This document shows, one piece after another, positions 1-64,000 of a stretch of 64,000 nucleotides of DNA. Position 1 is the stretch's first letter; every line of letters begins with the position of its first letter. Location: assembly GCF_965363235.1 (NCBI RefSeq), contig NC_134843.1, positions 48,913,535 through 48,977,534 of the forward strand, read 5' to 3'. The notes beneath the pieces are model-generated. The model saw only the letters and a program-made list of their open reading frames with translations. It had not been told where the DNA came from and made no database searches. This stretch comes from Mytilus galloprovincialis (lineage: Eukaryota; Mollusca; Bivalvia; Mytilida; Mytilidae). The position numbers were made by a program, and so were the translations under genes.

Positions 1-154
1 GAGAGACATATTAGTTACAATTATTATTTATCTATGGCATGACATTCTCCTATTTTACAACAAGAGTGAACACACTGAAATGTCTCGCCTTCTTTACTAA
101 TCATTGATATTATGTTGATAGTCCTAAATATAAAGCTTTATTACAACTGTCAGA

Positions 155-965
155 TAAACTTAACATTGACCAATGAACCGTGAAAATGAGTTCAAGGTCA
201 AACAAAACCCGCGCGACTGACATATAGATCATACAATATTTCCATACACCAAATAATTAGTTGACCATATAGTATTAAAAAAACCACCAAAACTCAAAAA
301 CTTAACTTTGACCACTGAACCATGAAAATGAGGTCAAGGTCAGGTGACACCTTCCAGTTAGACATGTATACCTTACAATCATTCCATACACCAAATATAG
401 TAGACCTATTGCATACAGTATAAGAAAAACAGACCAAAACACAAAAACTTAAGTATAACCACTGAACCATGAAAATGAGGTCAAGGTCAGATGATACCTG
501 CCAGTTGGACATGTACACCTTACAGTCCATCCATACACTGAATATACAAGACCTATTGCTTATAGTATCTGAGATATGGACTTGACCACCAAAACTTAAC
601 CTTGTTCACTGATCCATGAAATGAGGTCGAGGTCAAGTGAAAACTGTCTGGTGGGCATGAGGACCTTGCAAGGTACGCATATACCAAATATAGTTATCCT
701 ATTACTTATAATAAGAGAGAATTTAACATTACAAAAAATCTTAACTTTTTTTTCAAGTAGTCACTGAACCATGAAAATGAGGTCAAGGACATTGGACATG
801 TGACTGACGGAAACTTCGTAACATGAGGCATCTATATACAAAGTATGAAGCATCCAAGTCTTCCACCCTCTAAAATATAAAGCTTTTAAGAAGTTAGATA
901 ACGCCGCCGCCGCCGTAGCCGCCGTAGCCGCCGCCGCCGGATCACTATCCCTATGTCGAGCTTTC
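155..965. repeat. Tandem repeat of ~147 bp, about five diverged units
   Basis: Five diverged units can be read from the recurring phrases CCACTGAACCATGAAAATG, then AGGTCAAGGTCA, then CCATACACCAAATATAG. Clear AGGTCAAGGTCA-type cores lie at about 193, 331, 478, 624 and 780. The last unit runs into a GCC-rich stretch (about 902-940) and a short tail ending near 965. I recognise this as a common mussel/bivalve dispersed repeat. The small minus-strand ORFs across it are by-products of the repeat and are not genes. Confidence 0.8.
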
Positions 966-1624
966 TGCGACAAAAGTCGCAGCCTCGACAAAAAACGCAT
1001 TGATTTTTAGTATATATAGAAAAGTCGACTTACCCTGGCGTGGTAAGTAAGAAAGACAAAGAAAGACAAAGAAATGGTTGAGAGATATATAAATATCTGT
1101 GAAGTAGAAAAGGTACTTTAATTACATAAACAGAACAAATCACCTGGCGAAGATGGTATAATATCAGAATTTTGTATTTTATGCTGGGAAAAGATTTCTG
1201 TAGTTTACTACAAGACATTTTTAATGATACCATAGTGAGTAACTATGAACATAATAACCGTAAAAGAGGAGAAAGGGAAGATATATTAAAAATAATGGAG
1301 ACCACTATTTCTACTATAAATGATGATTATAAAGTTATTGTCGATGCTCCAATTATGTTTCTCCCACATGCTTACTTCTACACCATTAATATTAGTGCAT
1401 TTCATTCTAACAGGATAACAGTCTAATAAAATCATAAGAAATAAAACTTATAACTGTTTCTGTGAGATTTTCAACAAAATATCGTATAGTGAGCAATCTC
1501 AAGACGACTGACCCTTTTTGTGTTACTAATAGTAATACATTGCATGTCAATTATCAATTTTAATATGAGGAAGTCGCTACCTTAAATTCCAGCTTTATAC
1601 CAAAACTATGTCCAATATATTGAC
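966..1624. other. No gene seen
   Basis: AT-rich sequence. An 84-codon open frame at 1172-1426 has no recognisable domain and no splice or promoter support, so I do not call it. Confidence 0.5.
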
Positions 1625-1850
1625 TGATTGTTGGTTGCTTAACGTCCAGTGGCAAATATTTCATGCATGTTCATGACGTATGCCCCACATATTATATAGT
1701 TTTTGTCTAAAACAAAATAATAAATTCAGATGGAAAATGTTTATGGAACGATCATTGCACTTCAAAAGGCTGGAGGGAGTATGGTATTTTTCTAGTCCAA
1801 ACTGGTCTTGAAAGGCTATTATATTATTTTTTCTTTCACGCGTCGCAGGA
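1625..1850 (-). repeat. SINE-like retroposon copy, minus orientation
   Basis: The left edge holds the tail of the family in reverse (TGATTGTTGGTTGCTTAACG, then CCAGTGGCAAATATTTCATG). The same tail occurs in plus orientation at 2320-2367. The part after about 1790 (CTTGAAAGGCTATTATAT and a T-run) resembles the foldback at 40262-40383, so the inner boundary is uncertain. Confidence 0.6.
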
Positions 1851-1912
1851 AGGCGGGTCGCCAAAGCAAAAATTAAATTTCCCCTTACTTATTGTCATAA
1901 TTATTTGAACTA

Positions 1913-2420
1913 CCAGGGGCGTAGCTAGGTATTCAGTCAACTGTAGATACAAGGGTGACTGGGGTACAGAAATATGGTCACTTGATCTTCTTCCGACCGG
2001 CAGTAAAACGCTTGCCGAAGTGGTGCGTCCGTTTGGCTGTGCGGGATGTATCAAGTTCGCAGTCACGTCCGGTCAGATTGGGGACGTTAAATCCGATGTC
2101 TCGTGTAAAGAGAGTGCCACGCTCTTTCCACGTTAAGAACCCTTGCAACAACTCTTTGAAGGGTCCGTAGGTGGCCTGTTGCAAGGCACAATTTCTGTCC
2201 CTATCCAATATACCCTCATTTTCCAGTGGCAGTCCAAATTTCCCCGACCATCATCCCAGATGGCCTGTTTTATTTCAAGACCTACCTATGTTATTGTGAA
2301 CTTGTTTTCGTCCTGAATATGCATGAAATATTTGCCACTGGGCGTTAAGCAACCAACAATCAATCAATCAACTGTAGGCTCCAATCGGCAGGGGGTCTAG
2401 GAAAACGGTTTTCAGTGTTT
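1913..2420 (+). mobile_element. CAGGGGCGTAGC-ended DNA transposon fragment, interrupted
   Basis: CAGGGGCGTAGCTAGG at about 1915 is the typical end of a widespread hAT-like family. Its sequence is split at 1946/2378 by a retroposon that duplicated TCAACTGTAG, and resumes with GCTCCAATCGGCAGGGG. No transposase was seen. The right boundary is not resolved. Confidence 0.5.
1947..2367 (+). mobile_element. SINE-like retroposon with 10-bp target duplication
   Basis: The insert starts with GGGTGACTGGGG shortly after the junction and ends in a CAAT-type tail (AACAATCAATCAATCA). It is flanked by identical TCAACTGTAG at 1937-1946 and 2368-2377. The inner part (ACATCGGATTTAACGTCCCC on the minus strand) matches the diverged copy at 3085-3410. 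A simple-repeat tail plus a duplication of about 10 bp indicates retroposition. The open frames on both strands show no domain. Confidence 0.7.
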
Positions 2421-2485
2421 TAGCTGCAAAATTTTATGTACAAAAATATTAAATTTAGTGGTTATTTAATCATGATTAGTATAAT

Positions 2486-2592
2486 ATACATGATGAAAAG
2501 TTCGAAGAATTATGAATAATGTACCACAACATCCGATAATATACATGATGAAAAGTTCGAAGAATATGAATAATGTACCATAACATCCGACC
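2486..2592. repeat. Two-copy tandem duplication, ~53 bp
   Basis: ATACATGATGAAAAGTTCG is repeated twice, each copy followed by near-identical AATAATGTACCA(C/T)AACATCCG. Confidence 0.85.
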
Positions 2593-3084
2593 GGTGAATT
2601 AAATGACGCAGTGCAATCCGTAATAAAAACAAAAATATTTACAATATGCATTGTCCAGCGTAAATCAGCGTATCCCTTTAATTAGACATTTTCGGAAAGT
2701 GTTTTATGTTATTGTAAACTTAGTTTCCGAAAACGTCTATTAAGCAGTACACCCTGTTTGGTATTATCATATCTATTCCGTTCTGATTGATATATACGTT
2801 TAACTTTATTAACAGTACATATTGACGATCCTTCATAAAATAGGCACGTAAACATTGATACTACTATATAATAGAACTATCCTTTTGGCTAGACATCTAC
2901 CATCAATCTTTTGATCTTAAACCTTCACCCTAGCCACACAAATACATACAGACATAGTAGATGCCTAACAAAACTCAAGAAATTCTTATTTCTTTATATT
3001 CTCTACTGTAAAATACCTACCTGACTAGGAATTTTGAATAATTGTGGCCATTACACGCAGATTTGAGAGTACTCAAAATTACTG
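2593..3084. other. No gene seen
   Basis: AT-rich spacer without a recognisable repeat or ORF. Confidence 0.5.
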
Positions 3085-3410
3085 AAGCCAGTTGATTTAT
3101 TGATTTTTTTTACATCCAGTGTCAAATACTTATGCAAGTTCAGGACCGTGGTATTTTTTAACAATAAATACAACTTGGAGCTAGGTCCTGTAATGGTTGT
3201 CGTCCAGGACGAAGGTCTGGAAATTTAAAAATGCCATGCATTGGAAAATGATGGATTATTGGATAGGAGCATAAATTTTGCCTCTCAGTAGACCAACTAC
3301 GAACTCCTCAAGAGTTGCATTCTCTCTACAACTAGGCATCGGATTTAATGTCCCCATCCTGCACAGCTAAACGGACGACCAACATTGGCAAGTCGGGTGA
3401 AGACAAAGTG
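3085..3410 (-). repeat. Diverged SINE-like copy, minus orientation
   Basis: A degraded tail (TTGATTTATTGATT, then CATCCAGTGTCAAATACTTA) is followed by inner sequence matching the copy at 1947-2367: TTGGATAGGAGCATAAATTT, GCATCGGATTTAATGTCCCC and GCACAGCTAAACGGACGACC. It is clearly older than the 1947-2367 copy. Confidence 0.65.
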
Positions 3411-3617
3411 GAAAGCTAGTTGAAAACTAACAACAACTAATTAACAAACTCATGTGTCTAAGTTGAGGTTCATTCAAGATTTTGTTGATAGAAGTGAAAT
3501 GATCTGAACCAAAGTTCTAGTTTATAGTTTCTATATAAGGTAAAATCGTAAAAACATTCAATTCTATCCCAAATTCCATTCACTAAGGACGAGAGACTAG
3601 TGTAAACATGACATTCG

Positions 3618-4692
3618 CAGGGGCGGATCCATGATTTTGGAAAAGGGGGGGCGAAATTTTTTAAAATTCGCCGAGCGTAGCGAGGTGAAAAATATTTGGG
3701 ACCTGTTTTTAGCCTAAAAAAAACATAAAATAAGTGTAACATACACTTTTTAAACGGTTTCTGACGTGGGGCATGTATATTTTATAGTTGCTGTAAAGTG
3801 TAAGGGTAGGACATTTTTGATGCTTTATTCTCCCTCAGACTATAGTAGTCTCAGACTTTCCCTATTAACTGTCTATCATAAAATGATAGACCGATAGTAT
3901 GAATACAAAGCTATGTACTGATATATTTGATGTGAGACGTCTTGTCAGTAAGGCAGGTTGCAGTCTGGCCTTGAGAAAAAAGTCAATATATCAGTTCGGC
4001 GAAACAGGCATTCAGGTCAGATATGCAAACCTCCCCCCCTAAAAAAATACGCCCGCTTTTTATTCATTGCTAAATAATTCTGTTGGAAATTTTCGTTTCT
4101 AATAGCAAAAATCAGAGTCAGATTTTGTTCACTCATATATCTCATACTGCCCCCTCAAATCAATTGGTTCGTACCTTAGACTTAAAATATATCTAGAGCA
4201 TATACTGACTGGGGATCATTATTCAGCTACACGTATGTTATTTTAGACCACGTGAAAACTTCGACTCATCCGAAATTTCGAGTCAACCGAGTTCGATACA
4301 GCGAGAGTTAACTGTATGTTATTTTAGAATAGGCTAGGGTGTTTGGGGTTAAACATGCTTAATCCTGTGTCGCTTTGAAGGTGTCATGATTGTCAGTCTC
4401 AGCATAAGCAATGTGTTACTGTAATTTGAATTCCAAAATGACTGTAAGTGACGTTTTTTCGACCCACTCGTCAACTCCGCCATAGCGAATCACATGACTT
4501 TGACATGATAAGTAAATACCAGCGAAAAATATCTTAACAAGTAAAGAATTGTCGCATGAAAATTAAAGACACGGGAAATGGTAAAATTCACGAACTCTAG
4601 TCTGATTATTATTTTACAAAAAAAAAAAAAAAAAAAAATCCGAGCAAAAGGGGGGGCGTACGCCCTCTACGCCCCCTCTGGATCCGCCACTG
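3618..4692. mobile_element. Non-autonomous DNA transposon with CAGKGGCGGATCC ends
   Basis: The left end CAGGGGCGGATCCATG and the reversed right end CAGTGGCGGATCCAGAG form a terminal inverted repeat about 14 bp long, followed inward on both sides by G/C runs. ATTCG lies immediately outside both ends (3613-3617 and 4693-4697). The end sequence is typical of widespread hAT-like MITEs, but a 5-bp duplication is not the 8 bp expected of hAT, so the superfamily is open. The 1.07-kb interior has no transposase frame; a poly-A run sits at about 4616-4638. Confidence 0.7.
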
Positions 4693-4697
4693 ATTCG

Positions 4698-5189
4698 ATA
4701 ATTAAAGAGTTTTGACAACTTTACCGGCCTTCATCTACAGATAACGTTGTTTCTTATTTTGTTTTAATAAAAAGAAATATTTGTGAAAAAAATATGTGTG
4801 GGCATGTGCCTAAAGTGCCTAACGGCAGCAACGCCCCTGAGTCTACTAGTAGTATTTGACTTAAAAACATATTCTGATTCCCAAATTGATGGAAAAATAT
4901 TCTGTTCAAGCAGAGGACATTTTTATAATCATTCATCACCCATGATTTAGTACGGCTCTGATTTTCTGTCATTTTTTTTTTTACAGCACAGAAAACCAAC
5001 AATGAAGTTTTAAAACTAATACCGAAAATTTAGGTACATGAAGAAGGGAACTTCCTAACTGAACAATTTATTCAATTCATTTATGTTACTAGGTAAATAA
5101 TGGTATTCCGCTAATACCAACAATGATGCAACTTTAATAAAAGAACAAAGTTCCTATTACCTCCACGTAGCACTTATTTTATCTAACAA
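4698..5189. other. No gene seen
   Basis: AT-rich sequence. The 82-codon minus-strand frame here has no recognisable domain. Confidence 0.45.
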
Positions 5190-5425
5190 AAAGTAAAATA
5201 ACAAAAAATACTGAACTCAGCGAAAAATTCAAAAGGCAATAGCTAACAATATTTTTATACGCCCGTAAACATTTTGACGGGACGTATTATGGTATACAAA
5301 TGTCCGGCGTCAGTCTGTCCGTTGTAAACATGGTACAGCATTATTTTTTTTTATATATATTTTTCATAAGAAAATGGTATTATGCGCTCGTAGCGCAGCT
5401 GTTTTTTGTTTTTTGTTTTGTTTTT
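5190..5425. repeat. Fragments of two mussel dispersed repeats
   Basis: 5190-5245 resembles the head of the family seen at 19361-19605 (ACAAAAAATACTGAACTCAG). At 5255-5345 the phrase TATACGCCCGTAAACATTTT followed by GACGGGACGTATTATGGTAT matches an abundant mussel MITE-like repeat, whose other part is probably ATTATGCGCTCGTAGCGCAG near 5380. Confidence 0.5.
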
Positions 5426-5751
5426 TTTTTAATGTTTTACAATTATATTAGAGAAATGACGGAATGACAGCAAATACAATCGTGCAATTTCCAATATAAC
5501 TAATATTTCCAAATGGAATAACTCTTTTAAAGAATAGTTGATATGCACTGATTTTCGAACGTGTCCATACGATTTCAGTTTTAGAAATTTAAATGTGACG
5601 TCATTTTGGGCGTTGCATTGATATGGCTAACAGGGCTGTGATTTTGTAATGTATTCGTTTTTATTCTATAGCTAGTCACCACTTAAGTTTAATCATGTAT
5701 ATCTATTATATACTACTAGTAGTCATTTTATAAAATTAACTGTTTGCAAAA

Positions 5752-5935
5752 CTCTGTATTATTCTTGATAATAATGATGTTTTGGCCCAGGCGGATAACC
5801 CTGGCCTCACAACTTTTTGGAACTTTTGGACCTCGGCGACCTTCATCTTTGTAGTTGTTATGGCTTTCAAACTTTTTACATCTGAGCATAAATTTGTGTG
5901 GACGAAGCGCGCGTCTGGCGTATAAAAATATTTTA
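5752..5935. repeat. Bivalve dispersed repeat (CGCGCGTCTGGCGTA type)
   Basis: CACAACTTTTTGGAACTTTT, TGTAGTTGTTATGGCTTTCA and GACGAAGCGCGCGTCTGGCG occur in order, a combination I recognise from many bivalve loci. Boundaries are approximate. Confidence 0.55.
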
Positions 5936-5951
5936 TAACCTGTTACATGTT

Positions 5952-6090
5952 GATGGCTCAGAGGCGTAGCATCCTAATTTATATTGGTACGGCAGAAAAT
6001 TATGATGGTCGCGAAGCGACGCATCCCGCCTCGGAGAGGCGGTTATGCGGCAAGGGGTTCGGGGGCCGCTCAAGGCCCCCGAGAAAATTT
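5952..6090. repeat. hAT-like end with three GC stem-loops
   Basis: CAGAGGCGTAGCATCC at 5952 resembles the CAGGGGCGTAGC transposon end, followed by GGTACGGCAG as in the element at 19939-20014. Three perfect stem-loops follow within 75 bp: GTCGC-GAA-GCGAC (6008-6020), CGCCTC-GGA-GAGGCG (6027-6041) and TCGGGGGCC-GCTCAA-GGCCCCCGA (6059-6082). Confidence 0.6.
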
Positions 6091-6104
6091 TAATAAATAG
6101 AGCA

Positions 6105-6370
6105 AAATCCTGCATTCTGACAACCTCCAGATACTTAAATTTGGTTCTCTAAAACCCTAGTTTTATGGGCAACAATTTAAAATATGACTCTTTTTTTTTT
6201 AAATCAAAATATAAAAATTTATGATAAAAAGTGCAACTTGAATCCTGCATTCTGACAATCTCCTGACACTTAAATTTAGTTCCTAAAAAAACTTGTTTCA
6301 TGTGCAATTATATTACTCTCTTGTGTTAAAATCAATTTCAAAATATAGAAAACAGAATTTGAAACATGAA
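6105..6370. repeat. Two-copy tandem repeat, ~140 bp
   Basis: Both copies begin with ATCCTGCATTCTGACAA and continue with CACTTAAATTTAG(T)TTC-like sequence. They are moderately diverged. Confidence 0.65.
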
Positions 6371-6989
6371 TCGTGTAGAAAAGGCAGCAATTAAACTTTA
6401 TCAAAAAAGTTGAAGGCCGTTGAACATCTTAGCTAAACTAAATACACGCACTTTAACTTTGTGCTGGACACCTTGCCAGGCCTTGGCATGCTCCTACAAT
6501 ACTTTTGATTGTTTTTTGTTTTTGAAAATTTTTGACAGAAAAAAAAGCGCCATTCCGAATATGCATACTGGTTGTAGGAAATTATTAAACTATCAAATCT
6601 TCGCTAAAAGTATTCAGGAAGTAAAGTGAACTATGAACAGACCGATGAACAGATTTTCAAAATTCCTTTTACAAAGACCAATAAATAAAAATGATGGATA
6701 ACTTTCAGAATTTCTCATACAATATCAAGTAAGGGTAAGACAAACGACCAATCTATGACACTGCGAAAAAAATCTATTTTCATTGTGAATATGGTTTCAT
6801 CGCAATAACGATCAATAAGTTTATGACGACAATGCTAGAACTGCTAAAGCGATAATATAGTAGCAACATAACAATGTTCAAACAACTTAGAACAAACAAA
6901 GTAAGAACATTTCTAGAGAGGGACATCCCAATTTACAAGTCATTTATAAAGGCATCGTGATTACAGATTAGTTTGTATATATTGTATCA
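6371..6989. other. No gene seen
   Basis: AT-rich spacer. The 69-codon plus-strand frame at 6420-6629 has no recognisable domain. Confidence 0.45.
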
Positions 6990-7207
6990 CCATCACTGTT
7001 AGCGATCCGATGGATAAATCTGTTGTAGAGTTGTCACTCGTTCAGACGTATTTAAATATTCTAAACATCAACCCAACAATGTTAGAACTGTAAATTTGCA
7101 TTAGCAAATTTTTTGTTTTTCCCTCACCAGAATTCGAACTGAGATATCGTGGTACCAAATTACATTGCACTATGATCGGCGCGCTAGACCAGTCGACCAC
7201 TTTGGCT
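6990..7207 (-). mobile_element. tRNA-derived SINE, minus strand
   Basis: Read on the minus strand from 7207, the sequence starts like a Ser/Leu-type tRNA: an A-box-like GTGGTCGACTGGTCTAGCG, a long variable part, then a B-box-like AGTTCGAATTCTGG at about 7127-7140. A non-tRNA body follows towards about 6990. It is a Pol III-type retroposon rather than a tRNA gene, because no acceptor stem closes and the B box is degenerate. It abuts the LINE fragment at 7216. No clear target duplication was found. Confidence 0.6.
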
Positions 7208-7215
7208 CTTATCAA

Positions 7216-7905
7216 AAGTGATAAACTAGAAAATATGCAACTTGAAGCGGCTATGCGAGTTACTGGCGGTACACTAAGCTATCACCCATAAACAAATTAT
7301 ACAATGAAGCAGGATGGGAGTTACTATCAGAAAGACGACGGTAAAAAACATGAAATGTTTCACAATAAGACCCCTGATTATTTAAGCGATATTATCCCTC
7401 ACAACTGTGTAATATTCATAACTATGACCCAAAACGAACGAATGACACACAACATATAAAGTGTAGAACAGCATTGTATCAGAAATCTTTTCTTACGTCA
7501 GTCATTCGATCCTGAAATGCTTTTCTGGACGATATCAGATTTGGTCCCATCTAAGTTTACACTTAAACGTTACCTTAATCAAAATTTAAGTAAAATACCA
7601 AATTATTATTTATATGGAGAATGGAAAGGACAAATACTTCATGCCAGACTTCGGATGGATTGCAGTAATCTAAACGAACATGTATTAAGAGAAATCTTGA
7701 AGAAATTAAAAACTGTACTTGTGGTAGAATCGAAAGCAGTAAGCATTGTCTTCTCGAGTGTACTCCCTTGTCCGAAAACGTACAATAGAAACTATTCCGT
7801 TCCCATAAAATATAAAACACTCCTGTTTGGATGATCCTGTTTGGCAAAATAACCTCAGTCAAGAGGAAAATCTACTTGTGTTTAAACAAGTTCAACAATT
7901 TTTAG
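7216..7905 (+). mobile_element. LINE fragment, C-terminal part of ORF2, broken
   Basis: Translation in more than one frame gives the post-RT tail of a molluscan non-LTR retrotransposon: LEKMQLEAAMRVTGG near 7230, DYLSDIIPHN near 7375, SDLVPSKFTLKRYLNQNL near 7540-7590 and ILHARLRMDCSNLN near 7635. DPVWQNNLSQEENLLVFKQV follows near 7830-7890. The endonuclease and RT core are absent, so it is 5'-truncated or cut by the neighbouring SINE. Frame changes and stops show it is dead. The 105-codon frame at 7517-7834 is part of this remnant. Confidence 0.75.
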
Positions 7906-8667
7906 TAGATTCAAAGCCATTTGGAATATATAGTATTTCATGGTTAGGATCGTAATTGGGTAAGACAGTCTTGACAAAGTGCTGGACACACACCAACCCG
8001 GTACATATCATATAGGAAAGATCAGACAAAAAAATCAACTTTTTATATGCAGTTATTTGCCTTTTTTTTTTACAGGGAGACTGATTAATATATGAAGAGA
8101 AATACTGATTCGAATCCCTAAGTAATGTATTTCTGTAATTATATGCATATGACATGTATACATGTACATGTTTTTTTTTATATGATATGTTTTAAAAGAA
8201 AAAAAACCCAGGTATTTCAGGGGGAAAGGTTGGTAACCGGAAAAAAAATACATAACAGTTAGATGCAGAGAGTTCAGGGAATATAATGGAATAGCATTTT
8301 CTAATAGCATTAAACGTGTTTGTAAACCGTCGAAGATCAGACTTGGGGCTTCAGTAACTAAAATTTAAAAAAATCACTGTGACTAGGACTGGTCTATCAT
8401 TATGTACTTTATTTCTAAGGATCATGCAAAGGTTGGCACGTCTACTATGTGAATGCTATGTGAATGCTATTATATCCACGGCGAATATTCGTAACACTTG
8501 CTTTCAGATTTTAGCGTCACGGAACGCTAAATACTTTTAGTTTTTTGTTTTTTTTTTCGATATCACACAGTAGATTGCAGATTTGTAGAGTGTAAAACTC
8601 CAAAATTACGAGAAATAATATACAACCAAGTGTCGCACGGAACTTTTGAACATTTAGTTTATTATAT
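7906..8667. other. No gene seen
   Basis: AT-rich sequence with poly-T runs and a short GTGAATGCTAT duplication near 8450. The small minus-strand frames are not supported. Confidence 0.45.
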
Positions 8668-8865
8668 ATAAAATTCGGTACGCACTGAAACCCGGACCGG
8701 ACCGGACTCCGGACCCGGACTCAATATATAGTATCAAAGCATGTCCAATTAAGTTTTTGTAAGATGTTTGTTCATCTTCAATTAAGACTATTTTCATTTA
8801 CTTGACTTACGATACCTGCAAGACACTTGCGATGCAGATTATTTTTTTTGTAACATAGGATCCGG

Positions 8866-11800
8866 ACTAGCTTGAGGTTACTATACTAGGGATACCTGTG
8901 TGTATTGCAGTACGAGATTTAGCTATTAAACTGTATACAAACGGTGTATTGTTGTAAAGATTGTTGACGGAAAAGTGGATGAATTAATTTTTTTTTACTA
9001 AAATCTCACTTTATAAAATATATTAAGCCGAGATTTAAGGAAATAATTGAAAGTTGGTCAAATACGACGGGTCCGGGTGGTGACCTTACATGACCCCGGA
9101 CTAAGTGTATTGCTAAATATGGCATCTAGAACAATGATACAAAACTGCAGAAATTATTTGACGAAGACATCTTTTTCATGTTTATTCATTTACCCGTTTT
9201 CTCATTTGTTTATAAAGGGCAAAAATAACAAAAGCCGGTTATAAGAGAAAGATAAAAAAAACCAAGGTGAGTCCGGCCCTTGACCTGAAATAACCCCCGA
9301 CTTATATAAACAGCAAAACAGAAATAAACTCATTTAATTGTTTGGTTGAAATATTTGAGGTTTTTTTCTTCTTCATTCATTTCTTTATATATATGTTGAG
9401 GCGATGGTCCTCGGATAAATCAATAAAAGACAATAAATCCGCGATTATAACATGTAATAAACAATATTGGACAGGTGAGTCCGGCACTTGACCTGACATG
9501 ACCCCGGACTAGCTTGAGGTTACTATACTAGGGATACCTGTGTGTATTGCAATACGAGATTTAGCTATTAAACTGTATACAAACGGTGTATTGTCGTAAA
9601 GATTGTTGACGGGAAATTTGATCAAAGGAAAAGTTTGGACTAAAATCTCACTTTATAAAACATATTAATCCGAGTATATACGAAATAATTTAAAGTTGGT
9701 CAAATATGACGGGTCCGGGTGGTGACCTTACATGACCCCGGACTAAGTGTATTGCAAAATATGGCATCTAGAACAATGATACAAAACTGCAGAAATTATT
9801 TGACGAAGACATCTTTTTCATGTTTATTCATTTACCCGTTTGCTCATTTGATTATAAAGGGCAAAAATAACAAAAGCCGGTTATAAGAGAAAGATAAAAA
9901 AAACCAAGGTGAGTCCGGCCCTTGACCTGAAATAACCCCGGACTTATATAAACAGCACAACAGAAATAAACTCATTTAATTGCTTGGTTGAAATATTTGA
10001 GGTTTTTTTTCTTCTTCATTCATTTCTTTATATATATATGTTGAGGCGATGGTCCTCGAAAAAATCAATAAAAGACAATAAATCCGCAATTATAACATGT
10101 AATAAACAATATTGGACAGGTGAGTCCGGCTCTTGACCTGACATGACCCCGGACTAGCTTGAGGTTACTATACTAGGGATACCTGTGTGTATTGCAGTAC
10201 GAGATTTAGCTATTAAACTGTATACAAACGGTGTATTGTCGTAAAGATTGTTGACGGGAAATTTGATCAAAGGAAAAGTTTGGACTAAAATCTCACTTTA
10301 TAAAACATATTAATCCGAGTATATACGAAATAATTTAAAGTTGGTCAAATAAGACGGGTCCGGGTGGTGACCTTACATAACACCGGACTAAGTGTATTGC
10401 AAAATATGGCATCTAGAACAATGATACAAAACTGCAGAAATTATTTGACAAAGACATCTTTTTCATGTTTATTCATTTACCCGTTTGCTCATTTGATTAT
10501 AAAGGGCAAAAATAACAAAAGCCGGTTATAAGAGAAAGATAAAAAAAACCAAGGTGAGTCCGGCCCTTGACCTGAAATAACCCCGGACTTATATAAACAG
10601 CAAAACAGAAATAAACTCATTTAATTGCTTGGTTGAAATATTTGAGGTTTTTTTTCTTCTTCATTCATTTCTTTATATATATATGTTGAGGCGATGGTCC
10701 TCGAAAAAATCAATAAAAGACAATAAATCCGCAATTATAACATGTAATAAACAATATTGGACAGGTGAGTCCGGCTCTTGACCTGACATGACCCCGGACT
10801 AGCTTGAGGTTACTATACTAGGGATACCTGTGTGTATTGCAGTACGAGATTTAGCTATTAAACTGTATACAAACGGTGTATTGTCGTAAAGATTGTTGAC
10901 GGGAAATTTGATCAAAGGAAAAGTTTGGACTAAAATCTCACTTTATAAAACATATTAATCCGAGTATATACGAAATAATTTAAAGTTGGTCAAATAAGAC
11001 GGGTCCGGGTGGTGACCTTACATAACACCGGACTAAGTGTATTGCAAAATATGGCATCTAGAACAATGATACAAAACTGCAGAAATTATTTGACAAAGAC
11101 ATCTTTTTCATGTTTATTCATTTACCCGTTTGCTCATTTGATTATAAAGGGCAAAAATAACAAAAGCCGGTTATAAGAGAAAGATAAAAAAAACCAAGGT
11201 GAGTCCGGCCCTTGACCTGAAATAACCCCGGACTTATATAAACAGCAAAACAGAAATAAACTCATTTAATTGCTTGGTTGAAATATTTGAGGTTTTTTTT
11301 CTTCTTCATTCATTTCTTTATATATATGTTAAGGCGATGGTCCTCGGATAAATCAATAAAAGACAATAAATCCGCGATTATAACATGTAATAAACAATAT
11401 TGGACAGGTGAGTCCGGCACTTGACCTGACATGACCCCGGACTAGCTTGAGGTTACTATACTAGGGATACCTGTGTGTATTGCAATACGAGATTTAGCTA
11501 TTAAACTGTATACAAACGGTGTATTGTCGTAAAGATTGTTGACGGGAAATTTGATCAAAGGAAAAGTTTGGACTAAAATCTCACTTTATAAAACATATTA
11601 ATCCGAGTATATACGAAATAATTTAAAGTTGGTCAAATATGACGGGTCCGGGTGGTGACCTTACATGACCCCGGACTAAGTGTATTGCAAAATATGGCAT
11701 CTAGAACAATGATACAAAACTGCAGAAATTATTTGACGAAGACATCTTTTTCATGTTTATTCATTTACCCGTTTGCTCATTTGATTATAAAGGGCAAAAA

Positions 11801-14800
11801 TAACAAAAGCCGGTTATAAGAGAAAGATAAAAAAAAACAAGGTGAGTCCGGCCCTTGACCTGAAATAACCCCGGACTTATATAAACAGCAAAACAGAAAA
11901 AAACTCATTAAATTGCTTGGTTGAAATATTTGAGTTTTTTTTTCTTCTTCATTCATTTCTTTATAAATATGTTGAGGCGATGGTCCTCGGAAAAATCAAT
12001 AAAAGACAATAAATCCGCGGTTATAACATGTAATAAACAATATTGGACAGGTGAGTCCGGCTCTTGACCTGACATGACCCCGGACTAGCTTGAGGTTACT
12101 ATACTAGGGATACCTGTGTGTATTGCAATACGAGATTTAGCTATTAAACTGTATACAAACGGTGTATTGTCGTAAAGATTGTTGACGGGAAATTTGATCA
12201 AAGGAAAAGTTTGGACTAAAATCTCACTTTATAAAACATATTAATCCGAGTATATACGAAATAATTTAAAGTTGGTCAAATATGACGGGTCCGGGTGGTG
12301 ACCTTACATGACCCCGGACTAAGTGTATTGCAAAATATGGCATCTAGAACAATGATACAAAACTGCAGAAATTATTTGACGAAGACATCTTTTTCATGTT
12401 TATTCATTTACCCGTTTGCTCATTTGATTATAAAGGGCAAAAATAACAAAAGCCGGTTATAAGAGAAAGATAAAAAAAAACAAGGTGAGTCCGGCCCTTG
12501 ACCTGAAATAACCCCGGACTTATATAAACAGCAAAACAGAAAAAAACTCATTAAATTGCTTGGTTGAAATATTTGAGTTTTTTTTTCTTCTTCATTCATT
12601 TCTTTATAAATATGTTGAGGCGATGGTCCTCGGAAAAATCAATAAAAGACAATAAATCCGCGGTTATAACATGTAATAAACAATATTGGACAGGTGAGTC
12701 CGGCTCTTGACCTGACATGACCCCGGACTAGCTTGAGGTTACTATACTAGGGATACCTGTGTGTATTGCAATACGAGATTTAGCTATTAAACTGTATACA
12801 AACGGTGTATTGTCGTAAAGATTGTTGACGGGAAATTTGATCAAAGGAAAAGTTTGGACTAAAATCTCACTTTATAAAACATATTAATCCGAGTATATAC
12901 GAAATAATTTAAAGTTGGTCAAATATGACGGGTCCGGGTGGTGACCTTACATGACCCCGGACTAAGTGTATTGCAAAATATGGCATCTAGAACAATGATA
13001 CAAAACTGCAGAAATTATTTGACGAAGACATCTTTTTCATGTTTATTCATTTACCCGTTTGCTCATTTGATTATAAAGGGCAAAAATAACAAAAGCCGGT
13101 TATAAGAGAAAGATAAAAAAAACCAAGGTGAGTCCGGCCCTTGACCTGAAATAACCCCGGACTTATATAAACAGCACAACAGAAATAAACTCATTTAATT
13201 GCTTGGTTGAAATATTTGAGGTTTTTTTTCTTCTTCATTCATTTCTTTATATATATATGTTGAGGCGATGGTCCTCGAAAAAATCAATAAAAGACAATAA
13301 ATCCGCAATTATAACATGTAATAAACAATATTGGACAGGTGAGTCCGGCTCTTGACCTGACATGACCCCGGACTAGCTTGAGGTTACTATACTAGGGATA
13401 CCTGTGTGTATTGCAGTACGAGATTTAGCTATTAAACTGTATACAAACGGTGTATTGTCGTAAAGATTGTTGACGGGAAATTTGATCAAAGGAAAAGTTT
13501 GGACTAAAATCTCACTTTATAAAACATATTAATCCGAGTATATACGAAATAATTTAAAGTTGGTCAAATAAGACGGGTCCGGGTGGTGACCTTACATAAC
13601 ACCGGACTAAGTGTATTGCAAAATATGGCATCTAGAACAATGATACAAAACTGCAGAAATTATTTGACAAAGACATCTTTTTCATGTTTATTCATTTACC
13701 CGTTTGCTCATTTGATTATAAAGGGCAAAAATAACAAAAGCCGGTTATAAGAGAAAGATAAAAAAAACCAAGGTGAGTCCGGCCCTTGACCTGAAATAAC
13801 CCCGGACTTATATAAACAGCAAAACAGAAATAAACTCATTTAATTGCTTGGTTGAAATATTTGAGGTTTTTTTTCTTCTTCATTCATTTCTTTATATATA
13901 TATGTTGAGGCGATGGTCCTCGAAAAAATCAATAAAAGACAATAAATCCGCAATTATAACATGTAATAAACAATATTGGACAGGTGAGTCCGGCTCTTGA
14001 CCTGACATGACCCCGGACTAGCTTGAGGTTACTATACTAGGGATACCTGTGTGTATTGCAGTACGAGATTTAGCTATTAAACTGTATACAAACGGTGTAT
14101 TGTCGTAAAGATTGTTGACGGGAAATTTGATCAAAGGAAAAGTTTGGACTAAAATCTCACTTTATAAAACATATTAATCCGAGTATATACGAAATAATTT
14201 AAAGTTGGTCAAATAAGACGGGTCCGGGTGGTGACCTTACATAACACCGGACTAAGTGTATTGCAAAATATGGCATCTAGAACAATGATACAAAACTGCA
14301 GAAATTATTTGACAAAGACATCTTTTTCATGTTTATTCATTTACCCGTTTGCTCATTTGATTATAAAGGGCAAAAATAACAAAAGCCGGTTATAAGAGAA
14401 AGATAAAAAAAACCAAGGTGAGTCCGGCCCTTGACCTGAAATAACCCCGGACTTATATAAACAGCAAAACAGAAATAAACTCATTTAATTGCTTGGTTGA
14501 AATATTTGAGGTTTTTTTTCTTCTTCATTCATTTCTTTATATATATGTTAAGGCGATGGTCCTCGGATAAATCAATAAAAGACAATAAATCCGCGATTAT
14601 AACATGTAATAAACAATATTGGACAGGTGAGTCCGGCACTTGACCTGACATGACCCCGGACTAGCTTGAGGTTACTATACTAGGGATACCTGTGTGTATT
14701 GCAATACGAGATTTAGCTATTAAACTGTATACAAACGGTGTATTGTCGTAAAGATTGTTGACGGGAAATTTGATCAAAGGAAAAGTTTGGACTAAAATCT

Positions 14801-15975
14801 CACTTTATAAAACATATTAATCCGAGTATATACGAAATAATTTAAAGTTGGTCAAATATGACGGGTCCGGGTGGTGACCTTACATGACCCCGGACTAAGT
14901 GTATTGCAAAATATGGCATCTAGAACAATGATACAAAACTGCAGAAATTATTTGACGAAGACATCTTTTTCATGTTTATTCATTTACCCGTTTGCTCATT
15001 TGATTATAAAGGGCAAAAATAACAAAAGCCGGTTATAAGAGAAAGATAAAAAAAAACAAGGTGAGTCCGGCCCTTGACCTGAAATAACCCCGGACTTATA
15101 TAAACAGCAAAACAGAAAAAAACTCATTAAATTGCTTGGTTGAAATATTTGAGTTTTTTTTTCTTCTTCATTCATTTCTTTATAAATATGTTGAGGCGAT
15201 GGTCCTCGGAAAAATCAATAAAAGACAATAAATCCGCGGTTATAACATGTAATAAACAATATTGGACAGGTGAGTCCGGCTCTTGACCTGACATGACCCC
15301 GGACAAGCTTGAGGTTACTATACTAGGGATACCTGTGTGTATTGCAGTACGAGATTTAGCTATTAAACTGTATACAAACGGTTTATTGTTGTAAAGATTG
15401 TTGACGGAAAAGTGGATGAATTAATTTTTTTTTACTAAAATCTCACTTTATAAAATATATTAAGCCGAGATTCAAGGAAATAATTGAAAGTTGGTCAAAT
15501 AAGACGGGTCCGGGTGGTGACCTTACATGACCCCGGACTAAGTGTATTGCTAAATATGGCATCTAGAACAATGATACAAAACTGCAGAAATTATTTGTAG
15601 AAGACATCTTTTTCATGTTTATTCATTTACCCGTTTGCTCATTTGATTATAAAGGGCAAAAATAAGAAAAGCCGGTTATAAGAGAAAGATAAAAAAAAAC
15701 CAAGGTGAGTCCGGCCCTTGACCTGAAATAACCCCGGACTTATATAAACAGCAATACAGAAATAAACTCATTTAATTGCTTGGTTGAAAGATTTGATTAT
15801 TATTTTTGTTTGTTAAAGCTATATATATTAACGATGACCATCATGTAACAAACAATATTGGACAGGACTATCTTGAAGTTACTACACTAGGAATACCTGT
15901 GTGTATTGCATTACGATATTTTGCTTTTTAACTTTATACAAACTGTTTATTGTAATAAAGCTTGTTGCTGAAAAA
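8866..15975. repeat. Satellite array, ~644-bp monomers, higher-order structure
   Basis: The phrase GGTGAGTCCGGC(A/T)CTTGACC recurs at 9474, 10119, 10764, 11407, 12050, 12693, 13338, 13983, 14626 and 15269, giving monomers of 643 or 645 bp. A first monomer without this head starts at about 8866, and a decayed piece of another ends near 15975. Three monomer types can be told apart by linked variants, and their order repeats with a five-monomer period of 3219 bp. Each monomer has three related motifs about 200-235 bp apart, built as TCCGG, TGACCT, four bases, TGACCC and CCGGAC. Edge monomers (the first and the one at 15269) differ most from the centre, as expected if unequal exchange homogenises the middle. 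Confidence 0.95.
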
Positions 15976-16084
15976 AAAAAACGAATGGAAAACAACATTC
16001 AATACCATTATTTTTTTATATATATATTTGCATTCTTTAATGTACAACTTAATTTAAAAAAAAAAGAATGAAAATAGTACTTAC

Positions 16085-16163
16085 CAAGCAAAACGTCAAT
16101 ATCATCAGCTGAACAAAATGCACGGTCTCTATAAGTGTAAACTATTGCTGTGTCTGAATCCAT
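16085..16163 (-). CDS. Candidate first coding exon of the 10.1-kb element (unrecognised)
   Basis: On the minus strand an ATG at 16163 opens 26 codons (MDSDTAIVYTYRDRAFCSAD near the start) that run directly into a near-ideal splice donor, TTG|GTAAGTAC, at 16085/16084. The frame lies inside the 10.1-kb element just right of the satellite and points into it, where no continuing exon is found. It could be the remaining first exon of the element's own protein or a captured host exon. I do not recognise the family, and chance is possible for so short a frame. Confidence 0.3.
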
Positions 16164-16904
16164 AGTGAATAATGAAAGTATCACCAGAAATTCTTGGTTT
16201 TATATTCAAATAAACGTTGTCATGAGAAAATGTCATTTTTATTGCAGCCCCTTTTTGACTTCGCATAATAAGTAAGGGTAGATACCAGGTGTTGGAAGAG
16301 TAGGTTGACACGTCGGGGGTATATAGGTATATTCCAAATATACAAATCTCTAATTAACTTTTGACGCAAGAAATATACTTGATGTCAGTAAATTAATTTA
16401 ATGAGTTTGAAATTATTTTGTGTAATGAGAAGGAGTTGGTCACAAGAATGCAGATTAATGCTGGCATGCGAATACATAGTAAATTGTAGTTTAGAGATAT
16501 TACAAAATATTAAAACTTATATTAAAGAATGTTTTTAACTATCAATATAATATAAATGCAGCAATAACAGTATTTGCATAAATTCTAAAATATATTATAC
16601 AACCTATTTTATTCCTGCTTTTTTAAATCTTCTACGACTGGCTTTTTTGGCGCATGACTTGGTCTTTCTATGGGTAAGATAATGGAATCATGCTGATACT
16701 TATATTCCTATTTTGATAAGATCGTCATTATGGTTTTTGTCTCTCAATTGAAAAGAAATTATATTTAAGCGCTTTGCTCATGGTAGATCCTTTAATTTGA
16801 ATAAAATATGATCATTTACAAGTGAACACAAACAAACAAAATCATATTTTTGTTGTATATGTATGACATAACTTTTGTGTAAATGGTAATGGCTCTTATA
16901 AACA

Positions 16905-17103
16905 CATTTTTATATAAATGAGGTTGTTAGGTTTCGTTTAAATTGTTTGACATTGTCATTTCGGGGCCTTTTATAGCTGCCTATGTGGTATGGGCTTTCC
17001 TCATTATTGAAGACCGTACGGTTACCTTTATATGTTAATATCTGTGTCATTTTGGTTTCTTGTGGAGTGTTGTCTCTTTTGCAATCATACCCCATCTTCG
17101 TTT
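16905..17103 (-). repeat. GATGTGGTATGATTG repeat family, minus copy
   Basis: In reverse it contains GACACAGATATTAACATATA, ACCGTACGGTCTTCAATAAT and CGAAATGACAATGTCAAACA, the body of a dispersed repeat present about nine times in this window. It sits inside the 10.1-kb element and is therefore younger than that element or was carried with it. Confidence 0.75.
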
Positions 17104-18675
17104 TTTATAATTTTTTTTACATATTGACTATAATACATAATCTGAATTAAAGCATATCCCTGCTCCATAAGAAGGACTCTTGATGACGTGTGATATTAAA
17201 CGATGTAACAGAGGCTTTGGTGGTAATCATAATCCAATTGACTCCTCTTATTACATATTTATTTTATTCTAATCCAAAAGAACGATGAGATACCTTCATA
17301 AAGATGCTTTTTAGTATCTTTCTCTCGTTTTCGTCTATTACGCTCTTGTTGCATATGAGTGTTCGGCGTCCCTGTTAACGAAGGGGAGATGTGGAAAGAC
17401 TAACAGTTCTGTATCCATCTGAGTCCACATCTAAGACAGTTTTTTCGAGGATGGGGAGATTCATTTTTTTACGGAATCCAATATTCTGTTGATAAAATTT
17501 ATGTCTCATTTGAAAGAACTCAATAAAATGTACGTGTATGTATAACTTAAGAACCAAAGCGGTATTTTTGGAATGGGTACGTCTAACCACCGCTCAGGGC
17601 CTCCTGAGTGCACTAAGGAAATACAAAGTGCAATTAGGACCCTTTATAGTCAACGTATTTATACCCAAGATTGATTTATATATTCGTTTATACACGCTGG
17701 TTATTTTAGAGTTAAATGTTGGTAGAATTTGAAATCGAACTTAGATAGATATGTTAATAATTATTGCAATAATTTTTAAGGAAGGAAAATATAATAATTT
17801 GAATTTTGCGATCAGCATTTCATTAATTTCAATTCTCTGTTTTATCAAATATTTTAGTCTGCAAAAAAATTAAAACGATTTTTAATTTGCTCTAACGAAA
17901 ACGGAACAAATGGATGGGAATGGCAGTAATTTCAAAGGGAGAAAATTACTTTAAAGTTTTCAATCCGTGAACAGAATTTATTAAATTTCAATCATGCAAT
18001 GGATATACCAAGCCACTTTGACTTTTTGAAAACAAGTAGTATACTACGTACATAGTTTGACTTTTAATCGCTTGAGTTTAATATCATAAAACTATAAAAA
18101 GGGTCATCATATATATGATGATAAGAATGCTCTCGAATTACACTCGGGACCTGAAATGAATCCAGAGTACGATTATAGATTTTAAAATATCGGTTAGCTG
18201 ATAGACAGTCACAGGACAAATCACATAAAAAAACACAAATTTGATAGGACAAAAAGTCACAAATAATTCGTTGACGATTATTTGAATATATATAAGAGAA
18301 AGTGCTTGAAATATTTCTTTTTACTCCATATATATATTTTCATTTTTAAGTTAAAGAAATTTTTCATAAGCCTTGAAAATGAAAAGTGATTTAATTTTAT
18401 TCCTGCAAAGGACATATTTCTTGGCACTATGAAGCAATTTAAGTACCTTAACATTTTGTTTTTATAACATTTTTCAAAAAGAGGAAAAACAATTCTAGGG
18501 AACTTTCCCTTTATAATGTTTTAACCAGTCTGTGTAAAAGCTTATTCTTCTTTATTTATATTGTTTCAACCGACCAGAAACATATATATTTACATGTATA
18601 TATGTAAATATGTCTCTGACCTGACCGTCAATAACTGTTAATTGCATTAAAGATCATTAAATAGGTCAAAACAAT
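17104..18675. other. Right interior of the 10.1-kb element; no gene seen
   Basis: AT-rich. ORFs up to 71 codons (for example 17375-17590 minus) lack recognisable domains. The 122-codon minus-strand frame at 18666-19034 reads through the GTCCGG end repeats into flanking DNA and is not credible as a gene. Confidence 0.45.
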
Positions 18676-18792
18676 TGAGTCCGGGTCCGGTATCCAGTCC
18701 GGGTCCGGCGTCCGGTCCGGGTCAGGGTTTCATACTTGAGTCCGGGTCCGGAGTCCGGTCCGGTCCGGGTTTCAGTGCGTACCATAAAATTC

Positions 18793-19360
18793 ACACTATA
18801 ACTGTTAAATGAAGAAAAAAAAATGTTATTTTCCAATAAAAAATGTGTTAAATTACAAGTGAAAATCGCATTCAGTTTTTTTTTGTATGTTTTGTTCAAA
18901 ATGCAACATTCTTTGCAAACACTTCTTAAAATCTTGAAGGAAAACAAAAAGCCATATATACAACGCACATTAGCAAAAATGAAAGACGCGATCACAAAAA
19001 TATACCATAGCACAAATTTAATGATATCACACATTCACAATGGCGGGATGTATAAGTACCGAGCCACGTCAAATAGATATTACCAAAACATGACTAATGA
19101 TAAAACAGTAAAAATGTGTTACTGTATATGGTGTTGTTGAAGTTGGATTCTATTCCGATCGTTTTGGTGCCTAGAAGCAGAATGTGCATTTTAACAATGT
19201 GCAGATCGTTTATTTGTCTCTGTAGCGGATAGATCGGCACGCAATAAAATTGGGACAACTCGTTTATATTTTAGTCATGATTACTTAAACTTTATGGTGC
19301 ATGCATACAGAGTAACTGACAATATTTTTCAGTTGCAAAAAATAAAATAGCAAAAATACC
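18793..19360. other. No gene seen
   Basis: AT-rich. The 105-codon plus-strand frame at 18823-19140 has low-complexity composition and no domain I recognise. Confidence 0.45.
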
Positions 19361-19605
19361 GAACCCCGCCCAGGAACATTCAAAACGAAAATACCGTTAT
19401 CAAATGGTAAAGTCAAAAGCTCAAACACATCAAACAAATGAATAACAACTTTCATATTCCTGACTTGGTACAGGTATTTTCTAAAGTAGAAAATGCTGGA
19501 CTAAAACTGGTTTTGTAGCTTGCTAAACTTTAATCTTGTATGCCAGTCGCACAAAATTCCATGCTTGCCGCACAACGTTTGTTTCTCCATTTGAGAGTTC
19601 TAACT
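19361..19605 (+). repeat. Mussel dispersed repeat (CCTGACTTGGTACAGG family), plus copy
   Basis: Contains CAAAAATACCGAACCCCGCC, AAGCTCAAACACATCAAACA and CCTGACTTGGTACAGGTATT in the order I know from many mussel loci. A related copy lies in opposite orientation at 20030-20385. Confidence 0.65.
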
Positions 19606-19938
19606 TTGATTCTTCCATGCCATTTGTGTTTAAACCAGAACAATTGTAGAAAACAGTAACATGCTATTGATAGTACTATGACTGTTCATGACCATATGCA
19701 TGGTCAATTAAAATCTTTTGTAAGTAAAACAAAATCCGTACTTTGATTAATACAGGGCAATTATTCGTTATCGTATATACTACGTATACGAGTTTTCGAA
19801 CTTTGCTTATGAAGGTATACCGTATATGGCTATGACTTCTACATGGACCTTTCTATCATGATTTTTTTCTGTAAAATCTTTATTTTCTTTATTTCCGTTG
19901 AAAACCCTTATTTTTTTATATTTTTTATATAAATTTTA

Positions 19939-20014
19939 GGTACGGCATGCCGTACCAACGAACATTATTGGTACGGCGAGTGCCGTACCTGCCGTACCGG
20001 CTGCTACGCCCCTG
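19939..20014. mobile_element. CAGGGGCGTAGC transposon end with GTACGGC palindromes
   Basis: A perfect 18-bp palindrome GGTACGGCATGCCGTACC (19939-19956) is followed by GGTACGGCGAGTGCCGTACC (19970-19989), a further GCCGTACC, and the reversed end GCTACGCCCCTG (20003-20014). It shares GGTACGGCAG with 5952-6000. The partner end was not found nearby. Confidence 0.55.
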
Positions 20015-20029
20015 TGGCTATTATTCTTT

Positions 20030-20385
20030 TGTTTCTCTGTCCTATATTTTCTCCCATTTATCTGTTTATTTATTGTAACCCTGTCGTGTAATGTTGTCAT
20101 TTTAATGTTATAATTAACACTGCCATTAAAGCGGGAGGTTTGGCATGCCACAAAACCAGGTTCAACCCACCATTTTTTCATTAAATGCCCTGTACCAAGT
20201 CAGGAAAATGACCATTGTTACATTATAGTTCGTTTCTGTGTGTGTTACATTTCGGTGGTGTGTCGTATTTCTCTTATAATTGATACGTTTCCCTCAGTTT
20301 TTTTAGTTTGTAAACCCCGGATTTGTTTTTTTCTCTATCGATTTATAAATTTTTAACAGCGGTATACTACTGTTGCCTTTATTTA
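20030..20385 (-). repeat. Mussel dispersed repeat (CCTGACTTGGTACAGG family), minus copy
   Basis: On the minus strand it reads TTTCCTGACTTGGTACAGGG, then AAATGGTGGGTTGAACCTGG and CCAAACCTCCCGCTTTAATG. This is homologous to 19361-19605 in opposite orientation, and the 81-codon minus frame across it is a repeat by-product. Confidence 0.65.
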
Positions 20386-21711
20386 TAGAAATTAAGCAAG
20401 AATTGTACACTTGAAAAATCTAACTAAACATTATAGTGCCTAACAAGATTTTGTGAGGTAGACGAAATTGACTTTAAAACGATCGTATTGACTTTTGATG
20501 TGCAGAAATAGGCAGATCGGACATATTTTGACTTTAGTTACTTACTTCTTAAGTTTGGGATTAATTGTAATCAACATATTCCAATGAGACTGAAAAATGC
20601 TTTTTTTTAGTATGATAAATAATAATTTTACCTGCCGTAGTCGTGCGTAAAATATATTTCGGTATTTCTCTTACGAAAATGACTTGTTTAATGGAACAAA
20701 ACGTATTATTTGTAAACTTTCTCTTTACTCTTCACAATAGGCTTTTAAAAAATAACCTTTCCAACTGTATATTCCGAAAATTTTGTGAAAATCGAATAAG
20801 TGGCAATTCTTACCTTTCATACCTTAACTTTCATTGATAAAACATAATATTGACTCGTCCAGTGTCCAGTTTGAAGGTCATTTTAGTTACCGGTCACATT
20901 CATGCACGTTCTAATTAATCAATAGTCATGTATGAAAAGCATAAACAAGTTTGAAGGTAAACTAATAACAACTTAATCCAATCAAATTGCCTACGATTCA
21001 ATAACAATGACCAGTCCACATCATAAAAATGTATAGGGGTAAACTGGGTAGGGAGAAAATGTCAGATATATTAAGTTCATTATTTTGCAATAACGAGTAA
21101 AAATTTGTTAACCAATAGATTTGTTATAATTTCATAATCATGTCGTTATGTATTGGTATAGTTTTTGGATCTTTCATTAGCGTATTTAAGGCTGTAGAAA
21201 GTTTGGCCTTCAAAAGTCAACATAATCATTGACTTTATAAAGAAAATTCGCCTTTTTAAAACATTGAATGTTTCACAAATAATACGCGACAACAAAGCAA
21301 AATCATTTCTTAAAACACTGCAAAAAAAATAATTATGATTGATGCAGTGGTATTGTCATAAATTGCACTGGAGTGAACAGTGGTCCATCAAACGTCGAAT
21401 TCCCTCACACAATGTTATCACACACTAGGATGGAAAGGACAGACAGAGGAATTAACGTGCGATATTTTATGTACCCGTCAATGCGTCGCGCTTTGGTGAA
21501 AATATATATGTAGTTATTTACAAATGAAATTACACATAGGTAATATGTACAGTCCTCTCGCTATTAATTCAATCGTTTTTGCCAAATGAAAATTTTCAAA
21601 ATTATGGTAGATCATGGTATTGTTTCTCTCTCTGGACAAAAGCATCCTTTAGCATATTGAAGATTCTCCTTTATAAGATTTTGTTTTTGTTTTCTGACAA
21701 CATAAAAAAGA
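20386..21711. other. No gene seen
   Basis: AT-rich spacer with small unsupported frames such as 20643-20837 plus. Confidence 0.45.
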
Positions 21712-21836
21712 AGATGTGGTTTAATTACCAATGAGACAACTCTCCACGAGATACAAACATGACACTGAAATTAACAACTATAGGCCACCGTACGGTTTTC
21801 AACAATGAGCAAAAGCCCATACCGCATTTTCATTTT
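21712..21836 (+). repeat. GATGTGGTATGATTG repeat family, partial plus copy
   Basis: Contains GAAGATGTGGTTTAATTACC, GAGACAACTCTCCACGAGAT and AACTATAGGCCACCGTACGG, ending after CCCATACCGCAT. Confidence 0.8.
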
Positions 21837-21984
21837 AAAAGCCGTAAACATTATTATAATGACGTTACGCACGATATTGCGTCCCAATTGGTAACGTCGA
21901 AATTTGACATTTTACGTCGGTAATCGAGTATACATTGTTCGTTTTGTTTGTAATCATTTTTGATCGATATGGATATACTTCAAA

Positions 21985-22045
21985 GTCTTGAATATGCATG
22001 AAATATTTCCTACTGGTAGTTACTCAAGCAAAAATAAACAATACA
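21985..22045 (+). repeat. Fragment of the SINE-like tail family
   Basis: CTTGAATATGCATGAAATAT and the following CTACTGGTAGTTACTCAAGC resemble the tail of the copy at 1947-2367, strongly diverged. Confidence 0.5.
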
Positions 22046-22135
22046 AAATAGGTATTTGGTTGAGAAAATAGTGCCTATAGTATATTATATAATGCGTTGG
22101 TCGCCCGTTTAAATTTAAGAAGAGAGGGAAGGGAG

Positions 22136-22169
22136 CAAGGAATTGTATATTTAAATATACAATTCCTTG
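22136..22169. repeat. Perfect 34-bp palindrome
   Basis: CAAGGAATTGTATATTT is followed without a spacer by its exact reverse complement. It could extrude as a cruciform; no element boundary is visible around it. Confidence 0.9.
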
Positions 22170-22701
22170 AAGGGAGGAAGCAATTCATGTTGCTTAAATA
22201 ACATAGTTTTTGTGTTTTGCGCTTTTATCTTTTATCTTTTTTTTAAATGTTGTTGTTTTTTTTGTGGTTTTTTTTGGGGGGGGGGGAGGGGGTGTGATGA
22301 TAAGTGAAATGATTTTAATGAAAAAGACTTCTATTGTTTACAACGGAGTAATTAAATCAACTTCGGAAAGAGAATGATTGCGTGAAAAAATAATTATATT
22401 CATCTGATATGTTTACAAGTTTTCGATTGTATAATATCGAGGTGTAACTCCTCAGGTACAACAATTTTACTGCCTCCTTCAATTTCAGCACAAATGAACC
22501 GTATTGCAGATGAATAGCAGTCCGTAATCACTTTTCTTGAGATGTTTCTCACTTAGACCACAAACAAAGAGATGTATTTATGATTCACATGATTTTATAT
22601 CCGAAAACAATATTACAATTTTTAGTTAGCTCTTTACAAGCAATTATACATCTGAAAAATGTCGTCGGGAATTTGCAGCGACGTAGTGCACTTTAGCGCT
22701 A

Positions 22702-22998
22702 AGGCAGCAACCATTTGATTTTCTGGGGGGGCTATGGTTTTTTTTGGAAAAAAAAGTTTGTTTCCAGTTTTTGGAGAAAAAAATAATTTGTTTTTGATTC
22801 TGAGAAAAAAAAATTGTTTGTTTCACCCTCAGCTGCCACTATATGTAATGCTAAAATTGAAAGAAAAAAATTGTTTTCGACTTGTCGCGAAAAAAATAGA
22901 TTGTTTTTCGCCGCAGGCGAAAAAAAAAAATTTGTCCAGAAAAAAAAACCATAGCCCCCCCCCCCCCCCCCCCCCAGAAAATCAAATGGTTGCTGCCT
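22702..22998. mobile_element. MITE with AGGCAGCAACC ends
   Basis: AGGCAGCAACCATTTGATTT at 22702 is matched in inverted orientation at 22979-22998. The match extends inward through a G/C run and ATGGTTTTTT for roughly 45 bp on each side. The 297-bp interior is poly-A/T rich with no coding. Flanks do not show a clear target duplication. The 88-codon plus frame across it is low-complexity and not a gene. Confidence 0.8.
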
Positions 22999-23495
22999 AA
23001 CGTTGAGGTTACAAAGGGGGGACGCAATTTTTAGGATAAATCGTGTTTATCATAGAATACAGCACTGTGAAATATATTTTTTAATTGATATTTGGAGAAA
23101 GCATGACAAAATGCAGTTTATGCAGAAAATGATAAAAATGACGTTTTCAGAAACACTTTATTTCCATATTTTTTGGATTAAAAAAATACCACTTTGAGCA
23201 TCTGGTCCACAATATCAAGCAAAGCTAGAAAAATTGTATAGTCATTCGTGTAGGAATTTATATTTTTACTTATTGTCACTTATCACAGCTTCAAAATTGA
23301 ACCCGATCTTAATAATTTACGACGTAGAATATTTGCTCCAAAAACTCTATAACATTGCCTAACTTTTTTGCAAAATTGCACAAACTCCCCTATTTTCAGT
23401 CTCAATTTTATGCAAAACGAGCACGGTGACCTATGTTTTATTTTGTGTTTTATTATATAACTCTCCAAGGCCTACAACATATTTCAAAACTATAA
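22999..23495. other. No gene seen
   Basis: Spacer between the MITE and the modular element; small ORFs without domains. Confidence 0.45.
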
Positions 23496-25596
23496 CCAGG
23501 TGCTCCGCAGGGCGCAGCTTTATACGATCGCAGAGGTCGAACCCTGAACAGTTGGGGCAAGTATGGTCAAAACATTCAAGCGTGATACAGCTCTGACTTT
23601 GGATTGTGATCAAATTTTTGACATTATATGGTGTTTTTTTACACAAAACAAATGTCAAGATTTTACAAATCAATTAAAGATTTCTTCTTCAAACTTATTT
23701 CAATCTAAAATTAAATAGTTGACACAGCATAGGTTTCCGACACAGAATGAATGAGGTCTAATGAACTTAAACATTAAATTTTGCCTTTGAGCAATTCACT
23801 ATGCAGTTGAATATTAATCCTCTCAAAAAAATGTTTGAAGACATTTTCTTTTTATTTATGAAATCTGAAATGAGAAAAATTTAACCCCCCCCCCATTTTT
23901 TTCTTCACATCCCCCTTTCCCTTTTTCCAAAACTGATATCAATTAAAATTTCTAATGGAGTTTGCAACAGTAACTACTCTTAAATACATCATAAAATATT
24001 AATATGTAAAATAAAGTGCTTGTTATCACTGAATGGTAAAGATTTGTTGGTAGTAAAAGTGAATATACATTGTATATTGTATAAAACAATGATTTAAGTT
24101 GAGTCAACTACTATTCTGAACAAAGAAAGATAACTCCAATTGAAAATTTCTTGCTATTGCACAATATTGTGCAATTAGATATTTTTTGCTATTGCGCAAT
24201 ACTGTGCAATTGAAAATATTTGCTATTGCACAGTACTGTGCAATTGAAGATTTCTTGCTATTGCGCAAAACTGTGCAATTGAAAATTTCGTGCTATTGCA
24301 CAATACTGTGCAATTGAAGATTTCTTGCTATTGCTGAATACTGTGAAATTCAAAATTTCTATATATAATAATTTTGGATCCTGATTTGAACCAACTTGAA
24401 AACTGGGTCCATAATCAAAAATCTAAGTACATGTTTAGATTCAGCATATCAAAAAAGCCCAAGAATTCATTTTTTGTTATAATCAAACTTAGTTTAATTT
24501 TGGACCCTTTGGACTTTAATGTAGACCAATTTGAAAACGGGACCAAAAATTAAGAATCTACATACACAGTTAGATTTGGCATATCAAAGAACCCCAATTA
24601 TTCAATTTTTGATGAAATCAAACGAAGTTTAATTTTGGACCCCGATTTGGAACAACTTGAAAACTGGACCAATAATCAAAAATCTAAGTACATTTTTATA
24701 TTCAGCATATCAAAGAACCCCAAGGATTCAATGTTTGTTAAAATCAAACTAAGTTTAATTTTGGACCCTTTGGACCTTAATGTAGACCAATTTGAAAACG
24801 GGACCAAAACTGAAAAATCTACATACACAGTTAGATTCGGCATATCAAAGAACCCCAATTATTCAATTTTCGATGAAATTGAACCCTTTGGGCCCCTTAT
24901 TCCTAAACTGTTGGGACCAAAACTCCCAAAATCAAACCCAACCTTCCTTTTATGGTCATAAACCTTGTGTTTAAATTTCATAGATTCCTATTTACTTATA
25001 CTAAAGTTCTGGTGCAAAAACCAAGAATAATGCTTATTTGGGCCCCTTTTGGCCCCTAATTCCTAAACTGTTGTGACAACAACTCCCAAAATCAATCCCA
25101 ACCTTCCTTTTGTAGTCATAAACTTTGTGTTTACATTTCATTGATTTCTATTCACTTATACTAAAGTTATTGTGCGAAAACCAAGAATAATGCTCATTTT
25201 GGCCCTTTTTTGGCTCCTAATTCCTAAACTGTTGGAATCAAACATCCCAAAATCAATCCCAACCTTCCTTTTGTGGTCATAAACCTTGTGTTAAAATTTC
25301 ATAGATTTCTATTTACTTAAACTAAAGTTATAGTGCGAAAACCAAGAAAATGCTTATTTGGGCCCTTTTTGGCCCCTTATTCCTAAAATATTGGAAACAA
25401 AACTCCCAAAATCAATCCCAACCTTCTTTTATGGTCATAAACCTTGTGTTAAAATTTCATAGATTTCTATTCACTTTTACTAAAGTTAGAGTGCGAAAAC
25501 TAAAAGTATTCGGACGACGACGACGACGACGACGACGACGCCAACATCATACCAATATACGACCAAAAAATTTTCAATTTTTGCGGTCGTATAAAA
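23496..25596 (+). mobile_element. 2.1-kb modular repeat element, copy 1
   Basis: The head reads GCTCCGCAGGGCGCAGC, then TTTATACGATCGCAGAGG. The tail reads TTTTTGCGGTCGTATAAAAA, so TTTATACGACCGCA forms a short inverted end. Between them lie three tandem modules. Module A is six ~37-40-bp palindromes such as TTGCACAATACTGTGCAA (24150-24355). Module B is ~137-bp units with TTTAATTTTGGACCC and GATTCAGCATATCAAAGAA (24370-24890). Module C is ~170-bp units with TGGTCATAAACCTTGTGT and TTTCATAGATTTCTATT (24890-25500). A GAC microsatellite (about 25510-25542) comes just before the tail. Frames of 60-108 codons here come from module B and are not genes. Confidence 0.8.
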
Positions 25597-26616
25597 ATGA
25601 CAATATATCGAGAAAATGTATCGGATGCCCTTAATTAACCATTATATTAGCGCACAAAAATCATCATACGTTTGTGCACAGCTTTTGAAAACATTTGCGC
25701 GCATTTATTTGATATACATCTAGGTAAACTCGAGAAAATACCACACCAAATATGAAATGACAAATGTAACCACACAAGAGACATATTCTTCGGTCTACAA
25801 TATGTTTTAACTCTTCGCGTTTTTTTTGTTTTTTTTTTTGTGTCTCATTGCGAGGATGAACAATAATTTAATTTATAATTAAAGTGTTTTAAATTGCATT
25901 TTCAAAGTACTAGTATGGTTATCCAGACCAAACATCCCACTGGAGTTTCTAGTATAAACAGTAGCAGCGTACATTTGTATATATAAATAGTGATAAATTA
26001 AGTATTTATAACATCTATATCATGTACAATAGCCATTTTTCAAAACATGATTTGCAATTAGCTATAGAAACCACATATGTAATTATATTTTTGACAATTA
26101 ATCTCCTGACGATTTCTGTACAATTTAAATCAGACAAAATTTTTAATCGAATCTGAACATAAATCTGTCGAGAGTCATATCAAAATAGTTTCAAAATTGT
26201 TTACAAGTAAATAAATAAGATATGGCGACATAATTTCATTATCGACAGAGTTTTCAATTAATACAGAAAATAGGAATCATATTTCAATGTAAACAACACG
26301 TTTTTCTGCATTAACATTTGTGCATTACGGCAGTATATATAACTATAGATTATCGGTTGTCATTTCAACGAGATAAAATTTCTCGCTTGAGCCGGTATCC
26401 GAAAGTGAAAAAAAAGTAATTGAGTTAAGATGACCAATGATAACCTGTTTATCGCTATTTTACACATGACAATGTAACAAGTTAGGTAAAAACTTACTCC
26501 ATTCAGAATTCCCATAATAAATAAGACATTAAACGTGAATTACTCTAAAATGATATTTCAACTTAAGGGTTTAAGAATACACGTACTGTTTCAAAAAAAA
26601 TATATATATAAAAAAG
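25597..26616. other. No gene seen
   Basis: AT-rich 3' flank of the zinc-finger gene with poly-T runs and no recognised repeat. Confidence 0.5.
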
Positions 26617-26690
26617 AAGATGTGGTATGATAGCCCATGAAACATACATTCAAGAGAGACCAAATGACACAGAAATTAACAACTAATAGA
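26617..26690 (+). repeat. GATGTGGTATGATTG repeat family, short plus copy
   Basis: GAAGATGTGGTATGATAGCC followed by GAGACCAAATGACACAGAAA. It lies directly beyond the stop codon of the zinc-finger gene and may be part of its 3' UTR. Confidence 0.75.
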
Positions 26691-26701
26691 ACATTTCAAT
26701 A

Positions 26702-26707
26702 TTTATT
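26702..26707 (-). promoter_or_regulatory. Candidate poly(A) signal AATAAA of the zinc-finger gene
   Basis: Minus-strand AATAAA starts about 12 bases after the stop codon at 26719-26721. This would give an unusually short 3' UTR; a later signal could be used instead. Confidence 0.4.
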
Positions 26708-26718
26708 TTCATTTTTGA

Positions 26719-27664
26719 TTAGGAAGCTGCTTCAGACAAAGAACCATTAGTTTCAAACACAATACCATCTTTTACAATACAACTGATTTGAGCCAGGTCT
26801 TCGATAGTTGCAGTAGAAACTAAGTTGACAATTTCACCTTGTGATGTCATAATAACCTGTTGTTCATTAGCTTGATTGTTTCCTTCCTCGTCAACAGATT
26901 CAGTCACATCATCAAATGACAAAGCCTGAACTGGTATCTCTGATATTTGATTAACTTGTTCCAAAACCACTTCACTGCCATTGCTGTGAAAATGATTTTG
27001 AACAGGAACATGGAATGATATTGAATGATTTGTGACCCCATCTTTAGGAGGTGCTGTTGTAACAGAGATTTGAATGCCATTTATAATCTGAATAGAAGAG
27101 CACTCAGTATCAGACGTGGTATTTTGTGCTATGGCATTCAGAGCATATGTGATTAGCTGACTGGATGAAATATTAGAAGAACCTAAGTCTTCATAACTTG
27201 AAATTTTTGCAAAATCATCTGCACTTATTTGAGTTTCACCTGATTCCAAAGTTTGCACCTGCATTTGAAGATTAAGTGGTGTCCTATCTTGATCTAATTC
27301 GGCAGATTTTTGTTGTATTTCTATAATGTCCTGAAGTTGAATACCATTTTCATTCATAATCTGCATGGTGCTTTGATCATGAATAGTATTAGAGATATGT
27401 TCTTTTTCCTGAATTAACCCGTTTTCATGGTCTTTGATATGATTTAAAAAGAACTGTTCATTCACTGTTCTGTACGTGCATTCGTTACAACAGAAAACTC
27501 CTGCAGCATTTGGATGTTTGTTTTTCATGTGCATTTTGATTGAGATTGCTTGTATACACGTGTATGGGCAGTAATTACACCTGTAAGGTCTTTGTCCTGT
27601 GTGTCTCATAGAGTGTCGTCTGAGAGAATTATGGTCACCAGTGGCAAAAGAGCAGACTTCACAC
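26719..27664 (-). CDS. C2H2 zinc-finger protein, last coding exon
   Basis: This exon starts after a good acceptor (TTTTTTCAG, AG at 27666-27665) and continues the frame of exon 29262-30904 in phase 2. The joined codon restores the finger linker EKPFK followed by CEVCSF. It encodes residues from about 548 to 862: fingers at about 549-569, 577-598 and 607-627, then some 230 residues rich in Ser, Thr, Gln and acidic residues with no finger. That tail includes hydrophobic-acidic runs such as QVIMTSQGEIVNLV near the C-terminus and may act in transcriptional regulation, which is inference. An ATG-started frame beginning at 27678 is an artefact that reads through the intron end. The stop is at 26719-26721. 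Confidence 0.9.
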
Positions 27665-28837
27665 CTGAAAAAATACATTACAGTTAGTATATATGAATAT
27701 CAGTATATATTTAAATATCAACAAAATATTAAAAAAAAACATGAATAATATCCGTACTTTCAGACAGTACAGTTGTCTATCGCTAGTATAATCTTTATTT
27801 GCAAAATATGCCCTTGCCCCAAAATATATTTTCTTGCCTGGTTTTGGCAAAAGTTTTCAATTTTTCTACAGAACTCCTCTAGATCTATGTACAGATTTTT
27901 TTAAGGCCTTTACATAAGGGCCCCGGGGAATTGTTAATAAGCAATTATTGTACATCTAAAATGGTATTAAATAACTTAATTTTTAGGATGATAAAAATAT
28001 AAAAATTTCATCCTCAAATACATGTAAACATATAAATTTATATGAAACGAAAATATGTGATACATGTATGTGACATGAATAGTTGAAGTATAACAGCTGT
28101 CACAGTTCCAATCTTTTAATATTGTTATATTTTTTTTGTATATACATGTACTAATGATATGCTGTAAAAGAAAAAGAAGGAACATGATTTATTTTTCAAG
28201 TATTTAGCCTAATAACTGCCCTAGTCCTATATCATGTAAATATATAAGCAGCTACCCAAGATAAGTTGGTTTTCTCATCAAGGAAATGGAAGAAAGCCCT
28301 AAAAATTCTAGTTTAAACCCTAAACAGAGTCAAACTATATACATGTATAGCTACATTTACTATGTGCTAAAATGACCAAGAACAGTGGAAAATCATTTGC
28401 CAGGTAATGTATTCCTGCAAGTACAGTGTGCTACCAATTTTTGATGATACTGAACAGCCTAGGAAAACCCAGACCAGAGTTCCTCCCAATAAAATACCTA
28501 CTTTTTTAACTTTGTATTCCTGAAGGCAGTACAGTGAAAGTTGTCTCATTCGAAAACATACCACATCGTTTTATTTTTTATAGTATTTTGAAAATAACAG
28601 ACATATTAGGTGTCAATTTAAATTAATGTCCATGAAGTTTAGTTTTATGTCAAAAATACTATTTGAGACAAGCTTCAGTGAACTGCATAAACTTGTATGA
28701 GTATTAAAGACAGATTTTATACATGTATCTGTATATATATAATAGCAATATTAATGTTCTTTTATATTCAAAAGGTAATAAATAAAATATATGACTTATA
28801 TACAATTTATATACATAACATTAAATAGATATTGGAA

Positions 28838-28985
28838 GATGTGGTATGAGTCTCAATGACAATGAATGAGACAACTCTCCATCCAAGTGACAATTTATAA
28901 AAGTAAACCATTATAGGTCAAGGTACTGCCTTCAACACCGAGCCTTGGCTCACACCGCAAGCTATAAAGGGCCCAAAAAATTACT
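28838..28985 (+). repeat. Diverged GATGTGGTATGATTG repeat copy in the zinc-finger gene intron
   Basis: GGAAGATGTGGTATGAGTCT, GAGACAACTCTCCATCCAAG and ACCATTATAGGTCAAGGTAC identify the family. It lies in the 1.6-kb intron 27665-29261, on the strand opposite to the gene. The rest of that intron shows nothing recognisable. Confidence 0.7.
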
Positions 28986-29261
28986 AGTGTTAAACCAAGT
29001 ATATATATTTTTAAACTATACCAAGAGAGACAACTCAACCACACAAATTAGTAACCTGTACAAATAATAGTAACAGAGAGAGAACATCTTTAAAGAAATA
29101 AAATACTGACCCTTGCATTTTGTATGACCAGTGAAGAAAAAAAATCATAATTCTAATTATAAACTGCTGGTAGACTATATAAACTATACAATCAGGGTTT
29201 CAGACAAAATATCACCATTGAAGGATTCAAGTATTCTCATGATTCTGTTGATGTTACTTAC

Positions 29262-30904
29262 TTAAAAGGTTTTTCTTTGGTGTGTGTTCTTTCATGTAAT
29301 AGTAACATAGCTTTCCTCGATGATGCATATCCACAATACATGCATTTGTATGGTTTAATTTGGCTGTGGACACCCTCAATATGTTTTAACAAACATTTCT
29401 GGTTGGCAAAGATCCTCTTACATGTATCACATTGCCTTTTCCCTTTAGACTTTTCATTATTTTGGTCATCTGTTGAGTGAATAAGTTGGTGGTTTTTCAT
29501 CTGACTATACTGACGGAAACCTTTACCACATACATCACATGTGTAAGGTTTTTCTTCGCTATGGATTTCTTGATGGATCATTAATTTACTAAAGGCATCA
29601 GTTCTAAAGTCATGACAAATATCACATTCTAAAAGGTCTGTGTCAACTTTATGTGCTTTCCATAAATGAAAGCGAATCAATCTCCAATTTTGAAATTGAT
29701 GTGAACAGTGTGGACAAAGGAAGGAAGTTCCACTGTCAGCATGGCATTTTTGATGAATATCTAAACTTTCTTTTGTTTTAAACTTAGCGTAACAACCAAC
29801 CACAGAACATTTTTCATCATACTTGTCTGTAACTGGCTGCATTTTCATTGTTTTTGGCAGGTGTGTATAACTTCTTTTATCCTTATCAATGTCTATGTGT
29901 TTACGTTTTGGCAGGTAATAATCGTCTTTTAATGCTTTTGGCCTTCTTATCTTCCTACGTGAACGACTACCTATATAATAATCATCTTTGTCTTCTTCCC
30001 AATCAGAATCAGATAGTGGTTGGATTGTTATTGTTTCATTTTCAGCGGCAGGGACAGTTTCCGATTTTTTCTTCCTGCCTGGTTTTTTACCTGTATTTTC
30101 CACCTGAGTTCCTACACTTATTTTGATGTTACCAACAGTTGGATCTTCAATCTGAATATTATGGTCCTCCACCATATGAGATTTACAGTCTTCAATACTA
30201 TTATAACCAATGCTGCATTGACCACATAGGAACAACTCTTTTGTTATAGGTGGAGTTGATTTTGGCGAGTTTGCTGATTCATATGATTGTACTTCTAAGG
30301 TGAAATCTGTCTGATTGTTATCATTTGTTTGTGTACTTCCATCACAGTTGACATCACAATTTGTTTCAGACAAGTTTTCCACCAAGCATGTGTCAACTTT
30401 CTCCTCATTACCAATTGTCTGGTTTCCAATGGAAATAATGTTGAAAGTAGAACTCTCTGTATTATCATCACCAGTAAAATTTGCCACTTGTTCATCTAAT
30501 TGATCTACTGTTACTAATGTCACACTGTCATGTGACTGAAGTGAAGCAGAGGCTGATGTCTGATCAACAATAGTATCTAGCACACCAAAGTTTGTAGCAG
30601 CAGACTGTTCAGATATGACCTTGACCTTACTATCTGATTGTGGAATTTGCTGAATTTGTACACAACCGGTTTCCATGTCAACCGTAAGAGTAGAATTGAT
30701 TGGTATTTTTCTGTTGTTGATTTGTATAGTTTCTGTTTTTGGTTTAATGGGCTGTTGAATATGAATCTGTTTAACGTGTTCACTTATTCCTTCAGGCGCT
30801 GAGCTTGTAAAACTGCAAAACCTACATTTGTAAGTAGTGACAACATCCATGTAATCCTCTATATCCAAATTGTTGGTGTCCTGCATAATGTTGATGGCCT
30901 CCAT
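29262..30904 (-). CDS. C2H2 zinc-finger protein, first coding exon
   Basis: The ATG at 30904 opens a 547-codon frame ending at a consensus donor (TTTTAA|GTAAGTAA, 29262/29261). With the exon at 26719-27664 it gives an 862-residue protein of 11 C2H2 fingers. Fingers in this exon lie at about residues 27-48, 227-248, 366-388, 397-418, 427-448, 456-476, 492-513 and 521-541. Residues 273-283 form a basic KKPGRKKK patch like an AT hook, and 312-336 are also Arg/Lys rich. The isolated first finger, the long acidic-polar linker and the clustered C-terminal fingers suggest a conserved nuclear DNA-binding regulator rather than a young KRAB-like paralogue. I cannot assign an orthologue (a ZNF335-like protein is only a guess). 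Plus-strand frames across this exon are shadows. Confidence 0.92.
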
Positions 30905-30934
30905 TTTCTTTTTGGTTGTTGATCAGTTAAAATC
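30905..30934 (-). other. 5' UTR part of the zinc-finger exon
   Basis: Upstream of the ATG the minus strand reads TTTCTGTTTTAG|GATTTTAACTG, a good splice acceptor at 30936-30935. The gene therefore has at least one non-coding first exon further upstream, which I could not place. Confidence 0.65.
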
Positions 30935-30936
30935 CT

Positions 30937-31919
30937 AAAACAGAAATATTTTAAAATGTACTACTTCTACAAAATTCAAATCTAAAATGAATTGCCTAGC
31001 TGTACCCATTCAATATTTATCAGAGGGATGGGACAATGCATTCTTAATATTGTTTCATTTAAAAAGTTGATGTCAAACTTTTAAATTCTGCAAAAAAATA
31101 CAAAATGTGCTTGTTAATTCCATATATTATTTTTTAAATCCAGTATGAATATACATGTATAGATTTGATTTTTTTATCTGAAGTGCAGCCTGATACAAAT
31201 TGTAACACTATATACATATAACCATCACAATTACTTAAGTAATAGTATTCTATATCAGCCAACCATTATTAAAGGCTAATGAAGAGCTAACAATATGCAT
31301 AAAAGTCATAAACATATGAAGAAATATTAACCATACCATTAAATGTAATAAATTTATATTTATTCTGAAATCTGAGGTCTTTTTTCAATTTGAAACTGTT
31401 TAATGTATCTCTTTTTTAAAAGTCTCTGTTCTATTAACCAATTGCATACGTGATAGTTTTCAATGTTCAAAGCAGAATTATCAATCAAAAGTAGCAATGT
31501 CTGTAATATATCATAACTTGTGTAGTCATGTATATATATATTTGGAAAACATTGAAAAGGAGGAGTTGTTTCCCCTTTTCAAGAGCAAAATATATGATTG
31601 ATTCACATCTACATATACATCAAAATATTTGTCATTTATTGTGCTGGATTTAGTCTGCATAGATTGTTACGATTTAGTCTGCATAGATTGTTTCATCTAT
31701 CAATGTCAAATTGAATTCAGAACATAGTATAGATACATTTGTAAGACTAAAACATGTGAAACTCATCAATGATCTTTTCTTAAAATGACTGTTTATTATA
31801 TTGCTAATCAATGGATTATCTCCCCTTTCTAATTTTCAGAATTTCTTTAATACAGCCTAACAGGTACCATAATTATATCCTGCTTGCATTGGTTCTTGAA
31901 ATATAATAGAAATACTTGT
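30937..31919 (-). other. Probable 5' intron of the zinc-finger gene; nothing else seen
   Basis: AT-rich, no coding. A 27-bp phrase containing TTTAGTCTGCATAGATTGTT is duplicated near 31650-31690. Confidence 0.45.
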
Positions 31920-32385
31920 AGGTGTAATACCACCAAATCATGGTACGTCACATCCAGTTGTATACGAAAGTAGGTCTAAAAAAATATTCCCTTGAATTTG
32001 ACAGTTATAGGTAATTAATCCTACATTTTATTTCAGTAAAAACATTTCTGTGTCATAAACATGTGTCTTGGGTATTTCAAAACACCCATTATTTTTTATT
32101 TGGGATTTCTATAGAAAATTTTGTAATCTTGAGGTTACATGGTGACTAAACCTTGTACACAGATAAAATAAGGGGAGAAATTTGATTGGTTAACTTCCAA
32201 TAATGGTTGTTTTCTTATATGCAATGAAATGTTATATGAAATTTTTTCTATAGTACTGGACAGGATAAAACTTTACTCATGCCAAATATTTCTTTATTTG
32301 AAATAAAGATAAATTTTCACATTTTTTTGAAAAGTGCAAATTTAACAAAGACTAATAGGGGAAAATCAATGGTGGTATTACACCT
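31920..32385 (+). mobile_element. 466-bp TIR element, twin copy 1
   Basis: The ends AGGTGTAATACCACCA and TGGTGGTATTACACCT are exact inverted repeats of 16 bp. TA flanks both sides (TAGGTG and CACCTA), consistent with a TA target duplication as in Tc1/mariner-type MITEs. There is no coding. The copy at 33276-33744 is very similar along its whole length and in the same orientation. Confidence 0.85.
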
Positions 32386-33275
32386 AATATGGGAAGCTGT
32401 ACATGCACCTTTGACCTTGTGAGTAATCTCATGTGTTAAAATTTCTAGCTATTTAAGTGAAATATTACAAAAAATGAAATATTCTGAGTGGATCGAGTCT
32501 CCAAAACACATTTTATGAGAAAATTGTCTTTATATAGGACTCTACCATGAATATTCAGTTGATAGTCTCTTTTTTTTTTTTTGGGGGGGGGGGGGACTTT
32601 TTCTCCTTATTTCTTATATTCTGCTATGATAGAACATTATCCTAGAAAATATTTAAATAAATATATAGTTATAAGTAGATGAAATTATTTCTAATGCTGT
32701 AACAACAAATTATTCACTAAAAGAGAAGCCTTTTATGTCCCTGTCTGGAACGCTGCGTAAATAAAAATTTTTACGTAAGGACTTATTGAAACCTCCTTGG
32801 AGACAGTAAACTTTTATATAGATTATTCATTCTACTAAAATGCTTCAATTACTCATTTCTTATAACATTTCTACCATAAATGAGTGAAAGTTACCCCATT
32901 ATTTTTATTTATTGGCCTGAAAAGTTGAAATTTTGAGGAAATAAGAGGTATAAATTGACCAAAAGAGACCTTATAAAGAAGACAAAGAGGTCCATTAGTG
33001 GTATTTATCTCCCTAAAATCATCTTGTGTGTCATATTTAACTGTTTGTAGGCAGATAAGATAGATATTTGATCATTTATTGGTCCACACTTTATTCTATC
33101 TTGATGCGGCTTGGTTTGGATTTGTCGAAGAAATTTGCTTGAATCGTCTTTCATTATACTAGATTTTTCTCAAACTATTGAACAGATTATGACAAAACTT
33201 GACAGAAATGCTTGAAATAACCAGTATAACAAAGAAAAAAGTTACATTCAGTTTATTGAACAATAATGTCTTCTT
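32386..33275. other. Spacer between the twin TIR elements; no gene seen
   Basis: AT-rich with a T-run followed by a G-run at about 32570-32596. Confidence 0.5.
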
Positions 33276-33744
33276 AGGTGTAATACCACCAAATCATGGT
33301 ACGTCACATCCGGTTGTATACGAAAGTAGGTCTAAAAAAATATTCCCTTGAATTTGACAGTTATAGGTAATTAATCCTACATTTTATTTCAGTAAAAACA
33401 TTTCTGTGTCATAAACATATGTCTTGGGTATTTCAAAACACCATTATTTTTTATTTGGGATTTCTATAGAAAATTTTGTAATCTTGAGGTTACATGGTGA
33501 CTAAACCTTGTACACAGATAAAATAAGGGGAGAAATTTGATTGGTTAACTTAAAATGATGGTTATTTTCTTATATATGCAATGAAATGTTATGTGAAATT
33601 TTTTCTATAGTACTGGACAGGATAAAACTTTACTCATGCCAAGTATTTCTTTATTTGAAACAAAGATAAATTCTGCACATTTTTTTTGAAAAGTGCAAAT
33701 TTAACAAAGACTAATAGGGGAAAATCAATGGTGGTATTACACCT
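33276..33744 (+). mobile_element. 469-bp TIR element, twin copy 2
   Basis: It has the same ends and interior as 31920-32385 with a handful of substitutions and small indels. TA is present before the left end, but the right end is followed by G, so the TA duplication is incomplete here. Different flanks show two insertions rather than a segmental duplication. Confidence 0.85.
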
Positions 33745-34244
33745 GCATACTTTAAGACTGGTATTTGAATTTTTTTTGGAACAAAACATAGCTAAATAAA
33801 TTGATCCCATATCTGTTTTTAATATTAATAAAAAATATCATCCATACTATAAAATTATCTATTATTGAATCTTGTTATAAAGGACAGCCTAGCAATGGTA
33901 TATTATTTAAAGTAGAACATTTAATTTACTTTTTTTCAGAACATGTGCTCTTGGAATTATTCTGTCATTTTGAAATTAGTAAATATAAGTCAGTATGCAA
34001 ATCTATTACCATAGTTATTTTATATGTTTAAGCATTTATCAGAAGCTATATACTGAATATAGCAAACAAGAATAATTTTACACTCTTTAATACATGGGAG
34101 ATAACTCCATTCATGAGAAAATTGTTGGTTGATCAAAGTTTTCAAATGTTGTGTTTTCGGGTTACATTGTAAATGTACATGGATTAAATTAGGTGCCATC
34201 AAATTATTTCTAAAAATGTTTGTGTTTTCATGTTATATGATTAA
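33745..34244. other. No gene seen
   Basis: AT-rich; the 76-codon frame at 33801-34031 has no recognisable domain. Confidence 0.45.
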
Positions 34245-36206
34245 ATATTTTAACCAGATGCTCCGCTGGGTGCAGCTTTATACGACTGTAGAATTTGAAC
34301 CCTGAACAGTTGGGGCAAGTATGGACACAACATTCAAGCTTGATACAGCTCTGAATTTTGATTGTGATTAAATAGTTGACACAACACAGGTTTCTGACAC
34401 ATAATGAATGTGGTCTAAGAACTTAAACTAAACCAGATGCTCCGCAGGGCGCAGCTTTATACGACCGCAGAGGTTGAACCCTGAACGGTTGGGGCAAGTA
34501 TGGACACAACTTTCAAGCTGGATTCAGCTCTAAATTTGGACTCTGATTAAATAGTTGACACAGCATAGGTTTCTGACACAGAATGAATGTGGTCTAATGA
34601 ACTTAAAATGTTTATTTTGCCTTTGAGCAATTCACTATGCTGTTGAATATTAATCCTCTCAAAAAAATTTAAGAAATAGCAATAACTACTCATTTAAATA
34701 CATCATAAAATATTAAAATGTAAAAAAAGTGCTTGTTATCACTGAATGGTAAAGATTGTTTAATTTATCAGTTGGTAGTAAAAGTGAATATACATTGTAT
34801 ATTGTATAAAACAATGATTTAAGTTGATTCAACTACTATTCTGGACAAAGAAAGATAACTCCAATCAATTGAAAATTTCTTGCTATTGCACAATATTGTG
34901 CAATTAGATATTTCTTGCTATTGCGCAATACTGTGCAATTGAAAATATTTGCTATTGCACAATACTGTGTAATTGAAGATTTCTTGCTATTGCTTAATAC
35001 TGTGTAATTGAAAATTTCTTGCTATTGCACAATACTGTGCAATTGAAGATTTCTTGCTATTGCTGAATACTCTGCAATTGAAAATTTCTTGCTATTGCAC
35101 AATACTTAATATAATAATTTTAGATCCTGATTTGGACCAACTTGAAAACTGGGCCCATAATCAAAAATCTAAGTACATGTTTAGATTCAGCATATCAAAG
35201 AAGCCCAAGAATTCAATTTTTGTTAAAATCAAGCTAAGTTTAATTTTGGATCCTTTGGACCTTTTTGTTGACCAATTTGAAAACGAGACCAAAAATTAAG
35301 AATCTACATACACAGTTAGAATCGGCATATCAAAGAACCCCAATTATTCAATTTTTGATGAAATCAAACAAAGTTTAATTTTGGACCCCGATTTGGAACA
35401 ACTTGAAAACTGGGCCAATAATCAAAAATCTAAGTACATTTTTAGATTCAGCATATCAAAGAACCCCATGGATTCAATTTTTGTCAAAATCAAACAAAGT
35501 TTAATTTTGGACCCTTTGGACCTTAATGTAGACCAATTTGAAAACTGGACCAAAATTTTATGGTCATAAACCTTGTGTTTAAATTTCATAGATTTCTATT
35601 TACTTATACTAAAGTTATGGTGCAAAAACCAAGAAAAATGCTTATTTGGGCCCCTTTTTGGCCCCTAATTCCTAAACTGTTCGGACCTCAACTCCCAAAA
35701 TCAATCCCAACCTTCCTTTTGTGGTCATAAACCTTGTGTTTAAATTTCATTGATTTCTATTTACTTTTACTAAAGTTATTGTGCGAAAACCAAGAATAAT
35801 GCTTACTTGGGCCTTTTTTTTTGCCCCCTAATTCCTGAACTGTTGAAACCAAAACTCCCAAAATCAATCCCAACCTTCCTTCTGTGGTCATTAACCTTGT
35901 GTCAAAATTTCATAAATTTCTATTTACTTAAACTAAAGTTATAGTGCGAAAACCAAGAAAATGCTTATTTGGGCCCTTTTTGGTCCCAAAATTCCTAAAA
36001 TGTTGGGATCAAAGCTCCCAAAACCAATCCCAACCTTCTTTTTGTGGTCATAAACCTTGTGTTAAAATTTCATAGATTTCTATTCACTTTTACTAAAGTT
36101 AGAGTGCGAAAACTAAAAGTATTCGGACGACGACGACGCAGGACGACGACACCAACGTGATAGCAATATACGACGAAAAATGAAATTTTTTGCGGTCGTA
36201 TAAAAA
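34245..36206 (+). mobile_element. Modular repeat element, copy 2, with duplicated head
   Basis: It has the same order of parts as 23496-25596: head, palindrome module, ~137-bp module, ~170-bp module, GAC run, and tail TTTTGCGGTCGTATAAAAA. The head (GATGCTCCGC..GGGGCAAGTATGG) occurs twice, at about 34256 and 34437. The palindrome module (34871-35110) has seven units against six in copy 1. Frames of 62-81 codons are by-products of the ~137-bp units. Confidence 0.8.
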
Positions 36207-37564
36207 CATTAAATTTTAAATTGAACATTACCTATTGTGGTCCAATATCCAAAATCTAAATACATGGTTAGATTCAGCATATCAAAGAACCCCAAGAATT
36301 CAATTTTTGATGAAATCAAATAAAGTTCAATTTTGGACCCTTTAGACCTCAATGTGGACCAATCTGATAACCGGGCCAAAACATCAAAAATCTAAATACA
36401 TGGTTAGATTAAGCATATCTCAAAGAACCCCATATATACAATTTTTATTGAAATCAAACAAAGTTTAATTTTGGACCGCAATTTGGACCAACTTGAAAAC
36501 TGGGCCTATAATAAAAAATCTAAATACAGGTTTAGATTCAGAATATCAAAGAACTCCAAAGATTCAGTTTTTGTTGATATCAAACAAAGTTTAATTTTGG
36601 ACCATGATTTGGACCAACTTGAAAACTGGGCCCATAATAAAATTATAAGTACATGTTTAGATTCAGCATATCAAAAAACCCCAAGAATTTAATTTTTGTT
36701 GAAATCAAACAAAGTTTAATTTTGGACCCCAATTTTGACCACATTGCAAACTGGGCCAATCATCAAAAATCTAAGTACATGTTTAATAGATTGAGCATAT
36801 CAAAGAACCCCAAGATTTCAATTTTTGTTAAAATCAAACTTAGTTTAATTTTGGACCCTTTGGACCTTAATGTAGACCAATTTGAAAATGGGACCAAAAA
36901 TTAAGAATCTACATACACAGTTAGATTCGGCATATCAAAGAACCCCAATTATTCAATTTTTGATGAATTCAAACAAAGTTTAATTTTGGACCCTTTGGGC
37001 CCTTATTCCTAAACTTACTGTTGGGACCAAAACTCCCAAAATTAATCCCAACCTTCCTTTTATGGTCATAAACCTTGTGTTTAAATTTCATAGATTTCTA
37101 TTTACTTATACTTAAGAAGTTCAGTTATGGTGCGAAAACCAAGAAAAATGCTTATTTGGGCCCCTTTTTGGCCCCTAATTCCTAAACTATTGGGACCTCA
37201 ACTCCCAAAATCAATCCCAACCTTCCTTTTGTGTTCATAAACCTTGTTTAAATTTCATAGATTTCTATTCACTTATACTAAAGTTATAGTTCGAAAACCA
37301 AGAAAATGTTTATTTGGGCCCTTTTTAGCCCCTAATTCCCAAACTGTTGGACCAAAACTTCCAAAATCAATCCCAACCTTCCTTTTATGGTCATAAACCT
37401 TGTGTTTAAATTTCATAGATTTCTATTCACTTATACTAAAGTTATAGTGTGAAAACCAAAAATCTTCAGACGCCGACAACGACGACGACTACAACGCCAA
37501 AGTGATACCAAGTGATACCAATATACGACCAAAAAATTTTCAATTTTTGCGGTCGTATAAAAAT
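36207..37564 (+). mobile_element. Modular repeat element, copy 3, headless
   Basis: It begins within the ~137-bp module right after the tail of copy 2 and ends with its own ~170-bp units, GAC/CGA run and GCGGTCGTATAAAAATGA. Head and palindromes are missing, which suggests unequal exchange between two adjacent copies or a truncated insertion. Confidence 0.75.
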
Positions 37565-38084
37565 GAAAATCATTACTTTTGTTTTTATTATATATATATA
37601 TATATTTTTTATGTACCTGCATAAGAAACATCTTATACATGGACAAAATTTATAGAAAATTGTTTTTCTATTTAAAAAAGTTCTGGCCCATCCACTATGC
37701 ATATTAAAAAAGAGATTTCACCCATCCAAACATTTACACAAAAAAAGTGCTTTTCCTGTGCAATTTTGCACAGGCCCATCCAATAAAATTAGTCACTGTT
37801 AAATTCTCATGATACATTTGTAAAGAAGATCTTCAATAGTCCATTTTAACTCAGTTGAAAAGACTTGTAACACATTGAACATGTTGAATACATATACATA
37901 ATATATCATGTATATAGATTGCAACTGAACTAGTTTTTTTTTGTAGTTATTCCATTTAGATTTTTTTTGATTTTTTTGTTGTTGTTGTAACACATTCTAA
38001 CCATGGATAAAAGTCAGAATTTGTATCTTTGATGTACTGATACAGATGAATACTGTACATTCTGAATTTAATGGGAATATTTAT
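37565..38084. other. No gene seen
   Basis: TA microsatellite at about 37590-37605 and AT-rich spacer. Confidence 0.5.
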
Positions 38085-38088
38085 TTAA

Positions 38089-38387
38089 CCCTTTCCTCCA
38101 TGGATACTTTTTTTTTTAAATACTTCATTTGCATAGGATTTTTTTAATAAAAAAAAATCATTAGGTTTAAAGTATTTTAATACATTGTGAAAACAAATAT
38201 TTCATTAATGAAATTTAAGTCATAGATTCTCATGAATATCCTTTTTATATCAGTTACAAATTTTATTAAGTCTGATAAAGTTTTTTCGTAGGTGAGACCT
38301 TTCAACAGAGGCACTACACAGGCGTCAAAAGGCGTCATTATGGAGTACAGGGGGTGGCGTCAAAAGGTGTCATTATGGAGGAAAGGG
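38089..38387. mobile_element. 299-bp TTAA MITE, piggyBac-type ends
   Basis: CCCTTTCCTCCAT at 38089 is inverted as ATGGAGGAAAGGG at 38375-38387. TTAA flanks both ends (38085-38088 and 38388-38391). CCC-starting ends with TTAA duplication are typical of piggyBac-type MITEs. The interior has a direct repeat of GGCGTCAAAAGG(C/T)GTCATTATGGAG near the right end. Confidence 0.8.
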
Positions 38388-38391
38388 TTAA

Positions 38392-40199
38392 TTTATTTAT
38401 TTATTTATGAAATGCACATTTATATTGCAACTCCTTGAGTGTCGCAATAATAGAACTCACATTCAAATATATGATAAAAATATATCATGTACATCGTAAC
38501 ATGTAAAAAGAAGTTTTTCTTTTGATCGCAATAATTAAACTTGCATTTTTGTTAATTCTTAAAAAATCACAATATTAAATGATATGCAATAGTTTCTGAA
38601 TTCACAGTAGATTCTATTGAAGCATGTACATCCTTGGTTTAACCCTCTAATTCATGTTAAGATGTTGAGTCTTCTCCCCTTTTCAAAAGACATATTGTTT
38701 TTAGAAATGAAGAGACTTTATTCAATGGCATGTCATTTTGATTCTACATAAAGAACAATAAAATTAAGTTTGTTTGATAGCTCTAGTGGACAATGAAATC
38801 AGTTTTATATATTTATGTAAAAAATGCTACATACTTAGCCTTACCTGTTCAAAAAAGTAACACTAGTTATAACTGGTCAATCAATGAATCAAATCATGTG
38901 ATGGCTATCAAAAAGATGACTTAAAAACAGACTTGACTTGTTGTTTAAAAGTTAAGAAAATGCTTTAGCTGTATTTACAATGGCTAAAAAAGAAGTCCTT
39001 ACCATAATAAAGGCATTAACAAATGTAAAATTATGCATGAAGTCATTTTTTATTTACATGATTTGCTGATTATTTTTTTATGTTTATAGTCTTTATCAAT
39101 TAGGCATATGCAGTTTTCTGAAAAAAATGCATAAAAGGGTAAAAAAAAATATCATCATTTAAGGGCAGTCACTCCAATAAACACAGGAGTCATTTAATGA
39201 TTTGAGGGAAAATTGACTTGTAGGTACATTTGTACTAATCTTCATATATTGAAATTGAACAATTTTGCCCAATCAGATTTTCTTTCTAAAATTGTTACAA
39301 ATTTCATGTTCCCCTCAAAAATGTTGTCATTACCTCAACATTATGCACATTTAACTGTACATAATGTCTAATAGTCATAATTGTGTTCAAAACTATTATA
39401 AGGGGTAAAAAAAAAAATAGTAAAAATTTAACTTGTCATAGAATAAATAATTAATTTTGGCTGATACATGTATTGCTTATTGACGTTTAATTCATACAAT
39501 GTAGGTGCACAAATATAATAATAATTCCTATTCTTGTTCAGGTATTTCAAGATATAATTTGGTTAACTGCACTAGAAATTAACAAAAAAAAAAACTAAAT
39601 AGGGAAGATACCACTGTAATTTACTATCATTTAACCAAAAGTTATCTATCATGTGGAATTTAACACTATAAATTAATTTGTATATCAAAATGTCTGGTCC
39701 AATAAAAATGTAAAATGAATGTTAATTGGCAGGCCAAATTTTTTGTAAAACTTGTATTTCCAATTTTTTTTCACTTTGATCACTTTTTCATTCAAATTTA
39801 ACCAGGGATTTGTATAGTGATTTAACATATGTTCTATGAGGGTCTGGTGGTAAAAGGGGGAGGTCTTTTATTTCTGTTTTTATTTTCCCCCATTTTTTAA
39901 TTTTTTTTATCTTTATCCTCTAGTCTTTATATTTTAGCACATTATTCTCTAGGATAATATTATTTTAGGCCTATGTTATTGTTTTCTGAATTCATTAAAT
40001 CTTTGCCTTTTATATTGCAGATTTTGTTTATTATTCTCTTTTGACTTTTCTGTAAACCTCTTTTAAGAGTGTTATTGTTAGCAATGATTGTAAAACCTGT
40101 GGAAGCGGAACCGTTACTTTTAGGGCCTTTTGAATATTAATTTTGCGGACCTCCATCTACACTTTTATGACAATAAAATCTTGTCAACCTTCAAGCTCA
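38392..40199. other. No gene seen
   Basis: AT-rich, many homopolymer runs, no ORF worth reporting. Confidence 0.5.
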
Positions 40200-40261
40200 G
40201 TGCGATTCCAAATAATTATAACGTCTGTCAAGGCTATTTTAATTTTTTTCTGGGACACCTT

Positions 40262-40383
40262 CTAGTCCAAATAATTATGACGTCTTGAAAGGCTATTATA
40301 ATTTTTTTCTTTGACGCCTTACTTCGACCGTCAAAGAAAAAAATTATAATAGCCTTTCAAGACGTCATAATTATTTGGACTAG
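40262..40383. repeat. Perfect 55-bp foldback with 12-nt loop
   Basis: The left arm 40262-40316 and right arm 40329-40383 are exact reverse complements, including CAAATAATTATGACGTCTTG and AGGCTATTATAATTTTTTTC. A diverged copy of the left arm lies just upstream at about 40206-40256, and a related phrase occurs at 1800-1840. This looks like a recent foldback of a small mobile element. Confidence 0.9.
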
Positions 40384-41102
40384 GACACCTTCCAACCCCT
40401 TTTTTCTTTCTCCTCTCCACTGAAATTGAATGTTTAAAATGTTCGACAATAATGAAAGCGTGTAATGTTCTCGTAGCTACGACATAATTAACGATACAAC
40501 ACGCCGTTATTGATATTTTATAAAGATAGAGAAATAAAATTCAAATAATGTAGAGAAACCGAGAAGGTACTGGAACGCAAACATAGGATAAATTTGACCC
40601 AACACCGGTTGTCTATTCTCTACACCATTTTACCCACTTTTTTGTTTAAGTGTGAATTTTGAAAATAGTATGAATGCAGTGTATATTCTCAATACACAAT
40701 AATTTACCTTAGATGTTTTCATATCAATTTAAATTATTAATTCATTCGGTCAAGTCAATACTTTTTAAGGTTTAACTTCATGGCTACATCCATCAATGAC
40801 GTATTTGTTACATGTAATTTGATTGGTTCTTATATTGCATTTGTATTTGACTCCTTTAATGGGAGCACTACCTGTGCGGGAACCACTTGGTTAACACCCT
40901 AGTAATATGTTGACTGGTTAAAATTGCCATCCCTTTTCTTGTCTAATATAATATTTTATTGGCACAAACGCATTTACAATAAATGGTAATGACCGAATGG
41001 ATAAACAATTTAATTGCTATACATGGTAGTAAAATACAAACAATTATATACATATGTGAATAAACGATTAAAGGTATATGAAAATCTATTACAATAGATT
41101 AC
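40384..41102. other. No gene seen
   Basis: Spacer without recognised features. Confidence 0.5.
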
Positions 41103-42275
41103 TTCTTCACAGTGTGGGAACGGAACTGTACGGTTTTCTACTAATTTGGTCATTCGGGAGACTGTCAAGCGGGGCTCCGACATTTGCAAAATAACAAGTT
41201 GTTTGATGGAAACTTTGATGAACTCTTATGTTGCTATATAACGTTTCTGCTTCAAATTTTGATAGCTAAAACATTCTTTATGTAAATGTGAACCATTAAA
41301 ATAATAAGAAAGATATATGCATCCAAACGTTTTCCTTAGAATGGTGGAGCTCCGTGTAAAACGATCAAAATTGTCACACAACAGCGATCAAAAATGACAA
41401 ATAAACATCGAAAAATCAATGTTTGCTATCTGAATTTTCACATGTACCTTTTCTAATATATAGTCTTACCTGTCTGAAAGTTTCAAAGTCATTGTCCCAT
41501 TAGAAATCTAAATATATTAATTTTCTCCATGTCGGATATTTTTTATTGACTGTACAATCGCTTGCAAGTTTACTGTAATATCACTCGGAGCCTTTATGTA
41601 CAATCGCTTGGAGCTTTTTGTTTCATCGTTTGGCCAACTAGACTACTCCGAAAGGAGGGTAACCTACTTTACCTTGTTATGACTTCACGGTTCAGCTAGC
41701 AAGCAAGCTAGTCAAAGGTATTGCCTTTTTCCTACACACTCATTGCATTTTGCTGTAATAGTTTCTAGTGGCACATGACTAGTTATAACTCTTAAGTAGA
41801 TAATGCTAACTACTATCTCTTCTGCCACATTCATGATCAGTTTATGTTTTCCATGATACTTTTTCCATATAAATATTTATTAAAACTACTGCAATCCAAT
41901 ACAATATATGTCTGGCATGATTTTTCTCTCCTTTTTCTGTTACGATTAATAACAGTTAATTATTTGGTATTGTTTTCATTTTTTTTTAAACCTCATTTAC
42001 ACACTCAAAAGTGTTAATGAATTTTTGAAGCTTTTATTTGAATGGATGCAGCCTGCATTAGCTGGGAGAGGGAGTTTTGGTGGTTGAAACCCCATTTTCC
42101 GATTTTTTTTTCATTTTGTGGACGTATCAGGGTGTTCCGTGGTTCGGATTCCCCTTATGCAGAACCCCATCTGGTCTGATATCGTCAATGATAGTATGAT
42201 GATCCGATCATTCATCTGATTTTTTTATATTTTGGTCTTGTGCTGTGCTAGTTTTGGGGAGAAATAAGCGCACAC

Positions 42276-42822
42276 AGACATTTTTAACCCCGCAAAATTC
42301 TTTATGTACCTGTTTCAAGTCAAGAGTTCGTAGTTCAGTGCATGGTTGTCGTTGGTTCATGTCTGTCATATATATGTTTTTCGTAAATTGATTTATTATG
42401 AATTAAGCTGTCAGTTAAATTAAAGGTATTGATTCTTATTTTTCATGTCGGGAACTTTTATAGCCGACTATAATTGCTTAAATCCATTTATTTTTTGAAT
42501 TTTGACAATCATATCACATCTCCTAATTTTTATATTGAGAATATAAATGTGGTTTGATAAAAATGTTGTTCTCACTAAAAAAAACAACTGTTTCGTTCGT
42601 TTGTCGGATGCTATAGTTGGGAACATTGAAAAGTTTCTGAATCGTGACATTGATATAAAAAAAAAATCATGTTGAAGGATTTTGTGTTTTCTCTGTCTTT
42701 CAGATAACAGGTCCTCTCCCATCCTTGATAAAATTTAATTTTACTGGAGCTTTTTCTACCAGTAGCTACAGCTTGTAATAAACAGACATCTCATTACAAA
42801 TTATACCACATCTTCTTATTTT
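42276..42822 (-). repeat. Diverged and interrupted GATGTGGTATGATTG family copy
   Basis: TTCTTTATGTACCTGTTTCA, TCGTAGTTCAGTGCATGGTT and GTTTTTCGTAAATTG match the far end of the family in reverse. ATACCACATCTTCTTATTTT at about 42803 matches the near end. The middle differs, so either two fragments or one interrupted copy. Confidence 0.5.
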
Positions 42823-42904
42823 AATATCATGTTTATTGACATATACGTGTATTTTCTTGGATCAATGGTTAGCTACCACCATTCCACATTCGAATTCCTT
42901 GTTA

Positions 42905-43202
42905 TAGTAACCAAATTAAAAAGTGTTGGGTATGTGTAAATACACCATAGGAGGAGCTAAATTTCACGAGAAAGCTGTGGGTCTACACATAGCCAATCAC
43001 TTTTTTATTTGGTAAATTACATGTGTCAAAGTTAACAACTGATATCACAGGAAAGAAAATGTGTTACATTGTAGTTTCTGGCTAAAAGTGTGAGATATCT
43101 TACATACACCACATGACCATTTTCAATCTTCTGGTAAACCAATCAGAGGGTCGATATGGAACTTTGGTGTATGTGTCGATACCCTCACACTTTTTCAATG
43201 GA
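42905..43202. repeat. Imperfect inverted repeat, ~300 bp
   Basis: AAAAAGTGTTGGGTATGTGT near 42918 is inverted as GTGTCGATACCCTCACACTT near 43173 with several mismatches. This could be an old MITE inside the CACAGTG element. Confidence 0.4.
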
Positions 43203-43489
43203 AAATCAAACAAACTATAGTACATATCAATTTACAATATCCCGATCCAGTGATGAAAAATTCTTTGTTGTATATTGTTCAAATATGTATTATTATTATT
43301 TTTTAAATTGCTGGTAAATAATATGTTAAGTAAAATTCAAAATATGCTAATTACCTTTCCAAAGAATCTAGTACCCTTTTCGGTATATATAAATATTTAT
43401 TTTGTACGAGGATTATTTTCATTTTCATTTTAGATTAGATTCTTAACATATTTTGTACTGTCCTTTTCTTTTCGTCTTGTATACTTATC

Positions 43490-43727
43490 CAGTGGTTGTG
43501 TGTTTATGTGTGACATATTTGTTTTTCGTTCATTTTTTGTACATAAATAAGCCGTTAGTTTTCTCGTTTTACATTGTTATTTCGGGGCATTTTATAGCTG
43601 ACTATGCGGTATGGGCTTTGAAATTTGTTGACGACCGTACGGTGACCTATAGTTGGTAATTTCTGTGTCATTTTGGTCTCTTGTGGAGAGTTGTCTCTTT
43701 GACAATCATACCACACCTTCTTTTTTA
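43490..43727 (-). repeat. GATGTGGTATGATTG repeat family, near full minus copy
   Basis: In reverse: GAAGGTGTGGTATGATTGTC, GAGACAACTCTCCACAAGAG, GGTCACCGTACGGTCGTCAA and CATACCGCATAGTCAGCTAT, ending in CACATAAACACACAACCACT. Inserted in the interior of the CACAGTG-ended element. Confidence 0.85.
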
Positions 43728-44574
43728 TATCTATTGTACACATTTTGTTTTTGTCTCTGATATAGTCACCTTAAAAGGGTTCCTTGATAGAATCTTAATT
43801 GTCAAAATGATTGGTTTTATGCTTATTTTCACTTCAAATACCATAGATGAATTTGATAGGACAGCAAGAAACAACCAATGCGATGCAATTTTATAAATTT
43901 GGCCAAGCAATTCTACAGGAAAGCTCCAAGCGATTGTACAGGAAGGCTCCGAGTGATATTACAGTAAACTTGCAAGCGATTGTACAGTCAATAAAAATAT
44001 CCGACATGGAGAAAATGAATATATTTAGATTTCTACTGGGACGATGGCTTTGAAACTTTCAGACAGGTAAGACTATATATTAGAAAAGGTACATGTGAAA
44101 ATTCAGGTAGCAAACATTGATTTTCGATGTTTATTTGACATTTTTGATCGCTGTTGTGTGACAGTTTTGATCGTTTTACACGGAGCTCCACCATTCTAAG
44201 GAAAACGTTTGGATGCATATACCTTTCTTATTATTTTATTGGTTCATATTTATATATAGAATGTTTTAGCTATCAAAACTTGAAGCAGAAACGTTATATA
44301 GCAACATAAGAGTTCGTCAAAGTTTCCATCAAACAACTTGTTATTTTGCAAATGTCGAGCACCGCTTGACAGTCTCCCGAATGACCAAATTAGTAGAAAA
44401 CCGTACAGTTCCGTTCCCACACTGTGTTCTTGCGTTTGTTTGTTACGAAAGAGGAAGATAATTTTAGTGCCGTATACAGATGTATTATTAAGTATAAGAT
44501 TTATTTATTTTTTATCGCACAATGTGGGTATACTTTTTCCTGTAATTTTGAACATTTTTAATACAAAAGACTCT

Positions 44575-45166
44575 CTACTACTGGTGTAACCTCGATCTGT
44601 AGTGTAGCAGCATGTGCTGTTCATTTTTAATTTCGCCACTTTTACAGATTTCAGGCACAAATTCTTTGATCTCTGGGCATGTTTAATATCTTCCTCTTTC
44701 AATGGCACGGTTATGAGCACTAACTCTTAATTTACATAATGATGATCGATCTGATCTATTCTTTAAAGCATCAACATAACCTGCCCGTTCACCGTCATTT
44801 TGTAAACACTCTGGAAAAATGTTAATTTTGGAGATGCTGAAATATTTGCATGTTGTTCCTGAAAACCCTGGTTAATTAGCCTTTGTTTTATAAAACCAAA
44901 CAGGGGTTTAATAGTAAGGTTATCATTTGACAAATAAGATAAATCCAAGTTTTGAATAATAATATTTAACCTTTTAACCCATGGGTCAGTTGCTTTTTTT
45001 TTGTAGCATTATATAAGTTGGTGAACTAAACTTCCTTCTGAAGTGATTATATAGTCCCAGAATTTAATGCTAGATAACATTATCCTATTTTTCAATGGCA
45101 GTCTTGCAAGTTCGGAACGACATGCATCATTCGAGGCCTTACAGTGTACTCCCAAGATTTCTTTAA
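44575..45166 (-). mobile_element. LINE, C-terminal part of ORF2 (left half of a split copy)
   Basis: Minus-strand translation reads KEILGVHCKASNDACRSELA from about 45166, then FWDYIITSEG, PLFGFIKQRLINQGF and SDRSSLCKLRVSAHNRAIER. Next comes a Cys/His end, EICKSGEIKNEQHMLLH, near 44640. This is the post-RT tail of a jockey/I-type non-LTR retrotransposon. At TTAA (45163-45166) the reading breaks off and resumes at 52057, where the RT part lies. Internal stops or frame changes near 44690 and 44980 show the LINE is dead. Confidence 0.8.
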
Positions 45167-45325
45167 AGGGGTACTATAGCTGTCAAATTCATGATCACCG
45201 ATTTGACTAAAACTCTCATATTTGATTTATAACAATGTAAAACATTTATCCAAACTATCAAAAGTCTAAAATAAACAGTTTACAGAGCATGGGGTAGATA
45301 ATATATAGGAAAAATTCGTTTCGTG

Positions 45326-45496
45326 ATAAGGGATTCAGTGAATACCGACTTTGATGTAAAATGGTACTTCCTACTCCATTCTATTTGCAACGTTTATAAT
45401 CTGGTATTTAGCTAAACCATTAGATAAATGATGTAAGCGGCATACGCAGTTATAAATAAATGATATAAGCAGCCGCATGGCGCAATTTTTGCATTC
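45326..45496 (+). repeat. Ngaro split repeat A1
   Basis: Begins ATAAGGGATTCAGTGAATAC and ends CGCAATTTTTGCATTC. Same 171-bp length and sequence as A2 at 50364-50534. Confidence 0.9.
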
Positions 45497-45515
45497 TGAC
45501 AATTTAACATAAAAA

Positions 45516-46607
45516 ATGTCAAGAAAAAGCAGTCGAGCAACAGCAGGCAATCGTCTAGATACTGTCATAGCATCGTTGAAGGCCCCGTCTATTGCAGAAA
45601 GGGTAATTTCTAGCCCATTGATTGAGGCAGGTTCAGTCGCCAGTGGCGGTGGGTCGCCACCGGTAAAAGAGCATGGTCCAGAAAAGGCTATGGCCAAAAT
45701 GTTAAACGACCTACAGTCAAAATACGATTCCCTTGAATATGAAATTGAACGTCTGAGACTGGAAAAATCAATGAGTAAACGTACTATTACCTCGCCATCT
45801 TCTGATGTGGTAGATCAAGTCCAAGAACATATAAATCAGTTACAACTTCAAAACTCAGGTGTAAGAGGTAAGAAAGTCCGTAAGATAACAGACTTTGTTT
45901 GGCCAAACCCCCTAGACTTCTTAGAGAGCAGACACGTTATTGACATAGGCAATGGAAACCAAATTCGTACGGATGGGTTAACAAAGAAATTGACACTAGG
46001 TCAGGTCTCCATTGAACAATATGGTTATGCTAGTATTGAGATCATGAATGATATGCTTCGTAGTGGGGATTTATTACACGGGGAATTGCCAGACTATCTG
46101 TGTTACATACAATCTATTTTTCGGTTAGCAGCTAACAATGTTTGGGCTAGTGTTTTACTTTATGATATGGAGTACAGGGACCGCCAGGCACTTGAAAAAT
46201 TCAAATGGGGTACTTATATATCTAATCTAAGGGAATTTCATCTTGTTCAGAAACCAGATAGTGCTACAGCAAAGGCTATTCAAGAGATCCAGAATGTGTC
46301 GCGTAGTGCAAACAATGCTAATTATAAGGATCAAAATTCAGGCTTTAATAGTTACAACAAAAAGGGGAAAGGACCCTTTCTTCCTGATGGTCGCACTATT
46401 TGTAGGCGTTTTAACACAGGTGATTGTTATCGAAAGGACTGTAAATTGGCACATCACTGTGCAATATGTTATGCAAAAAATCACAATGCTTCTCAGCACT
46501 CAACTTCATTTCAATTTCGTCAATCACACAGTGTTTCCACACAGCAGTCATCTCAACCAGAATTCAATATGCATGGTTCAAAAAACGAAGGAACTACGGG
46601 TCGTTAG
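45516..46607 (+). CDS. Gag-like protein of the Ngaro element
   Basis: A 363-codon frame starts 20 bases after repeat A1. The N-terminal part is Ser/Ala rich, residues about 60-110 (ALNDLQSKYDSLEYEIERLR-like) look coiled-coil, and the middle part (FVWPNPLDFLE, IEIMNDML) resembles the capsid-like region of DIRS-order Gag proteins. Near the C-terminus a Cys/His cluster (CRRFNTGDCYRKDCKLAHHC) gives a CCCH-type finger likely to bind RNA. It would package the element's RNA. The 3' end overlaps the RT frame, as is usual in this group. Confidence 0.8.
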   Translation: MSRKSSRATAGNRLDTVIASLKAPSIAERVISSPLIEAGSVASGGGSPPVKEHGPEKAMAKMLNDLQSKYDSLEYEIERLRLEKSMSKRTITSPSSDVVDQVQEHINQLQLQNSGVRGKKVRKITDFVWPNPLDFLESRHVIDIGNGNQIRTDGLTKKLTLGQVSIEQYGYASIEIMNDMLRSGDLLHGELPDYLCYIQSIFRLAANNVWASVLLYDMEYRDRQALEKFKWGTYISNLREFHLVQKPDSATAKAIQEIQNVSRSANNANYKDQNSGFNSYNKKGKGPFLPDGRTICRRFNTGDCYRKDCKLAHHCAICYAKNHNASQHSTSFQFRQSHSVSTQQSSQPEFNMHGSKNEGTTGR

Positions 46608-48130
46608 ACCCCCACACATGGACAGAATTACTGCCAACATCAGATTTTGATTACAATTTTATTATTGATGGTGTAACTAATGGTTTTAATCTGATGAATA
46701 ATTTGTTTCACTCTAATTTTGTATGTGATTTTAATGAACCTTTTATTTGTAAAAATTACAAGTCAGCGTTAGAAAATTCTGATAAGGTTGACCTGAAATT
46801 AAGGTCTGAATTTAAACTGGGTAATTATATTTTGTGCAATGAGATAGAGACTCCAAAACTTGTAAGTGCTCTTGGTGCAATACCAAAACCTAACGGTTCA
46901 GTAAGATTGATTCATGATGCAAGTTTACCAGAGGTTGGCGGTATAAACTATTATGCAAGTGATACATCATGTAAATATATGGACTTAAAAGATGCATGTA
47001 AAATTATTAAAGAAGGTGATTTCTTGGCAAAAGTAGATTTGTCAAATGCATATAGAAGTGTGAAAGTGCACGCTTCTAATTACCCTTATACTGGGTTGCA
47101 CTGGAGATTTCAAGGTGATAATCAGGATACATTTTTCTATGACACTAAGTTACCTTTTGGAGCAGCTCAAAGCCCAAGCATTTTTCAGAGACTAAGTAGT
47201 GCTGTGTGTAGAATTATGAAATCAAAATATAATTTTTGTGTCATTGCATATTTAGATGATTTTTTAATTATAGAGTCTACATATGATAGATGCTCTGCTG
47301 CTCTAACTTGTTTGATTAAGCTATTGCGTAATTTAGGTTTTTACATAAATTGGAATAAAGTTGAAGGACCTTCACAGCGTTTAATATTTTTAGGTATTTT
47401 GATAGATACATGTAAGTTAACACTGAGTTTACCAGGTGATAAGTTAACAGAATTTTTTAATTTGTTATGTGATTTTAAAGGTAAACATAGGGCTAGTAAA
47501 AAACAAATAGAATCCCTTATTGGGAAGCTTAATTGGAGTTGCCAGGTTATAAAGGGGGGTCGCACTTTTCTTAGGCGTTTGCTAGACCTCAAGCATTCTT
47601 TGAAAGGAAGCCAACACAAAGTTATCTTGTCAGATGATTTTCAAAAAGACTTAAATTGGTGGATTCAATTTATACATGAATTTAATGGAACAGTGAATTT
47701 TATAAACAACAAACCAATAACCAACATTCAAACAGATGCGTGCAATTTTGGTGGAGGTGCATTCTTTAACAGTGATTACTTTTATATTAATTGGAAAATT
47801 GACATGCCAGCAGTTGCAGATTTTCATATCAACATTAAAGAGACAGTTACACTTATTTTGGCCCTTTTTCATTGGCACGAACAGCTACGAGACAAACATG
47901 TCATGGTATTTACAGATAATATGACAGCACGTTCTATAATAAACAAAGGCACATGCAAATCATCATATGTTATGAATTTATTGCGAAAACTTTTTTGGTT
48001 ACAAGCGACTTTTAATTTCACTGTTCAAGCAATTTTTCTTCCTGGAAAATTTAATGTATTAGCAGACTGTGTTTCAAGCAAGGATCCGGAAATTTTTTCA
48101 CCTAATTTCGGTCATTTTCATATAACTTAA
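46466..48130 (+). CDS. Reverse transcriptase-RNase H of the Ngaro element
   Basis: A 554-codon open region overlaps the end of the gag-like frame; its true start is unclear. RT motifs follow in order: ALGAIPKPNGSVRLIHDAS, LAKVDLSNAYRSV, LPFGAAQSPSIFQRL, the catalytic YLDD (near 47250) and LIFLGILID. RNase H motifs follow: QTDACNFGGGAFF, KETVTLILALFHW, FTDNMTARSII and a final LPGKFNVLADCVS. The YLDD box and the DIRS-like RNase H separate it from LINE RTs elsewhere in the window. It converts the element RNA to DNA before recombinase-mediated insertion. Confidence 0.88.
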   Translation: MLCKKSQCFSALNFISISSITQCFHTAVISTRIQYAWFKKRRNYGSLDPHTWTELLPTSDFDYNFIIDGVTNGFNLMNNLFHSNFVCDFNEPFICKNYKSALENSDKVDLKLRSEFKLGNYILCNEIETPKLVSALGAIPKPNGSVRLIHDASLPEVGGINYYASDTSCKYMDLKDACKIIKEGDFLAKVDLSNAYRSVKVHASNYPYTGLHWRFQGDNQDTFFYDTKLPFGAAQSPSIFQRLSSAVCRIMKSKYNFCVIAYLDDFLIIESTYDRCSAALTCLIKLLRNLGFYINWNKVEGPSQRLIFLGILIDTCKLTLSLPGDKLTEFFNLLCDFKGKHRASKKQIESLIGKLNWSCQVIKGGRTFLRRLLDLKHSLKGSQHKVILSDDFQKDLNWWIQFIHEFNGTVNFINNKPITNIQTDACNFGGGAFFNSDYFYINWKIDMPAVADFHINIKETVTLILALFHWHEQLRDKHVMVFTDNMTARSIINKGTCKSSYVMNLLRKLFWLQATFNFTVQAIFLPGKFNVLADCVSSKDPEIFSPNFGHFHIT

Positions 48131-49225
48131 AAGTTGGTGCCCCTTTTCAAAAACAGATTGTCAAAATCTCATTACTGCATGAGTATACTCCTACTCGTAG
48201 CATCAACGAACTTGTTTAACTGTTGCATCGCGTTTACTTCATGATTTATCCTACCATTTTCGTAAAATCGATCAAGAGCAATTAAGGGAAGGCAACAGTT
48301 TAAGAATAAAATGATTTTAATGACTCAAAATCGTAATTTTCTCAGTCATCGCTTACGTTTCTTTCGATTCTGAAGTCAAAATTCAAACCGGATGTAATGC
48401 GACAATACTAAAACGAACAATTCCGGACTTATTCCCGGGATTAGTTTTGTTTATCAAATTCACAAGAAAACATCGTTTTTTTTTTATATTTTACCTTTAA
48501 TAGTGTAAGAATATTAATGAAAATAGTTGCACTTGCTTTATTTAGCAAGAAATCATTTTAAATTTACGATTTAGTGTCAAATCTGCGGAAGAGAATTTTA
48601 GGCATGCGTATCATAGTAAACAAAGCACGTGTGTTAGTAGTGAAAAAAATCTTTTTTCTACGTAAATTAAATCAAGTTTTAATTTAATTTTAAATCATAA
48701 TTGACAATTGTCTTAGCTGAAAAGTAATTAAATAATGAAGACAGTTGGTATTGAATTTTAATTTCTTTATAATATTAGTTCGGAGCTTGTGATTAATAGC
48801 CAGGTGTGAATTAAAAACACAGGTAAAGAGATTAGCGATCATTAGCCAATAGCTCCCCGAGGCATTAATATAGCTATTAGGAGGGCCCTCAGGATTATAA
48901 CACTTTACTGGAGTGGCAGTTTAATTACAATAAACTGGATAACAAAACAAAAATATGTTTAAAATGGCGATTTGAAACTCAATCTCAACGAAATGACCGA
49001 AATTATTTCTGTTGAAAAATAAAATTTGACCTAAATCCCAATAAATGATTTAGGACTTTTGAGTTTCCAAATCGGTCATGTCTGGCATATATGACCGTTT
49101 CCGGAAACTTTCAAGATTGCATGAAAAAGGACAATTATCTAAGTTGTGGAGTTTGAACTATATATACTCGTGTGGTTTTATACCATTTACTTTGAAGGAG
49201 CTTTGTTCTCATATGTCACCGGCCT

Positions 49226-50200
49226 TTGTATTTTACAGGTGGGGAAGAGCTTCGTGCAAGACTGTATAGTAGTGTGCAGAAATACAAAGCCTGTGGTTGG
49301 TCAGAAGGGACAAAGCGTACATACAGGACTCAATTGAATTGTTTTCATACCTTTTGCGAATTATTAGACTTGGCTTTAGTGCCCTTTTCAGCAGATAATG
49401 TGTGTTTATATATAGCATATTTAGTGGATGTGAAATCATTTAAATATTGTACAATTGTGAATTATTTGAATATTATTAAGCATTTACACAAAGCAAATGG
49501 ACTAGAGGAGCCAATCTCCGGTAATTGGCAGATTCAGAAAGTTTTAAATGGAGTTCGTCGTTCTATAGGTGATGCACAGAAAGGTGCAGAATTAATGACA
49601 CCTCGATTACTCTTAATAATAAAAGCTAATTTAGATTTGAATTCGCAAAATGATATTTGTATTTGGTCAGCTTGCTTAATGGGATTTTATGGATTATTAC
49701 GTCCAGGAAATTTTTTGCATTCAGGAAAATATGTAGAACATAGAGATATCCAAATTTGTGATGTTCACTATCATAGAAATGGTTACGTTATTGAGCTTCA
49801 GTGGACGAAAACAGTACAATTTCGTGAACGAAAATTAAATATTGTGTTACCCTCTATAGTGGGGCATCCGTTGTGTCCAGCTTCAGCAATAAAGGAATTA
49901 TTGCATTTTCATTTTAAACGTGGTGCAAAGGAAGACGCACCTTTATTGTGCAATTTATCATATCAGATGTTTATTTCACGCATTAATAGCATTTTAATTA
50001 GCAATGATATCAAACAGCATATAACAGGTCACTCTTTTCGACGGGGCGGTGCCACTTGGTGTTTGCGCATTGGGATGTCGGACAGTATGATAAAGGATAT
50101 TGGAATGTGGAAAAGTGATGCATATTTACGGTACACAGAAGTGGACCTCAGCAGAAAATTTGACATTGTGCAATCTTTTGGTTCTAGCCTTCCGACCTAG
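49226..50200 (+). CDS. Tyrosine recombinase of the Ngaro element
   Basis: A 324-codon frame ends 33 bases before repeat B1. The N-terminal half resembles a SAM-like core-binding domain (SADNVCLYIAYLVDVKSFKY). The catalytic half shows LMGFYGLLRPGNFL with the first Arg, ITGHSFRRGGATW with the His-x-x-Arg box, and the C-terminal YLRYTEVD with the candidate Tyr nucleophile. This is the integrase of Ngaro/DIRS elements and replaces the DDE integrase of LTR elements. About 1.1 kb between the RT frame and this frame has no clear coding. Confidence 0.88.
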   Translation: MYFTGGEELRARLYSSVQKYKACGWSEGTKRTYRTQLNCFHTFCELLDLALVPFSADNVCLYIAYLVDVKSFKYCTIVNYLNIIKHLHKANGLEEPISGNWQIQKVLNGVRRSIGDAQKGAELMTPRLLLIIKANLDLNSQNDICIWSACLMGFYGLLRPGNFLHSGKYVEHRDIQICDVHYHRNGYVIELQWTKTVQFRERKLNIVLPSIVGHPLCPASAIKELLHFHFKRGAKEDAPLLCNLSYQMFISRINSILISNDIKQHITGHSFRRGGATWCLRIGMSDSMIKDIGMWKSDAYLRYTEVDLSRKFDIVQSFGSSLPT

Positions 50201-50233
50201 CTAACTTGGCAACTCCCCCTTTTTTGGTTGGGC

Positions 50234-50534
50234 TGGGGATTGTCTACCCTTCATTGTACTGATTGCATTATTAATTGCATTTTCTTATTATTAAAATTTG
50301 GCCCATTACACAGCCTTATGTTTATTTACCATATATATACATATTGCCAAACTTGGAATCAAAATAAGGGATTCAGTGAATACCGACTTTGATGTAAAAT
50401 GGTACTTCCTACTCCATTCTATTTGCAACGTTTATAATCTGGTATTTAGCTAAACCATTAGATAAATGATGTAAGCGGCATACGCAGTTATAAATAAATG
50501 ATATAAGCAGCCGCATGGCGCAATTTTTGCATTC
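50234..50534 (+). repeat. Ngaro joined repeats B1-A2
   Basis: B1 (50234-50363, TGGGGATTGTCTACCCTTCA to TTGGAATCAAA) is followed without a gap by A2 (50364-50534). This junction is the part that templates circular DNA formation in the Ngaro replication model. Confidence 0.88.
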
Positions 50535-50730
50535 CCCACCCACCCATCCCAGTAGCATTATTGAATGGGTGTGGTTTAAGCATAGATTATATATATCACT
50601 TTTGCATTATATCAATTATAGGATACTACATGTATTATTATTTTCATTTTTCTATCTTTTGTGATTATTCATATATGTTTTAGCTTTCAGAATTGCATTC
50701 TGAATTGACTTTAAAGGAATATAAAGCATT

Positions 50731-50860
50731 TGGGGATTGTCTACCCTTCATTGTACTGATTGCATTATTAATTGCATTTTCTTATTATTAAAATTTGGCC
50801 CATTACACAGCCTTATGTTTATTTACCATATATATACATATTGCCAAACTTGGAATCAAA
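50731..50860 (+). repeat. Ngaro split repeat B2, right terminus
   Basis: 130 bp, the same as B1; marks the right end of the element. Confidence 0.9.
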
Positions 50861-50934
50861 TGTAATCATTAGTCCAGACGCCATCTAATTACCTATCGAT
50901 TTGACCTCAGATGACCATATAAGCGATGTAAACA

Positions 50935-51858
50935 TCTATACTATTAAACGAGAAGACCTCATTTTTGGTGTCGCTTCTCTTCTTTCCACAATACATTAAT
51001 CAACACGACTCTGTGTCCTATATGTACAGTGCATAGTCGCATTTGTCAACCATTCATATGATTATTCAGATTGAGTTATTTTGGGAGAAAAACGAGAAAA
51101 AAAGCATCCGGATATTGTCCCGTCATTGGACGAAATTTTAAGTCAGATTATACTTCCGGTTTGCGTTTTTCTGTATACTTTGAACAAACAAATAGTACGA
51201 ATAAAGTGTATTTTAATTCTGTTCAGAGTTTATTAAATGGAGAGGGTCTGTATACTATGTCAATTGACCACCATGGATCGATTACTAAACTAAGAATTGA
51301 AAGTAAATACACTTTATTTATATAGTAATATACAGATAAGCGCTAAAATTATTCATGTGAACTTTTGATACCTTTTCTGAAATTCTCCATTCATTAAATA
51401 TTTTACAAAATTCATTGATAACAAAAAAAAAGAAAGATGTGGTATGATTGCCATGTTGAGACAACTCTCCACAAGAGACCAAAATGACACAGAAATTTAC
51501 GACTATAGGTCACCGTACGGCCTTCAACAACGAGCAAAGCCCATACCGCATACTCAGCTTTAAAAGGCCCCGAAATGACGATGTAAAAAAATTCAAACGA
51601 GAAAACTAGCGGCCTTATTTATGTACAAAAAAAGGAACGAAAAACAAATATCTAACACACAATAAAACGACAACCACTGAACTACAGGCTCCTTACTTAA
51701 ATTTTCATAACACACTAAATGTATGTTCATATTGAAATTGATAGAAAACCAAAATTTGGGAATTTTGGAAATGAAGGAGGAGGTATAAAACTTCTAACAA
51801 CACTTTACATACTTTTAACTCCGCTCTGAATGCCCGCGATTTCGCGGGTGTGTTCTAG
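50935..51858 (+). mobile_element. Non-autonomous Helitron
   Basis: The 5' end TCTATACTATTAAACGAGAA follows an A. The 3' end has a GC hairpin CCCGCG-ATTT-CGCGGG (51833-51848), six bases, then CTAG (51855-51858), followed by T. A TC start, a hairpin a few bases before CTRR and insertion between A and T are the Helitron hallmarks. No Rep/helicase coding. An 84-codon frame at 51071-51325 has no domain I recognise. It carries another repeat at 51422-51705 and lies in the right part of the TTAA MITE. Confidence 0.8.
51422..51705 (+). repeat. GATGTGGTATGATTG repeat family, longest plus copy
   Basis: AGATGTGGTATGATTGCCAT, GAGACAACTCTCCACAAGAG, GGTCACCGTACGGCCTTCAA, GGCCCCGAAATGACGATGTA and CGACAACCACTGAACTACAG. 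It is inserted inside the Helitron. A Gln/Lys-coding frame is absent, so it is non-coding. Whether the family is a SINE or a MITE cannot be decided here; no tRNA-like boxes and no clear TIRs are visible. Confidence 0.85.
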
Positions 51859-52056
51859 TAAATATTTAAAGAGGTCGACTCATTCACTTGCAAGTGAATT
51901 ACTAATTATCAATGTTTCTTAGCGTAATTTGACAAAATTGAACCTTTTCGGCTGCAAAAAGCGAATTGTCATTTCACTATTTCACTTTCATTATTGATTG
52001 AACAGAAAAAAATCAAACTTTAGATTTTTTATGTATCTCGTAGCTATAGTGCTCCT

Positions 52057-52620
52057 TTAATAAATTTTATATGCAACTTTTCATAGGCATGACTGTCTTT
52101 AAATGTCGAAATAATTCCCCAGATTTCGCTACAATAAAGGAGAATAGGGGCTACTAAGGAAAAAGTTTTTCCAGAAGTTAACAAGGGTTATCTAATCCTA
52201 TTGTTTTCTTTATTTTAAAATATGCTTTCCTAGCTTTTTCAATAAGCGAAGTGATGGCGACATTAAAACTGCCATTATATCTAATATTAATACCCAAGTA
52301 ACAATAAGTATTAACTGTCTCTATAAGGATTTGCCATTATAATAAAATTCATTCGTTTGAATTAAAAACCATTACTTTTGATTTCTCTGTGTTGACTTGC
52401 AATTTCCAAGGACAACAATAATTACTTAATGTATTGAGACAATTTTGCAAACCCTCTTTGCTATCAGATAATAATACAATATCATCGGCATACAAAGGTG
52501 TATTTAATGAAACATCACCAACTACAACTGGATCTGGATTGATATTTTCCAAGTCTTTAAGTATGTCGTTTTTAAAAAAAAATAAAGAGAAGAGGACTCA
52601 ATATCTACACAGTACAAGTG
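52057..52620 (-). mobile_element. LINE, reverse-transcriptase part (right half of a split copy)
   Basis: Minus-strand reading from about 52610 gives ILSPLLF, then DLENINPDPVVVGDVSLN, TPLYADDIVLLSDSKEGLQ with the YADD catalytic box (near 52490), and LQVNTEKSKVMVFNSNE. Then come YNGSFNVAITSLIEKARKAY and APILLYCSEIWG near 52140. It continues after the TTAA site at 45166. The endonuclease and N-terminal RT part are missing upstream of about 52620, so the copy is truncated. YADD and the order of motifs identify a jockey/I-type LINE. Confidence 0.82.
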
Positions 52621-52810
52621 TATATAGTGTGACTGTACACATACACTTTACTTACGAAAGCTGAGAGTTAGATCTACTATAAAACATCAAAAACCTGATT
52701 AATAATGTGATACAAATTGATTGGAAATACGAAAAAAGAATTGAAAAACATCGATAAACAAAAAGTTTAATCTGCAAACCGAGTCCCAGTGATTTCTTAT
52801 AGTAGTCTCA
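52621..52810. other. No gene seen
   Basis: AT-rich spacer between the LINE and the minisatellite. Confidence 0.5.
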
Positions 52811-53095
52811 ACTGTGGTTTAACCAGAGACAATTGTATTATATGACTGTGGTTTAACCAGAGACAATTGTATTATATGACTGTGGTTTAACCAGAGACAA
52901 TTTTATTATATGACTGGGTTAACCAGAGACAATTGTATTATATGACTGGTTTAACCAGAGACAATTGTATTATATGACTGTGGTTTAACCAGAGACAATT
53001 GTATTATATGACTGTGGTTTAACCAGAGACAATTGTATTATATGACTGTGGTTTAACCAGAGACAATTGTATTATGTGACTGTGGTTTAACTCAA
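52811..53095. repeat. 34-bp minisatellite, about eight units
   Basis: Unit ACTGTGGTTTAACCAGAGAC followed by AATTGTATTATATG. Two units are shortened at ACTG(T)GGTTT. Each unit contains the palindrome GGTTTAAACC-like GGTTTAACC. Confidence 0.92.
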
Positions 53096-53397
53096 CGAAT
53101 AACTCAATTTATGACATCAACATGTTAATATGATGACATTTACATACGAGAAAACCTCCAAGGGTTCACTATCCTCTAATCATTTCAGAATCTTGGGGAT
53201 AAAAAAAGAGGGGATTCTTTGTTGGCTCCTTCAGGCAGGTAAACATTTGTAAATTATAACACACCAACAGCAAAAAAAATATAATCAAGAAGAACATTTC
53301 TTTCAATTTTGCTACATAGAACCATAAATATCCAAACATGTTAATTCTGCATAACTTACTAAGGGTCGTTCGTACGGTTACCAATGAAAATAAGATC

Positions 53398-53510
53398 TAT
53401 GTGGTATGAATTGTCACGACACCATAGACCAAATGACATAGAAATAAACAACTATGGGACACCGTACGACCTTCAACAATTAGCGACAACCATAACTGCA
53501 TACCTAGGAT
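53398..53510 (+). repeat. Diverged GATGTGGTATGATTG family copy
   Basis: ATGTGGTATGAATTGTCACG, CATAGACCAAATGACATAGA, ACACCGTACGACCTTCAACA and CATAACTGCATACC. Confidence 0.75.
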
Positions 53511-54019
53511 ATCACAAAACCTGCTGTTATTAACTGGACCAACGGAGGAATATCACAGGATCGAGGTATTCGGCATCAATTCATGTCAGTACAAGAATAC
53601 ATACGTATGATATGCTATGTAGTATTTATTGTTTAATTGCTGCATCATTACTTTTAGTATACTAGTTGTATGGGCCGTTGCCAATTATTGTAATTGAGTT
53701 TGTGCCAATAAAATATTTGTATTTGTATGATTTTTATATTTGTGCCTCTAAAAGATTACATATTAAAACAGATTCAACAGAGTTTCATCGACAAATGAAC
53801 GGAAAAAATCATTGTTATAATTGTAGATATCGATGAACTACGAATAAAATCCCTTAATTTTGACCACACAGTGACACCCAGGTTAATATAGGAAATGTTG
53901 GCCGTGTTTTTCGAGGATTTCAGAAAAGTAGTATATTTATGATAAATCTTTGGGTTTTCCGGCAAAAAATATAAATACATTCAGTGACCGCTTACAACTT
54001 TCTCCTAAATGAATGTAAA
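53511..54019. other. No gene seen
   Basis: AATAAAATATTTGTATTTGT near 53710 resembles a LINE 3' end but has no coding beside it. Confidence 0.35.
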
Positions 54020-54185
54020 CTTTTTTGGTCTCTAGTGGAAAGTTGTCTCCAGCTGAGGGACGCCTCCGGGTGCGGGAGTTCCTCGCTACATTGAAAACCC
54101 ATTGGTGGACTTCGGCTGTTGTCTGCTCTATGGTCGGGTTGTTGTCGCTTTGACACATTCTCAATTTTATCATTGGCAATCATTA
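54020..54185 (-). repeat. Mussel dispersed repeat (CTCCGGGTGCGGGAG type) within a GATGTGG-family tail
   Basis: TTTGGTCTCTAGTGGAAAGT and CATTGGCAATCATTA are pieces of the GATGTGG family. Between them lies CGCCTCCGGGTGCGGGAGTT, CCATTGGTGGACTTCGGCTG and TATGGTCGGGTTGTTGTCGC, another repeat I recognise from bivalves. The overlapping minus frames of 63-80 codons are by-products. Confidence 0.55.
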
Positions 54186-54705
54186 GCTAGCGTAATTAAC
54201 GGATAGGCTGGTGCCTTATTATTTTGGATATCATAATATGATTGTAACTCCCTCCTTTATCTTCTTTCAGCTAATGTTTGGGTTTGATATATTATATGCT
54301 TTTCAGATCTTTTCTGTATATTGTAGATGACTTTGTGTGCTTTTAACATTTGTGTTCAATGCAACAAGATTATAGACAATACGAAATAATGGTCAAATTA
54401 ATCTATTTTGCTGCATGAGGCTATAATATTGAGTCATACTCCGATATTCTTTTATCTTGTAATATTCCTTCATTTGCATTATGTTTGATTTGACTAGATA
54501 GAGAAAGAAAAAAGATCTAAATCTGCTTAAACTTTAGATATTTAGATGTATGATAAAATGATAACTTATAACACCACCTTGATTTGAATCCTTTAATTAT
54601 TATTTTAAAGTATATTATAATATTATAAATATAAATACGATCTAATATTGAGTAACAGCTGCTTGACCCTTAGCTACGCAGAGTTTTTATGCTAATAATT
54701 CACAT

Positions 54706-54850
54706 TCAGCATGTAGTAAGTCCGCTTGAAATGTTAGGTTGATTATTTGTGTAGATCTTTGATAGAAAATCAAATAACAAAGGGTCACGGGACTGTATGT
54801 GTTTTCTTCCTTCCGACTCAGTTCTGCATACATACTGGCCAAAGTTGCAC
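54706..54850 (-). CDS. Metallopeptidase, last coding exon
   Basis: Starts after the acceptor TTTCTTTCAG (54852-54851) and encodes 47 residues with stop TGA at 54706-54708. It begins CNFGQYVCRTESEG and continues ..HIQSRDPLLFDFLSKIY. Phase 2 entry matches the donor of exon 55702-55850, joining to give Met-Cys. The C-terminal QSRDPLLFDFL pattern is like the end of related secreted metallopeptidases, which close with a conserved 'DP.L..L' helix. Two Cys early in the exon and one just before the stop fit an extracellular protein. Confidence 0.8.
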
Positions 54851-55701
54851 CTGAAAGAAAAAAAAAGAAAAGCAGGAAATGCATTCATGCCTCTACACAT
54901 ATAATTATGTTCGTAAAATGTAAAGCATTACTACTTCAAATCATGCACATATATTAATATAGATACTCGTTAAGACTACATTTAAACGGTTCTAAGAAAA
55001 GAAAGTACATGACTATACAAGAAAATGCAAACTAAATAAGTGGATGAAGGAGCTAGAGAGAAAAAACAAGAAGAAAGGGAAAGAGACAAAAAGACAAATG
55101 AACAAAAAAATATCACGCAGAAAACTTATGATCTCACTTCAACTTGCGGCAAACTGGTAAATCAAGTAGATCAAAACGTAGTTCATGTTCTGCTAGTTTG
55201 GTTGTTCATGAGCGATGAAAGAAGAGCGGAGTTGAGATAACAAAAATGAAAGATAATTCATGATAATCTTAGCCTTCGAATTTTGTTCATCATTAACATA
55301 GCGGTATTGTATATGTTTGTCAGCTGGAATGTTGCTGCATATAATTTGAAAAGTTCCCCACTAAAAAAAATTAAAATGTTTCTCCTTTGTCATAATTTTT
55401 TTTTCTTCATAAACGGTTTTACTGTCGAGTGTTTTTTTTTTATAAGTTAAAGCCAGAAGTAAGTGGCGTCTAATTTTTCAACATATGTAATGTCATATAT
55501 ATAGCTTGCAGTAACTGTGTAAAAGGGTAAAATTTTATCCTGTTTTATTGTCGCTTATTCTTAAATCTGTCTTATTGTCTTATAGAATTATTATTTCATC
55601 AGGACCTTTTTACTGTTTGAATTTTTATTTTATATTAAACCAAGGTTACAATTGTAGAAGACATAGCATATATTGTCACAATTAAAGCAATTAAGACATA
55701 C
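54851..55701 (-). other. Metallopeptidase intron; nothing else seen
   Basis: The plus-strand frame at 55040-55240 is Lys/Glu-rich and unsupported. Confidence 0.5.
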
Positions 55702-55850
55702 ATGTTTAGACCGCCCGTGACATCTGTTCTATTAGTCACGTGAAAAAATGCTTGAGTTGCTTCTGCCCAATATTCTGTTGGATTAGACATAGCATAGCTG
55801 TCAGCATACCATATCCAATGGTTCTTTGCATGATTATAAATCTCTTTTAT
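55702..55850 (-). CDS. Metallopeptidase, exon with the third-ligand region
   Basis: Acceptor AACTTTGTAG at 55852-55851, donor AT|GTATGT at 55702/55701; 149 nt, entry phase 0, exit phase 2. It encodes IKEIYNHAKNHWIWYADSY, then MSNPTEYWAEATQAFFHVT and NRTDVTGGLN. In gluzincin-type metallopeptidases a Glu downstream of HExxH is the third zinc ligand; the EYWAEATQ segment, which lies about 38-40 residues after the second His, is the obvious candidate. An NRT sequon suggests glycosylation and therefore secretion. This exon has no ATG and is easily missed by ORF listing. Confidence 0.82.
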
Positions 55851-56162
55851 CTACAAAGTTAACAATATAACACGTGTATTTCTGTGCCACCATATATAGG
55901 AAGCAGTTTCAATTGAAACGGTTTTGTTTGCCTAGCTGAAAGGAAGTTCAAACTGAATGCTATATTATCGTATGACTCAGCAAGATTTATGACAGTCGTC
56001 AATTGTGAGTTTGTTGCATATTATCATTTGTATAAATGACGAGTTATTATGGTCTAAAAACAATTTTTACATTAAACCAATAAAAATATCTCTACTTGTT
56101 TTGATTGTGTTTTAGTTTTTGTCTCGCCTTGACAGAGTCAAAAAGCGAGTCATAAATATGCT

Positions 56163-56410
56163 GTTTCTGGCGTCAAATTTTGTATTTTTGAAAAGTTTAA
56201 GAAGAAATTTTCAACTGCACAGTATTGCGCAATACATTTATAAGATCTTTGACCACATTTATTTTGTGTCAGAAACATAAATTATGTCAAAAAATTGATC
56301 AAAATCTTGATTCAGACAGTATCAAGCTTGAATATTGTGTCCAAATTTGCCCCAGCTGTTCAGGGTTCAACCTCTGCGGTCGTATCAGGCTGCGCTCAGC
56401 GAAGCATTCT
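56163..56410 (-). repeat. Modular element fragment, head only, reversed
   Basis: In reverse it reads TACGACCGCAGAGGTTGAAC, GAACAGCTGGGGCAAATTTG and ends with one palindrome unit ATTGCGCAATACTGTGCAGT. This corresponds to the first ~250 bp of the elements at 23496 and 34245. Confidence 0.7.
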
Positions 56411-56812
56411 AATAGTCCGAAGTCGTGAATGATTAGAGACTACTTACAGATGTCACTGAGGGGGGTAAGACAAAACAACTCAAACTGTTCTTTAGTAGAA
56501 CAATTCTTTCCTAGTGGTGTTGCATGATGGTATCAGGAAAAAGTTTTGTGCCATATTACTGGTCGGAGTTTCCTTCTGGTGGTACGAGTTTATGATAAAT
56601 GTTTACTTCTTAGTTGTTGAGGTTATATAGCACGGTGAGACGTGCATTATAATGCCCCTGCCGAAGCTGAGGAGACATTTTTATCTCCCCGCCATAGAGG
56701 AAGTGGCATTTTTGCACAAATAATCTGCATGATTTCAAATAATACTTTGCTGCTGTGATTTAAGCTTCTCTTCATACACAATAAAGTCAAATAGTATATA
56801 AATGTACATATA

Positions 56813-56940
56813 AAAAAGAAGATGTGGTGTGATTGCCACAAGAGATCAAATGACATATAAATTAACAGATAAAGGTCATTGTACGGCCTCTAACAATGAG
56901 CAAAGCCCATACCGCATGGTCAGCTACAAAAAACATGCAC
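56813..56940 (+). repeat. GATGTGGTATGATTG family, partial plus copy
   Basis: GAAGATGTGGTGTGATTGCC, GATCAAATGACATATAAATT, GGTCATTGTACGGCCTCTAA and CATACCGCATGGTCAGCTAC. Confidence 0.8.
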
Positions 56941-57545
56941 TTCTACACAAAAAGTCTAATTGTGCATACACTAGAGATTAGTGCCTAAACTATAACAAAA
57001 ACGAATAAATAACTAAAAGAAATGATAAACAACGAACATTCAAATTATGAATTTAGAACATACGCAACTATTATCAGCACCCGTGGTGCGCATGCGCTAA
57101 ATTTGATCGCAATCGATATCGATAAATTTACTATAGATTATGAAAGGAAATATTGAATTTTGGTTAGCTGACAGTAAACAAAAATAAATATCTTTTTCAT
57201 TGGCATCACATTAGAAAATACATATTCTTAGCTTTCTAATGACATATTTTATAATTGAATCGGGATAGCAGAAGTTACGGCCATTTTCATTTTTAAAAAA
57301 GTGGTTCATTCCCTATTACTTCATACAATTCAAAATCAAAAACGTTTGCAAAGGAGTTTTCATATATGCTTACATCTTTCACTATTTTTAGAAATAAATT
57401 CATTGGCATAAATATATATTCTTTGCTTTATAATCTTTCCAATGATATATATTTGATATTTTACAAAATTTAATGAATCGGGGCCTTTTTTATCCAAAAC
57501 TGGAGTTATTGTCATTGTTTGAAGATTGCGAGAAAAATTCTAAGT

Positions 57546-57581
57546 CCATGGAAGTATTATATTGATATAGTACTTCCATGG
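57546..57581. repeat. 36-nt near-palindrome
   Basis: CCATGGAAGTA is matched in inverted orientation by TACTTCCATGG with a mostly pairing TATAT centre; within the metallopeptidase intron. Confidence 0.7.
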
Positions 57582-58924
57582 TCCTACCAAGTAAATCGCT
57601 CGATCACAAGTCACAAAACAAAGTTTAATCTATTTGCACATAAAATATTTATACATTTAATACAATGTTTTATATCATGAATTTAAAAATTCAGTAAATA
57701 AAGCAAAAGAAGTGTAAATTTTAATTTAAAAGAATTTTTTTGTCCAGCCGTCAGTTTTCTTTATTTTTGATAATATAAAATCTTTCACTACTACATTAAC
57801 TCATATTTTTGGATGTTTTTCGTGAAGAGTATTAAAAAAAAATGAAATCCCATCTAAAATGATTTTTTTTTTTGCAATTTTCTTACATATCTTTTTAAAA
57901 AGTTTTTTTTTTAAATAATTAGGCGGTCGTAACTAAACAATTTTGATACTTAAACATGCTCATCTGATTTACATAGAAGTAATAGATACATATTTTATAT
58001 ATATTATTTTCATGTTCTAAAAAGACCAATTAGTTTTGATGAAACAGGAAAAGTGTCATTATCTTAATTTTTTCAGATGCAGTAACACTTTCAGAAGATC
58101 TTTTGTAGTAGATGGATTTGGAATGAAATTTTAAACGTCAAATTTTCTTTCATCAATTTTATACCTTTTCACTGCTTTTAATTGGCAATATGAATCGCTG
58201 TACTATCTTACATGTACATGTGATGTATACTAGTCTATTGCTTGTTTGATGTACATTCTCCTTTTATCATTTTAACTGTTACTGAGAAAAATAAATCGCA
58301 TTAAACAAAATAAAATTAATTTTAATTTGTCTCTCTCCTTTCAGAAGTTTCTATCGGGAAATATATTTAATTTTATACTTGAACATTTATGTAAAATTTG
58401 TATTAAAAAGGAAACTTATTTTAATTATTGTTCTGTTAAGGTAAAGTTTACGGAGAGCTGTCTCATTGAAACTCATACCAACTCATCCCCGGAAATCTTC
58501 TTGCATTTATATTGTACATGTATTTGCAGAATTTTAATTTTTTTATTTATCGAATGAATGAGATAGTTGGAATCGTTAAAATTTAGTATTATAATGCAAA
58601 CAGATGCCTGCGACCCCTGTTGTTTCGATTAGCATGTTTTCTAAAGATATCCGTGTGAAGTTCACAAATCATCATTCATTTGATCACCTGTTGTGAATTT
58701 CAGATAACACTGTCAAGTTCAGTCAAATCCGTGGTTTAAACTTTCCTATACATATCAGTAATATTATTTTCCGGGTAGGGTATCCCCCTTTTTTATATCT
58801 TATACTCGGAACATTATTGTAAACACTTTTTCTGTGGGACTTTCTTTACGGTTTTAGGAAAATTTGAGAATATCAGAAAATAAATTCATTAGTATGTGCT
58901 TCGATTGGCTTATATCTATATAAA

Positions 58925-59240
58925 AAAAGTAATCTAAGACTATATCATTATTGTAAGTGAGAGATCTTTCCATCCATCAACGAACATGTGAAGCGTGTAT
59001 AAATATTGTTGAAACTGAGAAACATGTATTGATATAGTGTCCATTCTAAGATCACCTGCAAACTGATCTTTTATAGAAAAACTTTGTCACTTCGGAACAT
59101 CCAAACTTTAGAAAAACAATCCAATTTGAAAAATTGTCTATTGTTTTATAGGTAGCCAGTGAATGTGATAGGAGTGCAAAAATCTGCAATCTTATTTTAC
59201 ATAGAAGACGCTGCCAGTTTTCAAATCGTTAAACAGTTTG
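58925..59240 (+). mobile_element. LINE fragment, extreme C-terminal tail, degraded
   Basis: Translation gives CEACINIVETEKHVLI near 58990-59035, then KNFVTSEHPNF and a closing CNLILHRRRCQF near 59190. This is the zinc-knuckle-like end of many non-LTR retrotransposon ORF2 proteins (C..C...E..H). Stops in several places show it is dead. Confidence 0.6.
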
Positions 59241-59405
59241 TCTTAACTGAAGACATTTTTAAAGAAATTTGAAAATTTAGCTGTACATTTATACTTATTC
59301 ATTATTAATACGACATTTGTCTTTTTTTCACATAGCAAAACTAAAGCTATTTAAAGGACAATACGTTGATGTACTGTAGCGTGTTTTCCATTGTGATTTA
59401 TAAAC

Positions 59406-59631
59406 AAACTGCATCGTCGCGGGAAAAAGTACTATTAAACTGCATCGTCGCGGGCAAACGTACTATTAAGCATTTAGTGTTGAAGGCCAATTTTTCACTC
59501 GGAAATCATGGCTGAAAAGTTAGAGCAAATATTGATAAACAAACAATTCTGGGAGGTAACTGAAAATAAGAGTAAAATCAGAGACTGAATTTATTCTTTT
59601 AATAAAGACTGAATTTATTCTTTTAATAAAA
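59406..59631. repeat. Two short tandem duplications
   Basis: AACTGCATCGTCGCGGG(A/C)AAA..GTACTATTA occurs twice (about 59407-59468), and AGACTGAATTTATTCTTTTA occurs twice (about 59583-59631). Confidence 0.85.
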
Positions 59632-60349
59632 AAGCAAAATTTTGCAATGAGTTTGTGTTTGTGTATGTATATTCAAATTCTACGCTGTCTCATATTCGGG
59701 TTTACGTCGAAAGATATATATAATTATATGTTTGGTAATCATGATCTCATATTTGTCCTTTTTCGACTTTTTATTTTGTATGCATGGTTTGATATTCGGT
59801 AAAATCGAATTGTATATCTTTCGGGAAATAAAGTCAGTTTATAATCTTTATACAACTCGTATTCATGCCGCGGAACCTAGCATGCTACAGTGTCATATAT
59901 TTATAATATTGTTTACTTAGGGTAGTTAAATTATTTACGAGTGTCAACATTGTCTTTACAAACTCAGCATGTTGTCTTGATAAGATATCACACACAAAAA
60001 AGACTGATCAGACGGATAAGAAATCAAAATCATGCGCGATAACTCGTACTGGCTTACATTGAGGAAAATAGTTGGCCATGAAATTATCGTGTGCCAGACT
60101 CGTGGTAATTTTTTTACTAATACAAATGTAGATGTTTTTTTAATGGTAAATTTGCGTCCAACAATACGATATACAAGTGTTAGTTTTGGAAGATTATAAT
60201 TCTGAATCAAATTATACAGAATATCATTTAATACTTGAAAAAAAATCCAACAATACAAGCAATTTTTATCTTTTGAACACAAGGAAAGTTTATAGAAGAA
60301 AGAATTCTTAATAATTCTTGTTAACTTATAATCATTATGTTAAAGTTAC

Positions 60350-60549
60350 GCTTTCGTGATCTCCATCTGGCATATAATTGTAGACTTGGTGAGCAAATTC
60401 ATGAACCAAGACATTTTCAGCATCGGGACCATTAGTGCACAGAATTCTATCTTCCCTGACAGCTGATAAAGTATTGGTAACTCCATCAAGGTCTTCAAGT
60501 TTTCTCCCATCAGTAGTACATGTTAACATGCATGACCCCGAGCATGAAC
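60350..60549 (-). CDS. Metallopeptidase, exon with the HEFAH zinc site
   Basis: Acceptor ATATATGTAG at 60551-60550, donor AGC|GTAACT at 60350/60349; 200 nt, entry phase 1, exit phase 0. It encodes SCSGSCMLTCTTDGRKLEDL, then GVTNTLSAVREDRILC and AENVLVHEFAHQVYNY. HEFAH (exon residues 49-53) is an HExxH zinc site with Glu as general base. The preceding 'EDRIL' strand is placed as in ATLF-like (anthrax lethal factor-type fold) and related gluzincin peptidases of invertebrates. Several Cys fit an extracellular enzyme. The 64-codon ATG-led frame at 60335-60529 is only part of this exon. The substrate is unknown. Confidence 0.85.
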
Positions 60550-61557
60550 CTACATATATCTAATGAAGTGAACATTGGTTTACGTACAGCTGAACAGGGC
60601 AAAGTGGATATCAATTACACTATGGTTTCAGTTTTCCAATTGTAAGCCTTTAATTTCTATATGTATGTAAGCAACACTTTCATTGGATGAAGTACTGGGT
60701 TTCTCATAATGATTTCAATGATAGAGCTTTTGTTATTACAAGGAATATATCAGTGAATCAAGGATAATTAATGAAAATGTTGAAGTCATCGCGTTAAATA
60801 CTACAAAATGTAAAAAATATATAACCATCACTTACAACTAAAACCTTATCGCAGCCACATTACTATCCTCTTTTTGTGAATTGAACACAAACGACTGCGA
60901 CTTACCACAGAATTTCTACTTGCCATGAAAACCTAACAGGTGCCAAATAATGGATCAGGAACTTGGTACGCCTCTGGGACACCATGGTCCAAGAGTTTAT
61001 GTTGCTTTAACTTTGGTTTTCAGTCTTAAATTTTTTTTATGTGCAAGTTCATATTCAATGTATGTGATGTTTCTATTAAAATTCCCATTTATCCTTTTCT
61101 ATAACTCGAATTTACCATTCTGACCTTTCACTTTTGGTATAGTTTTAGGGAGATTTTAATTGTACCAAAGTTTTATACATTTAGGGGTTTCTCATGGCCA
61201 GACAAGTGACATTCAGCAATCCTCTTATTATAAGATGCGTTATTACATGAAATGATGTATCAACATATTTTAATAGGAGTAAAACAATTATTCTCAAAGT
61301 AAATAAAAGACCGCCCGACTCTTCCGGAGAGCACGAGTTCAATCCCTCGATTTTGTCACCGGGGGTTCGTGAAGCCCCATTTTTAGTTTTTCGTGTAACA
61401 TGTAACGGACTCTTATTGTAACTTTGTCGTTTTTCTTTAAGTCAGAGGCTGAGCATTATCTGTGTTCGTTACATACTGTCTTTAATCCCATCATCTATCT
61501 TTTTTTCTCAAATTTGATTTTTCTAAAAGTCTCTTAAATATTTGAACGGAAACTTAC
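60550..61557 (-). other. Metallopeptidase intron
   Basis: A diverged mussel repeat (CTTCCGGAGAGCACGAGTTC, then GGGGGTTCGTGAAGCCCCAT) lies at about 61312-61440. Nothing else recognised. Confidence 0.5.
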
Positions 61558-61714
61558 ACCCACAGTTTGCTTTATTTTTCAACAGATTATTTTCGGGGAA
61601 AACTGTTATTTTTTCGTTTCTTGAAAATATACCAACACCGCTACCATTATCGGCTATAGCTCGGAAGATGTAGGCCGGTATATGTTTCACCATTCTTTCT
61701 ATGTGTTTTACTGC
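61558..61714 (-). CDS. Metallopeptidase, exon upstream of the zinc site
   Basis: Acceptor TTATTATTACAG at 61716-61715, donor GGGT|GTAAGT at 61558/61557; 157 nt, entry phase 0, exit phase 1. It encodes AVKHIERMVKHIPAYIFRAI, then GSGVGIFSRNEKITVFPEN and ends ..KANCG, with the next Cys split across the junction. The GVGIFSRNEKITVFPE strand pattern precedes the active-site helix in this type of peptidase. The junction gives NCGC-SCSGSC, a Cys-rich loop probably held by disulfides. Confidence 0.82.
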
Positions 61715-62639
61715 CTGTAATAATAACAACCTTAAAATTTTTAAATTGAGCGTCGAAAAAAAAAAAAAAAATTTACAGTAAAAAAACTAATTAATACCTG
61801 AGACTACTATAACACTATGTGTTATATGTGTTATAGTAGTCTCAGTTAATATTTAATAGTATAGTAGGTATTAGATTTACAAACTTCTTACAACGGGGTG
61901 AAAATTAGAGAATCTGATTGGTACAAATATTCATAAAACCATTAATGAAACTTGTAATTCACTGTCGAAAAATATACAATAACATTAAGTCTTTGAAGCA
62001 TGTTACAATGCTGCATTGCCCCCTCCTTAATGCTGCAAACAAAACGATTTTTTTCTGAAATGGTCAGGTGTTCGCAATTTTCGTACAAATCATGAAATTT
62101 TGTCACAATAATAAGATTGTATTTCGGAGCAATAACTCGACGGAACCGTGAAAGATAGTCACTGTATATATAGCAAATGTTAGTCTCTACCAAAGTACCA
62201 CAGGCACTTGTCAGAACCCCCCCCCCCCCCCCCCCTAATTTACCTTAATATTAAGGTATAGGAAATTTTTTTCTGAGACAAGTACCTGTGCAAAGTACTA
62301 CATATTTTTACTTTCCCTGTTTGTTCTTTGTTCGTGGGTGTCGCATACGTTTAAAACACATGATTTCTGATAGTGCAATAGCTTGTTTGGAAAGGTTTTA
62401 TCCATGGTCTAGCATATGATAAAACACATATGTATTCTATTTTTCTCTCATATATTTGTTTAACCCCTTTATCCTAACTACTGATTTGGGTTGTTTGCAG
62501 TGTATGATTATTGTATAGTAAACCTATTTGCAGTAAAGCGAAGTTCCATTTCATTATCGAAGAGAAATTTAAACGCAGCCAAACATTATTTTAAAGAATG
62601 AATGATTGTTTTCTTCCTTTTTTCATCTAATACCTTTAC
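61715..62639 (-). other. Metallopeptidase intron with hairpin and C-run
   Basis: Contains the hairpin at 61799-61844 and a run of 19 C at about 62217-62235. The 83-codon minus frame at 61942-62193 is not supported. Confidence 0.5.
61799..61844. repeat. Hairpin with perfect 17-bp stem
   Basis: TGAGACTACTATAACAC and GTGTTATAGTAGTCTCA are exact inverted repeats around a 12-nt centre. A similar ACTATAGTAGTCTCA occurs near 3842-3856. Confidence 0.85.
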
Positions 62640-62751
62640 CTTGTCATGTGCAGCCTGGCTTACACTTATAGTAGCTGTAACTTTGATGGTTGATGGTGAT
62701 CTCCTATTGTAGATTTTCCCTTTATATCCTACATATTTTGTTCTGACACGA
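62640..62751 (-). CDS. Metallopeptidase, first exon visible in the window
   Basis: Acceptor TATGTTGCAG at 62753-62752, donor GACAAG|GTAAAG at 62640/62639; 112 nt, entry phase 2, exit phase 0. It encodes RVRTKYVGYKGKIYNRRSPS, then TIKVTATISVSQAAHDK. The basic start and the beta-strand-like TIKVTATISV suggest the beginning of the catalytic domain or a short linker before it. The exon with the start codon and probable signal peptide was not found between here and the window end. The five visible exons total 253 residues. Confidence 0.75.
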
Positions 62752-62753
62752 CT

Positions 62754-63603
62754 GCAACATAAGATATATATCATTAGGTCATTTTTTGTTAAGATGTGCC
62801 CCGCAATCAAACCCTTTCATAAATGTAATTTTGAAAACGTGTGACGAGAGGTGCCTTCAATGCAGGGGTATGTCAGCCATGGCGTGCATTCTCTTTTTTT
62901 GTAACCAACCGATCAGATATCATCCCTTTTCGGATTCTATTCTGAGTCCGGAGCAGTTTCCTAATTACTGCATTTAAGGCGGCAAAATAAGAAAAGCGCT
63001 CCATACCCAGAATCCCAAAAAGAATTACCGAAATTGGTGTTTATAGAACTGATTGCCTCTGAAATGTATTTTTGAGTATTTGTATGTTTGTTTAACTAGT
63101 GCAAATAATACTTCACAAACTTAAAAGGCTAAAATGGATTAAAACTCTTTCGCAAAAATGGTATTGTTAATGTGATTTTTCGCGAAAAAAACAGGCTATA
63201 AAACTTGCGCCAAAATAATTCATACTTGCGTCCTAGGCTAACAGTGCGATAAAATGTCCTCCGCCAAAGGAGAATATATAATAGAATGAATACTTTGAAA
63301 AACATTTTCAGAAGACTCTTTTGTTTGATATGCATACTAACCTTAATTCTGTAGAAAAACCTACAAAATGTAAAATAAAATATGAAAAATTACTTTTTTG
63401 AAATAATTACATTAGATGTATGTTTCATTACAATACGTTATTCTGACTGGCTAACTGCACATCACGTGTTATTCCTAAAGCAATTGCATTACTCAATAAA
63501 ACTTATAATTCATGTTAACACGTTGTCCCACAATAAAGTGCACAGGTGAATTAAATCAAAAGGTGATGAAATTCGTGTTTTCATGATCCTGGCTAAAAAA
63601 ATG
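62754..63603. other. No exon or repeat recognised
   Basis: Presumably an upstream intron of the metallopeptidase gene. The 63-codon plus frame at 62786-62977 is Cys-containing but has no support. Confidence 0.4.
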
Positions 63604-63774
63604 TAATTATAAGAATTGATTTTCTTTTTTTTGTAACTTCATAAATTTGTAAAAGCGTTGACCGTGCGCACCTTTTTAAAATGAAGCTCTTCCGCGCTTC
63701 ATACAAAATGTACTTCGGTCAACGCTTTTACACCCCAATGAAGTTACAAAAAGAAGCATTCAATTCTTAAATAA
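63604..63774. mobile_element. Short foldback MITE
   Basis: TAAGAATTGATTTTC, TTTGTAACTTCAT and GTAAAAGCGTTGACCG on the left are inverted as CGGTCAACGCTTTTAC, ATGAAGTTACAAA and CAATTCTTAA on the right; about 170 bp in all. I recognise it as a common bivalve MITE-like repeat. Confidence 0.7.
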
Positions 63775-63931
63775 CATACGTAAAAAATGCATCAACATTC
63801 ACTATCATATTTTTTAAACCTGATTTCCTGTACAAGAGTTCAAGGTAGATGAATATCATTGTTGATACAGAAAAAAATACAATGAAAAACGAGAACTGTT
63901 CAGTGAGGTGTTATACAGTAAATTGTTAAAT

Positions 63932-64000
63932 TGTTGGTGTTTGTTTACGTCCAGTAGCAATGTTTCCTAACACGGCGAGGAAGAGTACAAATTTACAACT
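63932..64000 (-). repeat. SINE-like tail family, cut by the window edge
   Basis: TTGTTGGTGTTTGTTTACGT and CCAGTAGCAATGTTTCCTAA resemble the reversed tail seen at 1625. Confidence 0.45.

Follow-up and report, generated by a model that had tools for sequence, protein, structure and literature searches.

A satellite-bearing DNA transposon of the Mutator superfamily in the mussel Mytilus galloprovincialis

Introduction

The birth of satellites is a long-standing question, and satellite-bearing mobile elements are already published, including Rehavkus in Tribolium, Tetris in Drosophila and Helentrons in oyster. Within the Mutator superfamily, whose target duplications measure 8-11 bp, Rehavkus is listed with a 9-bp duplication, terminal inverted repeats (TIRs) of 26-400 bp, a PHD finger and a minisatellite before the 3' TIR, and the table also gives aphid Phantom a minisatellite (PMC6446971). 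Rehavkus, as in Rehavkus-1_TC of Tribolium with its satellite TCsat23, combines a 9-bp duplication, a PHD-finger transposase and internal tandem repeats (PMC6446971, PMC10218199). Tetris/TIR-220 of Drosophila virilis, for which the Mutator superfamily has been suggested, makes 8-10-bp duplications, is non-autonomous, comes in modular rearranged copies, and its repeats feed kb-size satellite-like arrays (PMC4079207). In bivalves, the Cg_HINE Helentrons of Crassostrea gigas have satellite-like central arrays (PMC7492417), and up to about 90 monomers are given for oyster Helitrons (PMC10048060). Galileo of Drosophila, a member of the P superfamily, is described with internal tandem repeats that hold multiple transposase-binding sites (PMC3688188).

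Here, we describe a locus from M. galloprovincialis that lies in a window of 64,000 nucleotides, the whole stretch of DNA that was analysed (contig NC_134843.1, 48,913,535 to 48,977,534). In all likelihood, it holds a non-autonomous copy of a cut-and-paste DNA transposon family of the Mutator superfamily (probably Rehavkus-like), in which the satellite array is passed on as a module of the interior.

One transposition unit of 10.1 kb

The features of the element, in window coordinates, are as follows.

8668 to 8676, no strand: target duplication, left copy, 9 bp (ATAAAATTC)
8677 to 8724, plus strand: left TIR, 48 bp, starting GGTACGCACTGAAACCCGGACCGG
8725 to 8861, no strand: left subterminal stretch, from the comparison with query 8677-8800
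8862 to 15796, plus strand: satellite array of type A, ten full 642-645-bp units (u1 to u10) and partial units; start and end approximate
9071 to 15739, plus strand: 31 copies of a 31-bp core, first to last
15865 to 15967, plus strand: partial, degenerate satellite unit, at the array's inner edge
15968 to 18660, no strand: A/T-rich interior
18674 to 18735, minus strand: CCGGAC-rich imperfect inverted repeats on the inner side of, and adjoining, the right TIR, from inverted-repeat analysis and word count
18736 to 18783, minus strand: right TIR, 48 bp
18784 to 18792, no strand: target duplication, right copy, 9 bp (ATAAAATTC)

The preliminary description had proposed that the whole of these ~10.1 kb moved or grew as one unit that left a perfect 9-bp target duplication, and had suggested looking for empty sites with a single 9-mer. 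The stretch 8677-18783 is confirmed as one transposition unit, because its two TIRs are perfectly complementary (48/48 positions), the same 9 bp stand on both outer sides, and ATAAAATTC is present once at each of six empty sites, which are paralogous repeats rather than an orthologous allele and whose junction alignments show 94.6-96.7% identity. A 124-bp query (8677-8800) found matches elsewhere in the genome for no more than its first 48-49 bases, 40 of the 71 candidates having been scored. No long reading frame was found in the interior, the longest stop-to-stop frame wholly inside it being 91 aa. Together with the adjoining satellite, this interior aligns over 4.47 kb, at 98.5% identity, with a 14.1-kb copy at C4:21050165-21064242.

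A family of paired ends

The first 20 bp of the end, allowing up to two mismatches, occur at 71 places in the mussel's own genome (none for the reversed pattern), and the TIR stretch common to the best-matching ends is up to 45-48 bp long. These 71 ends form 26 adjacent plus/minus pairs that are 0.88-29.6 kb apart, 19 ends being unpaired, and for pairs under 35 kb this compares with 0.03 expected. An exact 9-bp duplication flanks 17 of the 22 pairs that were retrieved and is absent from the other five, while random flank 9-mers matched in 0 of 20,000 trials. The ends therefore recur elsewhere as inverted pairs with 9-bp duplications, as the preliminary description required. Empty sites were found for five of the 14 elements tried, six for the window element and one aligned site for each of four others. 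An assembly artefact or a chance TIR is ruled out by the 26 pairs, the exact duplications and the empty sites.

A satellite that is almost confined to the element

The satellite makes up 0.70 of the window element, in line with the ~70% first estimated. The array is internal and in one orientation, and its unit is a trimer with three 31-bp cores. Across copies, the unit length is 620-645 bp, and the family holds two satellite types, about 70% alike. The blocks GTCCGG/CCGGAC, first noticed as common to ends and satellite, were counted five times in the left 48 bp, 11 times in the right 123 bp and 63 times in the array (shuffled mean 1.2); there are none in the 2.8-kb interior. That the satellite derives from the ends, as first suggested, is a possibility to which this common word points, with descent in either direction conceivable.

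Where the satellite occurs in the genome bears directly on whether it belongs to the element. In total, 32 clusters were found using a 645-bp DNA search, the first 100 of 313 matches to the exact core pattern (reversed control 0) and two core variants searched in full (80 and 35 places), a count outside which falls any cluster that lacks both core variants and was missed by the DNA search. The largest array, at C14:42.84 Mb, escaped the 645-bp search, and confinement was therefore recounted by the pattern searches. Twenty-one clusters lie inside pairs, eight flank an unpaired end on its inner side and three are elsewhere, so that 29 of the 32 go with an end and the satellite is mostly inside such pairs, as the preliminary description required. 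Seen from the side of the element, related arrays are present in 21 of the 26 pairs, and DNA and core-pattern searches gave no satellite match in the other five, one of which was not retrieved. A core search of viral contigs gave no match. The array is thus a built-in part of the element, found almost nowhere else in the genome searches.

The three clusters away from any found end (C11:29.716 Mb, C14:21.194 Mb and contig C187) are what could be expected if the satellite were an independent genomic one, into or beside which an ordinary transposon inserted and captured it by chance. This explanation is disfavoured, and we consider it very improbable, in view of the 29 clusters that lie within a pair or face inwards from an end. 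Moreover, non-satellite type-A interior is also present in the relic that contains the C14:21.194 Mb cluster, and both satellite types, about 70% alike, are found in the family, which implies that the association is old.

Arrays move with the element and grow inside its copies

The preliminary description had left two alternatives, i.e. that the element was mobilised with satellite inside or that the array expanded after insertion, and the answer is that both occurred. Two copies, C5:10167384-10169947 and C5:18512484-18515047, are identical at 2564/2564 positions and carry the same array at different targets (CAAATAACG and CTCCAAATT), and therefore the array moves with the element. Growth inside copies follows from exact duplicates among the window units (no differences within u2=u7, u3=u8, u4=u9 and u5=u6=u10) and from C14:42838305-42867855, where 38 copies of one core are found at exact 624-bp steps; in the two end stretches retrieved from this copy, 18 of 20 unit intervals are identical. 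Seven loci have two or more full units and could be compared. Units are closer within a copy than to other copies at four of them (C14, C1_89.64, C1_108.98 and the window) and no closer at three (C10_34.35, C2_83.36 and C4_21.05). Array size extends from no array found, through a partial unit and about 2-10 units, to one copy with ~24 kb of near-identical units.

Could the mobile unit have been satellite-free, each array having expanded only once its element was in place? The pairs with no satellite match and the local homogenisation of some arrays speak for this possibility. As the sole process, however, it is refuted by the identical C5 copies, satellite included, and the related arrays in most pairs also count against it; we consider it very improbable. 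Local expansion remains part of the preferred explanation, that of an inherited module. What is directly observed is that the unit moves whole, makes a 9-bp duplication and carries satellite, and that array copy number differs between copies. Beyond this, a MULE-type transposase supplied in trans would act on the 45-48-bp ends, and array length might change through unequal exchange, or through slipped repair of the gap that excision leaves.

Coding remnants and superfamily

The transposon, whose family the preliminary description did not recognise, is a member of the Mutator superfamily: the 9-bp duplications fall within the 8-11 bp of the superfamily, the ends are inverted repeats, and the coding remnants look Mutator-like. 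Of the 23 non-A pairs, 15 have a MULE C-terminal remnant, and none was seen in the other eight among the 150 candidates scored out of 1828. Its distance from one end, measured inwards, is 1.0-1.1 kb in 12 pairs and 1.6-3.4 kb in three, and a relative elsewhere in the genome has the MULE domain PF10551 at 1e-13, the only domain found by Pfam. An Ulp1-PHD remnant is present in two pairs, both type A. Of these, C13:53731960-53740075 encodes Peptidase_C48 and PHD (PF00628, 3e-06), and C4:21050165-21064242 gives PHD PF00628 at 4.8e-07; the PHD protein had no match at E <= 1e-3 in the other retrieved copies. A homologue at C12:78.63 Mb shows a PF10551 match followed by SWIM-like and C48-like parts, in order and on one strand. 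Within copies of the family, the remnants are C-terminal parts only, PF10551 being found in the relatives elsewhere in the genome.

No complete transposase was found in the sequence read, which comprised the 22 retrieved pairs, the C14 copy less its central 10 kb, and none of the 19 unpaired ends; the other four pairs are those at C12:80.5 Mb, C13:54.55 Mb, C14:6.43 Mb and C14:18.78 Mb. The large pairs were considered as candidate autonomous copies, those on C10 (22.4 kb) and C9 (19.2 kb) read whole and that on C14 (29.6 kb) read as two end stretches of ~10 kb each, and no long transposase frame was seen. The C10_34.35 copy holds another complex tandem array and the C14 pair the long satellite. 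A 906-aa frame in C4_2.30 proved to be a nested LINE-type endonuclease-reverse transcriptase.

Within the superfamily, the family is probably Rehavkus-like, an assignment that rests on the 9-bp duplication, the PHD finger and the internal satellite. TIR length (48 bp in the window) is in the range given for Rehavkus. The PHD finger is limited to the two type-A copies, and although satellite is present in most pairs, whether it precedes the 3' TIR depends on a complete transposase gene by which that side could be named. A place in another Mutator clade (e.g. Phantom-like, or a mollusc MULE), with the SWIM-Ulp1-PHD gene a foreign insert in type-A copies, has a real though somewhat smaller than even chance. 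The remnant in the 15 non-A pairs does resemble a plain MULE transposase, the relatives of the two remnant lineages are only 22% identical, and a minisatellite is also listed for aphid Phantom. Against this, the full 48-bp TIR is shared by the type-A copies, which also carry the PHD protein, and a 9-bp duplication, a PHD finger and an internal minisatellite together make up the published summary of Rehavkus.

The 31-bp core

The core, three per unit, reads GTCCGG-N4-TGACCT-N4-TRACMCCGGAC. Since the pattern itself fixes most of the positions it reports as invariant, constraint was judged from the rates of core and spacer. The core evolves more slowly, which suggests selection on a satellite. 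The largest copy probably holds about a hundred cores, 38 of one variant having been counted. The inner part of the core, TGACCT-N4-TRACCC, resembles a DR4 nuclear-receptor site, and the TGAC words within it are similar to W-boxes. The CCGGAC-rich core could be kept through binding by transposase or a host factor. Under a tentative and rather unlikely idea, the satellite is retained for a use instead of being just tolerated, the core being a protein-binding site built from the end word CCGGAC and the array an amplified platform for either protein that would raise mobility or shield the element. In any case, the core is a testable motif.

Comparison with known systems

The value of this low-copy family for understanding satellite birth is that one genome shows many stages side by side. 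The ends that border these stages are recognisable, and empty sites are known for five of the copies tested, so that the order of events can be read directly: elements move with the array, arrays then expand in place, and there is hardly any free satellite in the assembly.

Helentrons are rolling-circle elements that are not known to have a TIR pair or a target duplication, and the TIRs and 9-bp duplications set the mussel element apart from Helentrons/Helitrons. By monomer number, the oyster arrays can be the longer ones, with up to about 90 against 38 here. Tetris, as described, is a foldback element with ~220-bp repeats within both TIRs, in contrast to the 48-bp TIR and internal array of the mussel element. 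The window array, internal and in one orientation, is not of this Foldback/Tetris type, and C10_34.35 is the only retrieved core-bearing copy in which cores occur in both orientations. Galileo provides a precedent for the role proposed for the 31-bp core, binding having been shown there and being conjectural here, and it differs in belonging to another superfamily and, according to its description, in having the repeats within long TIRs.

Rehavkus is similar in design. Its published hosts, as far as the sources cited go, are insects and annelids, the present host being a bivalve, and its catalytic domain was not found inside copies of the mussel family. TCsat23 of Rehavkus-1_TC is given as a 164-bp repeat in the inverted termini, mostly in five or eight copies, whereas the mussel unit is 620-645 bp, internal and present in up to 38 copies. 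What is new within the literature searched is the near-total confinement of the satellite to the element, together with a constrained 31-bp core that occurs three times per unit.

Element ends, target duplications and empty sites

The 48-bp inverted ends and flanking 9-mers of the Mutator-type element at window 8677-18783 lie exactly where the preliminary description had placed them, and the satellite, then put at about 70% of the element, measures a fraction of 0.70. In a pattern search of the mussel's own 1.385-Gb genome, the first 20 bases of the end occur at 71 places with at most 2 mismatches (the reversed control at 0), which, sorted by position, form 26 adjacent +/- pairs spaced 0.88-29.6 kb apart (0.03 pairs expected) and 19 unpaired ends. 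The idea that the ends recur as inverted pairs with duplications was borne out: of the 22 pairs retrieved in full or at both ends, 17 are flanked by exact 9-bp duplications, two are alike at 8 of 9 positions (C2:83.36 Mb; C5:81.31 Mb, homopolymer), that at C6:29.96 Mb has an exact 8-mer, and two (C2:92.70 and C6:89.23 Mb) have no matching duplication in their flanks. The unmatched flanks of C2:92703886-92708776, together with a unit identical to one in the C2:83.36 Mb pair and a rare variant in one TIR common to both, suggest a rearrangement between these two pairs.

To look for empty sites, the flanks of each of 14 elements (80 left and 71 right bases, the latter 67 in one case) were joined, and among the best 40 of 712 candidates in the genome five elements had junction-spanning matches and nine had none. 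The window element has at least six:

C13:9.82 Mb, empty site
C2:36.91 Mb, empty site
C12:33.51 Mb, empty site
C5:28.94 Mb, empty site
C11:21.18 Mb, empty site
C6:92.79 Mb, empty site

Fetched and aligned, all six hold the single ATAAAATTC that had been anticipated, with the junction unbroken, and match over 336-392 columns with 2-13 gap positions away from the junction. A single 9-mer likewise stands at one fetched empty site each for four other copies (C5_10.17, C5_18.51, C1_89.64 and C4_21.05, named by contig and Mb). These sites are other copies of target repeats, not alleles of the element's own locus. The insertion target (window 8477-8676 and 18793-18983) is itself a dispersed repeat; six or more further genomic copies are 94.6-96.7% identical to it, the range of the six empty sites.

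Confinement of the satellite to the element family

Searching with the 645-bp window unit detected two kinds of array, and a type-B fragment is present near one end in two type-A copies.

Satellite kinds in the genome
Type A: window element, C4:21.05 Mb, C13:53.73 Mb
Type B: unit of about 620 bp, about 70% identical; most other copies

Clusters were counted from this search, from the first 100 of 313 places with the exact core pattern (see below) and from two full variant lists (B variant, 80 places; A variant, 35 places at ≤2 mismatches). Among the matches listed there are 32, of which 21 lie inside pairs and eight inward of an unpaired end, at a distance of about 0.5-8.6 kb, so that the satellite is indeed found mostly within end pairs, as the first reading required. 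Three are elsewhere:

C11:29.716 Mb, cluster away from the ends found
C14:21.194 Mb, cluster away from the ends found
contig C187, cluster away from the ends found

The second is probably a relic that has lost its ends, since type-A interior from outside the satellite is present there too, at about 90% identity. No satellite match occurs in the pairs at C1:121.30 and C1:121.31 (neighbours), C5:81.31, C6:29.96 and C14:18.78 Mb (the last unfetched). The satellite belongs to the element family. Other tandem repeats in the window comprise two similar composite blocks (24137-25500 and 34866-37459), in which a common 35-bp unit (6.4 and 6.9 copies) is followed by units of 126/135 bp and of about 160 bp, and 8.4 repeats of a 34-bp unit at 52811-53091 (95% matches).

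Movement and growth of the array

Mobilisation with the satellite inside and expansion of the array after insertion had been offered as alternatives, and evidence was found of both. The copies C5:10167384-10169947 and C5:18512484-18515047 agree base for base over 2564 bp, the array included, while lying in opposite orientation between different duplications. Over the right 4.47 kb of the window element, satellite as well as interior, identity to the 14.1-kb C4 copy is 98.5%. As for expansion inside copies, units u2-u5 of the ten in the window repeat exactly as u7-u10, with u5 equal to u6, and the 29.6-kb C14 copy holds one core 38 times at steps of exactly 624 bp, 18 of 20 unit intervals being identical in its two fetched end stretches.

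Seven loci hold at least two full units. For each, the mean distance between its units was set against that to the nearest unit elsewhere: 0.000-0.001 vs 0.014-0.019 in C14 (outside values from other elements' rows), 0.006 vs 0.019-0.022 in C1_108.98, 0.011 vs 0.019 in C1_89.64, 0.013 vs 0.014-0.017 in the window, and not lower within than outside in C10_34.35, C2_83.36 and C4_21.05.

The interior seems generally prone to tandem duplication, because satellite-free C1:121311102-121316584, 99.8% identical to its neighbour at 121303978, has 2.1 kb extra beside its right end that holds a 669-bp segment twice (99.7%), and because further, unrelated tandem blocks occur in C10_34.35 and C4_21.05. Such duplication might arise in gap repair after excision, judging from the known behaviour of cut-and-paste elements. 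In C10:34353942-34376294 (22.4 kb, same ends), the second, complex array lies at about local 5905-14000 and the satellite is split into two oppositely oriented arrays.

A 31-bp core

The satellite unit is a trimer with one core per third, always 31 bp long (GTCCGG-N4-TGACCT-N4-TRACMCCGGAC, N4 being any four bases). The window array has 31 cores, and the reversed control of the pattern is found at 0 places in the genome. Cores lie on a single strand in all fetched copies that have them except C10_34.35 (6 on one, 10 on the other). The CCGGAC/GTCCGG words noticed earlier in both ends and satellite are dense in both and absent from the element interior.

The core pattern fixes most core positions, and invariance there in the seven-locus comparison is partly by construction, a flaw from which an alignment of one type A with one type B unit is free: 80/93 core positions are identical vs 342/564 columns elsewhere (Fisher P = 5e-7), and 12 of the 13 core differences, judged by eye, fall within the two four-base gaps. 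The simplest reading is that the core is a putative protein-binding site, for which the transposase-binding sites reported in internal tandem repeats of Galileo are a precedent (PMC3688188).

Transposase remnants

Among the best 150 of 1828 candidates, a MULE transposase C-terminus was found in at least 15 of 23 non-type-A pairs (1.0-1.1 kb inside one end in 12, 1.6-3.4 kb in 3), not in the other eight, and near at least six unpaired ends. A long open relative on C2 matches PF10551 at 1e-13 and, as query, the remnant in nine fetched copies (E ≤ 1e-3). The C13 type-A copy (C13:53731960-53740075) has a frame of 439 aa that matches Peptidase_C48 (20.8 bits against a cut-off of 20.7) and PHD, and upstream a SWIM-like C-x-C-x-H pattern read by eye (no Pfam match); the C4 type-A copy retains the last 126 residues, with PHD. 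Three homologues have, on the same strand, a PF10551 match followed by:

C12:78.63 Mb, SWIM-like and C48-like parts
C7:89.96 Mb, SWIM-like part and a piece of the C48 part
C14:2.27 Mb, SWIM-like part only

Relatives of the two remnant types share 22% identity over 165 columns; the types themselves stem from distant MULE lineages. The satellite abuts the frame at about residue 4 in C13 and about residue 314 in C4, and the two junctions look as if they arose by separate deletions that each had one end in the array. As a complete transposase was not seen in any fetched copy, its source would act in trans.

Two further frames were seen. One, at C12:11151500-11157500, is 776 aa long, combines a NADAR domain with a protease domain of Ulp1 type that is a relative of the tail of the type-A transposase, and is possibly another mobile gene. 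The other, an open frame of 395 aa that begins cysteine-rich, runs from about base 1860 of C14:6439061-6442105, just past the right end of the C14:6.43 Mb pair.

Comparison with known systems

Rehavkus is described with a 9-bp duplication, a TIR of 26-400 bp, a PHD finger and a minisatellite before the 3' TIR, its hosts being insects (arthropods in the paper's table) and annelids (PMC6446971). In the parts of the literature searched, we found in print no Rehavkus-like element from a comparable host, no array staying almost wholly inside its element and no constrained satellite core. The general link between mobile elements and satellites is already known, bivalves included, from reports on Rehavkus-1_TC, with a 164-bp satellite in its inverted termini (PMC10218199), Tetris (PMC4079207), and oyster Helentrons (PMC7492417) and Helitrons; and since the last hold up to about 90 monomers according to a review (PMC10048060), array size in the present family is not a record.
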